Assembly (NCBI GenBank): GCA_905204935.1
Contig: CAJLBJ010000004.1
Span: 29,428 to 93,427, forward strand
DNA from: an uncultured Lactobacillus sp.
GTDB taxonomy: Bacteria; Bacillota; Bacilli; Lactobacillales; Lactobacillaceae
DNA length: 64,000 nucleotides
Reading direction: 5' to 3'
The notes beneath the pieces were generated by a model that was not told the DNA's origin, did no database searches, and was given only the letters and a program-made list of their open reading frames with translations. The position numbers were made by a program, and so were the translations under genes. Numbering within the stretch: the first letter of the stretch is position 1; every line of letters begins with the position of its first letter. This document shows, in pieces, positions 1 through 64,000 of the stretch.

Positions 1-917
1 CAACTAAAGATGGCTTGATGTTTTTACCAATGGATAACTTGAGTGCTTCAGGACTTTTTTAAGGCATGTTTGTCACCATTGGAACGGTAGAAATCATGCG
101 CTGGGTTTTGAGTCGTGGTTGGAAGATTAGAATGCCTGATTCAGTGCCAGAAAATGTTAGCCGTTCATTTGAAGCATTGATTCCTGGTTTATTTGTCTTT
201 GCGATCTTTGATGTGATTCGTTTTATCTTTACGGTGATACCATTTGATTCAGCGCAAGCCTTTATCTTTAAATTCTTACAAACACCATTGACATCTTTAG
301 AAGCTTCTTACCCAGCAACTTTAGTTATTGAAGTTTTTGCGACAATTCTTTTTTCTTTTGGTTTGCATGGGCCAAACATTATCGGTGGGGTAATGAATCC
401 AATTTGGTTATCTTTAACCGCACAAAATGCTGCCGCTTATGCAGCTGGTAAGGCTTTACCTAACATCGTTAACGGACAATTTGATGCAAACTACGTTAAA
501 TTAGGTGGCTGTGGTTGTACAATTGGTTTAGCAATTATTGCAGCTTTCATGGCTAAATCTGATCAATATAAGACTTTAGGACGTTTAGGAATCGTACCAG
601 GTTTCTTTAATATCAATGAACCATTAATCTTTGGGATTCCAATCGTGTTAAATCCAATCATGATGATTCCATTTATCTTATCACCGGTGATTTTTGTTTC
701 ATTATCTTATTTTGTAATGAAAATTGGCTTGGTACCAATCGCAAATGAGGTTAATATTCCATGGACAACACCACCAATCATCGCTGGTTTTTTGATTAGT
801 GGTTGGAAGGGTGCACTTTTCCAATTAGTTGAAATCGTCGTTTCGATGGCTTGGTGGTATCCATTCTTTAAGATTGTTGATAAACAAGCGCTTGAACAAG
901 AACAAAAACAAGCTTAA
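1..917 (+). pseudogene. PTS lactose/cellobiose-family EIIC, interrupted by an in-frame stop (5' end outside window)
   Basis: This encodes the membrane permease subunit of a beta-glucoside/cellobiose-type PTS. The frame is open from base 3, reads through the family block LPMDNLSASGLF, hits TAA at 60-62, and continues in the same frame with GMFVTIGTVEIMRW. Related EIICs have a hydrophobic residue, usually Leu, where the stop lies, so one TTA-to-TAA change explains the break. The rest is well preserved, including PDSVPENVSRSFEALIPG, the GLHGPN segment and the NINEPLIFGIPIVLNPI block. An ATG at 66 could restart translation, but there is no clear Shine-Dalgarno and the N-terminal helices would be missing. 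No EIIA or EIIB lies alongside within the window. It may be a recent pseudogene or a sequence error. The EIICs at 32153 and 44669 are intact relatives. Confidence 0.8.
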
Positions 918-971
918 AATTAAATGTTTTGACAAAAAATAACCGTCAGCGGTGCTAATAAAAATTAAAGT

Positions 972-1006
972 CCTCTTTACTGGAATTTCTGGTAAAGAGG
1001 TTTTTT
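972..1006 (+). terminator. Rho-independent terminator after the EIIC
   Basis: A 9-bp perfect stem (CCTCTTTAC with GTAAAGAGG, 972-980 and 992-1000) is followed by six T residues. It separates the EIIC from glpK. Confidence 0.85.
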
Positions 1007-1084
1007 GTTTGGCAGCCAATAGATTGTAAGTTAGTTAAAATAAGGAGAGTGTTTTAGCGAGTTAAATAATATTAATAAATTAAG

Positions 1085-1143
1085 CTGTCTGCAACTTATT
1101 TAAATGGTATACTTTTGGTGTAAATAAAGTGAGCGTTTTCTTT
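1085..1143 (+). promoter_or_regulatory. Probable glpK promoter with a weak cre-like element
   Basis: A -10 box TATACT (1108-1113) has a poor -35 (CTGTCT, 1085-1090) 17 bp upstream. Downstream, AGTGAGCGTTTTCT (about 1129-1142) resembles a degenerate CcpA cre site, placed where it could act as a roadblock. The glpK Shine-Dalgarno GGAGGT follows at 1148-1153. Confidence 0.45.
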
Positions 1144-1160
1144 TTTGGGAGGTATTTTAA

Positions 1161-2684
<1,524 letters not shown>

Positions 2685-2748
2685 GTCAGCTATTTAAAAG
2701 TAACAAGCAAATGATTTAAACGACATATAAAAACAGCGACAAAAGGTT

Positions 2749-2850
2749 TCAGACTTTGGTTATAGCTGGGTACCGGTATTAGGACCAATCGTTGGAGGAA
2801 CAATCGGGGGCATTACTTTTCAACTTATTACCTTAAAAATGACGACTAAG
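2749..2850 (+). pseudogene. glpF: Remnant of glycerol uptake facilitator (C-terminal tail)
   Basis: No gene starts here, but one frame reads SDFGYSWVPVLGPIVGGTIG and then GITFQLI. This matches the last transmembrane segment of GlpF aquaglyceroporins, which end with SDWGYxWVPxxGPxxGG-like sequence. The frame is closed by a stop at 2728-2730 and has no start codon or upstream GlpF sequence, so about 85-90% of the gene is gone. The position just after glpK is where glpF sits in many lactobacilli. I infer an internal deletion that joined the glpK tail to the glpF tail. The terminator that follows is still intact. Confidence 0.75.
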
Positions 2851-2854
2851 TTTT

Positions 2855-2883
2855 GGCAATCACTTTTGGTGGTTGCCTTTTTT
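2855..2883 (+). terminator. Terminator of the glpK/glpF-remnant transcript
   Basis: Stem GGCAATCAC (2855-2863) with GTGGTTGCC (2869-2877), one G-U pair, followed by six T residues. Confidence 0.85.
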
Positions 2884-2892
2884 AGTGCGCAA

Positions 2893-2917
2893 AAAAACAC
2901 GCTTTACGGGCGTGTTT
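2893..2917 (-). terminator. Terminator of apbE, overlapping its stop codon
   Basis: Stem AACACGC/GCGTGTT around 2896-2917 with a run of T residues on the minus strand (the A run at 2891-2897). It closes the apbE transcript, which converges with glpK. Confidence 0.75.
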
Positions 2918-3914
2918 GAATTTCAAATGCAGGATTTAAGATTTTTAGATCGCTAGGTTTAAAGCCACTCAACCAGATCTTTTGGTCTTTAGTGACAAAG
3001 ACTGCACCGTATAAATCAGCGTTGGTCCAGTTAGTTTGGGGTTGTCCGGCAAAAAAGAGGTTAGTTGTTTCAATCTCACCATCAAGTGAATATTTGGAAA
3101 AGACGGTGACACTGGCAAGGTCGTTTTCCTTAGGATATCCGTTAAGTGAATCTAAAATATGGTGGTATGAATGGCCGTTGTATTCGAAACGGCGTTCATA
3201 AATCCCACTAGTCACAATCGAGCAAGGTGGCATTTTGACAGCGGCGATTACTTGACCACGGGTGTTATTGGGATCTTGAATGCCAATGCGCCATAATTGA
3301 TCGGGGTGGACGGGTTGAGGTCCCATCAAAAGTAAATTACCGCCTAAATCGATGATACCATTGTGCAGATCATAAGCACGCCATAAATCTTGGATGCGAT
3401 CAGCGATATAACCTTTAGCAATGCCACCTAAATCAAGTTCCATTCCTTTTAAAGGTAAATAGACACTTAAATTGGTCGGGTTGATTTGAATTTTTTGGGC
3501 ATCAATAAGTTGTAATTTAGCTTCAATATCGGCTTTTTTCGGTAAGTTAGCGCCAACAAAGCCAATCTTCCACAATTTGACGAGCGGTCCGATCGCGGCG
3601 TTAAAACCACGATTTTGGCAGCTGACTTGCCAAGCTTTTTGAATTAAGTTAAAAGTTGGATAACTGACTTGAACGGGATGTTTGCCGGCAGCTTGATTGA
3701 TTGCCATCACCTCGGAATTAGTACGATTGACGGTCAACAGATCTTCATAAGACTGGATGAGCTCAAAAGCTTTATCGAGTTGACTTTCATAGGCCGTGCC
3801 AAATAAAGTTAAGTTGATCGTCGTCCCTAACGCACGATACGTTTTAGTAAGTCTACGTTGACTAAGCTGAGGGATAAATTCTGGGTGAATGTCTGGCCAA
3901 AGCAGTGTACTCAT
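2904..3914 (-). CDS. apbE: FAD:protein FMN transferase (ApbE family)
   Basis: ApbE attaches FMN covalently to a Ser/Thr of FMN-binding domains in redox proteins. The 336 residues contain the family motifs LDLGGIAKGYIADRI, GIIDLGGNLLLMG and, near the C-terminus, HHILDSLNGYP followed by an Asp (SLDGE) in the expected metal/FAD site. There is no lipoprotein signal, so it is predicted to act in the cytoplasm. Its ATG overlaps the TGA of the broken LysR gene by four bases. The likely substrate is the adjacent flavoprotein (4969-7242), whose FMN_bind domain carries the acceptor motif DVITGASATS. ApbE is intact while that partner is frameshifted, so either ApbE serves another flavoprotein or the decay is recent. 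Confidence 0.92.
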   Translation of the reverse strand: MSTLLWPDIHPEFIPQLSQRRLTKTYRALGTTINLTLFGTAYESQLDKAFELIQSYEDLLTVNRTNSEVMAINQAAGKHPVQVSYPTFNLIQKAWQVSCQNRGFNAAIGPLVKLWKIGFVGANLPKKADIEAKLQLIDAQKIQINPTNLSVYLPLKGMELDLGGIAKGYIADRIQDLWRAYDLHNGIIDLGGNLLLMGPQPVHPDQLWRIGIQDPNNTRGQVIAAVKMPPCSIVTSGIYERRFEYNGHSYHHILDSLNGYPKENDLASVTVFSKYSLDGEIETTNLFFAGQPQTNWTNADLYGAVFVTKDQKIWLSGFKPSDLKILNPAFEIQTRP

Positions 3915-4855
3915 TTAAATATCTTCCCTTCGTGTTGGGTTTGAAAAATAGTTTGTAAAAATAATGCCATTTCTGCGACAAAAAGATCGGCATTTTTAGC
4001 ATAGCTAATACCTAAATTAAGGTTAAGCATTTCTTTTGGAAAAAGCAAGATGTTAACGGGACTTTGTGGTGTTAAACAATGCTTGACGACCGGTAAAGAA
4101 CTAACGGTTATACCTAAGCCTTTGGCTGCAGCTAAGGTAGTTGCTATTGAATTAGACAGACTCAGACAGTGCTTGATTTGAATTCCATGATCGCTAAAAA
4201 GATGGTCAATCATGTTTTGAAAAGAAGACGTGCCTGAAAGACGAATGAAATTTTGGCCACTTAACGCTTGAAGTTACGTGTAAGTTAAAGTTCGCAGGCG
4301 TTTATTTGGTTGATAAAGAGATGCATTTTCGGGCACAACTAAACAAAGTTGATCGTTTCGGAGATAAAGAACTTTAAGCGTAGGATCATTGATAATCCGA
4401 CCAATGAAGAGATTAACCTGACTGTTAGCAAGTTGATTAGCGACACGATTGGTTGTTTCTTCGATGACTTTAAGGTTTAAATCAGGATATTGATATTGAA
4501 CTTTTTGTAAAATATCTGGTAGATCGATAGCCGAAAACGGTTGGTTGATGGCTAAAGTTAAGTGCCCAGCTTGTGTTTTACTTAAAATTTCGAGTTGTTG
4601 TGTTAATTCTTGGCTAGTTTGGCGCATTTTTTGGAGCCCATTTAATAAGGTCTGCCCTACTAGGGTTAGTGAGATTGGATTTTTTTGACGTTCAACGAGT
4701 TGAACTTGGTATTTTTCTTCGGCCTGTTTTAAGATGCGACTGACGTAAGGTTGACTGACATAAAGTTCTTGGGCAACCTTGGTTAACGTTTCAGCTTGCT
4801 TGACACTGGTAAGAAGTTTTTCTAAAAATTCAAGTTGTTCATTCATGATGCTCAC
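3911..4855 (-). pseudogene. LysR-family regulator, interrupted by an in-frame stop
   Basis: The N-terminal part (4274-4855, 193 residues) has the winged helix-turn-helix with TLTKVAQELYVSQPYVSRILK and the first half of the substrate-binding domain. At 4274-4276 the frame hits TAA. The same frame continues with LQALSGQNFIRLSGTSSFQ and then about 100 further residues to 3911, which form the second half of the effector domain. Without the stop it would be about 314 codons, a normal LysR length. CAA-to-TAA or a similar single change explains the break. The gene is divergent from the flavoprotein gene and was probably its regulator. The truncated product keeps the DNA-binding domain and might still bind DNA, but is unlikely to sense ligand normally. 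Confidence 0.82.
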
Positions 4856-4867
4856 CTCTTTTTTGTT

Positions 4868-4883
4868 ATAACTAATTAGTTAT
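4868..4883. promoter_or_regulatory. 16-bp palindrome, candidate LysR operator
   Basis: ATAACTAATTAGTTAT is a perfect palindrome in the divergent promoter region, just upstream of the LysR start. Its T-N(n)-A symmetry and position fit an autoregulatory LysR box. Confidence 0.5.
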
Positions 4884-4939
4884 GATGATGAAACTAAATA
4901 AGCATTTAACATTATTGATAAAAAGGTTGATAATTTAAG

Positions 4940-4953
4940 TGTAAACGTTTTAT
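4940..4953 (+). promoter_or_regulatory. cre-like site before the flavoprotein gene
   Basis: TGTAAACGTTTTAT matches the CcpA cre consensus (TGWAARCGYTWNCW) at most positions and lies 15 bp before the ATG at 4969, implying catabolite repression. Confidence 0.5.
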
Positions 4954-4968
4954 TTAGGGAATGTTAGC

Positions 4969-7242
4969 ATGAAATTATTAGCAATTGTCGAAACTAATGC
5001 ACCACTTTCTTATAATCGTAAGTTACTAATGTATATGCAAAAGCATTTTGCTAAACAGGCAACAATTGAGATTGCAGAAGTTAAAGATATTCCTTTATTC
5101 AATGAGGAAATCGCCACCGATACGCCACCTGCAGTTGAAAAGATGCGTCAAAAGATTGAAGCTGCTGACGGTGTTATTTTCGGTGTACCAGAATATGATC
5201 ACGGGATTCTAGCTGCCTTAAAGAGTGTGTTAGAATGGCTTTCTTATCAGCATCATCCTTTCAGAAGTAAACCATGTATGCTTGTGGGGGGCTTCATTAG
5301 GAGTACAAGGAACTTCACGCGCACAAGATAACTTAAGAGTTATTTTAAGCTCACCAGGTGTGGAAGCAATCGTCTTACCAGCCAATGAATTTTTATTGAG
5401 TTTTGCACCTAAGGCTTTTGATGAACAAGGTGATTTGGTCGATGCTAAGACAATTTGTTTTTTAGAAGAATGTTTTAATAATTTTGTCCAAATGCTTAAT
5501 ACCATTAATGGTAATGCGCAAACAAAAGTTGAATGGTCTGCAACTTATGATACGGTAATCTTGGGCTTTGGAGTAGCGGGTGCGACCGCAGCCCGGTTTG
5601 CAGCAGATGCAGGTGCCCAAGTTTTATTAGTAGATGCTGCACCATATGGTCATGAAGGTGGTAATACCCGTTATGCCGGTCAAGTTGTTGGAACAGGCGT
5701 ACCTATGTAGATGGAATGTGTAACATGCGTGATTATTATCGCAAATACTTAGATATCGAACCATTTAGTTTCAAGAAATCATTTGAAAAATCCAGCACCT
5801 TGATTAAAGTTGCCGATGTATGTTTTGAATATCCTGAATATGAAGGTGTATATTCTTATGATTTAACACTTGTTCATCAAACGGTTTTTGATGCTGCATT
5901 ATGGAAAATCTTGCAACAAAAAGTTGCTGACAGAGCAGATAAGATCGATGTGTGGTTAGAATCACGCGCCATTCATTTGATTCAAGATCCAGTAACTAAG
6001 GTTGTGACGGTAGCTCAGATTTCACGTGGCGGTCAAGTGTATAATGGCCGTGCTAAAAATGGGGTTGTCTTAGCGAACGATGGTTTTGAAAATAATAAAG
6101 AAATGGTGCAAAACTATCTAGGAGCCGATCACTTAGCTGTTTTAGGTAGTCTATACAACACAGGTGACGGGGTAAACATGGGCCTTAAAGTCGGAGATAA
6201 GTTATGGCATATGAAAAACTATGAAGCATTAAGCTTGCAACATGGGTTATGTTTTGCCAAAGAAGAAGGTAAGCGTGGCCGGACAATTCTAAATTGGTTT
6301 GAAACCTCTAGCGGTAGTCTGTTGACCGTTGGCGATGATGGCACTCGCTGTTTCCGTGAAGATGAAACCAATCGCCATGGGCATATCTACCAAAATGGCC
6401 AATGGCGGATGCCAATTCGGTGTGTCCATCCATATCTTATCTTTGACCAAACTAAACTTGACGAAATCATGCAAAAGCCATTACCAGTTGAAGATTTTAA
6501 AGAACGTTTGATTAGTGCACCAACGATTGCTGGTTTAGCTCAAAAGATTGGCGTTGATGCGGCTAAATTAGAACAAACGGTGGCCGATTTCAATCATTTC
6601 GCCCAAGTCGGTCGCGATTATGCCTTTAATCGTGCGCCTGAAACGATGCGTGCCTTTGACGATGGACCATATTATACGATGAAGATGAGTAATACCGTCT
6701 TAAATACACAAGGTGGACCAAAACGCAATACCAAAGCGGAAGTTTTAGATACCAACGAACAACCAATTCCACATTTGTATAGTGCTGGGGAATTAGGTGG
6801 TATCTCGGCTAACCAATATCAAGGTGGCAATAATTTAGCAGAATGCTTGATTTTTGGTAAGATTGCTGGTCAACAAGCGACTGCAACAAAAGATGATAGC
6901 GATCAAAGCTTAACCAGTACGTATCTTAATGGCATCAATGATTTATTAGATGCGCAAAAAGTTGCTGATATCACTTGCGGACCAAACCAATATCTTGGCT
7001 CATCGCAATCCGGTATTGGTGGCCAAGTGATGACACGCGTGACCTTTGCCAACGATAAGATTGAAGAAGTTGAAGTCGTAATGCATCATGAAAGCGAAGA
7101 TGTTGGCTTACAAGCCATCCGTGAAATTCCGGAAAAAATTGTCGCTCAAAACAATGTCGATGTCGATGTAATCACTGGTGCTTCAGCAACTAGCCGTGCT
7201 ATCAAAGAAGCTGTTGCAGATGCGTTAGAGAAAGTGAAATAA
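4969..7242 (+). pseudogene. Fumarate/urocanate-reductase-type flavoprotein with N-terminal FMN reductase domain, two frameshifts
   Basis: The intact gene would be about 757 codons. In order it has an NADPH-dependent FMN reductase domain (PEYDHGILAALKSVLEW), an FAD-binding flavocytochrome-c domain (ILGFGVAGATAARFAADAGA, then GGNTRYAGQVVGTG) and a C-terminal FMN_bind domain with DVITGASATS, the ApbE flavinylation motif. Frame 1 is lost at a run of six G residues (5286-5291), where five would restore PCMLVGASLGVQGTSRAQ. The next frame meets TAG at 5708-5710. The downstream frame can be read back through TYVDGMCNMRDYYRK, so one base is missing near 5698-5703. Such enzymes act as terminal reductases of fumarate, urocanate or related acids. 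Both breaks are indels, one in a homopolymer, so a sequencing error must be excluded. Confidence 0.85.
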
Positions 7243-7250
7243 GAAAAAAG

Positions 7251-7274
7251 CCAGGGACTCTCCCTGGTTTTTTT
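7251..7274 (+). terminator. Terminator after the flavoprotein pseudogene
   Basis: Stem CCAGGGA (7251-7257) with TCCCTGG (7261-7267), then seven T residues. Confidence 0.9.
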
Positions 7275-7324
7275 AACTCAAAATAGGCGTATAATTAACT
7301 CAAACAATTAATGGAGGTGTTAAA

Positions 7325-8077
7325 ATGAAGCAAATTTTATTGCGCGCAGACGATTTAGGCTATTCTAAAGCGGTAAATTATGGCATCTATGAAAGTGTGG
7401 TTTATGGGGTCATCAATAATGTTGGGGTGATGGTAAATATGCCGGCAACCCAGATGGGGATAGATTTACTGAAAGAACAAGCAATTGATTTGGGGTTACA
7501 TACGGTGATTTGTGCAGGCAAACCACTTTTGCCAGCAAAGCAGGTACCTTCATTAATCGATGAGGCTGGTAATTTTAAGGTTTCACGGCTTTATCGGCAA
7601 AACCAAGGTGCAGATTTTGTAGTGCTAGACGAGGTGGTCGCCGAAATTGAGGCACAGTATCAGCGTTTTGTTGCCTTAACAGGGCGGAAACCTGATTATT
7701 TTGAGGGGCATGCCGTTACGAGTGAAAATTTTGCCAAAGGCTTAGCAATTGTGGCAAAACGCCATGACTTGCCTTTGCTTGCGATGCCTAAGCAGATAGG
7801 AGCGGCACAATCTTTTAAGCAGGCGACCAAGTTTAACTTCATAATGGAAAGTATGCAAGATGATTATGATCCACTAGCGATGCTAAAACGGGCGGTGGTT
7901 TCAGAAACTACGGCCATTCCAATGCTTGTTTTTCATCCCGGGTATCTAGATCAAGAAATCTTGACACAATCAAGCTTAACAATCAATCGAACTAAAGAAG
8001 TGCAGATGCTAACTAGTCCAGCAACTAAAGTACTTTTACAAGATGTGAAGTGCTTACGTTACAGTCAATGTCACTAA
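7325..8077 (+). CDS. YdjC/ChbG-family carbohydrate deacetylase
   Basis: Members of this family remove an acetyl group from chito-oligosaccharide derivatives such as diacetylchitobiose-6-phosphate in a metal-dependent reaction. The 250-residue protein has the metal-binding LLRADDLGYSKAVNYG at the N-terminus, LGLHTVI (first metal His), EGHAVTS and VFHPGYLD near the C-terminus, all expected for the TIM-like deacetylase fold. Length is normal and no signal peptide is present, so it is cytoplasmic. The Shine-Dalgarno GGAGGTG precedes the ATG. It lies alone between a terminator and a kinase gene. A role on N-acetylated beta-linked disaccharide phosphates fits the host-glycan theme, but the substrate is not shown by the sequence. 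Confidence 0.88.
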   Translation: MKQILLRADDLGYSKAVNYGIYESVVYGVINNVGVMVNMPATQMGIDLLKEQAIDLGLHTVICAGKPLLPAKQVPSLIDEAGNFKVSRLYRQNQGADFVVLDEVVAEIEAQYQRFVALTGRKPDYFEGHAVTSENFAKGLAIVAKRHDLPLLAMPKQIGAAQSFKQATKFNFIMESMQDDYDPLAMLKRAVVSETTAIPMLVFHPGYLDQEILTQSSLTINRTKEVQMLTSPATKVLLQDVKCLRYSQCH

Positions 8078-8155
8078 GCTAGCAACGATTTTGGCTTAAC
8101 ACCTAGTAAAAATCCGCGTAAAATAAGAATATAATAATTAAACGAGGAAGCAGTC

Positions 8156-9577
8156 ATGAAATATATTTTAGCGGTTGATATCGGGACAACCAATGCCAAA
8201 GTCGCTAGCTACACTTTTGATGGAAAACAAGTTACATTTGTGACAGCAGCATATGGTCAAACAGATATTACCTTACAAGATGCCAACGTTATTTTAGAGA
8301 CAACATTGTGTTTATTGACTCAAACGTTAAATGAGTTAACGCAAAAAGATGCGGTACGAGAAATTGCCAAACTTGTCTTTTCAAGTGCGATGCATAGTGT
8401 TTTATTTTTAGATGAAAAATTTAATCCACTAAGTCCAGTTTATACGTGGGCCAATAATTATGGTCAAGAGTTTTTAGCGGATTTAAAAAAGCAACCAGTA
8501 GTGCAAGAATTGTATTTTAAAACTGGGACACCTTTGCATCCGATGGCACCATTCGTTAAATTATATGGCTTTAGGCAGACAAATCCTTGGTTGTTACAAC
8601 AAAGTGCCTATATAGTTGGAATTAAAGAATATTTGTTATGGAATTTAACTGCGCAACTTAAAATGGATTGGGGAATTGCAAGTGCAACAGGGCTAATGAT
8701 TGACTATCAGTGGAATGAGACTTTATTGGCTTGTGTTGGTCTAAGTAAAGAAAAGCTCCCCACATTAGTAGCTCCAACCTATGAGGCTAATTTAATGATA
8801 ACGATGGCTAAAAAATTAGGATTACCAGCGACTACTAAGGTTGTTTGGGGCTCGAGTGATGGTGTTTTAGCTAATTTAGGTGTCAGCCAAAAAGAACAAG
8901 AGTTGGTGTTAACTTTAGGAACCAGTGGAGCGTTACGTGTGATATCCAACCAGCCTAATTATATGGCAAAAAGCAAATTATTTTGTTATGTAGTAGATGA
9001 TAACCATTGGTTGATAGGGGGGCCTTCAAATAATGGTGGTAATGTGTTGGCCTGGTTTAAAGAAAATTTTGGTTGGCAAGATAGCAGTTATTCGCAGATG
9101 TTGGCACATTTAGATGATTCAACGTGTGGAGCTAATGGTTTGTTATTTTTGCCGTATTTGTATGGTGAACGCGCTCCTTTGTGGCAAAGTGATGCTAAGG
9201 CACAATTTATTGGTTTAACAGCCCAACATACACGTGAAGATTTGTTACGTGCGGTTGTTGAAGGTATATTGTTGAATATGGCTAGCATTGTTGATTTAAT
9301 GCAACAACAGCTTGGCCAGAGTTTCACTAAAATTAAGGTTACGGGAGGCTTTTTTCAAACACCAATTTGTTGTCAATTACTAGCGGATATTTTGGATAAA
9401 GAAGTAGTAGTCATGCCTAAACAAGAAGGAAGTTGTTTAGGAGCATTAAAGTTAGTCATCCATGATTTAAGTTTACCGATTACTACTATTCGTTATTCAC
9501 CTAAAGAACAAAATGTTCAATGTTATCGCAATGTCTTGGCGAATTTTAAGGATGCGCAGATCAAATGTTTCGCGTGA
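8156..9577 (+). CDS. gntK: FGGY-family sugar kinase, gluconokinase-like
   Basis: The 473 residues form an FGGY carbohydrate kinase. The N-terminal phosphate loop is AVDIGTTNAKVASYTFDG, with FSSAMHSVLFLD and KTGTPLHPMAPFVKL, a block that resembles gluconokinases of the Bacillus GntK type. The second-domain ATP motif reads VLTLGTSGALRVIS, and KVTGGFFQTPICCQLLADIL is the C-terminal FGGY signature. It would phosphorylate D-gluconate, or a similar acid or ketose, in the cytoplasm. No gluconate permease, 6-phosphogluconate dehydrogenase or regulator sits next to it. Substrate assignment within FGGY kinases from sequence alone is uncertain; xylulokinase is the main alternative. Confidence 0.72.
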   Translation: MKYILAVDIGTTNAKVASYTFDGKQVTFVTAAYGQTDITLQDANVILETTLCLLTQTLNELTQKDAVREIAKLVFSSAMHSVLFLDEKFNPLSPVYTWANNYGQEFLADLKKQPVVQELYFKTGTPLHPMAPFVKLYGFRQTNPWLLQQSAYIVGIKEYLLWNLTAQLKMDWGIASATGLMIDYQWNETLLACVGLSKEKLPTLVAPTYEANLMITMAKKLGLPATTKVVWGSSDGVLANLGVSQKEQELVLTLGTSGALRVISNQPNYMAKSKLFCYVVDDNHWLIGGPSNNGGNVLAWFKENFGWQDSSYSQMLAHLDDSTCGANGLLFLPYLYGERAPLWQSDAKAQFIGLTAQHTREDLLRAVVEGILLNMASIVDLMQQQLGQSFTKIKVTGGFFQTPICCQLLADILDKEVVVMPKQEGSCLGALKLVIHDLSLPITTIRYSPKEQNVQCYRNVLANFKDAQIKCFA

Positions 9578-9661
9578 AACATTTATCTTTATTAAATCTT
9601 AGTAATTTGAAACAAAAACACTAAATTTTGGTCATAAAATCTTCACAATGTTAGGCTAATA

Positions 9662-9803
9662 TATAATCATAGCCTGAAAGGACAGGCTGAACTACTTTCT
9701 CCCCTGAAAATAGTTATTAAATAAACGAAGTAGAAATCCCCTTAAACTTCGAAAACATAATACTCCTTTTTTTCCCGTGATTTTCCCCAATCACGGGTTT
9801 TTT
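9662..9803 (+). ncRNA. Candidate trans-acting small RNA with C-rich loops
   Basis: A -10 box TATAAT (9662-9667) has no open reading frame behind it, and the stretch ends in a strong terminator: CCCGTGATT/AATCACGGG (9774-9782, 9789-9797) plus six T residues. The predicted RNA of about 130 nt starts with hairpin AGCCTG/CAGGCT (9671-9688). CTACTT (9692-9697) can pair with AAGTAG (9728-9733), leaving TCTCCCC in the loop. Alternatively CGAAGT (9726-9731) pairs with ACTTCG (9746-9751), leaving ATCCCC in the loop. The terminator loop itself reads TTCCCC. Repeated unpaired UCCCC motifs recall Listeria LhrC-type RNAs that block Shine-Dalgarno sequences. The -35 is unclear (TTCACA at 9642 is only 14 bp away), which may mean activator dependence. 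Confidence 0.6.
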
Positions 9804-9819
9804 GTATATAAAAAAAGCC

Positions 9820-9843
9820 AAAAAGAACAAGATTGTTCTTTTT
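9820..9843 (-). terminator. Terminator of the GH84 gene
   Basis: Stem AAAAAGAACA (9820-9829) with TGTTCTTTTT (9834-9843). On the minus strand a T run (A run at 9811-9817) follows after GGC. The hairpin may work in both directions. Confidence 0.7.
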
Positions 9844-9868
9844 GACCTTTATAGAATTATTTTGAAGC

Positions 9869-12844
9869 TTAGTGTTTCTTAAAGCCTAATACTGCTAGAC
9901 CTGCTAAGAATAAGCCGGCTAGACTAGCAAGAATGGATACTTGCTCACCTGTTTGTGGAAGATTACCGTCTTTTTTAGTATTGGTATTCTTATTGGTGTT
10001 CTTATTGGTGTTCGTTGGCTTATCACTAGGCGTTTCAGGATTTTTATTAGTGTCTTCCGAATATACTGGAGCTGTCTTGGTACTAAAGTTTAACTCGCTT
10101 AAGACAACATTTTGGCTTCCCGGATCTAAAACGAGACGAATACCATCAAAACCAGTTGCTGCTTTATTTTTACTTTGAGAGTTAGTCAAACCAAATTCAT
10201 TGATTTGTTTGCTACCATCGGTTTTACCTACTTTTTGCCAAGTGCCATTGCTACGAACATAAAGTGTTCCTTTAGCTTTACCAACTAAAACAAGTGAGTT
10301 AGCATTAGTTACTGGTGTATCGCTAACTTGCTCGATAGTTGCACTCTTGGATGTGTCATTTATTTTGGCTGTAAAGTCGGTAGTAAGTGAACCATCAAAG
10401 AGAGTTTGGATAGATTTACCATCAGAACTTGAAGAGTTTGTGAGTTTGAAATTAGAAGTTCCATAGACCGATAAATCACGTATTTTTAGCCAAGAAGATG
10501 AGTCACTATTTGCTACTATAAAGACGTATTGTCCAGTAACAGGGGTACTTAAATCAACTTGAGCTAAACCGCTAGATGCAATATGGCCAACTGCTTGTTT
10601 GTCACTACCGTCTTCTTTGTTGCCAATATAAACAGTAGCATCTGTGAACATATCACCAGATGTTGCAGTATCAGTGTCACCTTGTTTTAATACGATACTT
10701 GCAATTTGTTGTGGTTTAGTTAGTTTTAATGTAATAGTATCGCCTTTAGCGGTGTTACGTGAGCTCCAAAATAGTGAAGTGTCACTGTCATCTGTTATGT
10801 TAGCAACACCATTATTTTGATAAACTGGAATTTGTGTGCTAGCCGTGCCCGTATATTTATTATTTGTGACTTTAAGTGGTGTAAAACCAAACCATGAATC
10901 TAAGTTGTTAAAATCACCATTGAGATTGGTTAACGTTTCAAAAACACCGTCACCAACGCTTGGAACAATCGCAGGTTCACTGCTATCTGTACGTCCATCT
11001 ACAATAGCTTTAACTTTAGCTTGTGCGATCTCTGATTTTAGTGTAACCAAGTTTGAACCAAGTGTGTCAAGGTTGACTGGATTTGCGCTTTGAAGGGCCT
11101 CTGTAATTTCAATATTTGCTAAACTTGCTTTAGCCCAATGTGAAGCTGCATTAATCCAAGGTAAAGCATCGTTGTAAAAACCAGGTATTGCTAAGTGTTG
11201 TAATGTAACTGATGCTTGTGCAATCTTGGTAAGTTGAGCCTTGAGATTTGCCAAAGCTTGTGCATGTAAGTCGCTACCTGGAGAAGACTTTTGATAAGCC
11301 GTAACGAGACTTGAGAGAATTGGAGCTTTGGTTTGTTCATCGGCTGAGCCATGATCCCAATATTGGTTTAAATCAGCAAAGGCCTTTAAACTATCAAGGA
11401 CTGTCGAATCGTTACCAGCAATTTCTGCTAAAACATTGTTTAGAGATGTTTGAGGATTATATGTCGATGAGTTCCACATATAATCAGCGTAACTACCAAT
11501 ACCAATCCAAGAGGCGTATGGTTCAATCATTGGATTAGAAGTGAATCCTTCGGTTGTTTGGTACAAATCATCAGCACGACCGACTACGGGATTGAGGTAT
11601 AAACGATCTTGATTAGAGTCGTTAACTGGGAAGTTATCCCAAATGAACAATTTATCTGTGTGATAAGTTTCTTTGGCCTTATTAATAGAGTCTGCTGTTA
11701 TTTTATCTGAAAATACGCCTTCGCCTGTCCACTGAATATGGATGTCTTTATCTAAGGCAAGTCCTTGTGCTTCTTTAAATGGATCTTGTGCCGAACCACT
11801 ATAGTTGGTAGGCACTAACCATAAAGCCGGCAGATTATTTTTTTCAACATATTCTCGTTGAACCTTGTTTAAATAATAGGCTTGAGCATCGGCTAAAGGC
11901 GACCAACTATTGTTTGGATAGTTTGGTGTATCATGAGCCGGGAAGACGGCGGCATCCGTATCGTTGATGACTGGATTGATATCGTCTAAGGCGATATAAA
12001 ATTGGGAAACACCAATTGAGCGCAACTGATCGAACTTAGCAATCGTTGCTTGATAATCGGCTGTACTAGAGTAGGTAATATCATTACCTGGCGATAAGGC
12101 ATAAACGAACTCTACGTGGTTTTTCTTAGCTTCATCTACGAGTTCTTTGATTTCATTTAACTTATCTTGTGGATATGGTTTACGCCAGTTTTCACGCAGA
12201 TAAGTGTCATCTTTAGGTGAATAAATATAGGTGTTCATGCGATGTTGGCCCATGAATTTAAACATGTCTTTGCGGGCTTGATTAGACCAAGGTTGGCCAT
12301 AAAAACCTTCGATAACACCGCGGATGCTCATTTGAGGAGATTCATAAACGGCTAGGTTGGTGACACTTTGTTTGTCGTTAATCGTCGTGATGACTTGGTT
12401 AAGTGCATAAAACAAACCGGTAGCATCCTTACCTTGAATTGCTAAGGCAGTTTGATTATTGATTGTACCAGATTTGATTAAATAACCGTTGTCTTTCAAA
12501 TTGTTAACTGAGTTACCGTTTAACTGTCCAACCAAGTCACTGGTGGTTTGATCATCAGCTGTACCTATACTAATTTGGTTAAACGAGATATTATTTTCCT
12601 TTAGTAGGACTATAATTTTATTGGCTAACTCTTTATTGACAGCATCTAAACTACTTTGAATCGATACTGTTTGATCGGTATTCTTTGTGGCTAAGACACT
12701 TGGTGTAGAATGGTTGACATTATCAGCTTTGGCAGGATGTGTAGTGGCACCTAAAACTGTGACTAAACTGACTGTGGTAATCCCCATGAATACCCATTTT
12801 TTCCCTGATTTATACATTTTGTAATGTGTTTTTTTATTCTGCAT
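9869..12844 (-). CDS. Cell-wall-anchored GH84 beta-N-acetylglucosaminidase (hyaluronidase/NagJ-like)
   Basis: A secreted enzyme of about 991 residues expected to release terminal beta-GlcNAc from host glycans. The chosen ATG (12842-12844) has AAGGGG seven bases upstream; an ATG 66 bases further upstream lacks this. The N-terminus has MYKSGKKW, the KxYKxGKxW-type signal peptide, and a hydrophobic stretch ending near AKADN. The GH84 barrel begins at RGVIEGFYGQPWS. The catalytic Asp pair lies in IALDDINP (about residue 287). The later half has beta-rich F5/8-type regions. The C-terminus is a sortase signal: NLPQTGE, a hydrophobic span and KKH, preceded by a Thr/Asn/Lys-rich wall spacer. It is the only clearly exported glycosidase in the window, so its products may feed the uptake systems downstream. 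Confidence 0.93.
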   Translation of the reverse strand: MQNKKTHYKMYKSGKKWVFMGITTVSLVTVLGATTHPAKADNVNHSTPSVLATKNTDQTVSIQSSLDAVNKELANKIIVLLKENNISFNQISIGTADDQTTSDLVGQLNGNSVNNLKDNGYLIKSGTINNQTALAIQGKDATGLFYALNQVITTINDKQSVTNLAVYESPQMSIRGVIEGFYGQPWSNQARKDMFKFMGQHRMNTYIYSPKDDTYLRENWRKPYPQDKLNEIKELVDEAKKNHVEFVYALSPGNDITYSSTADYQATIAKFDQLRSIGVSQFYIALDDINPVINDTDAAVFPAHDTPNYPNNSWSPLADAQAYYLNKVQREYVEKNNLPALWLVPTNYSGSAQDPFKEAQGLALDKDIHIQWTGEGVFSDKITADSINKAKETYHTDKLFIWDNFPVNDSNQDRLYLNPVVGRADDLYQTTEGFTSNPMIEPYASWIGIGSYADYMWNSSTYNPQTSLNNVLAEIAGNDSTVLDSLKAFADLNQYWDHGSADEQTKAPILSSLVTAYQKSSPGSDLHAQALANLKAQLTKIAQASVTLQHLAIPGFYNDALPWINAASHWAKASLANIEITEALQSANPVNLDTLGSNLVTLKSEIAQAKVKAIVDGRTDSSEPAIVPSVGDGVFETLTNLNGDFNNLDSWFGFTPLKVTNNKYTGTASTQIPVYQNNGVANITDDSDTSLFWSSRNTAKGDTITLKLTKPQQIASIVLKQGDTDTATSGDMFTDATVYIGNKEDGSDKQAVGHIASSGLAQVDLSTPVTGQYVFIVANSDSSSWLKIRDLSVYGTSNFKLTNSSSSDGKSIQTLFDGSLTTDFTAKINDTSKSATIEQVSDTPVTNANSLVLVGKAKGTLYVRSNGTWQKVGKTDGSKQINEFGLTNSQSKNKAATGFDGIRLVLDPGSQNVVLSELNFSTKTAPVYSEDTNKNPETPSDKPTNTNKNTNKNTNTKKDGNLPQTGEQVSILASLAGLFLAGLAVLGFKKH

Positions 12845-13548
12845 AGTAAAGCCCCTTTCATCTGTAAATAAATACGTCTTTATTTTATTTTTAACCAGTT
12901 TGTTATGCAAGCGTTTTCTTTTGTGTTATATCAACTTTTGAAAGTTAATATAACAAATTTTTTGGTATAAAAAAACAGCACGAACTTAATGTTTGTGCTG
13001 TTTGCTGGTTAAATTAAGGTTCTTAAAATGGAGATTGCGCATTAACCATTTTTCTAGGCATATTATGTTAGCTATTTGGATTTTTCCCCATAATTTTTTG
13101 GCGAAGGAGAAACTGGTACTTCTTTGAGGTAACTTAAGCTTTATAAAGCCTGGTAAGCCAAGTTTTACTGATAGTTTTTTAAAACAAAAAACCGCCCTAA
13201 AAAGGACGGTTTCCTGCAGTTCCATATACGAAACTCTCTAGTTTATATCATGTTATTATTGTAACCGGTTAAATCATTTATTGCAAGAGGATAATTGAAT
13301 TTTTTATCCAAATACCGCAAATATGTGTGATTACCCATATGAGAGGTTTAAACTTTAGAAAGATGCTTTGACCTCTAAACTTGTAGAAGGGAGTAAAGTT
13401 ACTTGAATACTGTTGTCTTCTTAGAAACTAAAATAAAATTTGCTATCAAAAAACAAAATAACCGAATGTAGTTACAACTCATAAAATTAATTATTCTAGA
13501 ACTATTGAGAAATAAATCTGTTATAATCAGAAAAAAAGAAGCGCTAAA
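12845..13548. other. Intergenic stretch with two hairpins, no convincing gene
   Basis: About 700 bases without a supported gene. It holds a strong hairpin AAACAGCACGAAC/GTTTGTGCTGTTT (12973-12985, 12991-13003) and a terminator-like hairpin ACCGCCCT/AGGACGGT (13191-13212) whose T run is on the minus strand. The latter implies a minus-strand transcript, or the relic of one, from the region above it. A TATAAT box at 13522-13527 (+) probably serves the peptide remnant and immunity gene. Confidence 0.5.
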
Positions 13549-13705
13549 ATGGTTTTAACAAGTTTTGATTAGTTTAGTTACTGGTACTATTAATAATAGT
13601 ACTTTTGCACATTCAGGTTACTGTAAGCTTGTATTAAATGGAGCCAATGTAATGATTGGATCAGGTGCAAGAAATTACTTTAATCCAAGATATAGGGGCG
13701 ATTAG
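13549..13705 (+). pseudogene. Broken small secreted-peptide gene, possible bacteriocin remnant
   Basis: The ATG at 13549 gives only MVLTSFD before a stop. One base offset, the frame 13559-13702 reads VLISLVTGTINNSTFAHS, which looks like the core of a signal peptide ending AHS, then GYCKLVLNGANVMIGSG and ends NYFNPRYRGD with TAG at 13703-13705. This abuts the ATG of the immunity-like gene with no gap. Removing one A near 13557-13561 would join MVLT to VLISLV. The layout (small peptide gene then immunity gene) suggests an inactivated bacteriocin, but I do not recognise a bacteriocin family motif such as YGNGV or a GG leader. Confidence 0.4.
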
Positions 13706-14011
13706 ATGGCTAAAATAACAGAAAAAGAAATTATAGACGAGGTATATAATCTCATTTTAAACAAGAATGTCCAGCAAGACGAACGTGTAATTCTCGTGAA
13801 TTTCAAAAACAATGTCGGGGCTAAGGCTGATTTCCAAAATGAATTGATGAAATTAGCTGGTGAATTACAACAGTTAGCAGTTAAAAATTTATCAAACAAT
13901 AAAAAAATGAGTTTTGAAGTTAGCGAATTTAGTAAAAAGATCGCTTATTACGGAGAATTAAAATCAAACTGGGCTCGTGGATTGCTTATGATGAATATGA
14001 TTTTCAGATAA
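13706..14011 (+). CDS. Bacteriocin immunity-like protein (EntA/PedB-type helical bundle)
   Basis: The 101-residue protein resembles the four-helix immunity proteins that protect lactic acid bacteria from class II bacteriocins. It starts with KEIIDEVYNLILNK and has a central LAGELQQLAVKNL, then EVSEFSKKIAYYGELKSN. Length, helical pattern and charge fit that family, and there is no signal peptide or membrane span. GGGG upstream of the ATG serves as ribosome binding site. It follows a broken peptide gene and precedes a terminator, with no ABC exporter or two-component genes nearby. It is therefore an orphan immunity gene that may give cross-protection against competitors. Assignment rests on pattern similarity only. 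Confidence 0.6.
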   Translation: MAKITEKEIIDEVYNLILNKNVQQDERVILVNFKNNVGAKADFQNELMKLAGELQQLAVKNLSNNKKMSFEVSEFSKKIAYYGELKSNWARGLLMMNMIFR

Positions 14012-14042
14012 AAAAGGACTTAGATAAGCAAAGTCTTTTTTT
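14010..14042 (+). terminator. Terminator of the immunity-like gene
   Basis: Imperfect stem AAAAGGACTT with AAGTCTTTTTT, ending in seven T residues. Confidence 0.65.
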
Positions 14043-14190
14043 GCAACTTGTTACATGCCAAAAATGGCAAAGAAACATTAATATGTTAACGTTTTAGAGG
14101 CGATTTGGAATGCTAAAATTATAATAAAATGTAATTGGCGAAGATAGATGTTGCAGGATAATTAGTAATTTTTGGGGGAGTTGAATTTCA

Positions 14191-14340
14191 ATGAAAGTAA
14201 TTAACTTTAAGATAGTTCAGACGTTATTAGCGGTGATTTTTATGTTCAGTGTACCTTTTAATATATCTTGGCTAAGTTATATTATGGGATTTTTTCTTAT
14301 AATAGCAATCTGGATACCGACAAAGAAAACAGACTTTTAA
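14191..14340 (+). CDS. Small hydrophobic protein (49 residues), unknown function
   Basis: A short frame with a strong ribosome binding site (GGGGGAG at 14174-14180, about ten bases before the ATG). The product has two likely membrane spans, VQTLLAVIFMFSVPF and LSYIMGFFLIIAIWI, a short turn between them and a basic end TKKTDF. TATAAT-like sequence lies at 14120-14125 and a terminator follows at 14377, so it looks like its own small transcription unit. I do not recognise a family. Its position next to the immunity-like gene makes a role in the same bacteriocin locus possible, for example as an accessory or immunity peptide, but that is inference. Confidence 0.5.
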   Translation: MKVINFKIVQTLLAVIFMFSVPFNISWLSYIMGFFLIIAIWIPTKKTDF

Positions 14341-14376
14341 ATAGTGACTACTTTAAAAAGCAAAATGGCCGTTTAT

Positions 14377-14413
14377 AGAGCAACTTTTCCGAAGAAGAGT
14401 TGCTCTGTTTTTT
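14377..14413 (+). terminator. Terminator after the 49-residue ORF
   Basis: Perfect stem AGAGCAACT (14377-14385) with AGTTGCTCT (14398-14406), then G and six T residues. Confidence 0.85.
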
Positions 14414-14483
14414 GTATGGATTCCCGAAAAACGAAATTAGCTATTCACAATTGACGCATACGAAAAATCAACCTAGTGTGAGA

Positions 14484-14501
14484 TTTCTAATTAATTAGAA
14501 A
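14484..14501. repeat. 18-bp perfect palindrome upstream of the ClC gene
   Basis: TTTCTAATTAATTAGAAA lies about 170 bp before the ClC start codon in an otherwise featureless spacer. It could be an operator or a relic; it shares the core CTAATTAG with the LysR-side palindrome at 4868-4883. Confidence 0.35.
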
Positions 14502-14671
14502 AATTCGCCACTGCATATTGAAAAAACTACGAAAGCCATAGTTAAGCCAGTTTAATGTTTTAATATTCATGTTTTTGCTTTTTATTAAAAATATGAATTG
14601 ACTTTAATTTTAATTAGCGGTAAGTTTGAGATATTAAAAGTAAAGTTAGGTAAGTTATCGTGGGGAATTTA

Positions 14672-16195
14672 ATGGAACGTTTACAACTCAACTCGACACG
14701 TTTTATCTTTATTTTAAAAGGTCTATTTGTTGGAAGTTTAGTCGGGATTGTTGTTAGTATCTTTAGGTTTGTGATTGAAAAAAGTCTAATTTTAGTTAAA
14801 GGCTTATATCAGCAGATGCATACGCAGCCTTGGTTACTTGGTGTTTGGCTAGTGGTGATGCTTTTGTGCTGTTATTTATGTGGTTTATTGATCAAAAGTG
14901 ATCCAAATATCAAAGGCTCAGGTATTCCACAAGTTGAAGGGCAACTTGAAGGTTCACTCGAAGTTAATTGGTGGAGTGTTTTTTGGAAAAAATTTGTTGG
15001 TGGAATTTTAGCGATTGGTTCCGGCTTGTTTTTAGGGCGTGAAGGTCCTTCAATCCAATTAGGAGCGATGCTTGGTCAAGGTGTGGCTCAAGTTACTAAG
15101 CAACAAGGTACTGGCCAGCGAGTCTTGTTAGCCGGGGGTGCATCTGCTGGATTAGCAGCCGCATTTAATGCACCGATTGCAGCTACATTATTTGTTTTAG
15201 AAGAAGTTTACCATAACTTTTCACCACTTGTATGGACGACAGCCTTAAGTTCAGCGCTAGCAGCCAGTTGGGTTTCTTCAAATTTTTTTGGATTAGACCC
15301 AATTTTAGATTTAACAGCTAGCCATGTTTTTCCAGTTCAGTATTATCCATATTTGATTTTACTGGGACTTGTTTTAGGACTATTGGGCTATTTGTATCAG
15401 TATTTAACACTTAATATGCCGAGTTTTTATCAACGGTTAAACTTCTTAAAGGAACCTTATTATTCAGTTGTTCCGTTTGTTTTGGTGATTTTTGTTGGCT
15501 ATTTTTGGCCAGAAACTTTGGGTGGAGGCAATAGTTTAATTGTTCTAACTGCCCATAGTTCATGGACGTTAAAAGTTATCTTAGGTTATTTTGTTTTACG
15601 CTTGCTTTTTTCGACTTTATCTTATGGTTCAGGCTTACCTGGGGGTATCTTTTTGCCAATCTTAACTTTGGGGGCCTTACTAGGAGCTTTAGTCTTTAAT
15701 GGTCTAAATCTTTGGCAGCTAATGCCAGCTTATTTGCTGGTTAACTTTATTATCTATGCGATGGCAGGTTATTTTGCAGGAATTGGGAAAGCGCCATTTA
15801 CAGCCATCTTATTGGTGACAGAAATGGTCGGTTCACTTAAACACTTATTACCTTTAGCAGTTGTTTCACTAGTTGCTTATGCCGTGGTTGATTTGCTTGA
15901 TGGTGAACCAATTTATGAAGCTATGCTCCAAAAATTACGACCACAGGTTAAACAATGTGTCGGAACTTATCATGATCGCCTTGAAGTTCCGGTCTTTGTT
16001 GATTCATATCTCCAAGATAAGCAAGTTCGTGATATTGCTTGGCCTAAAGAGTGTTTATTAGTGGCAATTCGGCGTGGTGAAAATGAACAATTACCACATG
16101 GTGATACGGTGATTCGCAGTGGTGATACCTTAGTTTTTGCAATTGCCCATGAAAATCGAGCTTGGTTAAAAAATGAAATTGAAAAATTAAAATAA
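14672..16195 (+). CDS. clcA: ClC-family chloride channel / H+-Cl- exchanger with C-terminal TrkA-C domain
   Basis: A polytopic membrane protein with the three ClC selectivity motifs: KGSGIPQVEG, GREGPSIQLGA and GSGLPGGIFLPILTLGA. The Glu of GREGP is the external gate found in exchangers and most channels. GIGKAPFTAILLVTEM is the fourth conserved block. The last 75 residues (CVGTYHDRLEVPVF to the end, with GDTVIRSGDTLVFA) form a TrkA-C/RCK-C regulatory domain, common in bacterial ClCs. The ATG at 14672 is preferred because the GGGGA just before it is the ribosome binding site. A GTG twelve bases upstream is possible. It probably helps acid resistance or chloride homeostasis. It is monocistronic, ending in a strong terminator. 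Confidence 0.93.
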   Translation: MERLQLNSTRFIFILKGLFVGSLVGIVVSIFRFVIEKSLILVKGLYQQMHTQPWLLGVWLVVMLLCCYLCGLLIKSDPNIKGSGIPQVEGQLEGSLEVNWWSVFWKKFVGGILAIGSGLFLGREGPSIQLGAMLGQGVAQVTKQQGTGQRVLLAGGASAGLAAAFNAPIAATLFVLEEVYHNFSPLVWTTALSSALAASWVSSNFFGLDPILDLTASHVFPVQYYPYLILLGLVLGLLGYLYQYLTLNMPSFYQRLNFLKEPYYSVVPFVLVIFVGYFWPETLGGGNSLIVLTAHSSWTLKVILGYFVLRLLFSTLSYGSGLPGGIFLPILTLGALLGALVFNGLNLWQLMPAYLLVNFIIYAMAGYFAGIGKAPFTAILLVTEMVGSLKHLLPLAVVSLVAYAVVDLLDGEPIYEAMLQKLRPQVKQCVGTYHDRLEVPVFVDSYLQDKQVRDIAWPKECLLVAIRRGENEQLPHGDTVIRSGDTLVFAIAHENRAWLKNEIEKLK

Positions 16196-16234
16196 AAATA
16201 CCCCACTAGTTTTTTAGGCTAGTGGGGTATTTTG
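16196..16234 (+). terminator. Terminator after clcA
   Basis: Near-perfect stem AATACCCCACTAG with CTAGTGGGGTATT followed by TT, immediately after the stop codon. Confidence 0.85.
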
Positions 16235-16266
16235 AATAATAAAAAAGATAATTATTTTTTTAATAA

Positions 16267-16304
16267 TAAAAGCGCTTGCAAAAAAATAAAAGATAGATTA
16301 TAAT
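16267..16304 (+). promoter_or_regulatory. Promoter of the antiterminator-PTS operon with overlapping cre-like site
   Basis: TTGCAA (16276-16281) and TATAAT (16299-16304) are spaced by exactly 17 bp, a near-consensus sigma-A promoter. AAAAGCGCTTGCAA overlaps the -35 and resembles a CcpA site, so glucose should repress the operon. Confidence 0.7.
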
Positions 16305-16320
16305 TGTGTTAAAGATAAAA

Positions 16321-16386
16321 AGATATGTAACTATTAAATTAGGCATAGCTATTCGTATTTAAGGATAGCTGTGCCTAATTTTTTTT
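16321..16386 (+). promoter_or_regulatory. Antiterminator target (RAT) and leader terminator
   Basis: The leader between promoter and first gene contains a long hairpin, AAATTAGGCATAGCTAT (16336-16352) with ATAGCTGTGCCTAATTT (16365 onward), followed by a T run (16378-16386). It lies before the ATG at 16404, so it would end transcription unless prevented. Just upstream and overlapping, 16321-16350 has the spacing of a BglG/LicT RAT (GTAACTATTAAATTAGGCA resembles GTTACTGCTATTGCAGGCA). Binding of the antiterminator encoded immediately downstream would keep the terminator from forming. Confidence 0.75.
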
Positions 16387-16403
16387 GGAAAGGAATTGAG
16401 GCT

Positions 16404-17255
16404 ATGAAAGTAATTCAATCACTAAACCAAAATGCGTTACTGGTTATCAATAACAATGGAGAGGAGGTTGTTGCGTTAGGAAAAGGAATTGGATTCAAAA
16501 AAAAGAAAGGGGATTTAGTTGATGTAAAAGGGATTTCTAGAATATTTGCTGTGCAATCAAATGTTGTAGAAAAAAAGATTTTAGAGACATTAAAAGATAT
16601 TGACGCAGATATTTACATGATTGCTGAAGATGTAGTCGATTTGGCAGAAACCTTATTGAACAAAAAATTAAATGAAACATTTATTTTTACAATAGCAAAA
16701 CATATTCAGTTTGCTATTGAAAGAGATAGAGAAACACAACTTGAATATGATCCATTTGAATATCAACTAGGCTATCTTTATCCAGATGAATATAAAGTTT
16801 CTGAGGAAGTCATAAAATTTATCAATGATAAATATCATTTGTCAATGAAGAAGCAAGAAATTTCATTTTTTACACTGCATTTTGTGAATGGAATGATTGA
16901 TAGTGAAGATTTCAATGATATTTTGAAGCTAAGTGATACTCTCAATGAGATTGTGTCATTTATTGATGAAGAAAGTGGAAAGAATTTAAGAAAAGATTCT
17001 GTGGATTATAGTCGATTTATTGTCCACCTTAGGTATTTTTTGATTAGGTCATTTTCTAAAGATAAAGAGGAAAAGCAAGATCCAAGAATAGATGAATTAT
17101 TAGGAATTACTAAAGAAATGTATTTAGAAGAGACCAAGTTATTGTCAAAAATCAAAGAAAAATTATTTGAGGATAAAGGATTATCATTTGGTGTAGATGA
17201 AGACTTGTATTTATTACTGCATTTGGTGAGGATTTTAGGAAAGAAGGATGAGTAG
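16404..17255 (+). CDS. BglG/LicT-family transcriptional antiterminator
   Basis: An RNA-binding antiterminator controlled by PTS phosphorylation. The N-terminal co-antiterminator domain (about residues 1-55) has MKVIQSLNQNALLVINNNGE and LGKGIGFKKKKGD. Two PRD domains follow, with conserved histidines in TIAKHIQFAIERD and FTLHFVNGM (PRD1) and FIVHLRYFLIRSF and LLLHLVRIL (PRD2). The start at 16404 is chosen because the family begins at MKV(I/L) and GGAAAGGA lies upstream. An ATG at 16371 falls in the leader terminator. It controls its own operon through the RAT/terminator just upstream, and inducer level is sensed via the downstream PTS. The gene is AT-rich and uses ATA and AGA codons more than neighbouring operons. 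Confidence 0.93.
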   Translation: MKVIQSLNQNALLVINNNGEEVVALGKGIGFKKKKGDLVDVKGISRIFAVQSNVVEKKILETLKDIDADIYMIAEDVVDLAETLLNKKLNETFIFTIAKHIQFAIERDRETQLEYDPFEYQLGYLYPDEYKVSEEVIKFINDKYHLSMKKQEISFFTLHFVNGMIDSEDFNDILKLSDTLNEIVSFIDEESGKNLRKDSVDYSRFIVHLRYFLIRSFSKDKEEKQDPRIDELLGITKEMYLEETKLLSKIKEKLFEDKGLSFGVDEDLYLLLHLVRILGKKDE

Positions 17256-17720
17256 GTGAGTATTGTAGGAGAACTAATTCAAGCAGAACTTATTGATATG
17301 GAATGTGACAGTATATCAGTAAATGATTTTTTTGAAACTAAAGCAGAGATTTTAAAAAAATTAGGATTTGTAGAAAAAACATATTTAGAAGCAATAATTG
17401 AACGTGAAAAAGAATATCCAACAGGATTGAATTTAGAAAATATTGCTATTGCGATTCCGCATACTACGGTTGATCATATAAAAAAACCATTTATTTATTT
17501 TAATAAATTAGTGAATAGAGATATTGAATTTATTCAAATGGGAACGGATGATGTAATCGTAAAACCTGAGTATATATTGATGTTAGGAATTAAGGAACCT
17601 AAAAATCAAGTAAATTTATTAGCTGAGATAATGGAACTATTTAGTCAAAAAGAATTTATATATAACATAAAAAATGCAAAAAGTGCAACAGAAATTATAA
17701 ACTTATTCAATGAATTTTAA
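17256..17720 (+). CDS. PTS EIIA component, galactitol/fructose superfamily
   Basis: A cytoplasmic phosphocarrier of 154 residues. The active-site histidine lies in IAIAIPHTTVDHIKKP, the usual setting for GatA-type EIIA domains, with ILMLGIKEPKNQVNLLAEI toward the C-terminus. Translation seems to start with GTG directly after the TAG of the antiterminator, with AAGGATG as ribosome binding site, so the two genes are coupled. It passes phosphate from HPr to the EIIB encoded next. The substrate cannot be read from EIIA; the operon's aldolase suggests a ketose or deoxyketose. Confidence 0.9.
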   Translation: MSIVGELIQAELIDMECDSISVNDFFETKAEILKKLGFVEKTYLEAIIEREKEYPTGLNLENIAIAIPHTTVDHIKKPFIYFNKLVNRDIEFIQMGTDDVIVKPEYILMLGIKEPKNQVNLLAEIMELFSQKEFIYNIKNAKSATEIINLFNEF

Positions 17721-17738
17721 ATTAAGGAGACGATGAAA

Positions 17739-18017
17739 ATGAAAAAATTTATAGTAGCATGTGGCTCAGGAGTTGCAACTTCACAAACGGTAGCAAGTAC
17801 GGTAGGAAGAATGTTTGAAAAAGATAAAGTACCAGCTACAGTTGAGGCCGTTGATATGAAATCACTAGAACATTACTTAAAAAATGCTGATGGGTATATC
17901 TATATTGCAAAACCTAAAAAGGATTATGGGGTTCCGATGTTTAATGGTATTGCATTTTTAACAGGAATGGGAAAGGATGCAGAATATAAAAAACTTTTAG
18001 ATTTTATCAATAAGTAA
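17739..18017 (+). CDS. PTS EIIB component, galactitol family
   Basis: A cytoplasmic phosphocarrier of 92 residues with the P-loop cysteine near the start, FIVACGSGVATSQTVAST, typical of GatB. AAGGAG lies nine bases before the ATG at 17739; the ATG at 17733 is only three bases from it, so the second is preferred. The chain then has a predicted central beta strand with DGYIYIAKPKKDYGVP. It stands between EIIA and EIIC with short spacers, so it is part of the same transcript. Confidence 0.9.
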   Translation: MKKFIVACGSGVATSQTVASTVGRMFEKDKVPATVEAVDMKSLEHYLKNADGYIYIAKPKKDYGVPMFNGIAFLTGMGKDAEYKKLLDFINK

Positions 18018-18039
18018 TTTTGTAGAAAGGGGAATACTG

Positions 18040-19392
18040 ATGGAAATATTACAAACTACAGTACAGTATATTTTAGACTTAGGTGCGGCTGTCTTTGTTC
18101 CGTTTTTAATGTTTATAATTGCAATATGTTTACGAATGAACGTTAAAGATGCATTTGTTTCCGCTCTAACTTTAGGAATAGCTTTTACTGGTATGAATTT
18201 ATTAGTTAATTTTATTATGACAAGTATGGGTGCAGCAGCAAATGACTTGGCTACAAATACAGGCCTCTCGTTACCTGCGGTAGACATTGGTTGGCCTGGA
18301 GCGGCCTCAATTACATGGGCTTGGCCATTTGCTTTCCTAATGTTTCCAGTTCAGATAGGTATTAATATTATTTTGCTTTTATTGAATCAAACAAAAACTT
18401 TAAATGTTGATTTATGGAATGTTTGGAATAAAATTTTTTCAGCGGTGTTAGTTTCATATTTTACAAATAATGTATTTTATGGTTTTTGTGCAGCTGTGAT
18501 ACTTATTATCTTAGAATTAAAGCTAGGAGATGCATTTGCTCCAGAAGTTGAGAGACTTACAGGAATTCCTGGTGTAACAGTTCCACACTTTATTTGTTTG
18601 ATTGCAGTTATTTTATTCCCTATCGATGAATTATTAAAGAAAATTCCAGGATTAAACAAAGAATTTAATGCAGATAATTTAAAGGAAAAAATTGGGATAT
18701 TTGGAGAAAATGCAGTAATGGGCTTTATTATTGGATTTGTATTAGGCCTTGCTTCAGGGAATGGATTTAAATTTGCTTGTACTTTGGCAGTGCAAGCAGC
18801 AACAGCATTGCAACTTTTCCCTATGGTATCCAAATTATTTGCGCAAGCATTATCCCCTATTTCCGAAGCAGTTTCAGAATTCATGCGCGAGAAATTTAAA
18901 GATCGTGAAGTCTATATTGGTTTAGATTGGCCAATTCTTGGAGGACGAAATGAGTTGTGGGTTGCTGTTATCTTTACAATGGTCTTTTTACTAGGATTTT
19001 CTATTACCTTACCTGGAAATATTGTTTTACCATTTGCAGGAATTGTAAACCTATCATTTGTAGTAGGTGCTTTGCTATTGACTAATGGTAATGTATTACG
19101 AATGATTATTCATGGTTTTATTTCTGCACCATTATTCTTATATGGAGCAACTTATTTTACACCATATATGACCAAATTAGCACGTGAATCAGGTACTTTG
19201 GATAGTAAACAAAACGGTTTAATTTCTTGGGCAACTTTTGAAGGACCAGATTTGCGTTATATGTTAACTCATATGTTTAGTGGCGATATATTAGCTTTTG
19301 GATTATTTGCAGGTTGGATGGTTTTATTTGTACTCTTGATTAGAAATAGAAATAAATATAATCAGTCACTTATTGATAATGCGAATGAATAA
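18040..19392 (+). CDS. PTS EIIC component, galactitol family
   Basis: The sugar-translocating permease, 450 residues, with many hydrophobic segments and the GatC-type blocks DIGWPGAASITWAWPFAF and IGLDWPILGGRNELWVAV. Length matches GatC. An AAAGGGGA ribosome binding site precedes the ATG. GatC permeases carry polyols and ketoses and phosphorylate them during entry. The RhaD-like aldolase at the end of the operon suggests that the imported phosphate ester is cleaved directly to dihydroxyacetone phosphate and an aldehyde. Confidence 0.92.
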   Translation: MEILQTTVQYILDLGAAVFVPFLMFIIAICLRMNVKDAFVSALTLGIAFTGMNLLVNFIMTSMGAAANDLATNTGLSLPAVDIGWPGAASITWAWPFAFLMFPVQIGINIILLLLNQTKTLNVDLWNVWNKIFSAVLVSYFTNNVFYGFCAAVILIILELKLGDAFAPEVERLTGIPGVTVPHFICLIAVILFPIDELLKKIPGLNKEFNADNLKEKIGIFGENAVMGFIIGFVLGLASGNGFKFACTLAVQAATALQLFPMVSKLFAQALSPISEAVSEFMREKFKDREVYIGLDWPILGGRNELWVAVIFTMVFLLGFSITLPGNIVLPFAGIVNLSFVVGALLLTNGNVLRMIIHGFISAPLFLYGATYFTPYMTKLARESGTLDSKQNGLISWATFEGPDLRYMLTHMFSGDILAFGLFAGWMVLFVLLIRNRNKYNQSLIDNANE

Positions 19393-19461
19393 TAAGATTG
19401 AGTAGAAGTCGAATGGTATTTGAGATGTCTTTCGTCTTCTTGCTTTGATAGGAGGAAGAAT

Positions 19462-19704
19462 ATGTCAAAGAATACTTGGAAAATTATAATAATTTTTTCG
19501 GCAATTATGTTTGTATATAGTTTAATAACACACCAAATTCTACTTACAATTTTAGCATTAATTTTATCTGTAAGAGCGGGTAAACAAAATTTGTTCATAG
19601 AATATGACAAAAAACAAGAGGAAAAACGTCAAAAACTTAGAAATATAATGACTGAACGTAAAAATAAACAAAAGAAAGAAAAATTAGATAAGAGGAGCGT
19701 ATAA
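19462..19704 (+). CDS. Small membrane protein in the PTS-aldolase operon, unknown function
   Basis: An 80-residue protein starting at the ATG behind GGAGGA (19451-19456). It has two adjacent hydrophobic stretches (KIIIIFSAIMFVYSLIT and ILLTILALILSV) and a long, strongly basic and glutamine/glutamate-rich tail (KKQEEKRQKLRNIM, then NKQKKEKLDKRS) that should lie in the cytoplasm. Its stop and the GTG of the aldolase gene are only one base apart, so the two are translationally coupled. I do not recognise a family, and such a gene is not usual in gat operons. It may be an accessory subunit of the permease or unrelated cargo. Confidence 0.6.
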   Translation: MSKNTWKIIIIFSAIMFVYSLITHQILLTILALILSVRAGKQNLFIEYDKKQEEKRQKLRNIMTERKNKQKKEKLDKRSV

Positions 19705-19705
19705 A

Positions 19706-20536
19706 GTGAAGTATCCGAAATATTTAATTGAGTTAGTTCAAACGACATATGATATGTGGAAAAAAGGATGGGATGAATATAATGGTGGCAATATATCGTA
19801 TCGTTTGACAGAAGATGAAGTAAAAAGTATAAAAGAATCTTTTTTAGATACTAATTATAATGTTTATCAAGAACCAGATGTAGTAAAAAATTTAATGGAG
19901 GTTCCTCAAAATGTTCAAGGTGAATATTTGCTAATTACAGCTTCGGGGAGTCATTTTAGATATCTAAAAGAACAACCAGAAATTGATACAGGTATAGTGA
20001 AACTAACAGCTGATGGATATGAAGTTATTGCTGGCTATAATACAGGTAAATATCCAACATCTGAAATATATATGCATATCCTTTCCCATAGTGCAAGAGT
20101 ATCACAAAATAAAAATCATAGGGTTGTTATTCATAATCATGCAACAAACATTGTACTGTATTCATTATTAAATGAAGTAACTAGTGAATCTTTAACCAAG
20201 GATTTATGGAGTGTATTAACCGAATCAATTGTTGTTTTTCCAGATGGAATTTCCGTCTTACCTTGGGAAGTTCCAGGAACACGAGAAATTGGTGAAGCAA
20301 CAGCAAAATTGTTGAAAGGTTGCCGTTTAGTTGTTTGGGCAAAGCATGGAGTTTTAAGTACAGGTGTAGATTTTGAAGATTGTTTTGGTTTGATTGAAAC
20401 GGCTAATAAAGCTGCAGGATTAGCATTAGATTTACAACGTATTAGTGGAAAATCATTAAGAGAAAATAATATTCTATCAGATGATAATTTAAGAGATGTT
20501 TGTGCAGCGTTGAAAGTAACAGGACGATATTTATAG
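19706..20536 (+). CDS. Class II aldolase, rhamnulose-1-phosphate aldolase (RhaD)-like
   Basis: The 276 residues follow E. coli RhaD closely in layout: KKGWDEYNGGNISYRL at the N-terminus, LLITASGSHFR, PTSE with the catalytic Glu, VVIHNHATN with two zinc histidines, VVFPDGISVLPWEVPGTREI and VWAKHGVLS with the third zinc histidine. RhaD splits L-rhamnulose-1-phosphate to dihydroxyacetone phosphate and L-lactaldehyde. No rhamnose isomerase or rhamnulokinase is present. The gene is the last of a GatABC-type PTS operon, which could deliver the 1-phosphate directly. The true substrate may be rhamnulose or another ketose, since class II aldolases share this fold. The start codon is GTG. Confidence 0.85.
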   Translation: MKYPKYLIELVQTTYDMWKKGWDEYNGGNISYRLTEDEVKSIKESFLDTNYNVYQEPDVVKNLMEVPQNVQGEYLLITASGSHFRYLKEQPEIDTGIVKLTADGYEVIAGYNTGKYPTSEIYMHILSHSARVSQNKNHRVVIHNHATNIVLYSLLNEVTSESLTKDLWSVLTESIVVFPDGISVLPWEVPGTREIGEATAKLLKGCRLVVWAKHGVLSTGVDFEDCFGLIETANKAAGLALDLQRISGKSLRENNILSDDNLRDVCAALKVTGRYL

Positions 20537-20563
20537 CTAGAGGACTTAAATTTTTATAAAAAT

Positions 20564-20612
20564 AAAAAAGATAAAACCGCTAAAATTTTTTTATGGGTTT
20601 TATCTTTTTTAT
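20564..20612. terminator. Bidirectional terminator between the aldolase and lacZ
   Basis: AAAAAAGATAAAACC (20564-20578) pairs with GGTTTTATCTTTTTT (about 20597-20611). A/T runs on both sides fit termination in both directions for the convergent genes. Confidence 0.8.
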
Positions 20613-20620
20613 TTTGTTTT

Positions 20621-23623
<3,003 letters not shown>

Positions 23624-23721
23624 TCACTAATAGTATAATCGTTTTTGAAAGGGTTTTTATGGATAAATAAATCAAGCTTATGTGATAATGTTTCTAAATA
23701 AATATTTTAAGGATGATAATT

Positions 23722-24552
23722 ATGCGAATTTTATGGAGAAGATATAAAAGAGTTGATTTTGACTTGAATTTAGATGAATGTGGTATTCATCAATGTACCT
23801 ATCTAAATAAATATAGTTATGTTGTCGAAAATGCCTATATGATTCATTATGTGATGCAAGGAATCGGGTATTTGCAAGTAGAAAATCAACGTTTTAAATT
23901 AGAAAAAGGCGATGCTTTTATTGTTAAAAAAGGGATGAAAATCAGTTATTACCCAGATAAAAATGATCCATGGAAATATTGTTGGATTGCTTTTAGTGGC
24001 GTTTTAGCGGATAAGTATTTGACCAAATACGACTTTACTAATACATGCAAGGTATCGTTTGCTACTACTGAAAGCTTGCCTAACTTATTAATTGCTTTTA
24101 CGGAAGAATTAAAAGATGAAACTAATGATAATGAGCTTTTTAGACTTAGTCATCTTTATCCATTATTTTATGAATTATGTAAAAAATTGGTGCAACCTAA
24201 GGTGTTGGAAAATAAGGAAAATATTTTAAATCATAATCTTGAAAAAGCTATTCAATATATCAACAAAAATTATCAACAGCCAATTAAGGTTACTGATGTT
24301 TGTGAAGAAATTAATGTGACTCGCAGTTATTTATATAAAATTTTTACCCAGAATCTTAAAATTTCGCCACAAGAATATTTAGGGCAACTACGCTTGTTTA
24401 AGGCGTGCGAGTTGTTAAAAAATAGCGCTAAAAGTATTAAAGAAATTACTTTTTTAGTAGGTTATACAGATCAATTATATTTTTCAGCGAAGTTTAAAAA
24501 GGCTTATGGAGTAGCGCCTAAGAAGTATCGCCAAATGTCTCGGCAAAAATAA
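23722..24552 (+). CDS. AraC-family transcriptional regulator
   Basis: A regulator of 276 residues with an N-terminal cupin-type sensing domain (VMQGIGYLQVENQRFKLEKG with GDAFIVKKGMKI) and a C-terminal pair of helix-turn-helix motifs (QPIKVTDVCEEINVTRSYLYK, with ISPQEYLGQLRLFKACELL and YFSAKFKKAYGVAPKKYR). This is the usual architecture of sugar-sensing AraC activators such as MsmR and RafR. AAGGA ahead of the ATG at 23722 is well spaced; the ATG nine bases upstream overlaps it. It is divergent from lacZ and directly before the mannose-family PTS, and a direct repeat suited to AraC binding lies just after its stop codon. It probably activates both sides. Confidence 0.9.
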   Translation: MRILWRRYKRVDFDLNLDECGIHQCTYLNKYSYVVENAYMIHYVMQGIGYLQVENQRFKLEKGDAFIVKKGMKISYYPDKNDPWKYCWIAFSGVLADKYLTKYDFTNTCKVSFATTESLPNLLIAFTEELKDETNDNELFRLSHLYPLFYELCKKLVQPKVLENKENILNHNLEKAIQYINKNYQQPIKVTDVCEEINVTRSYLYKIFTQNLKISPQEYLGQLRLFKACELLKNSAKSIKEITFLVGYTDQLYFSAKFKKAYGVAPKKYRQMSRQK

Positions 24553-24640
24553 TTGGTTGTCATAAAAACATAATTGGTTGTGATTTGCATATTTAAAAAC
24601 AACATTTAAAAGTTTATGCTTTCTTTAGAAAACGTTTTCT
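24551..24640 (+). promoter_or_regulatory. AraC-type direct repeats, promoter and cre of the PTS-sulfatase operon
   Basis: AATTGGTTGT occurs twice in the same orientation (24551-24560 and 24572-24581), exactly 21 bp apart, two helical turns, as AraC monomers need. A weak -35 TTTAAA (24592-24597) lies ten bases later and -10 TATGCT (24615-24620) follows with 17-bp spacing. Downstream is a perfect 14-bp palindrome AGAAAACGTTTTCT (24627-24640), a cre-like CcpA site. The pattern predicts activation by the AraC protein and repression by glucose. Confidence 0.7.
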
Positions 24641-24671
24641 TTGAGAGTTAAAAGCAAAGGAGGGCAAAATC

Positions 24672-25643
24672 ATGGAGTATCTATTACTTTCGCATGGTGA
24701 GTATGCTCAAGGCTGTTATCAAAGCTTAGAGATGATTGTTGGAGATGTTTCCAAATTTCATCCATTATGTTTTTTTGACACGATGAGCAAAGAAGAATAT
24801 GCAGGACTCATAGAAGAAAAAATTAGTCAGTTACCTAAAGAAGAAGTTTGTTTAGTTGCAGATATTGTTGGAGGAACACCATTTAATTGTGCATTAGAAC
24901 TACAGGCAAAATATGAAGACATTAAACTTTGTACCGGTCTATCATTGAACCTTTGTATTGTTTTAGCAACTGGTTTAGAACTTAAAGATGCAGTTTTAGA
25001 AAGTCAACAAGCAATTAAAGTATTTGAAAAGATGCAAGAAGTTGAACTACGAAGCAATCAAGTTACAACAACGATGGCTGAAACGGTAAAAAATACCGGT
25101 TTTGATGTTCGTCAAAACTTGAATCGTTGTCAAAATCAAAGTATGCAAGAAAAAGGAATTGTAGCAATTCGTGTCGATGAACGTTTGATCCATGGTCAAG
25201 TCGCAACCATGTGGACGAACTATACTAATGCGCAACGAATTTTGATTGTTGATAATCAAACTTGTCAAGATGATATTGCTAAAGTTGCATTAAAAACTGC
25301 GACTCCTAAAGGGGTTAAGTTGAGTATTTTAACGAAAAAAGGGGCTTTGGAAAGAATCAATGCTGGTCAATATCAAGATCAACGTGTATTGATGTTAGCT
25401 AAACGCCCAAGTGTTTTATTCGAATTAATTCAAGCTGGTTTAAATATTGATACTTATAATATTGGCAACTGTTCTAGCCATGATGAGACATTAAAAGTTA
25501 AAAAATCAGTTTACTTATATGAAACAGAAATTAAACAAATCAATGAGTTGTTAGCACAAGGATGCAAGATTACAGCACAAATGGTTCCAAGTGATGAACC
25601 ATTGAGTATTGAACACTTTTTAAATTCAAATGAGGAGAGATGA
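24672..25643 (+). CDS. PTS mannose-family EIIAB
   Basis: A cytoplasmic fused phosphocarrier of 323 residues. The EIIA part starts with LLLSHGEYAQGCYQSLEMI, where His8 is the phosphorylation site, and has VADIVGGTPFNCALELQ. A linker near residues 135-162 leads to the EIIB part with IVAIRVDERLIHGQVATMW, where the His of LIHGQV accepts phosphate. EIIAB fusions occur in ManX-type systems. AAAGGAGGG precedes the ATG. It is followed by EIIC and EIID, so the full permease is present. The substrate is unknown; an amino sugar or sulfated sugar is suggested by the operon's sulfatase. Confidence 0.93.
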   Translation: MEYLLLSHGEYAQGCYQSLEMIVGDVSKFHPLCFFDTMSKEEYAGLIEEKISQLPKEEVCLVADIVGGTPFNCALELQAKYEDIKLCTGLSLNLCIVLATGLELKDAVLESQQAIKVFEKMQEVELRSNQVTTTMAETVKNTGFDVRQNLNRCQNQSMQEKGIVAIRVDERLIHGQVATMWTNYTNAQRILIVDNQTCQDDIAKVALKTATPKGVKLSILTKKGALERINAGQYQDQRVLMLAKRPSVLFELIQAGLNIDTYNIGNCSSHDETLKVKKSVYLYETEIKQINELLAQGCKITAQMVPSDEPLSIEHFLNSNEER

Positions 25644-25645
25644 CA

Positions 25646-26449
25646 ATGCAAATCGAAATATGGCAATTAATTTGTTTAACTTTAATCGCATTTATTGTAA
25701 CTCCCGAAGTTTTTTCGATTGCTATTTTGAAAAATCAACCGGTAATGTATGGTTTGATTACTGGAATCATTATGGGAGATATCAAGACGGGATTATTTGT
25801 CGGCGGAACTTTACAATTGATGATTCTAGGGATTAGTACCTTTGGGGGAGCTTCAATTCCAGATTATTCAACAGGAGCAATTATTGGAACGGTTTATGCA
25901 GTTTTAGCTGGAAAAGGGGCAAATTTTGGGATTTCATTAGCTGTCCCAGTCGGTTTGTTGATGGTGCAATTAGATGTTTTAGCCCGTTTCTTGAACGTCT
26001 TTTTAGCTGAACGGGTTGAAAAAAATGTTGAAAAAGACAATCGTAAAGGAATCGAACGGAATGTTTTAACGGGGATTTTAACTTTTGGTTTGTATCGTGC
26101 GATTCCTGTTTTCTTAATGTTACTTTTCGGTAATACTTTAATTCAATTGATTTTAAATGTTATTCCTGATTGGATTATCAGTGGTTTAAGTGTAGCTGGT
26201 GGCTTGCTTCCTGCTGTCGGGATTGCAATCTTATTGCGCTACTTGCCATGTAAGGAACAATATCCATATCTATTTTTAGGTTTTGTGTTATCGGCTTATT
26301 TAAAATTACCAATTATGGCAATTTCTATTATCGGTTTAGTAGCCGCAGTTTTAACTTACAAATCAATGACACAAAATACAACAACAGTTGCACCTGCACA
26401 ATCAACAGGAAAGGATGAAAGCTATTATGACGGCGAATACGAAGAATGA
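25646..26449 (+). CDS. PTS mannose-family EIIC
   Basis: An integral membrane subunit of 267 residues. It has the ManY-type features QPVMYGLITGIIMGDIKTGL and GGTLQLMILGISTFGGASIPD. GAGGAG (25632-25637) is eight bases before the ATG at 25646, which is preferred over the ATG at 25640 that overlaps the EIIAB stop. The last 20 residues (QSTGKDESYYDGEYEE) are acidic and cytoplasmic. Its 3' end overlaps the EIID start, as usual for coupled PTS genes. Confidence 0.92.
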   Translation: MQIEIWQLICLTLIAFIVTPEVFSIAILKNQPVMYGLITGIIMGDIKTGLFVGGTLQLMILGISTFGGASIPDYSTGAIIGTVYAVLAGKGANFGISLAVPVGLLMVQLDVLARFLNVFLAERVEKNVEKDNRKGIERNVLTGILTFGLYRAIPVFLMLLFGNTLIQLILNVIPDWIISGLSVAGGLLPAVGIAILLRYLPCKEQYPYLFLGFVLSAYLKLPIMAISIIGLVAAVLTYKSMTQNTTTVAPAQSTGKDESYYDGEYEE

Positions 26450-27233
26450 TTTAACAAAAAAAGAGCTACGCAAAATTAGTTTACGCTGGATTTTAACTAA
26501 TCAAATTTGTTGGAACTATCAAACGATGATGGCCCCAGGTTATTTGTTTTCCTTGTTGCCAGTTTTATATAAGCTTTATCCCGACAAAGAACAGCGTATC
26601 GAAATGATGAAATTACATTCGCAATTCTTTAATACGAACCCAGTTTTTGGTCATATTATTGTAGCGACTGATTTAGCAACTGAAATGCAACAAGGTTATG
26701 CCTCAAAAGAAGCTGTTATGGGGTTAAAAACTGGTTTGATGGGACCAACAGCTGGAATTGGCGATAGTATTACTGGTGTGTTAATTCCAACAATTTTTGG
26801 TTCAATCGCAGCTTATATGGCACTTGAAGGCAATCCTATCGGGGTTTTACTTTGGATCTTAGTTAACATCGCCATCTTGATGTTTAGATACTACACCTTT
26901 GAGATTGCTTATTACCAAGGAACTAAATTAGTTGAGTTGCTTTCAGAAAAGATGAAACAAGTAACAGCTGCAGCAACTATTTTAGGGATTACCGTGGTTG
27001 GTGGCTTGATTCCAAGCGTAATTACGGCTAATGTTAAGTTAACTTTTAAAACTGGAAAAGTTAAGTTATCGATTCAAGATTTATTAGATAAGATTTTGCC
27101 ATCGATGATTCCTGTTTTATTAGTCTTTGTTTTATACTGGCTTTTAGGTAAAAAGAAAGTTTCACCAAATATGTTAATTATTGGTGTGATGCTTTTGGGG
27201 ATTTTATTAAAAGCAATTGGCTTTTTAGGATAA
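26427..27233 (+). CDS. PTS mannose-family EIID
   Basis: The second membrane subunit, unique to the mannose PTS family, of 268 residues from the ATG at 26427. The motif WNYQTMMAPGYLFSLLPVL near the N-terminus, FFNTNPVFGHIIVATDLA and GLMGPTAGIGDSITGVLIP are typical for ManZ. The upstream ATGs at 26388 and 26415 are less likely because AAAGGA at about 26411-26416 serves the later start. It overlaps the EIIC gene by 23 bases. A sulfatase gene follows in the same direction after 23 bases. Confidence 0.93.
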   Translation: MTANTKNDLTKKELRKISLRWILTNQICWNYQTMMAPGYLFSLLPVLYKLYPDKEQRIEMMKLHSQFFNTNPVFGHIIVATDLATEMQQGYASKEAVMGLKTGLMGPTAGIGDSITGVLIPTIFGSIAAYMALEGNPIGVLLWILVNIAILMFRYYTFEIAYYQGTKLVELLSEKMKQVTAAATILGITVVGGLIPSVITANVKLTFKTGKVKLSIQDLLDKILPSMIPVLLVFVLYWLLGKKKVSPNMLIIGVMLLGILLKAIGFLG

Positions 27234-27256
27234 TCAAATTGTTTGAGGTGAGATAA

Positions 27257-28729
27257 ATGGCTAGACCAAATGTAATTACAATTATTGCAGATGATATGGG
27301 GGCATGGGCTTGCGGTAAAGCTGCGCAAAATCAAGAAATTGTGACGCCGAATTTAGATTATTTATGTGAAGAAGGCTTATATTTTTCGAATTTTTACTGT
27401 GTATCACCGGTATGTTCACCAGCTAGAGCTTCGATTTATTCGGGTAGTATTCCTTCTTATCACGGTGTTTTTGACTGGATTGCTTCAGGAAGTTTAGATA
27501 AAGAGCAGTTAGGTGAAATTAAGGATGCACCGGAATTTGCTAAAGAAGATAAAGCTATCCAATATATGCAAGGAATTGTCACTTATACCGAATTAATGCA
27601 AGATATTGGGTACCATTGTTCTTTGAGTGGTAAATGGCATTTGGGTGATAGCATGACACCTCAAGCTGGTTACCAAGATTGGTATACAATTGGGCGTGGT
27701 GGTTGCGAGTATATTCATCCAGATATTATCGAAGATGGGCAGATTTCATTTAAGGATGAATACGTGACACATTTAATCACCGATAAGGCACTCGCTTATT
27801 TGGATGAATTTACCGATGGGCAACCACATTATTTAAATGTGACCTATACGGCACCACACTCACCTTGGGAAAAAGAGCAACATCCGGCTAAATATCGTGA
27901 TTTATATGCGGATTGTCCGTTTGAATCAACCCCAGATTTACCAAATCATCCATGGCAAGTTGCTTCTTGTCCGGTTCCAAGCGACGAACAAAAACGCCGT
28001 GAATATTTGACTGGTTATTATGCAGCAATTAGTGCAATGGATGAAGGGATCGGTAAAATCATTGCTAAGTTAAAACAATTAGGTGTTTATGAAGATACCT
28101 TGATTATTTTTACTTCCGATAATGGCATGAGCATGGGGCATCACGGAATTTGGGGTAAAGGTAACGGGACTTTCCCATTGAATATGTATGATAGTGCGGT
28201 TAAAGTGCCGATGATTATGTCATGGCCTAAGATGTTTGCTAAAGGTAAAGTCATTGAAAATAATCGTAGTCACTATGATATTTTCCCAACGCTAGTAGAC
28301 TATTTACAATTACCAACAACTAAGTTACAAGATAAAGATTTACCAGGTAAATCTTTACGGCCAGTAATCGAAAATGATGTTGTCTGCGATGAACCCGAAG
28401 ATACGATTATCTTTGATGAATATGGGGCAACACGTATGATTAGAAATGAACGCTTTAAGTTAGTCAAACGTTTCCCTTATGGTCCAGATGAATTCTATGA
28501 TCTAAGTAGTGATCCACAAGAAGAAGTTAACTTGATTGATGCTAAGCAATATCAAGCAGAAATTAAAACCTTATATCAAAAAATGATTGCTTGGTTCAAC
28601 CGTTACGCCGATCCAGCAATCGATGGAACACGTGAAGCGGTTAGTGGCTCAGGTCAATTAAAACTAGCCGGCGCTAAAGGCGATGGCCAAAATGTGTATC
28701 GCCCGATTAAACAACATATGTTTGAATAA
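27257..28729 (+). CDS. Cytoplasmic formylglycine-dependent sulfatase
   Basis: A type I sulfatase of 490 residues. IIADDMG near the N-terminus supplies metal ligands, and CSPARAS holds Cys53, the residue converted to formylglycine (CxPxR core). SGKWHLGD and FTSDNGMSMGHHG complete the active site. No signal peptide is present, so it works inside the cell, on a sulfated sugar that has been imported, most simply by the PTS encoded just upstream. Likely substrates are sulfated galactose, GalNAc or GlcNAc from mucin or glycosaminoglycans; the exact one is unknown. A maturase (anSME or FGE) is required and is not in this window. Sulfatases are uncommon in lactobacilli. A phosphonate-ester hydrolase is a less likely alternative. 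Confidence 0.88.
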   Translation: MARPNVITIIADDMGAWACGKAAQNQEIVTPNLDYLCEEGLYFSNFYCVSPVCSPARASIYSGSIPSYHGVFDWIASGSLDKEQLGEIKDAPEFAKEDKAIQYMQGIVTYTELMQDIGYHCSLSGKWHLGDSMTPQAGYQDWYTIGRGGCEYIHPDIIEDGQISFKDEYVTHLITDKALAYLDEFTDGQPHYLNVTYTAPHSPWEKEQHPAKYRDLYADCPFESTPDLPNHPWQVASCPVPSDEQKRREYLTGYYAAISAMDEGIGKIIAKLKQLGVYEDTLIIFTSDNGMSMGHHGIWGKGNGTFPLNMYDSAVKVPMIMSWPKMFAKGKVIENNRSHYDIFPTLVDYLQLPTTKLQDKDLPGKSLRPVIENDVVCDEPEDTIIFDEYGATRMIRNERFKLVKRFPYGPDEFYDLSSDPQEEVNLIDAKQYQAEIKTLYQKMIAWFNRYADPAIDGTREAVSGSGQLKLAGAKGDGQNVYRPIKQHMFE

Positions 28730-28799
28730 AAGCGGCTCTTTGTCATATCGGATTGATGAAGTAGTCACCCAAGATTAAAGTTATTAATTTTGATTTTTG

Positions 28800-28848
28800 A
28801 GCTCTCTTTACTGAGTTTTCCAGTGAAGAGAGCTTTTTTTGTTTTTTT
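28800..28848 (+). terminator. Terminator of the PTS-sulfatase operon
   Basis: AGCTCTCTTTACTG (28800-28813) pairs with CAGTGAAGAGAGCT (28821-28834), followed by a long T run. Confidence 0.9.
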
Positions 28849-28856
28849 ATAAAAAA

Positions 28857-28887
28857 TTAGGACCAATAGAAATTCTATCAGTCCTAA
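28857..28887. repeat. Interrupted inverted repeat
   Basis: TTAGGAC and GTCCTAA flank an inner pair ATAGA/TCTAT, with symmetric CA dinucleotides between. This is a compact imperfect hairpin lying between two terminators. No gene is attached to it. Confidence 0.4.
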
Positions 28888-28906
28888 AAATTATAGAGCC
28901 CGAAAA

Positions 28907-28936
28907 GACCCACGCCAAATTTTTTGACGTGGGCCT
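28907..28936 (-). terminator. Terminator of the ROK/GH1/GntR operon
   Basis: The hairpin CCCACG(C)C/G(A)CGTGGG (about 28909-28933), with A/T-rich flanks, lies downstream of the ROK kinase gene on the minus strand. Confidence 0.65.
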
Positions 28937-28999
28937 TTATTTTATATTGAAGCTGATTTTTCAGCCTCTTTTATGGATGGATGAGTAAGTTAGTTTTTA

Positions 29000-29857
29000 T
29001 TATTTATTTTGGTCTAAAAAGTTGTAAGCCGCGCCTAGTAAGTTGGCATCGTTTTGATAATGACAACAAACGATTTCTGGCATGACTTCAGGAATTAATT
29101 CTTGTTCTAATGTTTGCTTGAGGTAACCCCGAATTTTTTCAGGAAGTTCACTGCGAGCAGAGACACCACCACCTAAAATAATAATTTCTGGATCAAGACT
29201 AACTTGCAAGTTGTAAATCAAGTTAGCAATATTTTGATACATTTCTTCTAAAACTTCATGAGCTAAAGTATCGCCGTTAGCTTCAAGTTCAAATAACTCG
29301 ATACCTGAAACTTCCCGCCCACTAAGCTTGGCGTATTTAGCGGCCGCCTTAACAACTGTTCCGTTGCCACTTAAATTAGTTTCTTGGCGGTTTTTCATCA
29401 AGCCAAATTCGCCACCAAAAAGATGTGAACCTTTATAGATTTGACCGTTGATAAAGACGGCTCCACCTACACCGGTCCCTAAGACGACAAAGGCTGCGTT
29501 TTGATAGCCTTGACCAGCCCCACTTTTCATTTCACAAATTCCGGCACAATTGGCATCATTTTCGATGGCAACCGGTAAACCAAAGGCTGCTTCAAATTCA
29601 TCAAAAATTGGTCGTTGATGAATATAAGGAACAGCACTTAGGCCTTCAATAACACGTTTTTTGGCGTTGACAGTCCCAGGAGCACTTAAAGCTACTCCGG
29701 TGATAGTTTCATCATAGCTGTCAAGGACACTTTTCATTTGACTAAGCATTTCTTCAAAAGTTTTAGGCGTTGGAAATTTAGCTTGATGACTGATCTTTCC
29801 GTCATCAAATAATCCACATTTGACAAAAGTTCCACCAATATCAAAAACAGCTAACAT
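29000..29857 (-). CDS. ROK-family sugar kinase
   Basis: A cytoplasmic kinase of 285 residues. AVFDIGGTFVKCGLFDDG is the phosphate loop, VAIENDANCAG holds the catalytic Asp region, VLGTGVGGAVFINGQIYKG is the second ATP motif, and IIILGGGVS the third. The cysteine cluster CxCGxxGC that binds zinc in many ROK proteins is absent, as in BglK-like and some ManNAc/mannose kinases. It is the last gene of a GntR-GH1-ROK operon, next to alpha-mannosidase genes. It probably phosphorylates the monosaccharide freed by the glycosidases, such as mannose or glucose. A ROK kinase also accompanies GH38, GH125 and GH29 genes in the pneumococcal N-glycan cluster. Confidence 0.88.
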   Translation of the reverse strand: MLAVFDIGGTFVKCGLFDDGKISHQAKFPTPKTFEEMLSQMKSVLDSYDETITGVALSAPGTVNAKKRVIEGLSAVPYIHQRPIFDEFEAAFGLPVAIENDANCAGICEMKSGAGQGYQNAAFVVLGTGVGGAVFINGQIYKGSHLFGGEFGLMKNRQETNLSGNGTVVKAAAKYAKLSGREVSGIELFELEANGDTLAHEVLEEMYQNIANLIYNLQVSLDPEIIILGGGVSARSELPEKIRGYLKQTLEQELIPEVMPEIVCCHYQNDANLLGAAYNFLDQNK

Positions 29858-29875
29858 ATTAGATTCCTCCTTTAA

Positions 29876-31252
29876 TTAAAAACTATTGTTATGTGCGACT
29901 TCTTTAAACCATAAGCCACTCTTTTTGATGCTGCGTTCAAAATTGTTATCTAAATCAACGCGATAAAAGCCGTAGCGATTGCGATAACCGTTTAACCAAG
30001 ACCAACAATCGACAAAAGTCCAACTGTGGTAACCAAAACAGTTACTGCCGGCTTGAATACCTTTGTACAAATATTCCAGGTGGTCTTGCATAAATTCGAT
30101 GCGATAATCATCTTCAATCATGCCATCTGCATTTAAGAAGCGTTCTTCATCGGCCACGCCCATCCCATTTTCGCTGACATACCAAGGAATGTTGTTGTAT
30201 TGGTCTTTCATCATGATGGCCACGTCATAAATGGCTTGTGGATAGATTTCCCAACCACGGTATGGGTTGATTTTCTTTTCTGGCCAGTCATAAGGTTCAT
30301 ATAAGTTTTCGGGCATCTTAGCAGGTGTTAGTGGCTGACTAGGTGCCTTGACACGGCGGGGTTGATAGTAGTTTAAGCCGATAAAATCAACGGTATATGC
30401 CTTGATCAAGGCCTTATCTTCGGGTAAAACTTGTGGCGTTAATTCATGGAGTTTGACCAAATCAATCAATTCTTGTGGAATCTCACCTTTGACAGCAGGG
30501 TCTAAGAAACTTTGAGTGTTTAATAAATCAGCGGCTTGTTTAGCTGCCAAATCTTGGGGGCTGTCACTGCGCGCATAAGCAGGTGAAATATTTAAGATAA
30601 TGCCAACTTGTCCATCGGGAATTGTTTGGCGAAAGGCTTTAACTGCACAAACATGGGCCATTAAAGTGTGATAGCCAACTTGGACTGCTTTTTTAAAGTC
30701 AACGATGGCAGGATAGTGGAATTGATACAAGTAACCACATTCGACATGGACCATGGGCTCGTTAAAAGTTGTCCACATTTTGACCAAATCACCAAATTGT
30801 TCAAAGGCTGTCTTAGCATAAAAAGCAAAGGCATCAACTGCTTTGCGACTTTCCCAACCACCTTTTTGCATCAGCCACATTGGCATATCAAAGTGGAAAA
30901 GATTGATGATAGGCTTAACGCCATGATCTAACATACAAGTAAAGTAGTCACGGTAAAACTTGACCGCTTCTTGGTTTAAGTTTTTGCCATCAGGTAAAAG
31001 GCGTGTCCAAGAAATCGATGTTCTCAGGGAATTTAAACCAATATCTTGCATTCTTTGACAATCTTGGCGATACATTTCATAAACATTAGATGTATCTTTG
31101 GGACCTTGATTTTCGTTGAATTTTTCTGGCGCAATTTCAAACCAATAATCCCAAGTTGAAGCGGATTTGCCGTTTAATAAGCTATGACCTTCTGTTTGAG
31201 GGGCAGAAGTAGCTGCACCCCACAAGAAGTTTTTAGGAAATGTTTTTGTCAT
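29876..31252 (-). CDS. GH1 beta-glycosidase
   Basis: A cytoplasmic retaining glycosidase of 458 residues. It opens with FPKNFLWGAATSAPQTEG, has the acid/base Glu in WTTFNEPMVH and the nucleophile Glu in WYVSENGMGVAD. The start at 31252 is preferred because the GAAGG of the upstream ATGAAAGAAGG acts as its ribosome binding site. Family GH1 includes beta-glucosidases, beta-mannosidases and 6-phospho-beta-glycosidases. The neighbouring EIIC would deliver phosphorylated sugars, while the ROK kinase suggests free sugars are made, so the evidence is mixed. The setting among alpha-mannosidases makes a beta-mannoside such as Man-beta-1,4-GlcNAc a reasonable guess, not more. Confidence 0.9.
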   Translation of the reverse strand: MTKTFPKNFLWGAATSAPQTEGHSLLNGKSASTWDYWFEIAPEKFNENQGPKDTSNVYEMYRQDCQRMQDIGLNSLRTSISWTRLLPDGKNLNQEAVKFYRDYFTCMLDHGVKPIINLFHFDMPMWLMQKGGWESRKAVDAFAFYAKTAFEQFGDLVKMWTTFNEPMVHVECGYLYQFHYPAIVDFKKAVQVGYHTLMAHVCAVKAFRQTIPDGQVGIILNISPAYARSDSPQDLAAKQAADLLNTQSFLDPAVKGEIPQELIDLVKLHELTPQVLPEDKALIKAYTVDFIGLNYYQPRRVKAPSQPLTPAKMPENLYEPYDWPEKKINPYRGWEIYPQAIYDVAIMMKDQYNNIPWYVSENGMGVADEERFLNADGMIEDDYRIEFMQDHLEYLYKGIQAGSNCFGYHSWTFVDCWSWLNGYRNRYGFYRVDLDNNFERSIKKSGLWFKEVAHNNSF

Positions 31253-31273
31253 AAAAAGACCTTCTTTCATGGA

Positions 31274-31987
31274 TTAAAGTTGACGATGAACGTCTAAGAC
31301 GAATTTAGAGTGATCGTTGATAAAGTAAGATTTTGAATATTCAAACGGGCGGCCCGTTTGATCATAAGCCGTTTGTTCGATGACAAGCACCGGACTATTA
31401 GGCGCGATATTTAACGCCGCCGCAACTTCTGGGCTAGCGCCTTGGGCATAAACGATGCGCCGCGCATCGGTTAGCTGTAATTTGGCCACACTACCTAAGT
31501 AATCATAAAGTGAGCCTTTGAGAATCTCCTTATCAAGTGGCGCAATCTCGGTTGGCATCAAGGTATGCTCATAGCTGTAATATTCTTGATTGATAAAGCG
31601 GACACGCTTGATTTCATAAACAGGTTGAGTCTTATTGATGTTAAGGTTTCTTTGTTCGGCTTCATCGGGTAAACGAGCATCAAAATGCAAGATCTTACTT
31701 TTGATATCTTGATCGCGATGAGAATAAACAACCCCTACTGGTGAATCAAGGGGTAACATTTCATCGGTAGCATCTCCAAGCCGCACTCTAACATATGTCC
31801 CAGCCCCTTGTTTACTGTAAATTAGTCCTTCATTGCTCAGAAGCTGGAGGGCTTTTTTAAGTGTTAATCGGCTGACATTATATTTGGCAATCAGTTCTTC
31901 TTGAGTGGGTAAGGGCTGACCGGAACGATAGTGATTAGTTAAGATATCTTTTCTAATGTCCGAATAAATTTCGCGATAACGGTACAT
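31274..31987 (-). CDS. GntR/HutC-family transcriptional regulator
   Basis: A repressor of 237 residues from the ATG at 31985-31987, which has AAAGGA at good distance; longer ORF starts upstream run through the promoter region. The N-terminal winged helix contains IYSDIRKDILTNHYRSGQPL and YNVSRLTLKKALQLLSNEGL, followed by the UTRA ligand-binding domain (KRVRFINQEYYSYEHTLMP, FEYSKSYFINDHSKFVLDV). It heads the GH1-ROK operon and is divergent from EIIC-GH38-GH125, so it is well placed to control both. UTRA regulators typically respond to a phosphorylated sugar or amino sugar. Confidence 0.92.
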   Translation of the reverse strand: MYRYREIYSDIRKDILTNHYRSGQPLPTQEELIAKYNVSRLTLKKALQLLSNEGLIYSKQGAGTYVRVRLGDATDEMLPLDSPVGVVYSHRDQDIKSKILHFDARLPDEAEQRNLNINKTQPVYEIKRVRFINQEYYSYEHTLMPTEIAPLDKEILKGSLYDYLGSVAKLQLTDARRIVYAQGASPEVAAALNIAPNSPVLVIEQTAYDQTGRPFEYSKSYFINDHSKFVLDVHRQL

Positions 31988-32070
31988 ATCAGTCATCCTT
32001 TCTAAATTATAACGTCTAAACAAATTATACCACACTGTCAAAATTTGTATTATCATTTTAGAAAAAAGAC

Positions 32071-32123
32071 TTTACAAATTTTTGAGATATGCGTATAATG
32101 CCAAATGTAAGAAAGCGTTTGAT
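32071..32123 (+). promoter_or_regulatory. Promoter and cre-like site of the EIIC-mannosidase operon
   Basis: TTTACA (32071-32076) and TATAAT (32094-32099) with a 17-bp spacer form a near-consensus promoter. AGAAAGCGTTTGAT (32110-32123) just downstream resembles a CcpA cre. A/T-rich inverted segments around 32020-32060 (ACAAATTATA with CAAAATTTGT) are candidate GntR sites. Confidence 0.65.
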
Positions 32124-32152
32124 TACAAAAAATTGTTTTAGGAGAGTTTTAC

Positions 32153-33484
32153 ATGAATATTAACAAACTTCAAGCACCATTGTTGAAAGCATCGACATGG
32201 GTTCAAAACAACTTAATTTTACAAGCGATAAAAAATGCTTTTGTGCGTACAATTCCGTTTACAGTAGTTGGATCTTTTTCCAATCTTATCAAGATGCAAC
32301 TAGATGCACTTATTAAAGCTAAAGACATTCAAAATGCCTGGGTAATCAATACTAGCAATTTATTTGGTTATATCGGAACTGCGACATTAGGAATCGTTGG
32401 TTTGATTGTTGTTTTATCTTCAGCTTATTCATATGCAGTAGAATTAAAACGAAAAGATAAGAATAAAAATTTAAATCCTATCATTGCAACTTTATTAGCT
32501 TTATCAGCTTATTTTGTAATGGTGCCAAACAATGTTAATTATTTAGACAATAAAGCCAAGGTAATTGAAGGATTTGCGACAAGTTTCTTTAGTTATGAAG
32601 GAATGTTTACAGCCTTAATCGTTGGAATGATTGCGGTAGCTTTATTTGCAGCATTTAGTCGTTCTAAATTTACGTTTAAAATGCCAGATAGCGTGCCACA
32701 AAATGTTTTTGATTCATTTTTTGCTTTGATTCCAATCGCTGAAGTACTATTGATTTTTGGTGTGATTCGTATCATCATTCAATCTTTAGGCTATGCTTCT
32801 TTGATTCAAATGATTTCTAAGATTTTAATTGATCCTTTATTGGTAGTCGGAACGGGCTTGCCTGCAATCATTGTTGTCATTTTAATTGAACAAATTTTAT
32901 GGTTCTTAGGTTTACATGGTTTTAATATCGTATGGGGCGTAATGTCAGCCTTTTGGTTACCATTGTTCTTGCAAAATGTCTCTAAATTTGCGGAAACACA
33001 AAGTTTTGCCGGTATCTCAATTTCACCTAATACAATGACTAATGTTTATGCGATGATAGGTGGTTCGGGTGCTACATTTGGTTTGATTATTGCGATGTTA
33101 ATCTTCACTAGAAAAGGCGAAAAAGAACGAGAAATTGCTAAATTAGCCTTGGTTCCAGGATGTTTTGGTATCAATGAACCTGTTATCTTTGGGTTACCAA
33201 TTGTGCTAAATCCAATTATGTTTATTCCTTGGATTGTTGTTCCGTTGTTAAATGCGATTATCGCTTATGTTGTTACTTCTATTGGTTGGGTTGTTCCATT
33301 GGTTGTTTTGAATTCAGGAAATGAACCAATTTTCTTGAGTACATGGATTTTAGGGGCATTCCATATAAGTCCAGTTATTTTAACGTTAGTCTTAGTAATT
33401 TTAGACGTTTTGATTTATTCACCATTTGTGATTATTAACCAAAGAAATGAACGTCAATTAGCTCATCAACAAGGTTTAGTTTAA
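32153..33484 (+). CDS. PTS lactose/cellobiose-family EIIC (orphan)
   Basis: A permease of 443 residues with about ten membrane spans. It has the family blocks MPDSVPQNVFDSFFALIP, LWFLGLHGFNIVWGVM and FGINEPVIFGLPIVLNPIMFIP. AGGAGAG precedes the ATG. No EIIA or EIIB gene is in the operon, so it must borrow those subunits from another locus, as many lactobacillar EIIC proteins do. It is followed by GH38 and GH125 alpha-mannosidases, which suggests it imports a small mannose-containing glycan rather than cellobiose. The hydrolysed sugar would carry a phosphate. Confidence 0.92.
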   Translation: MNINKLQAPLLKASTWVQNNLILQAIKNAFVRTIPFTVVGSFSNLIKMQLDALIKAKDIQNAWVINTSNLFGYIGTATLGIVGLIVVLSSAYSYAVELKRKDKNKNLNPIIATLLALSAYFVMVPNNVNYLDNKAKVIEGFATSFFSYEGMFTALIVGMIAVALFAAFSRSKFTFKMPDSVPQNVFDSFFALIPIAEVLLIFGVIRIIIQSLGYASLIQMISKILIDPLLVVGTGLPAIIVVILIEQILWFLGLHGFNIVWGVMSAFWLPLFLQNVSKFAETQSFAGISISPNTMTNVYAMIGGSGATFGLIIAMLIFTRKGEKEREIAKLALVPGCFGINEPVIFGLPIVLNPIMFIPWIVVPLLNAIIAYVVTSIGWVVPLVVLNSGNEPIFLSTWILGAFHISPVILTLVLVILDVLIYSPFVIINQRNERQLAHQQGLV

Positions 33485-33504
33485 TTAGAAAAGAGAGTTA
33501 AACA

Positions 33505-36114
33505 ATGAAAAAAGTACATGTTATTGCACATACACACTGGGATTTCGAATGGTATTTTACACGCCAAAATGCACAGATTCAATTTGCTTATCATATGGAT
33601 GAGGTTTTTAGAGCTTTAGAGCAAAATCGATTGGATTATTATTTATTAGATGGACAAATGTCGATTATCGATGATTATTTGAATGCTCAACCAGATAAAA
33701 GAGAGCTTTTAGTTAAATTTGTTAAGGCTAAGCGCCTATACATTGGACCTTGGTATACGCAAATTGATGAAATGGTAACTTCAGGTGAAGCTATTGTGCG
33801 TAATTTACAATTAGGCCATAAGCTAGCTAGTGATTTAGGTGGCGTAACTAAGTTAGGATATTTACCAGATTCATTTGGTCAAGGCCAGGATATGCCTAAG
33901 ATTTATAATGGCTTTGATATTACAGCAACCGTCTTTTGGCGTGGTATGCCTAAAGAAAAAAATGCGCGTTACTTCTATTGGACCTGTGAAGATGGCTCAA
34001 AAGTCTTGGCTGCTAACATTAAAAACGGCTATTACGCAGGGATCGAATTAGTCGAATCTGATGATTTTAATGCTTTGTTAACGAAAATCAGCACGGATAC
34101 GGACGTTGATGATTTAGTTGTTCCAGTGGGTGGCGACCAAAGACCTGTTGATTTCAATCTTAAGCAGCGTTTAGCATTGGCAAATGCAAGTCAAAATGAC
34201 TATCAATTAGTTGAAAGCACCTATCCACAATACTTTGAACAATTAGCTAAAAATCAAGATTTGCCAATTTATAGTGGGGAGTTCGTTGATCCTAGTGCTT
34301 CTAAAATTCATCGAGGAATTTACTCTTCACGTGTTGATTTGAAGTGTATTTATGATGAATTAGAACGTGTAATGACATACGTTGTTGAACCTTTAATGAC
34401 GATGGCACAATATCATGGAATTGAACAGAAATTTGGTATTGTTGATGAAATTTGGAAGACCATTGTCCGTGGGCAAGCACATGATTCATCTGGTGGATGT
34501 AACAGTGATGAAACCAACAAAGATATTTTTAACCGTGCTGTCAATGCGTTACAATTGGCTAATTCCTTGCGTGATTACCTTTTACGTAAATTAAGTAGTA
34601 AGGTACCTGCTGATTTGGACTTGTTCTTTTGGAATCCCCAACCAGTTACACAAAAACAAGTTTTAACATTTAAAGTAAATACGCGCAGTGAAACATTTAA
34701 GTTATCCGATGTGCATGGCAAAGAAGTTGTTTTTGAAGTTTTACAACAAGAAAAAATTGATGCAGCTGTTACACGACGTGATGTTAGTCAAATGGTGGCA
34801 GATATTTTTTATGAAACAACAATTGCGCTTGAAACGACGCTTCCAGCAACCGATTGGATTGGGTTTAAGGTGGTTCAAGAACCAACACAAATGTTAACAC
34901 GCCAAAATGCAACATTGATTGAAAATGAGTTTTACACGATAAACTATACCAATGGTGGCTTAGAGTTGTTTGATAAGGCGACAAATCAAGTATATGCTGA
35001 CTTTTTGAACTTTGAAGATGGTGGAGATGAAGGCGATACCTATGATTATTCGCCAGCGTTTGAAGATTGGATTTTAACATTAGACCTTAAAAACGTTAGT
35101 GTCCAAGCTTTAGCGGGTAAATTTAGCAGTCAATTAACTATTAATGGAAGCTGGCAGCTACCTTATGATTTGAAGCAACGTGCTGCTAAAGTAGCACAAA
35201 CTAAGGTTGATTACTGCTTGCATCTAACCTTAAATAAAGGTGATAAGACGATTGGCTTTGAGTTTGAAATTGACAATACTGTTTTAGATCATCGATTGCG
35301 TTTAGTTTTAAATACTAATGTTTTAGCTAAGTTTAGTTATGCCGATACACCGTTTGGGACAATCAAGCGTCCAGTTATGGATATGCATTTGAATGATTGG
35401 CAAGAGATTGGTTATCATGAAGAACCAACAGCGATGCGTCCGATGATTCATTTTGCTAACGTACATGATGATGTTAAGAGTTGGTCGTTTATCGGTCTAG
35501 GGCAAAAAGACTTTGAAGTAATTGGCGAAAAATTTGATAAGTTAGCCATTACGATGTTACGTGGAGTTGGATTCTTGGGACGTCCTGATACCAAGCGACG
35601 TCCAGGAGATGCCTCTGGTTTACAGACTAAATATGTACCAACTCCAGATAGTCAATTAAATGGTGTGCATACTTTTAAAGGTGGGATTTGCTTGGATGAA
35701 AGCTATATGCCAACTATTTTACAAGCAAGACACCGTCAACTCGCGGTTGGGACGTTAGGCTACCAAAATCAAGCCGTAAACCGCTTTACAACCCCAATTC
35801 AGTATTTTATGATTAATGAGAATCCAACTGCTTTACAACACTATCCATTATGTGAAGTCAAAGCTACGGGGTTAGTCATCAGCTCATTTAGTGTGACAAG
35901 TGACTACAGTGGTCTAGTGATTCGGTTATATAATCCAAGCAAGGAAATGTTAAAGAATCCAGGACATTTGCAATTAGCTCAAACAAGCAATGTGAGTGCT
36001 TTGAATTTAAACCATGAAGTGCGCAAAAACTTAGCGACAGAAGTTGAGTGTTTTGAATTACCAGACTTTGCTCCCGGAGAGATTCAAACCTATGGAATCT
36101 ATCCATTAGGTTAG
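33505..36114 (+). CDS. GH38 alpha-mannosidase
   Basis: A cytoplasmic alpha-mannosidase of 869 residues. The zinc-binding start reads VIAHTHWDFEWYFTRQN (His11 and Asp13), and the nucleophile Asp122 sits in GYLPDSFGQGQDMPKI. VRGQAHDSSGGCNSDET contains a further zinc His. The C-terminal two thirds are the beta-sandwich domains typical of GH38. Length is close to E. coli MngB (mannosylglycerate hydrolase) and streptococcal GH38 enzymes that cut alpha-1,3-mannose from N-glycans. Together with the following GH125 exo-alpha-1,6-mannosidase it would trim high-mannose or paucimannose glycans. The two genes are 25 bases apart and co-transcribed. Confidence 0.95.
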   Translation: MKKVHVIAHTHWDFEWYFTRQNAQIQFAYHMDEVFRALEQNRLDYYLLDGQMSIIDDYLNAQPDKRELLVKFVKAKRLYIGPWYTQIDEMVTSGEAIVRNLQLGHKLASDLGGVTKLGYLPDSFGQGQDMPKIYNGFDITATVFWRGMPKEKNARYFYWTCEDGSKVLAANIKNGYYAGIELVESDDFNALLTKISTDTDVDDLVVPVGGDQRPVDFNLKQRLALANASQNDYQLVESTYPQYFEQLAKNQDLPIYSGEFVDPSASKIHRGIYSSRVDLKCIYDELERVMTYVVEPLMTMAQYHGIEQKFGIVDEIWKTIVRGQAHDSSGGCNSDETNKDIFNRAVNALQLANSLRDYLLRKLSSKVPADLDLFFWNPQPVTQKQVLTFKVNTRSETFKLSDVHGKEVVFEVLQQEKIDAAVTRRDVSQMVADIFYETTIALETTLPATDWIGFKVVQEPTQMLTRQNATLIENEFYTINYTNGGLELFDKATNQVYADFLNFEDGGDEGDTYDYSPAFEDWILTLDLKNVSVQALAGKFSSQLTINGSWQLPYDLKQRAAKVAQTKVDYCLHLTLNKGDKTIGFEFEIDNTVLDHRLRLVLNTNVLAKFSYADTPFGTIKRPVMDMHLNDWQEIGYHEEPTAMRPMIHFANVHDDVKSWSFIGLGQKDFEVIGEKFDKLAITMLRGVGFLGRPDTKRRPGDASGLQTKYVPTPDSQLNGVHTFKGGICLDESYMPTILQARHRQLAVGTLGYQNQAVNRFTTPIQYFMINENPTALQHYPLCEVKATGLVISSFSVTSDYSGLVIRLYNPSKEMLKNPGHLQLAQTSNVSALNLNHEVRKNLATEVECFELPDFAPGEIQTYGIYPLG

Positions 36115-36139
36115 TAGAATAAAGATTGGAGATAACCAG

Positions 36140-37405
36140 ATGATTGAGATAACAAAAGTGGCTCAAAAACTCGATGAATATGCGGCACAAAAAACTTTGC
36201 CAAGTAAACGTAGTACAGAAATGTTTCATAATATTTTTAGCGATGCAATTAAAAACGCAACTGAAAAAGGACCAGATGACACTTATTTTGTAGCAACTGG
36301 TGATATTCCAGCAATGTGGCTCCGTGATGCGACTTTCCAAGTGTTACCTTATTTAGAAGTTTTAGATGAAATTCCTGAATTAAAAGAAATCATCTTGGGT
36401 GTTTTAAAATTGGAATTGCGCTACGTACAACACGATCCGTATGCTAATGCTTTTAACCAAACGGCTAGTGGTGCACACTGGAGTGATGATGAAACTGATA
36501 TTGCGGTATCTGATTTAGTGTGGGAACGTAAATTTGAGATTGATTCGCTTTGTGCACCAATTTTTCTAGCACTTAAATATCATCAAAAGACCGGTGAAAC
36601 AGCTTTGTTTGATGATGAATTTTGGCAAACCGTGGCATTGATCATGGATACCTTTGAAACAGAACAACATCACGAAACGTCACCATATTATTTCAAACGT
36701 GTTGATTGTCCGGCGACCGATACGTTGGTAAACGATGGGCGTGGAACACCGGTTGGTTATACTGGGATGATTTGGTGTGGCTTTAGACCAAGTGATGATG
36801 CGTGTGAATATGGCTATCATGTTCCAAGTAACATGTATGCAATTAGTGTTTTACGGCCACTTTTGACTTTGATTCCAGCAGATTTGGTGGATTTAAAGCA
36901 ACGCATCGAACGCTTGATTGCTGCAGTAGAACAAGGTATCAAAGATTTTGCAATCGTAACTTTGGAAAATGGCCAACAAATTTATGCCTATGAAGTCGAT
37001 GGTTTAGGCAATGTGAATTTAATGGATGATGCCAATGTGCCAAGTTTGTTATCCTTGCCATTTTTAGGTTATCTTACTAGCGATGACGAGTTGTACCAAG
37101 CGACACGCCAATTCATTTTAAGTGCGCAAAATCCTTATTATTACAGTGGTAAGATTTTAGAAGGCATTGGTAGTTCGCATACACCTGAGCATTATGTTTG
37201 GCCTGTTAGTTTAGCGATGGAAGGTTTGACAACGCCAGATGTGTTAGTCAAAGCCGCTAAATTACAAGCAATCGCAATGAGTGATAATCAAACAAAACAA
37301 TGCCATGAAAGTGTTCAAGTCGATGATCCGACTCAATATACACGTGAATGGTTCTCTTGGTCAAATATGACATTTTGTCAGTTAGCATTGGAAATTTGTA
37401 AATAA
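36140..37405 (+). CDS. GH125 exo-alpha-1,6-mannosidase
   Basis: A cytoplasmic hydrolase of 421 residues with the clear GH125 pattern: VATGDIPAMWLRDATFQVLP near residue 55, LRYVQHDPYANAFNQ, DLVWERKFEIDSLCAP and FRPSDDACEYGYHVPSNMYA. Family members from Clostridium perfringens and Streptococcus pneumoniae remove alpha-1,6-linked mannose from N-glycan cores. It follows the GH38 gene and ends the operon at a strong terminator. Between them the enzymes cover alpha-1,3 and alpha-1,6 mannosyl linkages. GGAGATAACC upstream is the ribosome binding site. Confidence 0.95.
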   Translation: MIEITKVAQKLDEYAAQKTLPSKRSTEMFHNIFSDAIKNATEKGPDDTYFVATGDIPAMWLRDATFQVLPYLEVLDEIPELKEIILGVLKLELRYVQHDPYANAFNQTASGAHWSDDETDIAVSDLVWERKFEIDSLCAPIFLALKYHQKTGETALFDDEFWQTVALIMDTFETEQHHETSPYYFKRVDCPATDTLVNDGRGTPVGYTGMIWCGFRPSDDACEYGYHVPSNMYAISVLRPLLTLIPADLVDLKQRIERLIAAVEQGIKDFAIVTLENGQQIYAYEVDGLGNVNLMDDANVPSLLSLPFLGYLTSDDELYQATRQFILSAQNPYYYSGKILEGIGSSHTPEHYVWPVSLAMEGLTTPDVLVKAAKLQAIAMSDNQTKQCHESVQVDDPTQYTREWFSWSNMTFCQLALEICK

Positions 37406-37408
37406 ATT

Positions 37409-37444
37409 AAAGGCTACAATCTTTTTTAGGATTGTAGCCTTTTT
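37409..37444 (+). terminator. Terminator of the EIIC-GH38-GH125 operon
   Basis: AAAGGCTACAATC pairs with GATTGTAGCCTTT, ending in a T run (37439-37444). Confidence 0.9.
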
Positions 37445-37515
37445 ATTGGCATTTTGTGAAATATTTTGCTAGTATATTCTAAAAAATAATTTAACTATTA
37501 GAAAAGAGGGCCATC

Positions 37516-38547
37516 ATGCTATCATTTGAAAATGATTATTCAGAAGGGGCACACAAACAGATTTTAAAACGTCTATGTGAGACGAATGAGCAACAAATGT
37601 TGGCGTATGGTAGTGATCGTTATTCGGCGCGAGCGGCCGAAAAAATAAAGGTCTTATGCCAATGTCCGAGTGCCGAAGTTTATTTTTTGATGGATGGTAT
37701 TCAGGTTACAAAGATTGTCGTAAATACCTTACTTAAAACTTATCAAGGAGTAATTGCGGCAGATATCGATCGAATTGTGGCGCCAGATGCAAGTGCAGTT
37801 GATTTTACTGGCCATAAGGTTTTACCAATTAAACAAAATAAAGGTAAGATTGATATTGAAGCTTTACGTGTATATTTGGATAACTTTTTTTCGCAAACTA
37901 CTAGTTATGAGCAGTTAGTTGAGCCGGGGATGGTATATGTTTCGCAACCAACAGAATGTGGAACATTATACAGCTTAGATGAATTGACTCAAATTGCTAG
38001 TCTATGCCATCAATATCAATTGCCGTTATACTTAGGCGGAGCACGCTTAGGATATGGATTGATGAGTTCGCAAAATGATGTGAGTTTAGCAGATATTGCG
38101 CGTTTATGTGATGTTTTTTATATCGGTGCGACACGCATTGGTGCATTATGTGGTGAGGCGCTTATTTTTACTAAGCATAATTTACCTGCCAATTTCAATT
38201 TATTGATTAAACAACATGCGACATTATTGGTTAAGAGCCGTTTATTAGGAGTTCAATTTGATACATTATTTGCAACTGATCGTTTGTATTTTGAATTGAG
38301 CAAAAAAGGCGTACAAGCAGCATCCTTACTTAAGGAAGGTTTAAAACAAAAAAATTATCAACTTTGTTTAGATTCACTTACTAATCAAGTTTTTGTTATC
38401 ATAGACAAGAAAAAAGCCCAGCGTTTGGCTAAACACGTTCATTTTAAAACACCTAAGATTTTAGATGAACAAAGAGTTGTAGTTCGTTTCATGACAAGTT
38501 GGGCAACAAAACAAGAAGATATTAGGAAATTACTGTCGTTATTGTAA
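37516..38547 (+). CDS. Threonine-aldolase-fold protein lacking the PLP-binding residues (probable pseudoenzyme)
   Basis: The 343-residue chain aligns along its whole length with low-specificity L-threonine aldolases and beta-eliminating lyases: FENDYSEGAHKQIL, MVYVSQPTECGTLYSLDEL, ARLCDVFYIG, LIKQHATLLVKSRLLGVQF and VVRFMTSWATKQEDI. Yet the cofactor sites differ. The GGTQ(T/A)N phosphate loop is DGIQVT (60-65). The HINVHE segment that supplies the stacking histidine is RIVAPD (86-91). DGARL, whose Asp pairs with the pyridine nitrogen, is GGARL (Gly174). GGTKxG with the Schiff-base Lys is GATRIG (Arg207). The frame is intact, with a normal ribosome binding site (AAGAGG) and its own terminator, so it seems maintained. 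Classic PLP catalysis looks impossible; a regulatory or binding role is inferred. Confidence 0.8.
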   Translation: MLSFENDYSEGAHKQILKRLCETNEQQMLAYGSDRYSARAAEKIKVLCQCPSAEVYFLMDGIQVTKIVVNTLLKTYQGVIAADIDRIVAPDASAVDFTGHKVLPIKQNKGKIDIEALRVYLDNFFSQTTSYEQLVEPGMVYVSQPTECGTLYSLDELTQIASLCHQYQLPLYLGGARLGYGLMSSQNDVSLADIARLCDVFYIGATRIGALCGEALIFTKHNLPANFNLLIKQHATLLVKSRLLGVQFDTLFATDRLYFELSKKGVQAASLLKEGLKQKNYQLCLDSLTNQVFVIIDKKKAQRLAKHVHFKTPKILDEQRVVVRFMTSWATKQEDIRKLLSLL

Positions 38548-38578
38548 AAAAACTACATTTATGATGTAGTTTTTTTTA
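38546..38578 (+). terminator. Terminator of the aldolase-like gene
   Basis: AAAAAACTACAT with ATGTAGTTTTTT around a five-base loop, overlapping the stop codon. Confidence 0.85.
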
Positions 38579-38590
38579 TGCTATCATTTA

Positions 38591-38604
38591 AGTAAGCGTT
38601 TTAT
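38591..38604 (+). promoter_or_regulatory. cre-like site before the fucosidase
   Basis: AGTAAGCGTTTTAT matches the centre of the CcpA consensus and lies about 20 bases before the fucosidase ATG, fitting glucose repression. Confidence 0.5.
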
Positions 38605-38622
38605 TTAAAGAGGTACTGTTTT

Positions 38623-39633
38623 ATGGAACAATGGTTCAAAGAAGCACAATATGGCATGATGATTCACTGGGGATTATATTCGTTATTAGCCGGTGAATAT
38701 CGTGGTCAATCATCAAGTTCATATGCAGAATGGGTTCAATCTAAATTACAAATTCCTAATGCTGAATACGAAAAATTAGCAACAATTTTTAAGCCAATTT
38801 ACTTTGATGCTGATGAAATTGTAGCTTTAGCTAAAGAGGCTGGAATGAAATATTTGGTAATAACAACCAAGCATCATGATGGCTTTGCAATGTATCATTC
38901 TAAAGTTGATACTTATAACATTTATGATGCAACACCTTTTAAACGTGATATTATTGGCGAATTAGCACAAGCTTGTCGAAAAGCTGGACTTAAATTTGGC
39001 ATTTATTATTCACAAGATTTAGATTGGCATGATCCAAATGGTGGTGGTTATTTATCCAATGACATTGAGACTGCCGGTACGACTTGGGATAATAGCTGGG
39101 ACTTTACTGGTGATAAAAACTTCGATATTTGCTTTGAAAACAAGATTATGCCACAAATTGAAGAAATCATGACTAACTATGGTGAGATTGCCACGGCTTG
39201 GTTTGACGTGCCAATGACTTTAAGTGATGAACAAAGTCAGCGAATCTATGATACGGTCAAAAAACTACAACCAAATTGTTTAATCAATTCACGCTTAGGT
39301 AATGGTAAATATGATTATGTTTCTTTAGGTGATAATGAAATTCCGCAAGATTTAACCCAAACAGAAGGTGAAGTTGATTATAATGCAGTTGATGGCTTGA
39401 AACCATCGCCAACTGGCTTATATGAAACAGCTGCAACAATGAATGATTCATGGGGCTTTTCATACCATGACCAAAACTGGAAGAGCCCACAAACAATCTG
39501 TGATTATCGCAAGCATCTTGCTGATTTAGGCATCAACTATTTATTAAATGTTGGCCTAGATGGTCTAGGACGTGTACCACTGATTGCACGAGATAACTTA
39601 TTAGCTGCTAAAAAGTTGATGGATGAAAAATAA
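38623..39633 (+). CDS. GH29 alpha-L-fucosidase, intracellular (AlfB/AlfC type)
   Basis: A retaining fucosidase of 336 residues without signal peptide. GMMIHWGLYSLLAGEY, VITTKHHDGFAMYHS and LKFGIYYSQDLDWHDPN are GH29 motifs. The nucleophile Asp195 lies in TAWFDVPMTL. Length and sequence style match the Lacticaseibacillus AlfB/AlfC enzymes that release fucose from fucosyl-GlcNAc, including the alpha-1,6 core fucose of N-glycans. No fucose isomerase, kinase or permease is adjacent, so freed fucose may be exported or used elsewhere. Its neighbourhood of GH38 and GH125 mannosidases supports a role in N-glycan use. Confidence 0.93.
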   Translation: MEQWFKEAQYGMMIHWGLYSLLAGEYRGQSSSSYAEWVQSKLQIPNAEYEKLATIFKPIYFDADEIVALAKEAGMKYLVITTKHHDGFAMYHSKVDTYNIYDATPFKRDIIGELAQACRKAGLKFGIYYSQDLDWHDPNGGGYLSNDIETAGTTWDNSWDFTGDKNFDICFENKIMPQIEEIMTNYGEIATAWFDVPMTLSDEQSQRIYDTVKKLQPNCLINSRLGNGKYDYVSLGDNEIPQDLTQTEGEVDYNAVDGLKPSPTGLYETAATMNDSWGFSYHDQNWKSPQTICDYRKHLADLGINYLLNVGLDGLGRVPLIARDNLLAAKKLMDEK

Positions 39634-39674
39634 AGATATTAAAAAGAGATGTGAAGTAACTCTTTAAAAAAATT

Positions 39675-39720
39675 AAGTGAACCTCTAATTTGTATAAGCA
39701 AGTTAGAAGTTCACTTTTTT
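39675..39720 (+). terminator. Terminator of the fucosidase gene
   Basis: AAGTGAACCTCTAA (39675-39688) pairs, with one mismatch, with TTAGAAGTTCACTT (39703-39716); T run follows. Confidence 0.85.
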
Positions 39721-39752
39721 ATATAGATAGGACTTTTAAGGAATATTATAAA

Positions 39753-39791
39753 AATCCTCCTTACTAGAGTTTTTTGATAGTAAGGAGGATT
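39753..39791 (-). terminator. Terminator of the nanE-PTS operon
   Basis: Perfect 14-bp stem AATCCTCCTTACTA (39753-39766) with TAGTAAGGAGGATT (39778-39791), T-rich after it on the minus strand. Confidence 0.85.
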
Positions 39792-39807
39792 AAGTTGGAA
39801 GACGTTT

Positions 39808-40287
39808 TTATTTTAGAACAACATCCCCACATATATTTGAATGAGTTATATTTTGGGTAACAATATTTAAATCGTTAATCTTGTCTTGTGATGTAAATAT
39901 TGTTAAAACAGTATCTTGTTTACCAGAATTTTTAATTTCTTCTCGATTCATCTTAACTAATAGTGTTTCAGAAGTAACTTTTTGTCCAACAGTAACTTTC
40001 ACTTCAAATGGCGCACCTTTTAACTCTACCGTATCAAGGCCGAGGTGTAATAAAACTTCTATTCCTTCTGCGTTTTTTAGTGTAATAGCATGTTTTGTTG
40101 GGAAGATTGAAATAACTTCACCATCGATAGGAGCGTAAATATCATCACTTGTCGGAATAACTCCAAAACCATCACCCATTAATTTTTGTGAAAAGACTTC
40201 ATCTTCAACTTTGGAAAGCTCAATGATTTGACCATCAACGGGTGAAAAAATATCAATTTTCTTTTTTTTCTTTAATAAACCAAACAT
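39808..40287 (-). CDS. PTS glucose-family EIIA
   Basis: A cytoplasmic phosphocarrier of 159 residues, the normal size of EIIA-Glc (Crr). FSPVDGQIIELSKVEDEVF, GFGVIPTSDDIYAPIDGEV and the phosphorylated His in VLLHLGLDTVELKG are diagnostic. It lies just after the EIIC-EIIB gene on the minus strand, separated by 29 bases, so it completes that transporter. A separate EIIA supports use with a dedicated EIICB for an N-acetylated sugar, though such EIIA proteins can serve several EIICB permeases. Confidence 0.95.
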   Translation of the reverse strand: MFGLLKKKKKIDIFSPVDGQIIELSKVEDEVFSQKLMGDGFGVIPTSDDIYAPIDGEVISIFPTKHAITLKNAEGIEVLLHLGLDTVELKGAPFEVKVTVGQKVTSETLLVKMNREEIKNSGKQDTVLTIFTSQDKINDLNIVTQNITHSNICGDVVLK

Positions 40288-40316
40288 TATTTTTTCTCCT
40301 TAATAAAAATGTTTTT

Positions 40317-41813
40317 TTACTCTTGACCTAAAATTTGATTAATTTCTTGACTTAATAAATCAGCTTTACCACCAAATACAGCTTGAATTCCACCGTTTAC
40401 TTCAAATACAGCGGTGGCGCCTAATTTTTTAATGGTATTTTTATTTACAATTTTGCTATCTGATATAGCAACACGTAAACGAGTTGCACAAGCTTCAACT
40501 GATTCGATGTTTTCTTTACCACCAAGAGCAGAAATAATGATTTTAGCTTCTTCATTTAATGAAGAAGGTTCTTCGGTAAGTTCAATTTCTTCTGAATCCT
40601 CACTTTCCATTCCTGGAATGGCCACTTTAAATTTGCGAATACAAAATGAAAAGACTACATAGTATACGATTGCCCAAGCAATACCAAACGGAATAAGTTT
40701 CATCCAATTTGTTTTGTCTTCACCTTGTAAGATACCAAATAATAAGAAATCAATGAAACCACCAGAAAATGAATTACCGATACGAATATTTAAAATATCA
40801 GCAAAGAAGAAAGAAAGCCCATCCAAAAATGCGTGAATTACGTATAACCAAGGAGCTACGAATAAGAAAGTGTATTCCAATGGTTCGGTAATTCCTGTCA
40901 AGAATGAAGTCAAGCCACCACTAAAGTAGAGTCCACCGTTTGCTTTACGATTTTCTTTAGGAATTGCATGATACATTGCAAGAGCTGCAGCAGGTAAACC
41001 AAACATCATAGTAGCAAAGCGACCAGCAAAGAATCGAGTACCATAGGTGAATAAACCAGTGTGATTTGGATCTGCTAGTTGTGCAAAGAATATATTTTGT
41101 GCACCAGAAATGGTATGCCCTGCAACAACTTCAGTGCCACCTAAAGATGTATACCAAAAGAGTGGATAGATAGTATGATGTAAACCAACAGCACCAGTTA
41201 AACGAAGTAAGAATCCATAAAGGAATGTTCCAAAAGATCCCATATGAGCAATTTCTTCACCCGTAACTTTTAAGACTCCTTGAATAGGTGGCCAAATGAT
41301 ATAAAAAATACCTGCAATAATAATTGCTGCTAAAGAAGAAACGATTGGAATAAAACGAGAGCCACCAAAAAAGCCTAAAAATTGAGGCAATTCAATTTTT
41401 CGATAACGATTATGCAAATAAGCAACGGTTCCACCAATTACGATTGAGCCAACAACACCAGTATCAATCGTTGCATTTTTAGCAGAAAACATTTGTAACA
41501 ATCCACTAATTGTAGCTGTATAAACTAAATAAGCAACACCACCAGCTAAACCAGCAGTCCCTTTGTCGCCTTTTGCTAGGCCAACAGCTATCCCAATTGC
41601 AAAAATAAGTGCAAGATTAGTAAAAACAGCGTTACCTGCAAAGTTCATCATTTTCAAGATGGTTTGTAGCCATGCTTGATCTAAAAAAGGGTATGCTTTT
41701 ACAGCACTATCATTACTTAAAGCACCACCAAGTCCTAGTAATAACCCTGCGACTGGTAAAATGGCGATTGGCAACATAAAGGCTCGTCCAAGACGAGAGA
41801 AATTTTTAAACAT
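40317..41813 (-). CDS. PTS glucose/N-acetylglucosamine-family EIICB
   Basis: A membrane permease of 498 residues with the EIIC domain first (MLPIAILPVAGLLLGLGG, GLHHTIYPLFWYTSLGG, FLTGITEPLEYTFLFVAPWL) and a C-terminal EIIB domain with the phosphorylated Cys in VEACATRLRVAISD. The operon order is nanE, EIICB, EIIA. NanE acts on N-acetylmannosamine-6-phosphate, so the permease probably imports ManNAc, or another sugar whose phosphate leads to ManNAc-6-P. GlcNAc is the alternative, since NagE-type and this type look alike. Confidence 0.93.
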   Translation of the reverse strand: MFKNFSRLGRAFMLPIAILPVAGLLLGLGGALSNDSAVKAYPFLDQAWLQTILKMMNFAGNAVFTNLALIFAIGIAVGLAKGDKGTAGLAGGVAYLVYTATISGLLQMFSAKNATIDTGVVGSIVIGGTVAYLHNRYRKIELPQFLGFFGGSRFIPIVSSLAAIIIAGIFYIIWPPIQGVLKVTGEEIAHMGSFGTFLYGFLLRLTGAVGLHHTIYPLFWYTSLGGTEVVAGHTISGAQNIFFAQLADPNHTGLFTYGTRFFAGRFATMMFGLPAAALAMYHAIPKENRKANGGLYFSGGLTSFLTGITEPLEYTFLFVAPWLYVIHAFLDGLSFFFADILNIRIGNSFSGGFIDFLLFGILQGEDKTNWMKLIPFGIAWAIVYYVVFSFCIRKFKVAIPGMESEDSEEIELTEEPSSLNEEAKIIISALGGKENIESVEACATRLRVAISDSKIVNKNTIKKLGATAVFEVNGGIQAVFGGKADLLSQEINQILGQE

Positions 41814-41832
41814 AATAACAACCTCCTAAAAA

Positions 41833-42525
41833 TTATTTTTTTAATTCATTAACAAAACGTTGAGTAATTTCCATTGGACGTGTAATCGCCCCACCGACAA
41901 CAACTCCAGAAACTCCTAAATCATGCATCTTCTTAGCTTCTTGTGGAGTATGAATTTTACCTTCAGCAATAACTGGGATATTTTTATTTACAAGTTTTTC
42001 TACTAGTGCAAAGTCAGGGCCATCAAGTTTAGGGCTTTCATCAGTATATCCACTTAACGTTGTACCAACAAAGTCAATTCCTGCTTGAAATGCATTGAGC
42101 CCCTCTTCGTAATTAGAAATATCTGCCATAAACAATTGATTAGGATATTTTTCTTTGATTTGTCGAATAAAATCATTGATGTGTAAGCCATCAAATCGTT
42201 CTCTTAAAGTACAATCAAGCGCAATAACCTCTACACCAGTTTCAACAAGTTCATCAACTTCACGTATAGTGGCAGTGATAAAAGGCTTTTGAGGGGGATA
42301 ATCACGCTTGATAATCCCAATCACAGGTAAATCAACTACTGCTTTGATTTCTTTGATATCTCGTACAGAATTTGCACGAATTCCAACTGCTCCACCACGC
42401 TTAGCCGCTATTGCCATTAGTGGCATAATCCCACCTTTATCAGTGTAAAGTGGTTCTCCGGGTAAGGCTTGACACGAAACAATCAAACCATCTTTGATAG
42501 TGTTAATAAATTCTTCTTTCTTCAT
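41833..42525 (-). CDS. nanE: N-acetylmannosamine-6-phosphate 2-epimerase
   Basis: Converts ManNAc-6-P to GlcNAc-6-P, a step in sialic acid and ManNAc breakdown. The 230 residues have [20 protein letters not shown] at the start, [27 protein letters not shown], the catalytic-site LDCT and [10 protein letters not shown], and end with [20 protein letters not shown] and [10 protein letters not shown], all standard for NanE. It is the first gene of the operon with the EIICB and EIIA genes. Neither sialate lyase (nanA) nor ManNAc kinase (nanK) is present here, so the substrate is likely phosphorylated on entry by the PTS. Confidence 0.96.
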
Positions 42526-42555
42526 TATCCAACAACCTCCAAAAAGAATTAACTA

Positions 42556-42570
42556 TGGATAATTTATCCA
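42556..42570. promoter_or_regulatory. Palindromic operator between nanE and the RpiR gene
   Basis: TGGATAATTTATCCA is a perfect 15-bp palindrome in the divergent promoter region. Further TTTGGA half sites lie at about 42611-42626. It is a likely RpiR-family site controlling nanE and perhaps autoregulation. Confidence 0.55.
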
Positions 42571-42685
42571 AAATTATTATATCTTTATTTTAACTCCATG
42601 TAAACCCTTTTTTGGATTTTTTTGGAGGGTGATATGATGTATAATATAAAATAACTAGAAGCAAACAAGGGAAAGGGTGCTAAAA

Positions 42686-43501
42686 ATGAGTTTTGCGACG
42701 TTAGTTCAACAAAATTATTACACCTTGACACAATCCGAAAAAAAGGTAGCCGATTATATTTTGGTGACGGGCCCAGAGATTGTTTTTCAAACGATGGGCG
42801 AAATCAAAAAGCATATCCGGGTTGGCGATGCTACCATCATTCGCTTTTGTCAAAAACTGGGTTTTTCAGGTTTTTCCGATTTGAAAATCGAAATTGCCAA
42901 AGAAGATTTGAATAAAGGAGAACGGCTTCTTAATGAAGATGATTATTTAAAACATGTCAGTCCGTTGATGGAGATGATTAAACTAACGGCGGCAAATTTG
43001 GATAAGGTTCAAGTTAAGGATGCGGTAAAGTTAATTGCGCAGGCCAAACACATCTATATTTTTGGCGTAGGTGGCAGTGGTCACTCTAGTTGCGAATTGG
43101 AGAGCATGTTTTTGCGGGTAGGAGTCAAGGCCCAAGCCGTAACCGATCCGCATTATCAAGCGCAATTAGCCTCGATTCTAACGCAAGACGATGTAGTAAT
43201 TGCATTTTCACTTTCGGGCAAAACGATTGATGTCTTAGATGCGGTCGTGACCGCTAAAAATAATCAAGCTAAAGTGATTGTAGTCACAACGTATTTGCAT
43301 TCACCTTTGGCCCAACAAGGTGATATTGTTTTAAAGACCTCGGTTGACGAGTTTTTAAACGGCGGTTCGTTGGTCGGTAAATTATCCCAACAAGTAGTTT
43401 GTGATTTGTTAGTCTGGGAATACGAGCAAACGCAAAACATCGATACGATTTCTTTGCGTGAGAAAGTTTTACGGTCGATTTTGAATAAACGAACAGATTA
43501 G
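42686..43501 (+). CDS. RpiR-family transcriptional regulator
   Basis: A regulator of 271 residues. The N-terminal helix-turn-helix includes LTQSEKKVADYIL and RVGDATIIRFCQKLGFSGFS. The C-terminal SIS sugar-phosphate domain has KHIYIFGVGGSGHSSCELES and VIAFSLSGKTIDVLDAV. The ATG at 42686 has AAAGGG eight bases upstream; the GTG at 42677 is inside that region. It is divergent from nanE, the usual place for the regulator of sialic acid/ManNAc genes, and probably senses ManNAc-6-P or GlcNAc-6-P. Confidence 0.92.
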   Translation: MSFATLVQQNYYTLTQSEKKVADYILVTGPEIVFQTMGEIKKHIRVGDATIIRFCQKLGFSGFSDLKIEIAKEDLNKGERLLNEDDYLKHVSPLMEMIKLTAANLDKVQVKDAVKLIAQAKHIYIFGVGGSGHSSCELESMFLRVGVKAQAVTDPHYQAQLASILTQDDVVIAFSLSGKTIDVLDAVVTAKNNQAKVIVVTTYLHSPLAQQGDIVLKTSVDEFLNGGSLVGKLSQQVVCDLLVWEYEQTQNIDTISLREKVLRSILNKRTD

Positions 43502-43575
43502 TTTAATGAAAATAAATTACTATGTGTAAAAGTTGTAATTTTAATTTATGTCCAGTGATTATGTAGTTAATGTAA

Positions 43576-43619
43576 AAAGAGAAAACCTATAAAAAATATT
43601 TTTTATAGGTTTTCTCTTT
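43576..43619. terminator. 44-bp perfect palindrome, bidirectional terminator
   Basis: Two 22-base arms (43576-43597 and 43598-43619) pair without any mismatch or true loop: the left arm starts AAAGAGAAAACCTAT and the right ends ATAGGTTTTCTCTTT. It lies between the convergent RpiR and AraC genes. Confidence 0.85.
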
Positions 43620-43630
43620 GTTTTTTAGAA

Positions 43631-44515
43631 CTATATATTATTTTTGTAAAAGTCTTGATTGTTATTGATTGAACTTTGAGATTTATAGAACTTTCGAATT
43701 TGACTAGGAGATTTCTTATAGTTTTTATAAAAGACATTATATAAATTTCTATAATTATTAAATCCAGATTCAATAGCTATATCTTCAAAATTAAGATGGG
43801 TATAAATAATTTTTTCATATGCATCATTAAGACGTACAGTCTCTAAAAAATTATGAAAATTCATTCCGATGCTATATTTTATTAATTTGGAACAGTAGTT
43901 TTCAGAATAACCTAAGTAATCAGCAATATTTTTTAGACTTAACTTTTCTTTAAAATGTTCATTAATATAGTCAATTATTTTATTTGTAAGGAAGATATCT
44001 GAGATTGTTCCAGAATCAGCTGTATTTTCGCAGTAATTATCATATAACATTGTTAGAAGTAAAAAAATATAAGCTTGTGTGATAAGTTTATCGCCGATAT
44101 TTCTCGAATTTGTATCACCAAGTCGGGTTAAATTATTTAATAGTAACAAGTCTGATTTGGTAAGAGTATTTTTTATAACGGTGTTTAAGTTAAAAATGAA
44201 TTCTTGTCCATATTTTTGCTCAGTTAGATCTTTGAGTAAATTTAATGGAATCTGAATACATAAGATAGAATTATTACATGGACTTTTTGTAGTATGTGTG
44301 ACATAAGGGTTTATAAAAATAGCATCATTCTTTTTGAGAACATAATGATTACCTTGTAACCAGACTTCTAATGAACCGTGAGAGCAAAATAAAAATTCTC
44401 CATTTTGATGCCAGTGTTGTGGAATTATTCTATTAGTATCTGAAGCATGAAATGTAAAAATTGTAAAATTTAAGTCATCACTCTTTGGAATAATTTCATG
44501 TGTTATTGATGTCAA
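43631..44515 (-). CDS. AraC-family transcriptional regulator
   Basis: The 294 residues have an N-terminal cupin-like sensing domain (RIIPQHWHQNGEFLFCSHG, NHYVLKKNDAIFINPYVTH) and a C-terminal two-part helix-turn-helix (LSLKNIADYLGYSENYCSKL and FEDIAIESGFNNYRNLYNVFY, ending KKSPSQIRKF). It is divergent from an EIIC-GH3 pair and most likely activates it. The gene is very AT-rich with many ATA and AGA codons, like its divergent partners, which suggests the three arrived together. Confidence 0.9.
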   Translation of the reverse strand: MTSITHEIIPKSDDLNFTIFTFHASDTNRIIPQHWHQNGEFLFCSHGSLEVWLQGNHYVLKKNDAIFINPYVTHTTKSPCNNSILCIQIPLNLLKDLTEQKYGQEFIFNLNTVIKNTLTKSDLLLLNNLTRLGDTNSRNIGDKLITQAYIFLLLTMLYDNYCENTADSGTISDIFLTNKIIDYINEHFKEKLSLKNIADYLGYSENYCSKLIKYSIGMNFHNFLETVRLNDAYEKIIYTHLNFEDIAIESGFNNYRNLYNVFYKNYKKSPSQIRKFYKSQSSINNNQDFYKNNI

Positions 44516-44641
44516 GATAAATCACCTCTTTTAAGTAGGTGTTTTTATAATACACTAATACTGTAAAGAAGACAAAATATTACATAAATCATTATATAAA
44601 AATACATATACCTAAAAAAGGAAAGGGTTTACAATCTTTGT

Positions 44642-44655
44642 TGAAAACGATTTAT
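44642..44655 (+). promoter_or_regulatory. cre-like site before the EIIC-GH3 operon
   Basis: TGAAAACGATTTAT lies directly before the GGAGG ribosome binding site of the EIIC gene and fits the CcpA consensus apart from the last C. Confidence 0.5.
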
Positions 44656-44668
44656 GGAGGTTTTTATT

Positions 44669-45949
44669 ATGAGTAATATTATGAACAAATTACAAAATGG
44701 ATTAGACAAGCTTTTAGGTCCATTCGCAACATTTATGGGCTCAAATAAATACATAAAAGCTTTAACATCAGGTTTTTTAACAACAATGCCTGTTACTTTA
44801 GGAACAGCTGCTATAGCTATTTTAATTAATTTGCCAATTGGACCTTGGACAAAATTAATTCAAAATATAGGATTATATCAAACTGGGAATGATTTTATTT
44901 CATTGACTTTGTCATTAATTGGTATTTATCTTGTAGGAGCTATAGCTTATCATTATACTAAAGCGGAAAATAAGAATCCTATTGTAGGATCAGTAATAAC
45001 GTTGGCAGTTTATATTGCTTTAATGCCTTTACAATACGATAAAGCTGGGACAGCTTCATTGTTGACAAGTAATATGGGAAGTAATGGTATTTTTGTGGGA
45101 ATAATTTGCGGTTTATTGGTGCCGACTGTGTATTGTTCGCTAATGAAAAAGAATTTGAAATTAAAACTACCTTCATCTGTCCCACCAATGGTCACAGAAT
45201 CTTTAGAGCCAACTTTTGTTGCTATGATTATTTTTACTGTTGTATTCTTCATTAAATGGATTTTGTCTTTAACTTCCTTTAATGATGCATATCAATTGAT
45301 TACAACAATTATTTCCAAACCTATTATGAATATTGGTGCGACACCGCTAGCTTTAATTCTTGTTTACAGTTTTGAAAATTTATGTTGGTTTTTTGGAATT
45401 CATCCAGCAACTTTGCAAAATTGCTATACGCCGGTTCTAGCAGCAGTTGGAGTTGCCAACACACAAGCTTATTTGGCAGGTAAGCCATTACCATATCTAA
45501 CATTTTCAGTACTAATGACAGCTGTATATATTGGTGGGAATGGAAATACTTTAGGAATATGTGCGGCAAGCTTTTTTGCTAAATCTGAAAAATATAAGGC
45601 AATGAGAAAACTTATTATTCCAGCAAATATTTTCAATATTAATGAGCCGATAATCTTTGGCTTTCCATTGATGCTAAATCCTATTTACTTTATTCCGATG
45701 GTAGTAACAACAGCTATTTCTGGTGGAGTTGCTTGGATATTAGCAAGCTTTTTGCCTATTAATTTTAATCCAACTATTTCATTACCATGGGTAACACCTG
45801 GATTTATTAGTAGCTTTATGTGTGGGGGATTCTGGTTATTCTTAATATGGTTAATTTCATTTTTACTTTGCTTTATTATATATTTACCATTTTTTATGTT
45901 GGATGATGCTAGAACTTATGCTGAGGAACAAAAAAATGCGTTAGAATAA
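44669..45949 (+). CDS. PTS lactose/cellobiose-family EIIC (orphan)
   Basis: A permease of 426 residues starting at the ATG behind GGAGG; the ATG at 44654 overlaps that site. Family features are KLPSSVPPMVTESLEPTF, NLCWFFGIHPATLQN and FNINEPIIFGFPLMLNPIYF. There is no EIIA or EIIB in the operon. It is followed after 45 bases by a GH3 glycosidase. It may import a beta-glucoside or beta-N-acetyl/xyloside disaccharide, but the paired GH3 lacks an obvious phosphosugar signature, so the substrate form inside the cell is unclear. Codon usage is AT-rich. Confidence 0.9.
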   Translation: MSNIMNKLQNGLDKLLGPFATFMGSNKYIKALTSGFLTTMPVTLGTAAIAILINLPIGPWTKLIQNIGLYQTGNDFISLTLSLIGIYLVGAIAYHYTKAENKNPIVGSVITLAVYIALMPLQYDKAGTASLLTSNMGSNGIFVGIICGLLVPTVYCSLMKKNLKLKLPSSVPPMVTESLEPTFVAMIIFTVVFFIKWILSLTSFNDAYQLITTIISKPIMNIGATPLALILVYSFENLCWFFGIHPATLQNCYTPVLAAVGVANTQAYLAGKPLPYLTFSVLMTAVYIGGNGNTLGICAASFFAKSEKYKAMRKLIIPANIFNINEPIIFGFPLMLNPIYFIPMVVTTAISGGVAWILASFLPINFNPTISLPWVTPGFISSFMCGGFWLFLIWLISFLLCFIIYLPFFMLDDARTYAEEQKNALE

Positions 45950-45994
45950 GATAGGAAGACTATTTTAGGATAATTAATGAGAGGAATACATTAA

Positions 45995-48208
45995 TTGAAA
46001 ACTATCGAATTAAAAGAATTATTAATGGATATGTCTGTGTTAGAGAAGATAGGACAGTTAGTTCAATTTTCTGGAGAATTTTTTGAAAGCCAAGATGTTA
46101 CGTATGGACCTCAACAAAAATTGGGAATTTCACAAGAAATAGTTGATTTAGCAGGTTCAGTCTTAAATGTAACTGGAGCAGAAACTACGCGTAAGATTCA
46201 AATGAATCAAATGGCTAAGCAACCACATCATATTCCAATGTTGTTTATGTCGGATATTATTTATGGATATAAAACTATATATCCAAATCCATTGGGGTTA
46301 GGAGCAACTTGGAATCCTGAATTGGTCGCACAAGCATGTGAGATGGCAGCTAAAGAAGCTGCTGCATCAGGAAATCATGTGACATTTGCGCCAATGGTAG
46401 ATGTAATTCATGACGCTCGCTGGGGGAGATGTTTAGAATCACCCGGAGAAGATCCGATTTTAAATTCTAGTATAGCTCAGGCGATGGTTTATGGTTTTCA
46501 AAAGAATTTATCTACAGGCAGTGGACAGATTGCTTGTTTGAAGCATTTTGCTGCATATGGTGGAGTGGAAGCTGGTCGTGAATACAATACTGTAGATATG
46601 TCTATGAGTAATTTGTTTCAGAACTACTTACCACCATATAAAGCAGCAATTGATGCAGGATGTAAAATGATTATGACTTCACTAAGTTCATTGAATGGAA
46701 TCCCATGCACAGCAGATAGTTGGTTGTTAAAGGATATTTTACGTGAAAAATGGGGATTTGATGGAGTTATTATTAGTGATTATGCTGCAATCCGTGAGTT
46801 AGTCAGTCATGGTGTAGCAATTGATAACAAAGAAGCTAGTTTAAAAGCTTTAATGGCTGGTGTAGATATTGATATGCAATCCTCATGTTATTCTAATGAA
46901 TTAGAGTCTTTAGTTACAGATGGAATTTTGGATGAAGACAAAATAACAGAAGCAGCTTGGAAAGTGTTGAAATTAAAAAATGAATTAGGGTTATTTGAAA
47001 ACCCATTCTATGGAGCTTCAAAAAAACTTGAAGATAAAAATATATTATCACAAGAAAATCGAAAATTAGCACGTAATTTGTGTGAAGAGTCACTGGTATT
47101 GTTAAAAAATGATAATAATGTTTTACCATTAGATATAACCAAAAAGATAGCATTATTAGGCCCTTATGCTGATTGTCAAGATATGTTAGGAATGTGGGCA
47201 GTTCATGCGGATAATAGTAAAACAGTGACTTTAAAGGATGGAATAAAAAAATATTTGGGTAGTAATCTTAATTGTACTAAGGGTGTTGATTTAGTAGATG
47301 ATATAAAGTATCTACAAGGAATATGGGATTTCACATCTGAGGAAGTTCAAGATATTTTATCAGCTTCAAAAAATAATGCTAGTGAGATGAATGCAGCTTT
47401 GACATTAGTAAAGGAATCAGACTATGTTGTTATTGCTGTTGGTGAACAAAGTAAAGAGTCTGGAGAAGCTGCTTCTAAAACAAATTTACATTTATCAGAT
47501 TCACAAATTGAATTAATAGATAAAGTTCATAAATTAAACAAGAAGATTGTATTAATTGTTATTAGTGGTAGACCTCTGGTGTTGGAGGATATTTTAGAAA
47601 AGGTAGATGCATTATTATATGCGTGGTTTCCAGGGACGGAGGCAGGAGATGCAATAGCTAATATTTTATTTGGTAAAGTTAGTCCTTCAGGAAGGTTATC
47701 AATTAGCTTTCCTCGTAATGAGGGGCAATTACCAATATATTATTCACAATTGCCAACAGGCCGTCCAGCAAATTCGAATTCTGCTAGATTTACTTCGCGG
47801 TATATAGATAGCCAATTAGACCCGCTATTTCCTTTCGGTTATGGCTTATCATATAGTGAAGTTCGGTATAAGGATGTACAATTAAGTAAAGCTACTTATT
47901 CTGTTGATGAGAAATTAGAAATTCAAATCACGTTAGTTAACGAGGGTGTAAAGAGTGTTAAAGAAGTAATTCAGGTTTATTTTAATGATCCAGTGGCTAG
48001 TCTTTCACAGCCAGTAAAAAGATTAGTGGCATTTAAAAAAGTTAAAGTTGATGCACAAAAACAATATAAATTAATAATTAATATTCCAAGTTATAAATTA
48101 AAATTTTTTAACAATAAAGGAGATGCAGTTTTTGAGAAAGGTACATTTAATATTTATGTTGGTAGAAATGTACATGACTGTATAAAGTTATCTTGTGAAT
48201 ATATTTGA
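45995..48208 (+). CDS. GH3 beta-glycosidase (beta-glucosidase type)
   Basis: A cytoplasmic enzyme of 737 residues. The GH3 N-terminal barrel has PMLFMSDIIYGYKTIYPNPL, GRCLESPGEDP and CLKHFAAYGGVEAGREYN. The nucleophile Asp is in GVIISDYAAIREL. The second domain has LLKNDNNVLPLD and the acid/base region near VAVGEQSKESGEA. FPFGYGLSYSEV leads into a fibronectin-III-like C-terminal domain. There is no signal peptide. The start appears to be TTG at 45995, with GAGAGGA upstream; no ATG is near. Substrates may be beta-glucosides or beta-xylosides. It is the partner gene of the orphan EIIC upstream. Confidence 0.92.
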   Translation: MKTIELKELLMDMSVLEKIGQLVQFSGEFFESQDVTYGPQQKLGISQEIVDLAGSVLNVTGAETTRKIQMNQMAKQPHHIPMLFMSDIIYGYKTIYPNPLGLGATWNPELVAQACEMAAKEAAASGNHVTFAPMVDVIHDARWGRCLESPGEDPILNSSIAQAMVYGFQKNLSTGSGQIACLKHFAAYGGVEAGREYNTVDMSMSNLFQNYLPPYKAAIDAGCKMIMTSLSSLNGIPCTADSWLLKDILREKWGFDGVIISDYAAIRELVSHGVAIDNKEASLKALMAGVDIDMQSSCYSNELESLVTDGILDEDKITEAAWKVLKLKNELGLFENPFYGASKKLEDKNILSQENRKLARNLCEESLVLLKNDNNVLPLDITKKIALLGPYADCQDMLGMWAVHADNSKTVTLKDGIKKYLGSNLNCTKGVDLVDDIKYLQGIWDFTSEEVQDILSASKNNASEMNAALTLVKESDYVVIAVGEQSKESGEAASKTNLHLSDSQIELIDKVHKLNKKIVLIVISGRPLVLEDILEKVDALLYAWFPGTEAGDAIANILFGKVSPSGRLSISFPRNEGQLPIYYSQLPTGRPANSNSARFTSRYIDSQLDPLFPFGYGLSYSEVRYKDVQLSKATYSVDEKLEIQITLVNEGVKSVKEVIQVYFNDPVASLSQPVKRLVAFKKVKVDAQKQYKLIINIPSYKLKFFNNKGDAVFEKGTFNIYVGRNVHDCIKLSCEYI

Positions 48209-48229
48209 TAAACATGAAAACTTTTTTCA

Positions 48230-48261
48230 GGTGTGCCAAAACAAAAAGGCACACCTTTTTT
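48230..48261 (+). terminator. Terminator after the GH3 gene
   Basis: GGTGTGCC (48230-48237) with GGCACACC (48248-48255), then six T residues. Confidence 0.9.
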
Positions 48262-48833
48262 AGTTGCGCTTTGCTAAAGTAGATCGATAGAAACGTTATA
48301 AATTATTTATAGCGCTGAGGGTGTCGCGTTGAAACAAAATTAAGTTAACTAAAAATGTTAGGAAAAATTGTCGAAGAGTTCATAAAATATATTAAATTTC
48401 AACTGTAATTTAGAGTTTTTTTAAGCATTACAACTAACTGTTTTGATAAAATTTTCTTTTTTACATTCTTATCTCACATCAACATTAGGAATTTCGCAAC
48501 ATATTGCTAAAAAAATATGGGAAAGTATATGCTGTTGCTTGGTAATATTTACAAATACAAAAAATGGATAGCTTAAATATATTTTTAAGCCTTTTAATGT
48601 CAGTAAGTTTAGCTAATATACTCATAACGATAAATAGAACAGTCTTATCCGTTAGCACTCTTGTTCTTGAAATGCTCGTCTTTTTATTTTTTTGACCCGA
48701 TAATTCTTAGATTTGATAGCATTAACATTTCTAGAAGTTACTGTGTCTTTTCTAATTCCTTAGTTGACTTTTTTGTCTTTAAAAAGTATATTGGTAGTAA
48801 TCATTCTTATCTCATGATAGATAAAGTAGTCAA
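48262..48833. other. Gene-free AT-rich stretch before mnmE
   Basis: About 570 bases with no supported reading frame, RNA gene or repeat. It marks the junction between the accessory glycan region and the core mnmE-mnmG-adhE block. Short open frames exist but lack ribosome binding sites and recognisable sequence. Confidence 0.5.
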
Positions 48834-48889
48834 AGTGCTTTATCCACGTTTTTTTGTGTACAAATAAACGTGGAGTAGGCGCTTTTTTT
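48834..48889 (+). terminator. Long hairpin with T run in front of mnmE
   Basis: AGTGC...CCACGTTT (48834-48853) pairs with AAACGTGG...GCGCT (about 48866-48882) with G-U pairs and one inner bulge, followed by seven T residues. It lies 50 bases before the mnmE start, so it is either a terminator of an upstream non-coding transcript or an attenuator in the mnmE leader. Confidence 0.65.
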
Positions 48890-48940
48890 ACGGTCAAAAA
48901 TAGCTTAAGTGTGAGTAAAACTAGAGATGGAGGAATTTTG

Positions 48941-50335
48941 ATGGTGACATTACACACGACAGAGTTTGATACAATTGCAGCAATTTCAACGCCACCAGGA
49001 GAAGGCGCGATTTCGATTGTTCGTTTGAGTGGTGAAGAAGCAATACAGGTGATAAGCAAAATCTTTAAGGGTAAAGATCTAAGTAAAGTAGCAAGTCATA
49101 CGATTAATTATGGGCATATCATCGATCCGCAAACTAAAGAAGTAATTGATGAGGTAATGGTTTCGGTGATGTTAGCACCCAAAACATTTACGCGTGAAGA
49201 TGTGATTGAAATCAACTGTCATGGTGGAATTGTATCGACCAACAAAATTTTACAGCTTGTTTTACAACATGGTGCACGGCTAGCGCAACCAGGTGAATTT
49301 ACTAAACGTGCTTTTTTACACGGACGAATTGATTTAACTCAAGCGGAATCTGTAATGGATTTAATCAGGGCAAAGACTGACCGTTCAATGAAGGTAGCAC
49401 TTAACCAACTTGATGGGAATTTGGCTAAATTGATTAGGGGTTTACGGCAAGAAATTTTGGATGTTTTAGCACAAGTGGAAGTTAATATTGATTATCCTGA
49501 ATATGATGATGTTGAAACAATGACGACTAAGTTATTAGCTGATAAAGCTGATCAATTACAAGCTAAGATTGCTAAATTATTACAGACTGCTAATCAAGGT
49601 AAAATCTTACGTGAAGGCTTGGCTACGGCAATTGTTGGGCGGCCTAACGTTGGTAAATCAAGCTTGTTAAACTACTTGTTGCATGAAGATAAGGCTATCG
49701 TAACTGATATTGCCGGAACGACACGTGATGTGATTGAAGAATATGTTAATGTGCGTGGTGTTCCATTAAAACTAATTGATACAGCTGGGATTCGGCAAAC
49801 AGATGATAAAGTTGAACAAATTGGGGTGCAACGTTCTAAAAAAGCAATCGAGCAAGCAGATTTAGTGATGCTAGTTTTAAATGCTAGTGAAAAATTAACT
49901 CCTCAAGACCGTCAATTACTAGAATTAACACAGGATAAAAAACGTTTGGTTATTTTAAATAAAACTGATTTGGCGCAACAATTAGAAATTGAAGAGGTCA
50001 ATAAATTAGTTGATGCTGATCCTATTTTAACGACATCTGTTTTGACCCAAGATGGCTTAGATGTGCTTGAAGAAAAGATTGCCGCGTTATTTTTTGGTGG
50101 CATTGAAAACTCGCAAGAAACAGTATTAGTAACCAATGCGCGGCATATTGCTTTGCTTAATCAAGCTAAAGATTCGCTAGCAGAGGTTTTAAATGGGATA
50201 AGCTTAGGAATGCCAGTGGACCTTTGTCAAATTGATATGACTAAAGCATGGGAATTGTTAGGTGAAATCACTGGTGAATCATATCAAGATGAATTGTTAG
50301 ATCAGTTATTTAGTCAATTTTGTTTAGGTAAATAG
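48941..50335 (+). CDS. mnmE: tRNA uridine-5-carboxymethylaminomethyl(34) synthesis GTPase
   Basis: With MnmG it modifies the wobble uridine of several tRNAs. The 464 residues start at the ATG behind GGAGG (frame extends upstream but without a site). [20 protein letters not shown] is the formyl-THF-binding N-terminus, and [34 protein letters not shown] follow. The G domain has [11 protein letters not shown] (P-loop), [18 protein letters not shown] and NKTD, and the chain ends with the conserved CLGK, whose Cys is the family's C-terminal cysteine. In many lactobacilli it follows rpmH-rnpA-yidC-jag. Here accessory genes precede it. Confidence 0.98.
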
Positions 50336-50351
50336 AAGGGAAGAATAAATA

Positions 50352-52265
50352 ATGCAATTTGGGAAACAATACCATGCTAAAAGCTATGATGTGATTGTCG
50401 TGGGAGCGGGTCATGCTGGTTGTGAAGCAGCTTTGGCAGCAGCACGTTTAGGTAATAAAACATTATTAATGACTATTAGTTTAGATATGGTGGCATTTAT
50501 GCCATGTAATCCATCAATCGGGGGTCCGGCTAAAGGAATTGTTGTACGTGAAATCGATGCTTTAGGTGGACAGATGGGCAAAAATATCGATAAAACCTAT
50601 GTGCAAATGCGTATGCTTAATACGGGGAAAGGCCCGGCTGTACGTGCCTTACGTGCTCAAGCCGACAAACATCGCTATTCACTAGAAATGAAACATACGT
50701 TAGAAAAACAACCCAATTTGACATTGCGTCAAGGCATTGTTGATGATTTGATCGTAGAAGATGGTCAAATTAAAGGGGTTATCACTAATACTGGTGCACG
50801 TTATGGTGCTAAAGCAGTGGTATTGACAACGGGGACTGCTGCACGTGGAAAAATTATCATTGGTGAATTGATGTATTCTTCAGGACCTAATAATACCCAA
50901 GCGGCAATGGAATTGTCCAAAAACCTTGAGAAATTAGGATTTGAACTCAAACGCTTTAAGACAGGAACGCCACCACGTGTTGATGGAACCACGATTGATT
51001 ATGCCAAAACAGAAGAACAACCTGGAGATGAAAAGCCTAATCATTTTAGTTTCATGACACCAGATGAAGCATATTTAGCACCGCAGGACCAACTTTCTTG
51101 TTGGTTGACTTATACTAACGAAAAGACGCATCGTGTGATTCGTGATAATTTGGATCGTGCACCGATGTTTACCGGGGTTATTGAAGGTGTGGGACCACGT
51201 TATTGTCCATCTATTGAAGATAAATTAGTGCGTTTTGCAGATAAGGAACGCCATCAATTATTCATCGAACCGGAAGGCAAAACGACAGATGAATACTATA
51301 TTCAAGGTTTGTCAACTTCACTACCAGAAGAGATTCAACAAGAAATGGTGCATTCGATTGCTGGTTTAGAAAATGCAGAAATGATGCGTCCGGGTTATGC
51401 GATTGAGTATGATGTTGTTTCTCCTTATCAATTGCGTCCAACTCTAGAAACTAAGTTAATCAAGGGATTGTATACAGCTGGTCAAACCAATGGAACTTCA
51501 GGATATGAAGAAGCTGCAGGGCAAGGTTTAATTGCTGGAATTAATGCCGGGAGACATGCTTTAGGCTTAGAAGAGATTGTTTTAAAACGTAGCGATGCAT
51601 ATATTGGAGTGATGATTGATGATTTGGTGACTAAAGGGACCAATGAACCGTATCGTTTATTGACTTCGCGTGCCGAGTATCGTTTAATTTTACGCCACGA
51701 CAATGCTGATTTACGTTTGACTGAGCTTGGACATGAATTAGGTTTGGTTAACCAAGAACAATATGCGGCTTTTGAAGCTAAAAAGGCAGCTATTTTAGCC
51801 GAACAACAACGACTTGAAAGCATTCGGATTAAGCCAAATCCAGCAGTTGACGCATATTTACAAGCTCATAACGATAATCCTTTAAAAGATGGTGTGTTAG
51901 CCAGTGATTTTTTACGGCGTCCATATGTCAGTTATGCGGATCTAAGTCAATTCATTCCAAGTGCTCCAACACCTTTAGATTCACGTGTGATTGAACAAAT
52001 TGAAATCCAATATAAATACGAAGGCTATATTAAGAAGGCTTACGAGAAAGTTGAAAAATTAAAGCGGATGGAGGCCAAAAAGATTCCTGTAAATATCGAT
52101 TATAGTGCGATTGAAGGATTGGCAACAGAAGCTCAACAAAAATTGACAAAAATTCAACCAACGACACTTGCTCAAGCAGGACGGATTAGTGGTGTTAATC
52201 CGGCTGATTTATCTATTTTGGCAGTTTATATTGAACAAGGAAAGATTGCTAAGGTTACCAAATAA
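50352..52265 (+). CDS. mnmG: tRNA uridine-5-carboxymethylaminomethyl(34) synthesis enzyme
   Basis: The FAD-dependent partner of MnmE, 637 residues, normal length. [20 protein letters not shown] is the dinucleotide-binding motif, [20 protein letters not shown] and [13 protein letters not shown] are the signature blocks, and the C-terminal helical domain ([20 protein letters not shown]) binds MnmE and tRNA. It follows mnmE after 16 bases with AGGGAAG as ribosome binding site, so they form an operon. rsmG, often next in line, is missing here and adhE follows after a terminator. Confidence 0.98.
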
Positions 52266-52280
52266 ATATTATTCATTGAA

Positions 52281-52310
52281 AAACGCTTCTTAAGAGGGAG
52301 CGTTTTTTGT
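52281..52310 (+). terminator. Terminator of mnmE-mnmG
   Basis: AACGCTTC/GGGAGCGTT hairpin with six T residues right after the mnmG stop. Confidence 0.8.
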
Positions 52311-52614
52311 TTTGTGTAAAGATAAAAAGATTAATTGAATTGCATGATGCATTGATTTGTGCTAATGCTATTAAATTTAAATAATCGTGAAAATTTGAGC
52401 AAATAATGATTGGTAATAAAATTATTTAAATTGGAGTTATATTTCACCGAAAAATTCTATTTGATATGTGAAAAACAAAACAAAGTTCAAAATACTGCTA
52501 CAAAAACAATGTAAGCCCTTAAACAACTAGTAAAATCAAGGTTTTGTTTTATAGATATTTTTTATACATTAAAAAATTCACCGTAAAAAAGTTACAAAAA
52601 AAATAAAAAAAGTA
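52311..52614. other. AT-rich spacer upstream of adhE
   Basis: About 300 bases with no gene. It contains scattered A/T tracts and a TTCACCG segment (about 52577) that could be an upstream Rex half site; nothing else is recognisable. Confidence 0.4.
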
Positions 52615-52662
52615 TTGAAATCGATAACACATAGTTGTAATATAATAAGTGAAGTTTTTCAC
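52615..52662 (+). promoter_or_regulatory. adhE promoter with a Rex-like operator
   Basis: TTGAAA (52615-52620) and TAATAT (52638-52643) are 17 bp apart. GTGAAGTTTTTCAC (52649-52662) downstream matches the core of the Rex consensus TTGTGAANNNNTTCACAA, so NADH/NAD+ ratio probably sets expression. Confidence 0.7.
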
Positions 52663-52721
52663 ATTTAGTGTTAAGCTGGTTTGTTAAAAATAACCTGGCT
52701 ATATCAGGAGGAATCTTAATT

Positions 52722-55394
52722 ATGGAAAAAGATAAGAAAGTTTTATCAGAAGAAGAAAAGATGCAAGCCGCACGTGAATACACAGACGGCTTAGTTCAAA
52801 AGGCACTTAAAGCCGAAGCACAATATGCAACATTTACCCAAGAACAAGTGGATAAAATCGTTGCAGCAGCAGCTCTAGCAGGTTCAGAAGCAGCTTTAAT
52901 GTTAGCGCATGAAGCAGTTGATGAAACTGGCCGTGGGGTTGTTGAAGATAAAGATACCAAAAACCGTTTTGCAACAGAAAATGTTTATCATGCAATCAAA
53001 CATGATAAAACGGTTGGTGTGATTGAAGAAGATAAAATTAAAGGTCAAGTTAAGATTGCTGCACCACTTGGAGTTTTAGCAGGTATCGTTCCTACAACTA
53101 ACCCAACTTCAACAGCAATGTTTAAATCTATCTTGGCATTAAAAACACGTAACGCAATTGTATTTGCATTCCATCCACAAGCACAAAACTGTTCTGTGCA
53201 TGCAGCTAAGATCGTTTATGAAGCAGCTGTTGCCGCAGGTGCTCCAAAAGATATCATTCAATGGGTAGAAACACCATCTATTGAAAACACAACAGCTTTG
53301 ATTCAAAATCCTAAGATTGCTTCAATCTTGGCAACTGGTGGTCCTGGCATGGTTAATGCCGCTTTGAAGTCTGGTAACCCATCTCTTGGTGTAGGTGCTG
53401 GTAATGGTGCTGTGTTTGTTGATCATACAGCTCATTTGGATCGTGCGGTAGAAGATTTATTATTATCTAAACGTTTCGATAATGGGATGATTTGTGCAAC
53501 TGAAAACTCAGCAGTTGTCGAAGCTCCTATCTATAAGGAATGGTTAGAAAAGATGCAAGCTAACGGTGCTTACTTAGTACCTAAGGCTGATTACAAGAAG
53601 ATTGAAGATTTCGTCTTCAACGATCGTCATGGTGTTAACGGTCCAGTTGCTGGTCGTCCAGCTCGTTGGATTTGCGAACAAGCAGGTGTTAAATTACCAG
53701 CTGACAAAGATGTTTTATTATTTGAACTTGATCCAAAGAATATTGGTGAAAAATTATCTTCTGAAAAATTATCTCCACTCTTGTCTGTTTACAAGGCAAA
53801 AGACCGTGAAGATGGAATCAAGATTGTGGCTGCCTTGTTAGATTATCAAGGCGCAGGTCATAACTCTGCTATTCAAATTGGTTCACAAGCAGATCCATTT
53901 GTTGAAGAATTTGCTGACAAGACCAAAGCTGCTCGTATCTTAGTAAATCAACCTGACTCTGTCGGCGGTATCGGTGATGTTTATACAGATGCATTGCGTT
54001 CAAGTTTGACACTTGGTACAGGTTCATGGGGGAAGAATTCATTGTCACATAACTTATCAACATCTGACCTATTGAACATCAAGACAGTTGCAAAACGTCG
54101 TAACCGTCCTCAATGGGTTCGTTTACCAGAAAAAATCTACTATGAAAAGAATGCTATTTCATATTTGCAAGATGAATATGAAACAATCGAACGTGCATTT
54201 ATCGTTGCTGACCCAGGTATGGTACAATTTGGCTTTGTTGAAAAGATTTACGACCAATTAAACGCACGTACAACACCTGTTAAGACAGATATTTACGGTT
54301 CTGTTCGTCCAGACCCAACTTTAGGTCAAACAATTGAAATTGCAAAACAAATGCAAAGCTTCAAACCAGATACTGTTTTAGCTATCGGTGGTGGTTCTGC
54401 TTTGGATGCTGCTAAGATTGCACGTTATATCTATGAATACTCCTTAGATCAAGAACCAGGCTTCTTAGATAGTTATGAAAAAGTTAGTGAACTCTTCACT
54501 CGTTTACAACAAAAATTCTTGGATATCCGTAAACGTATCGTGAAATTCCATCACGCAACTGAAACTAAATTATTTGCGATTCCAACAACATCTGGTACAG
54601 GTTCTGAAGTTACACCATATGCTGTTATTACAGATGATAATACACATGTGAAGTACCCATTGACCGACTACGAATTGACACCACAAGTGGCAATCGTTGA
54701 TCCAGAATTTGTTATGACTGTTCCTAAGAGAACTGTTGCTTTATCTGGTCTAGATACTTTATCTCATGCTTTAGAATCCTATGTATCTGTGGCAGCATCC
54801 GACTTCACACGTCCATGGGCTTTACAAGCAATCGATTTAGTAATCAATAACTTAGAAGAATCTTACAAGTTTGATCCTAAGAATCCTACACTAGCTGGTG
54901 AAATAGCACGTGAAAATATGCATTATGCAGCTACTTTAGGTGGTATGTCATTTGCTAATGCCTTCTTGGGTATTAACCACTCATTGGCTCACAAGACTGG
55001 TGGGGAATTTGGCTTACCACATGGTTTAGCAATCTCAATTGCAATGCCACACGTAATTCGTTTCAACGGTGTAACAGGTCGCGTAAAACGCACACCATTC
55101 CCACGTTACGAAGTATATCGTGCTCAAAAGGATTATGCAGATATCGCACGTCATCTTGGCTTAAAAGGCAAGACAGATGCAGAATTAGTTGAAGCATTGT
55201 GCGATCGCATCCTTGAATTGATGAAGGCTATCGATGTTGAACCAACCTTATCTGCAAATGGGGTAACAAAGGAACACTTCGATAAGTCATTAGACAAATT
55301 GGTTGATTTAGTTTACAACGATCAATGTACTTCAGCAAACCCTCGCCAACCAGGCTTGGATGAATTACGTCAAATCTTAATCGATCAATTTTAA
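52722..55394 (+). CDS. adhE: Bifunctional acetaldehyde-CoA/alcohol dehydrogenase
   Basis: Reduces acetyl-CoA to acetaldehyde and then ethanol while reoxidising NADH. The 890 residues contain the N-terminal aldehyde dehydrogenase domain (GVLAGIVPTTNPTSTAMFK, catalytic Cys in FDNGMICATENSAVVEAP) and the C-terminal iron-dependent alcohol dehydrogenase domain (LAIGGGSALDAAKIARYIYE, TTSGTGSEVTP, iron ligands in the GLDTLSHALESYV and GINHSLAHKTGGEFGLPHG blocks). The ATG at 52722 follows AGGAGG; the longer frame starts inside the promoter region. Codons are strongly optimised, so the gene is probably highly expressed, and the Rex-like site fits redox control. Confidence 0.98.
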   Translation: MEKDKKVLSEEEKMQAAREYTDGLVQKALKAEAQYATFTQEQVDKIVAAAALAGSEAALMLAHEAVDETGRGVVEDKDTKNRFATENVYHAIKHDKTVGVIEEDKIKGQVKIAAPLGVLAGIVPTTNPTSTAMFKSILALKTRNAIVFAFHPQAQNCSVHAAKIVYEAAVAAGAPKDIIQWVETPSIENTTALIQNPKIASILATGGPGMVNAALKSGNPSLGVGAGNGAVFVDHTAHLDRAVEDLLLSKRFDNGMICATENSAVVEAPIYKEWLEKMQANGAYLVPKADYKKIEDFVFNDRHGVNGPVAGRPARWICEQAGVKLPADKDVLLFELDPKNIGEKLSSEKLSPLLSVYKAKDREDGIKIVAALLDYQGAGHNSAIQIGSQADPFVEEFADKTKAARILVNQPDSVGGIGDVYTDALRSSLTLGTGSWGKNSLSHNLSTSDLLNIKTVAKRRNRPQWVRLPEKIYYEKNAISYLQDEYETIERAFIVADPGMVQFGFVEKIYDQLNARTTPVKTDIYGSVRPDPTLGQTIEIAKQMQSFKPDTVLAIGGGSALDAAKIARYIYEYSLDQEPGFLDSYEKVSELFTRLQQKFLDIRKRIVKFHHATETKLFAIPTTSGTGSEVTPYAVITDDNTHVKYPLTDYELTPQVAIVDPEFVMTVPKRTVALSGLDTLSHALESYVSVAASDFTRPWALQAIDLVINNLEESYKFDPKNPTLAGEIARENMHYAATLGGMSFANAFLGINHSLAHKTGGEFGLPHGLAISIAMPHVIRFNGVTGRVKRTPFPRYEVYRAQKDYADIARHLGLKGKTDAELVEALCDRILELMKAIDVEPTLSANGVTKEHFDKSLDKLVDLVYNDQCTSANPRQPGLDELRQILIDQF

Positions 55395-55431
55395 AGATGT
55401 TTTCCATTTAAGATAAACTCTTAAAATAAAT

Positions 55432-55472
55432 AGCTCGCTTTACTGTTATTTAGTAAAGCGAGCTGTTTTTTT
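55432..55472. terminator. Terminator between adhE and the DUF4811 gene
   Basis: AGCTCGCTTTACT (55432-55444) pairs with AGTAAAGCGAGCT (55452-55464) and is followed by T residues; it serves adhE and perhaps the convergent operon. Confidence 0.88.
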
Positions 55473-55486
55473 GTTTAGATAATAAG

Positions 55487-56164
55487 TTATTTAACTAGTT
55501 TATTAATAAAGTCATGAGTTGCTTGTTGGCTGACAACTTGTTGTTGTTCTTTAGAAAGATGAGGATCTTTTTGTAAAGCACTTTGCAAGGCTTGACTGAT
55601 AGCGAGTTGTAGTTGTTGTTGTGTGTTTTTATCAGCCATGGCTTTGCCGAGTTTTTGTGCTTGTTTTACGCTTAAAACATACCAATCACTACCAACTTTA
55701 AAGGTATAGCTACGATGCTTTAGCTCGTTGTTATTGCCTAAAATGCCAAATAATAATTTGCTTAAAGAGTTCTTATAAACATAGCGTTGTTCGCTAATAA
55801 CAACTTGTGGTTTAGTAGTTGTCGTCGTCGTTTTAGCACTCATGTTCTTAGTTTTAATGGCTTGTGGTTTCTTTTGTGTTGTTTTGGTTTTGTATAAATA
55901 AATTTTTTGTTGACCGCTTGTGCCTAATGGTTGATACAACAAGATTGGCATTTGGCCATCGACAGAAGAAACTAAAGGTTTAACCGTGGTTGTCTTTTGA
56001 ACTTTCATGCCCATGTAGTAGGTATCATTAGCGATCAAAGCCGCTCCGCATAAGATAGCCAAGATTAAAAAGCAACCGGCGCCGATAAAATGATGTTTGC
56101 CCAGTGGTAAAACCATAAATAAGAAGAATAAAACGACAAAAATTACTAAGAGGAAGATTAACAT
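55487..56164 (-). CDS. DUF4811-type membrane protein paired with the MFS pump
   Basis: A protein of 225 residues with two N-terminal membrane spans (LIFLLVIFVVLFFLFMVLPL, then GAGCFLILAILCGAALIAND) and an exported, Lys/Thr/Gln-rich domain (TKTTQKKPQAIKTK, KTTTTTTKPQVV) that ends in a helical, glutamine-rich part. The layout and neighbourhood match the DUF4811 family found next to LmrB-like pumps in lactobacilli. Its ATG overlaps the pump's last base, so they are translationally coupled. Function is unknown; it may assist the pump at the cell envelope. Confidence 0.75.
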   Translation of the reverse strand: MLIFLLVIFVVLFFLFMVLPLGKHHFIGAGCFLILAILCGAALIANDTYYMGMKVQKTTTVKPLVSSVDGQMPILLYQPLGTSGQQKIYLYKTKTTQKKPQAIKTKNMSAKTTTTTTKPQVVISEQRYVYKNSLSKLLFGILGNNNELKHRSYTFKVGSDWYVLSVKQAQKLGKAMADKNTQQQLQLAISQALQSALQKDPHLSKEQQQVVSQQATHDFINKLVK

Positions 56165-57645
56165 TAGTGATTACCTCCTAAATCGCCAGATGGTTTGCGC
56201 ACGTTAGTACCGTTGTTTAAACGGAAAGTTAACAATAAAGAAACAAAAGCAAAGCCAACAGATACCATGAATGCTGCATGATAGCCACTAACTGCGGCAT
56301 CTAAAGCGTGATTTTGATAGGTTAATGGTTGGCTGTGAAGTAAGGACTTGCTTGGCATCGAGTTAAGTGTCACGTTAGTTAAGACACTCGTCAAAATGGC
56401 GGTCCCAATCGAACTTAATACTTGACGGAAAGTGTTGTTAACAGCAGTTCCGTGAGTGATTTTATCGAAAGGTAATGCATTCATCCCAGAAGTCGTTACC
56501 GTCATCATTGTCATTGAAACCCCAAAGATACGTACAGCATAGAAAATAATGATTAATAGTAATGAAGTATTTTGAGTGATAAACAAGAATGGCAAGGTCC
56601 CTAATGTCAACAAGGTTGTCCCAGTCATGGCCATATATTTAGCACCATAACGGTCAAATAAACGACCGGTGATAGGAGACATTACCCCTAAGACTAATGC
56701 GCCAGGTAAAAGCATTAGTCCAGAATGAAAGGCTGTTTCGCCACGAATATTTTGAATATACATTGGTAAGATCATTTCAACCCCAACCATGGCAAGGTTA
56801 GAAATCCCACTCAAGACAGCGGCTAATGAGAATTCAGCGTATTTGAAAACGGAAATATCCAAGAATGGAGCTTGCATCTTTAATTGACGCATGCCAAAAA
56901 CGATGACAATCAAAGTCCCCACGATTAAGCAACCTAAAACGACACCATCGCCCCAGCCTTTGCTACCAGCTTCAGAAAAACCGTAAAGCATGATACCAAA
57001 ACCAGCTGTTGATGTGATTAGTGAAAATAAATCCAAATGCGGGTTGGTCGTATTTAAAACACTCTTCATACAAAAGAAAGCAAAGATTAATACGGCCAAC
57101 ACGATTGGAATGATCAAACCAAATAAATCACGCCAGGTAAATGTATCAACGATCCATCCTGAAAGAGTAGGTCCTAAAGCAGGAGCTAAACCAATAACTA
57201 AGCCAACAGTTCCCATGGCTGTTCCACGCTTTTCAGGAGGGAAGATTGTCAACATGATAGTTTGTAATAAAGGCATTGAAACCCCAACACCTAACCCTTG
57301 GATTAAACGTCCACAAAGTAACATTGCAAAGCTACCAGAAAAATAGCAGATAACAGTTCCTAATAAAAAGGTAGCCATGGCGCCGATATACATGATACGC
57401 GAACCAAGTTTGTTGATTAAAAAGGCACTGACTGGAATCATAATCCCGTTGACTAACATAAAACCAGTCGTTAGCCATTGAACGGTTGAAGTATCGATAT
57501 CAAAAGATTTCATAATTGCTGGAAAAGCTGTTGCTAATAATGTACCATTTAACACGGTACAAAATGATCCAACCATTAAAACAATTACTAAAAGATTACG
57601 GTTATAAGGTTTACCGTGAATATCAATTGGTTTATGCGCGTCCAA
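56164..57645 (-). CDS. MFS drug efflux transporter, DHA2 family (LmrB/EmrB-like)
   Basis: A proton-driven exporter of 493 residues with 14 predicted membrane segments. TVLNGTLLATAFPAIMKSFD near the start, AFLINKLGSRIMYIGA, GRLIQGLGVGVSMPLLQTI and motif C GLVIGLAPALGPTLSGWIVD mark the DHA2 subfamily. It is divergent from a MerR regulator and co-transcribed with the DUF4811 gene. Substrates of relatives include lincosamides, dyes and bile or bacteriocin-like compounds; the natural one here is unknown. Confidence 0.93.
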   Translation of the reverse strand: MDAHKPIDIHGKPYNRNLLVIVLMVGSFCTVLNGTLLATAFPAIMKSFDIDTSTVQWLTTGFMLVNGIMIPVSAFLINKLGSRIMYIGAMATFLLGTVICYFSGSFAMLLCGRLIQGLGVGVSMPLLQTIMLTIFPPEKRGTAMGTVGLVIGLAPALGPTLSGWIVDTFTWRDLFGLIIPIVLAVLIFAFFCMKSVLNTTNPHLDLFSLITSTAGFGIMLYGFSEAGSKGWGDGVVLGCLIVGTLIVIVFGMRQLKMQAPFLDISVFKYAEFSLAAVLSGISNLAMVGVEMILPMYIQNIRGETAFHSGLMLLPGALVLGVMSPITGRLFDRYGAKYMAMTGTTLLTLGTLPFLFITQNTSLLLIIIFYAVRIFGVSMTMMTVTTSGMNALPFDKITHGTAVNNTFRQVLSSIGTAILTSVLTNVTLNSMPSKSLLHSQPLTYQNHALDAAVSGYHAAFMVSVGFAFVSLLLTFRLNNGTNVRKPSGDLGGNH

Positions 57646-57762
57646 AATAAATTCCCCCTTATGCTTTATGGTATATTGTGTTTATTAAAGTTTAGTTGTA
57701 AACAATTAAATATTTTTTTTTGAACGAAAACAACTATACGCCTTTTTTAAAAAGCTGTCAAT

Positions 57763-57820
57763 AAAGTTGACAAAAGTGTAAAATATTTTACAATTAGAGT
57801 ACGAAAGTTGACAAAAGTGT
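57763..57820 (+). promoter_or_regulatory. merR promoter with palindromic operator and a 17-bp direct repeat
   Basis: TTGACA (57767-57772) and TACAAT (57789-57794) are spaced by 16 bp, and the spacer holds a perfect palindrome TGTAAAATATTTTACA (57777-57792), the classic position for a MerR-family operator. AAAGTTGACAAAAGTGT occurs twice (57763-57779 and 57804-57820), 41 bp apart; the second copy, which repeats the -35, abuts the GGAGGGG ribosome binding site. Confidence 0.75.
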
Positions 57821-57834
57821 GGAGGGGTGATGAC

Positions 57835-58278
57835 ATGAATGAAAAGCAAAGAATGGAATTTCAACAAAAAATTATCTTTGGTATCGGTGATTTGGCTAAA
57901 ATGACGGGAGTTTCAGCACGCCAGTTACGTTATTGGGAAGAAAAAGGATATATCGAAGCAAGTGTTAGCGAAGATTGTAAGGTACGCAAGTATAGTTTAC
58001 GTACTTACTTTACAGTAGCGGCGATAAAAAGTTATTTAGATGAAGGATATACCTTGAGTAAATCGGTAGAAAAAGCTCAGCTTAGTCGAGCACAAATCAT
58101 AATTTGGAATAAATTTACACTGGGTGCCAAAAGTGTTATTGAAGTTAATGATATCGAACAAGAATATGGAAGGATTAATTTTGGGGAATTAAAAGTGCCT
58201 GGACATAAGCAACCGTTGTGTTTGTATGGTATTGTCGATCAAAATGGTAGCCATATAGAAATAAGTGAGGAAAGATAA
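57835..58278 (+). CDS. MerR-family transcriptional regulator
   Basis: A regulator of 147 residues starting at the ATG seven bases after GGAGGGG. The N-terminal winged helix reads FGIGDLAKMTGVSARQLRYW followed by EEKGYIEA, the typical MerR beginning. A dimerisation helix and a short C-terminal region (KVPGHKQPLCLYGIVDQNGS) follow; no metal-binding cysteine cluster is seen. It is divergent from the MFS-DUF4811 operon and one base overlaps the glyoxalase-like gene. It probably controls the pump genes and itself. Confidence 0.92.
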   Translation: MNEKQRMEFQQKIIFGIGDLAKMTGVSARQLRYWEEKGYIEASVSEDCKVRKYSLRTYFTVAAIKSYLDEGYTLSKSVEKAQLSRAQIIIWNKFTLGAKSVIEVNDIEQEYGRINFGELKVPGHKQPLCLYGIVDQNGSHIEISEER

Positions 58279-58667
58279 TGAAACTAGCAAAGATGCATCA
58301 TTTGGCGATTATTTGTCGAGATGAGCAAAAAGCTAAAGATTTTTATATCAATAAGCTGGGATTTGAGTTATTAGATGAACATCATCGCCCAGAAAAGAAA
58401 GATGTTTTAATTAATATTAAAAAAGGTGAAATGGTACTTGAGTTGTTTATTAAGCCCAATGCACCTAAGCGAGTAAGTGGTTTACCACTTGGAGAAGCAT
58501 GTGGTTTGCGCCATTTGGCTTTTAAGGTTGCTGATGTTGAAAAAACGGTAGACCAGTTAGAAGAATTAGGAATAAAATGTGAACCGATTCGTCAGGATGA
58601 TTTTGATGGTAAGAAGATGACATTTTTTAGAGATCCTGATGGATTACCGTTAGAAATTCATGAATAA
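58278..58667 (+). CDS. VOC-superfamily protein, glyoxalase I-like
   Basis: A small cytoplasmic metalloprotein of 129 residues with MHHLAIICRDEQKAKDFYIN, KLGFELLD, GLRHLAFKVADVEKTV and FFRDPDGLPLEIHE. Ligands His9, Glu55 (LELFIK), His96 or 97 in the second half and the final Glu are in the usual glyoxalase-fold positions. It belongs to the YaeR/GloA2-like group whose substrates are often unknown. It shares the transcript with merR (start overlaps the stop by one base). Confidence 0.88.
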   Translation: MKLAKMHHLAIICRDEQKAKDFYINKLGFELLDEHHRPEKKDVLINIKKGEMVLELFIKPNAPKRVSGLPLGEACGLRHLAFKVADVEKTVDQLEELGIKCEPIRQDDFDGKKMTFFRDPDGLPLEIHE

Positions 58668-58727
58668 ACTTCACTCTATTTTTTGTAAAAAAATAGGAAA
58701 ATATCATTTTTTTTTGCAGAATTTCTA

Positions 58728-58757
58728 TTTACCTATGTATATTTTAAGTGCTATAAT
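58728..58757 (+). promoter_or_regulatory. Promoter of the surface protein-sortase genes
   Basis: TTTACC (58728-58733) and TATAAT (58752-58757) with an 18-bp spacer. GGAGGTG precedes the surface-protein ATG at 58827. Confidence 0.6.
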
Positions 58758-58826
58758 TACTCTGCAAGACTAGTGTTATTTATGAATAATATTAGCTTGT
58801 AATCCAAATAAAATGGAGGTGTATTC

Positions 58827-59399
58827 ATGAAGAAAGTTTTAGGTTTCATCGTTGCTTTAGTTGCAGCTTTTGTTTTAGTATTGCCTTCTGTTAAGGCTGA
58901 TGGTGCTATCACATCTGAAGAACAACAAATCTTGGAAGCTTTGAAGCAACCAGTTAAGGTTGATGGTCAAACATTCACTTTACCACAATCATACTTAACA
59001 CAAGCTGAAAACGAATTAAAGCAAAACAACTATTCTGCAGCACAAGTTGCTGATGTTTTAGCTAAGATTAATGCAGTTGTTAAAGAAGTTGAATCAGCAG
59101 ATATTAAATTACCTGCAGGCGCAACATTTGATGACTTAGTAAAAGCTTTACCAGCATCTGTTAAAGCTTCTATCAAAGCTAATGTTGAAGCAGCAGCCAA
59201 GACACTTGGTTTGAAAGTTGTTATTACTTCAGCAGGTATTACTCTTGTTTCCGGTAACAACACAGCTGGTAACATCAGCACAGGTAGCCCTGTAAAACAA
59301 ACAGGTGCTAACTACGTAGCAAGCGTTGTTGCAGCAGCTAGCCTATTAGTCGTAGCAGCAGGTGCTTTTGTAGTAGGTAAAAAGGCAAAACTTGCATAA
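58827..59399 (+). CDS. Secreted alanine-rich surface protein with a non-canonical sorting signal
   Basis: The 190-residue protein starts with a signal peptide (KKVLGFIVALVAAFVLVLPS, cleavage likely after VKA at 24). The mature part is helical and rich in Ala, Lys and Val, with an Asn/Gly/Ser linker (SGNNTAGNISTGSP). The C-terminus has the layout of a wall-sorting signal: VKQTG (156-160), a hydrophobic span (about 163-183) and a basic tail KKAKLA. LPXTG is thus replaced by VKQTG. Codons are strongly optimised (mostly GCT, GTT, AAG), so it may be abundant. The sortase gene directly downstream overlaps its end, so the two likely form a dedicated pair. I do not recognise a named family. Confidence 0.75.
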   Translation: MKKVLGFIVALVAAFVLVLPSVKADGAITSEEQQILEALKQPVKVDGQTFTLPQSYLTQAENELKQNNYSAAQVADVLAKINAVVKEVESADIKLPAGATFDDLVKALPASVKASIKANVEAAAKTLGLKVVITSAGITLVSGNNTAGNISTGSPVKQTGANYVASVVAAASLLVVAAGAFVVGKKAKLA

Positions 59400-60063
59400 G
59401 CGACATAAAATGTTAGGTAGAGTAGGGTCAATTTTAATTGGCCCTATTCTATTTTTAACATTAGGTTATTCATTGATATACGTTATTGGCCGACCTGTCA
59501 TTCAATTTACGACATCTTCGTTGAATTTATTTTTATTATCAGATATTCCCAATTTTAAACAAACAACAAATGAGGATTTGCAATTAAGTGCAAATGATAG
59601 TAAAGAAATTGCCTCGAGTAAATTAAAGTATCCTAAACCAGGAGAAAAATATGGCAAGATCATTGTAACGAAGATTAAAATGGATGAGCCATTGTATTTT
59701 GGTGATACCAGTGAGATTTTAAGAAAAGGTGCCGGACAATATACCGGCTCCGTGTACCCAGGTGAAATGGGAACAACAATGATTGGTGGTCACAACATCA
59801 GTAGCTTTGGTAAATTAATCGGGGTTGAAGATGGTGACATCATTCAAATCAAAACAACATATGGACGTTATAGATACAAGGTGAGTGAGACTAAGGTCTA
59901 TCAATATAATGATGCAACGATTATGGAACGTTTGGATCAACGTGATCACCGCAAACTTATTTTATATACTTGTTACCCTATCGATGCGTTAGGGATGACA
60001 ACGAAGCGATTATTCATTACGGCCGATTATGTATCGGGTCCGATTATTAATCCAAATAAGTAA
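59392..60063 (+). CDS. Sortase (class D-like)
   Basis: A membrane-anchored transpeptidase of about 223 residues. One N-terminal span (SILIGPILFLTLGYSLIYVI) is followed by the sortase barrel with TMIGGHNISSFGKL (His134), ILYTCYPIDALGMTTKRLFI (Cys194 and Arg206, the catalytic residues). The simple build, with no C-terminal membrane span or lid, suits class D or E better than pilin-type class C. The likely start is TTG at 59392, overlapping the surface-protein gene by eight bases, with AAAAAGG upstream; the ATG at 59410 is possible but has no ribosome binding site. It probably anchors the preceding protein. It is not obviously the housekeeping SrtA for LPQTG proteins. Confidence 0.9.
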   Translation: MHKRHKMLGRVGSILIGPILFLTLGYSLIYVIGRPVIQFTTSSLNLFLLSDIPNFKQTTNEDLQLSANDSKEIASSKLKYPKPGEKYGKIIVTKIKMDEPLYFGDTSEILRKGAGQYTGSVYPGEMGTTMIGGHNISSFGKLIGVEDGDIIQIKTTYGRYRYKVSETKVYQYNDATIMERLDQRDHRKLILYTCYPIDALGMTTKRLFITADYVSGPIINPNK

Positions 60064-60077
60064 GGTAGGAGGTCATT

Positions 60078-60926
60078 ATGAAAAACGGAATTAATCTAAA
60101 CAAGGTTGCCGGTTGGGTATTGGCTTTTATCGGAAGTTTAGTGTTAGTAATGACCGTGAGCCTAGCCATTATTAAGTTCACTTTGTTTAATGAACATTAT
60201 ATGTTACATGTTGCCAATAAGGTTGAATACAGCCAAAATATGGCAAAAGAAATTAACGATACGATTACTGACTTAGGACGTGGAAGTTCTGTGCCACCAA
60301 AAGTTTTGCAACATACTGTATCTAAAGATTTGGTACAGCAAGATTTTGAAAATTATGTGACTGCTATTTATAGCGGACAGACTTTTACTGCAGCTAACCA
60401 AAATGTGGTAGCAAATAAAGTTGTCGAATCTGTTAAAAATTATGCTAATGAAATTGGTCAAACACTAGATGAAGATACTGTGACTAATATTGACACTTTA
60501 GGAAAAGAAGCTGGCAAGCGTTATACAAGTTTGATTGCTATTCCTTATTTATCTGTTTATGCTCAAAAAGTAATGGCTTATAATGGTCATATTTGGATTC
60601 TTTTAATTATTACAGCCGGAATCTTTATCTTATTATTGCTAGGTGGAATGAGTTTAGCAAGCCGATTAAAGCACCGTAAGTTACGTTATTTAGCAACTAT
60701 TTTTAATGGTGCAGGCTTAATGCTATTGGTTTTTCCAGGCTATTTATACTTTAGTAAACTCTTTTATCGTCTAGGGATTAGCTCTAAAACGTTATATGAT
60801 TTTTTAACAACATACGTCAATGGTTTCATTGCAATGTTTTTATGGGCTGGTCTTATCAGTTTGATTATAGGGGCTGGATTATTCATTTGGAGCGAACAAA
60901 AGCGTAAAAAATTAATCCATCACTAA
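60078..60926 (+). CDS. Membrane protein with a large extracellular domain, unknown function
   Basis: The 282 residues have an N-terminal span (about 12-34), an external domain (about 35-165, helical, rich in Asn, Val and Lys, with no cysteines) and three further spans (about 170-193, 210-232 and 250-273), ending with a basic tail. The gene follows the sortase after 14 bases with GGAGG as ribosome binding site, so the three form an operon. I see no known catalytic motif. It might help present or stabilise the sortase substrate or act as its receptor. It is closed by the large palindromic terminator. Confidence 0.75.
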   Translation: MKNGINLNKVAGWVLAFIGSLVLVMTVSLAIIKFTLFNEHYMLHVANKVEYSQNMAKEINDTITDLGRGSSVPPKVLQHTVSKDLVQQDFENYVTAIYSGQTFTAANQNVVANKVVESVKNYANEIGQTLDEDTVTNIDTLGKEAGKRYTSLIAIPYLSVYAQKVMAYNGHIWILLIITAGIFILLLLGGMSLASRLKHRKLRYLATIFNGAGLMLLVFPGYLYFSKLFYRLGISSKTLYDFLTTYVNGFIAMFLWAGLISLIIGAGLFIWSEQKRKKLIHH

Positions 60927-60928
60927 AA

Positions 60929-60985
60929 TTAGAATAATTAAAATGCTTCTGTGAAATTTTCACAGAAGCATTTTAATTATTCTAA
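60929..60985. terminator. 57-bp perfect inverted repeat, bidirectional terminator
   Basis: Arms of 28 bases (60929-60956 and 60958-60985) pair without mismatch around one central T. The left arm begins TTAGAATAATTAAAATGC and the right arm ends GCATTTTAATTATTCTAA. It sits between the convergent membrane-protein and dipeptidase genes. Confidence 0.88.
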
Positions 60986-60987
60986 AG

Positions 60988-61548
60988 TTATTTATAATCG
61001 TTAGGATCAGCTGCTAATGGTTGATATTCATCCATCTGACTATCACGATAATCCCACCACTCGTTTTCATAGCCGACAAACCCAGCTCGTGTCATCGCTT
61101 GATCTAAGATTTGATAATACTTATCTTGTGTAGGCGTGCGCTTAGCATCACGATGGGCTTGAGAACTAAAGTCATCAAATGCAGTTGGCATTTCACATTC
61201 GGTTCCATCAGCGAAAGTCAATGTGACATCAAAGGTAACGCCTTTTTGATGGCTGAAGTTAGGGTTGGGTTTAGCAACAAATTCAGGATCAGGATAAACT
61301 TCAAACAGTCGTTCTTGTGCTTTAACGGGCCGATATGCATCCCAAATTTTGAGACGATAGCCTTGCTTTTTAACAATGTCACTAGCAACAGCAAGTTTTT
61401 GTGCAGTTCCTGTTCTTGCAATCGCCGTAGTAAAATCATAGATAACATGGTTGGTAAAGTTATTAGTTGTGGCGTAACGTAAATCAACGATGATATCTGG
61501 ATCTAACTTTTGAATATTGCTAAAACCAGTTAATTTTGGATCGAGCAT
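60988..61548 (-). CDS. VanX/Aad-like D-alanyl-D-alanine dipeptidase
   Basis: Zinc dipeptidase of the M15D family, 186 residues. DLRYATTNNFTNHVIY opens the chain. IWDAYRPVKAQ carries the transition-state Arg73. SHQKGVTFDVTL holds zinc ligands His100 and Asp107. NEWWDYRD holds the catalytic Glu163, with Asp166 where VanX has the third zinc ligand His. Relatives occur as Aad in lactobacilli, which are intrinsically vancomycin-resistant, and are thought to clear D-Ala-D-Ala or scavenge it from wall turnover. A cre-like pair lies upstream. The His-to-Asp change might lower activity or be normal for this branch. Confidence 0.88.
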   Translation of the reverse strand: MLDPKLTGFSNIQKLDPDIIVDLRYATTNNFTNHVIYDFTTAIARTGTAQKLAVASDIVKKQGYRLKIWDAYRPVKAQERLFEVYPDPEFVAKPNPNFSHQKGVTFDVTLTFADGTECEMPTAFDDFSSQAHRDAKRTPTQDKYYQILDQAMTRAGFVGYENEWWDYRDSQMDEYQPLAADPNDYK

Positions 61549-61564
61549 ATAAAAAACCTCCTTG

Positions 61565-61611
61565 TGAAAACGTTTATTTTAGTTAATTATATCACTGTGG
61601 TAAACGTTTGT
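61565..61611 (-). promoter_or_regulatory. Two cre-like sites upstream of the dipeptidase gene
   Basis: TGAAAACGTTTATT (61565-61578) and TGGTAAACGTTTGT (61598-61611) both contain the AAACGTTT core of CcpA sites, spaced about 33 bp. They suggest catabolite control of the dipeptidase gene. Confidence 0.55.
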
Positions 61612-61728
61612 GGTTTATATTTGATAGTTTTGATAAAATTTGAGAAATATTATTTGCAATATTACTTAACTTTTTATATTATATGACGTATAATATTATT
61701 GAAGATAATAAAAATGGGAGTGAGTATC

Positions 61729-62310
61729 ATGGATAAAGCAAGGTATCTAGTCGAGCTCGAACAATTATTAGGTGATTTGAACGAAGAAGAACGCCAAGAC
61801 GCCTTGGAATTTTATGATGAATTTATCGCAGATGCAAATTTAAAAACTAGAGCAGAGATTGAAGAAAAGCTAGGCAGTCCTGACCAATTGAGTCAAAAGA
61901 TCATTTTTGATTATTTAGGTAGAATGTCAAAAGAAGAGGACGCTACGCAAGAAAAACGGCACTTTAGTTTTGGGCGTTTGTGTTTGTGGATAATTGCAAT
62001 TTTAATTCTAGGACCACTTGTTTTTGGGATAATTTGTGCAATCTTAGGTTGCTTATTGGGCTTAGGAATTACCGTTGTTGCAGTGGGTGGTTCAGCCGTT
62101 TTAATCTGTGCATTAGCTTTTTATACCGGGGTATGGCTTTTGTGGTCTGCACCGTTTATCGGGTGTTTTTATGTCGGTTTGTCGTTTGTGGCTGTAGGTG
62201 CGATTTTAGTACTTATTCCGGTAGCTATTTGGTTTGTGAGATTAGTGGCTAAATGGTGTAAAAATGTTTGGAATCTATTAGTTACTAGAGTTAAACAAAT
62301 GCGCGCATAA
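61729..62310 (+). CDS. DUF1700 (HAAS-domain) membrane protein
   Basis: A protein of 193 residues starting at the ATG behind GGGAGTGAG. The N-terminal soluble helical domain (LVELEQLLGDLNEEERQDAL, EEKLGSPDQLSQKIIFDYLG) is the HAAS module, followed by three to four membrane spans. Such proteins usually accompany PadR regulators and DUF4097 proteins and act as membrane partners in envelope-stress control. Here the DUF4097-like, PadR and PspC genes follow directly. The protein may pass a membrane signal to PadR; the mechanism is not established. Confidence 0.85.
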   Translation: MDKARYLVELEQLLGDLNEEERQDALEFYDEFIADANLKTRAEIEEKLGSPDQLSQKIIFDYLGRMSKEEDATQEKRHFSFGRLCLWIIAILILGPLVFGIICAILGCLLGLGITVVAVGGSAVLICALAFYTGVWLLWSAPFIGCFYVGLSFVAVGAILVLIPVAIWFVRLVAKWCKNVWNLLVTRVKQMRA

Positions 62311-62323
62311 GGAGGAAAAGACG

Positions 62324-63304
62324 ATGAAAAAAACATTTAAATTTGGTTTAGGTGTCTTGATCTTAGGCGTAATTTTGGCCTTGATAGGTGTTTTGTCAGG
62401 TCAAAATTTAGGCGTGGTCTTTAAAGATATGCGTCCGGTTTTATATAGTGATTACAAAAAGAAAAGCTATCACGCATATCGCCAAAACTTAGATGCTACG
62501 GCTATCAAAAGTATGACGCTTGATTTAAAAAATACGGATCTAACGATTAAACGTGGGGCCAAGTTAGCCTTGAGATATCATAGCTGGGGTTCAAAACCAG
62601 ATGTCAACATTATTAATGGTAATTTAAACATCAAGCAAAGTGGTGAAGATCGTTTTGTCGATAAGCTGTTGGTCTTTTCTTTTGGTGATTGGGAAAATCG
62701 CAACAAAGCAGCCAATAAACTAGAATTGACGATTCCTGAAAACTTTAGTTTAGATGACGTGCGCTTGGTACTTGATAGCGGATATTATAATACCAATGTG
62801 ATGTTAGACGGATTTAAGGCTAAAAATATCACGTTAATCGGTTCGAGTTATGCTTTAAAGATTGCTAACAGCAGTTTCGATCAGTTCAATCTTGATTTGA
62901 GTGGGACAAATATCACCGTAGCTAATTCTATTTTGTTGAGTGGGCGAATTACAGCCGATGCTAATTTGTTGGTTAACTCATCTACCTTAAAAGATGTCGC
63001 AGTTGTAGGCAATAATGATATCCAATACAGCAATGTTTCCTTGGATTCAGGGAGCTTGATAAGCGATAGTAGTAATATCAAAATGAGTAATTCAAGTATC
63101 GCTAATGGATATCAAATAACTAATACAACCGGAACAACGACGGTTTTAAACACGACAGTCGATGGCTACTGGTTGATAGGGGGAGCTAAGAGTGCAAGTT
63201 TGAATCTTTTTGGCAAAACAGGCCAAGGAGAATTGACGCAAAATCAAACGACCCCAAATTGTTTGAAGATTACTACGCAAGAAGGTAGGATTAATGTTAA
63301 GTAA
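62324..63304 (+). CDS. DUF4097-type membrane-anchored beta-helical protein
   Basis: The 326 residues start with a hydrophobic anchor (FGLGVLILGVILALIGVLSG). The rest is a repetitive beta domain rich in Ser, Asn and Leu (SMTLDLKNTDLTIKRG, IANSILLSGRITADANLL, SNIKMSNSSIANGYQ), as in the DUF4097/DUF4098 adhesin-like family. It lies 13 bases after the HAAS gene, ribosome binding site GGAGG, and is likely displayed outside the cell membrane. Role is presumably sensing or shielding in envelope stress. Confidence 0.78.
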   Translation: MKKTFKFGLGVLILGVILALIGVLSGQNLGVVFKDMRPVLYSDYKKKSYHAYRQNLDATAIKSMTLDLKNTDLTIKRGAKLALRYHSWGSKPDVNIINGNLNIKQSGEDRFVDKLLVFSFGDWENRNKAANKLELTIPENFSLDDVRLVLDSGYYNTNVMLDGFKAKNITLIGSSYALKIANSSFDQFNLDLSGTNITVANSILLSGRITADANLLVNSSTLKDVAVVGNNDIQYSNVSLDSGSLISDSSNIKMSNSSIANGYQITNTTGTTTVLNTTVDGYWLIGGAKSASLNLFGKTGQGELTQNQTTPNCLKITTQEGRINVK

Positions 63305-63330
63305 ACCAAGATGAAAGGAAGAAATTTGCA

Positions 63331-63648
63331 ATGAAAATTCAAGTTACAGCCGATCTCTTGGATGGTTTGGTGTTGGCATTATTAAGTCGCAAAGATTATT
63401 ACGGTTATGCGTTGACGCAAGATATGCAACAGGCGATCACGATTTCGGAATCGACGATGTATCCGGTGTTGCGACGCTTAAATAAAAATGGTTATCTGAC
63501 GATTTACGATCAACCATACCAAGGCAGAAATCGGCGGTATTATCAAATTACACCAAGTGGGAAAGAACATTTACAAAAGATTCATAAGATGTGGGAGGAC
63601 TATAAAAAAAACATGGATAATGTTTTTGATGGTCAAGATACACAATAG
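63331..63648 (+). CDS. PadR-family transcriptional regulator
   Basis: A small winged-helix protein of 105 residues: LLDGLVLALLSRKDYYGYAL, then ISESTMYPVLRRLNKNGYL and RNRRYYQITPSGKEHLQKI. These are the PadR signature pieces; the long C-terminal helix is short, as in the PadR-s1 group. It is the third gene of the envelope operon. PadR repressors often release their target genes when the cell wall is damaged. Ribosome binding site AAAGGAAG. Confidence 0.92.
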   Translation: MKIQVTADLLDGLVLALLSRKDYYGYALTQDMQQAITISESTMYPVLRRLNKNGYLTIYDQPYQGRNRRYYQITPSGKEHLQKIHKMWEDYKKNMDNVFDGQDTQ

Positions 63649-63662
63649 AGGAGAAAAGCAAA

Positions 63663-63923
63663 ATGAAAAAAAGGTTAACAAAGTCAAAAGATAAAGTTTT
63701 AAGTGGTGTTTTTGGTGGGATTGCAGAATATTTTGGTTGGGATAAAGCGTTGGTGAGAATAATTGGTGCTTTTATAATAATTGTGCCCGGAACAATTATT
63801 ACAGGAGTGGTACTTTATTTTATCGCCGCTTTAGTCATGCCAGATGCTCCAAATGCTAATAACTATCATCGAGCTAATAATGATGATGTTATCGAGGGGC
63901 ATTTTTATGAAAAAGATGAATAA
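63663..63923 (+). CDS. PspC-domain envelope-stress protein
   Basis: An 86-residue protein with the PspC pattern: LTKSKDKVLSGVFGGIAEYF near the N-terminus, then GWDKALVRIIGAFIIIVPGT, a membrane hairpin (ITGVVLYFIAALVMPDAP) and an acidic tail (DDVIEGHFYEKDE). PspC-domain proteins sit in the membrane and help respond to membrane damage. It ends the four-gene set; 14 bases separate it from padR with GGAG as ribosome binding site. Confidence 0.92.
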   Translation: MKKRLTKSKDKVLSGVFGGIAEYFGWDKALVRIIGAFIIIVPGTIITGVVLYFIAALVMPDAPNANNYHRANNDDVIEGHFYEKDE

Positions 63924-63933
63924 GTAGTAAATT

Positions 63934-64000
63934 AAAAGGCTGGGAAAAAAGTACCAGTCTGGACATAAAAATAGCTGATTGAATTTCTAAAAATGAAATT
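63934..64000 (+). repeat. Intergenic hairpin sequence at the window end
   Basis: AGGCTGGGAAAAAAGTACCAGTCT (63939 onward) forms an imperfect hairpin, followed by AATTTC/GAAATT complementarity. The shape resembles repeated intergenic hairpins seen in lactic acid bacteria; the window ends before its full extent is visible. Confidence 0.35.

Follow-up and report, generated by a model that had tools for sequence, protein, structure and literature searches.

The comparisons presented here point to a conserved three-gene unit in which a sortase probably acts (we would give this about three chances in four) on a single partner encoded upstream of it, via a motif of the form [I/V]-K-x-T-G and not via LPXTG. 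Across the loci compared, gene order, co-occurrence of the genes, conservation of the motif, agreement among the protein distances and decay of the catalytic residues where the substrate is lacking all appear to support this reading. In the window (by which we mean the whole stretch of DNA analysed, 64,000 nucleotides) the three genes foreseen by the original prediction are indeed read as open reading frames on one strand:

58728..58757, + strand: promoter-like site TTTACC-18-TATAAT with TG before the second hexamer; weak; upstream of the trio
58827..59399, + strand: predicted substrate gene; 190 aa, Ala-rich, with an export-signal-like start
59292..59306, + strand: predicted sorting motif VKQTG (substrate residues 156-160)
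59392..60063, + strand: sortase gene, class D-like; 223 aa, with His134, Cys194 and Arg206
60078..60926, + strand: gene for a predicted four-span membrane protein; 282 aa, no family assigned
60934..60980, scored on the - strand: terminator-like hairpin of 20 pairs, directly after the third gene

The three genes and their products

The promoter-like site is the best of 12 found between positions 58500 and 61200, where shuffled sequence gave a mean of 11.2; terminator-like sites number 8, three of them the hairpin at 60934..60980, against 1.7 in shuffles. The overlap that had been proposed for the first two genes holds only if the sortase is read from the TTG at 59392, and is lost with the in-frame ATG at 59410, which leaves a gap of 10 bases after the substrate gene; the three closest database relatives of the sortase (P0001-P0003, 217 aa) begin at the position matching this ATG. 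Convergent with the trio lies a reading frame (60988-61548, - strand) that presumably resembles a D-Ala-D-Ala dipeptidase of the DdpX/VanX kind, and downstream (61699-63923) stands what we take to resemble a cell-envelope stress set, comprising membrane proteins, a PadR-like regulator and a PspC-like protein. Elsewhere in the window, the putative GH84-type protein at 12910-9869 (- strand) does carry the LPQTG tail ascribed to it.

The 190-residue substrate frame contains the predicted tail, namely VKQTG followed by about 20 hydrophobic residues and the basic stretch GKKAKLA (...GSPVKQTGANYVASVVAAASLLVVAAGAFVVGKKAKLA), while its N-terminus, MKKVLGFIVALVAAFVLVLPSVKA, looks by eye like a signal peptide (MKK, a hydrophobic core, VKA). 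The layout of an anchored protein (motif, hydrophobic span, basic tail) recurs in the linked substrates of other genomes, with a divergent motif in 10 of 60. Pfam and NCBIfam scans of the substrate gave scattered weak matches only. Its predicted model consists of a small helical domain and a beta hairpin, at low confidence (pLDDT 54.6), and Foldseek returned no match to it at E up to 0.001; because of both, no fold is claimed. Among the 14 relatives in the protein database, VKQTG is present in 12 of the 13 that were aligned, P0130 stopping before the motif; P0125 was excluded since its frame starts as the upstream glyoxalase-like protein.

The window sortase belongs to the sortase superfamily by its Pfam score (PF04203, 66.8 bits against a cut-off of 26.6) and its residues H134, C194 and R206. 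Its description as class D-like stands in so far as class D models are the best-scoring ones in NCBIfam, and falls short in that neither cut-off is reached (NF058671, 97.5 against 140; NF033746, 94.9 against 165). In place of an LPXTA-type class D motif we find VKQTG in the window and [IVL]KxT[GDN] in 50 of the 60 linked substrates that such enzymes presumably process. The top sequence match in the PDB is 2ln7, and of 225 database relatives, the named ones among the best 120 are enterococcal and are labelled by NCBI as class D sortases. Assignment to class C, the pilus class, was discarded: hydrophobic segments are confined to residues 7-37, leaving no C-terminal span, and the class C model scores 53.8 against a cut-off of 160. 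In the tree, a single clade holds the trio sortases and excludes 11 ordinary sortases (9 in the second run); three lone members are nested within it (support 0.69 and 0.85). A sortase-only search of plasmids gave 27 records, mostly from Bacillus and Priestia and all below 60% identity; no sortase relative was found in viral contigs, and a substrate-only search of phages found none.

For the third protein, hydropathy and the AlphaFold model together predict TM1, a helical outer domain at about residues 36-165 and then TM2-TM4, in keeping with the external domain of about 130 residues that had been proposed. It has 48 database relatives. Pfam and NCBIfam scans returned scattered weak matches and no family (TIGR04527, at 18.9 bits against a cut-off of 125, was set aside), and its profile found nothing meaningful among PDB sequences. 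The predicted model resembles Lit, the lipoprotein intramolecular transacylase, with a Z score of a size that chance alone can give between helical bundles. With E allowed up to 1, Pfam Lit (PF07314) still did not match the protein of the window, and a profile-profile comparison with five Lit proteins reached 26% probability over 56 columns; against these five, the predicted TM1-TM2 domain of the trio protein looks larger. The catalytic dyad of Lit in B. cereus is His85/His153 (PMC8275575), a pair with no counterpart in the trio membrane proteins; among 66 of these, residue 199, in the predicted inner loop, is the sole column with at least 8 His (27 of 66), and no conserved nucleophile was identified. 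One protein, L127:1465-2232 (genome G409), exceeds the Lit cut-off with 90.9 bits for PF07314 and matches the trio membrane protein through its N-terminus at 21 bits, so that it may be a possible bridge between the two families, too weak for a claim of homology.

Distribution and order of the genes

In the Clostridiales bacterium locus (L001) a sortase and the membrane protein adjoin, and in genome G001 the same two were found with no credible substrate, while G379, from a sample of the phylum of the Clostridiales bacterium, holds a full trio with the tail IKKTG. A sortase profile (A3) made from 25 sortases, those of G001 and G379 included, matched 58 of 300 genomes of the G379 family at 60 places, with the membrane protein at 57 and the substrate as well at 56, and matched 8 of 246 genomes of the G001 order. 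Run against the same 300 genomes, the membrane-protein profile matched 48, of which 45 were shared with the sortase (Fisher p 6e-38, uncorrected for relatedness). Among 398 genomes sampled across the phylum, A3 matched at about 1e-78 only G001 and G379, both of them rows of A3 itself, and gave 7 further matches at 1e-29 to 2e-26, none with the neighbours. Given 2 strong matches in 398 genomes of the phylum against 58 matched genomes of 300 in the family, the trio is rare across the phylum and common in one family, this family having been picked because it contained a match.

The set of 72 distinct loci comprises the 60 of the G379 family, the 8 of the G001 order, 3 membrane-protein rows from genomes that the sortase search had not matched, and the window (duplicates L021 and L051 were dropped). 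A sortase matching the profile is present at 71, the membrane protein as well at 65 and all three genes at 60. Each of these 60 has its three genes on a single strand, the substrate first, the sortase next and the membrane protein last; taken from the longest reading frames, the first gap has a median of -1 base (range -185 to 188) and the second a median of 4 bases (range -85 to 127). Sortase and membrane protein occur with no linked substrate at L020, L052, L080, L081 and L085; both neighbours are absent at L056-L058 and at the near-relatives L077, L084 and L090; and at L079 the membrane protein has no sortase next to it. Because the profiles for substrate and membrane protein were built up in rounds from their own matches, E-values may be inflated; the lowest scores are 80 bits for a linked substrate and 131 bits for a membrane protein. 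As a control, 16 ordinary sortase loci (L004-L013, L016-L018 and L056-L058, the last three also among the 72; L014 and L015 were left out) showed no membrane protein within about 1.5 kb, and their two weak substrate matches (13.9 and 13.0 bits) fall in reading frames of 349 and 411 aa. Judged by these loci, the arrangement lies far beyond chance.

Pairwise distances among the three proteins agree, with Spearman coefficients of 0.77, 0.67 and 0.59 where the maxima of 500 shuffles were at most 0.28, an agreement for which shared descent alone could be sufficient. For the enterococcal relatives co-location is read indirectly, from equal largest-contig sizes of database proteins: five substrate-sortase pairs (16614, 8830, 2460, 387574 and 23904) suggest that the two genes share a contig, and several more suggest the same for sortase and membrane protein.

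The tag, the sortase and catalytic decay

The survey of trios and alignment of motifs that the original prediction called for thus gave all three genes at 60 of 72 loci, with a tag of the form [I/V/L]-K-x-T-[G/D/N] in 50 of the 60 linked substrates. In the full-length alignment of these 60, the motif Thr (T159) is present in all, the Gly (G160) in 52 and the Lys (K157) in 50; as motifs were listed with a pattern that demands Thr, the Thr count of that list is partly a matter of construction, a constraint from which the full-length alignment is free. Position 1 is occupied by Ile (36), Val (17), Leu (3), Phe (3) or Gly (1), and position 3 is variable. The ten tails with a residue other than Lys at position 2 read LPPTG, VNQTG, IIQTG, ITKTG, IAKTG, GTQTG, IEQTG and, three times, FAVTA. 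Since the 26 substrate rows from surveyed genomes share merely 19-34% identity with the window substrate over full length, the tag seems to be kept while the remainder drifts, matching the expectation for a sorting signal. Some substrates are longer (230-312 aa, longest reading frame; L024, L028, L029, L043, L044, L047, L053, L054 and L071), several of them with a Gly/Thr-rich linker before the tag, and therefore the distance at which they are displayed may vary. Outside the motif, lysine is nowhere more than 55% conserved in the mature substrate, for which reason a pilin-like polymer seems less likely.

The idea that the sortase is dedicated to this tag is supported by comparison within trio genomes. 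With x fixed as T, the DNA pattern [IMV]KTTG occurred at 34 places in six trio genomes; most of these are chance matches, because the reversed pattern occurred at 27. Of the 30 places examined (the four in G504 were left out), ten lie within 60 residues of the end of a reading frame, and the combination of a strong span (hydropathy 2.4 to 2.9) and an export-like start is seen there in the six trio substrates only, one per genome, which are thus the only convincing tails of this form; L093 (1.75), L108 (1.15), L117 (0.99) and L112 (0.41) were dismissed for want of that combination. In genome G863 no substrate was found within the first 9 kb of the sortase contig, and a substrate-like protein on a different contig (L131:1201-1932) ends in IKATG. 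We take this off-contig tail to indicate that conservation of the tag is probably more than a by-product of linkage, with the reservation that the 7.7 Mb assembly may be mixed. At least some hosts thus have the trio on top of ordinary sorting, given that 5 of 8 trio genomes carry anchors of the canonical LPXTG kind (PF00746) and that all 24 genomes checked contain 2-8 sortases; this number of enzymes also makes cross-processing by other sortases possible.

Within the enzyme, residue 174 of the beta6/beta7 loop is acidic at 47 of 50 loci whose motif has Lys and at 4 of 10 others (p 3e-4), or at 4 of 8 others when the three FAVTA relatives are counted once (p 0.005), the relatives not being independent. 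These three (L072, L073 and L074) are related trios whose sortases have Asn for Asp174 and one extra residue after the catalytic His-Asn. As the sequences are related and Asp also stands at the aligned place in 2ln7, whose sortase is of the LPXTG-site kind, a role of Asp174 in reading the motif Lys stays a lead.

Catalytic residues follow the substrate. Wherever a substrate is linked (60 loci of 60) His and Cys are intact, as against 2 of the 5 loci with sortase and membrane protein only (p 2e-4). In the other three the catalytic His is replaced by Tyr, and the sortase-like frames beside the membrane protein are degenerate:

L080:3708-4511: degenerate sortase-like frame, no linked substrate
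L081:2006-2809: degenerate sortase-like frame, no linked substrate
L085:2821-3492: degenerate sortase-like frame, no linked substrate

In L080 and L081 the Cys is likewise replaced, by Asp, and the Arg is missing. At L085 Thr occupies the aligned Cys place, and because a Cys lies one residue upstream and Arg is kept, the Cys appears to be displaced and not plainly lost. L080 and L081 pair as sisters in the tree (support 1.0), so the decay represents about two independent events. Their frames, of 267 aa, stay open beside the membrane protein, which suggests that degenerate sortases have a use beyond catalysis.

Proposed mechanism, alternatives and relation to known systems

We suggest that the substrate would leave the cytoplasm through the general secretion pathway and stay in the membrane by means of its C-terminal span, where the linked sortase may recognize [I/V]KxTG, a step that co-occurrence and motif conservation argue for. 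According to established sortase chemistry, the sortase Cys would cut between Thr and Gly and the substrate would pass to an amino group of a cell-wall precursor, as with other sortases. The four-span protein may be a partner in the membrane, bringing sortase and substrate together or shielding the reaction. A bolder version, which we consider improbable, would have a Lit-like scaffold and the sortase act as one complex, with Asp174 reading the Lys, an acceptor other than peptidoglycan, and the dead pair taking a second role once the substrate is lost.

The near-constant presence of the membrane protein (65 of 71 sortase loci, commoner than the substrate) together with its predicted likeness to Lit, which handles lipid-bearing proteins, raises the question of whether the sortase might release or polymerize the substrate, or link it to a membrane lipid or to the four-span protein itself as acceptor, and not to the wall. 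We regard this as rather unlikely, considering that no conserved nucleophile was identified in that protein, whose sole His-rich column, residue 199 (27 of 66), lies in the predicted inner loop, and that the Lit likeness lies within reach of chance. It could also be argued from the best NCBIfam matches, and from the naming of the enterococcal relatives, that this is an ordinary class D sortase with coincidental neighbours, another sortase handling the VKQTG protein. Such a coincidence seems very unlikely in the face of 60 of 72 loci with all three genes in order, the absence of the membrane protein at the 16 ordinary loci, the missed class D cut-offs and the separate clade of the trio sortases. 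Finally, the open sortase-like frames kept beside the membrane protein after loss of His at L080, L081 (two genomes) and L085 might be expected of a regulatory or stress-sensing module, in which the sortase domain would serve as a platform for binding, the anchored protein would act as a signal and catalysis would be secondary; since His and Cys are intact wherever a substrate is linked, and no regulator was seen within the trio unit, we consider this a most improbable account.

Sorting of one upstream-encoded partner through [I/V]KxTG would extend the sortase sorting code by a family of motifs with lysine, and would offer a testable pair of one enzyme and one substrate, available in enterococcus-related sequences and in dozens of genomes from the phylum of the Clostridiales bacterium. 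Because scans for LPXTG would miss such substrates, counts of surface proteins in these bacteria are probably too low. That the membrane partner is almost always present suggests a need, in some sortases, for a membrane protein of their own; loci where the sortase is degenerate may be regarded as a natural experiment, and an enzyme reading [I/V]KxTG could serve as an orthogonal ligation tool. That no system of this make-up has been described agrees with the open-licence literature (outside which lie subscription papers and most preprints), where searches found no paper with VKQTG, only an unrelated match for IKTTG, IKQTG, VKTTG or IKVTG with sortase, and, among texts on class D, Enterococcus, sorting signals and dedicated or inactive sortases (including PMC13257024), no such trio.

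Several known systems bear comparison with the trio. SafA is a sortase-associated membrane protein of Actinomyces. In the class C clusters of pili, a sortase likewise stands beside its own substrate genes and the motifs can depart from LPXTG; the trio differs in that its sortase has no C-terminal span, its substrate is single and small, and the mature domain carries no widely conserved acceptor lysine. The model of the membrane protein resembles Lit, and the protein departs from Lit in having no Pfam match, no equivalent of the His pair and a sortase as neighbour. In class E, SrtE1/E2 act with LAXTG chaplins, the enzyme being shifted to fit a residue other than Pro at position 2 (PMC5148588), a feature that the trio motif shares, although in these actinobacterial systems the residue is Ala and not Lys and the class E model gives the window sortase 43 bits against a cut-off of 160. 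Closest are the class D pairs, SrtC of B. anthracis with the LPNTA substrates BasH and BasI, and YhcS/YhcR of B. subtilis with LPDTS (PMC12445088): class models, the 2ln7 match, a single N-terminal span, the TCYP core and few substrates all point towards them, whereas in the trio motif position 2 is Lys where theirs is Pro and position 5 is mostly Gly, and the trio sortase scores under the class D cut-offs, has its catalytic His followed by Asn in 48 of 65 sequences (by Arg in 2ln7) and is accompanied by a fixed gene for a four-span partner.
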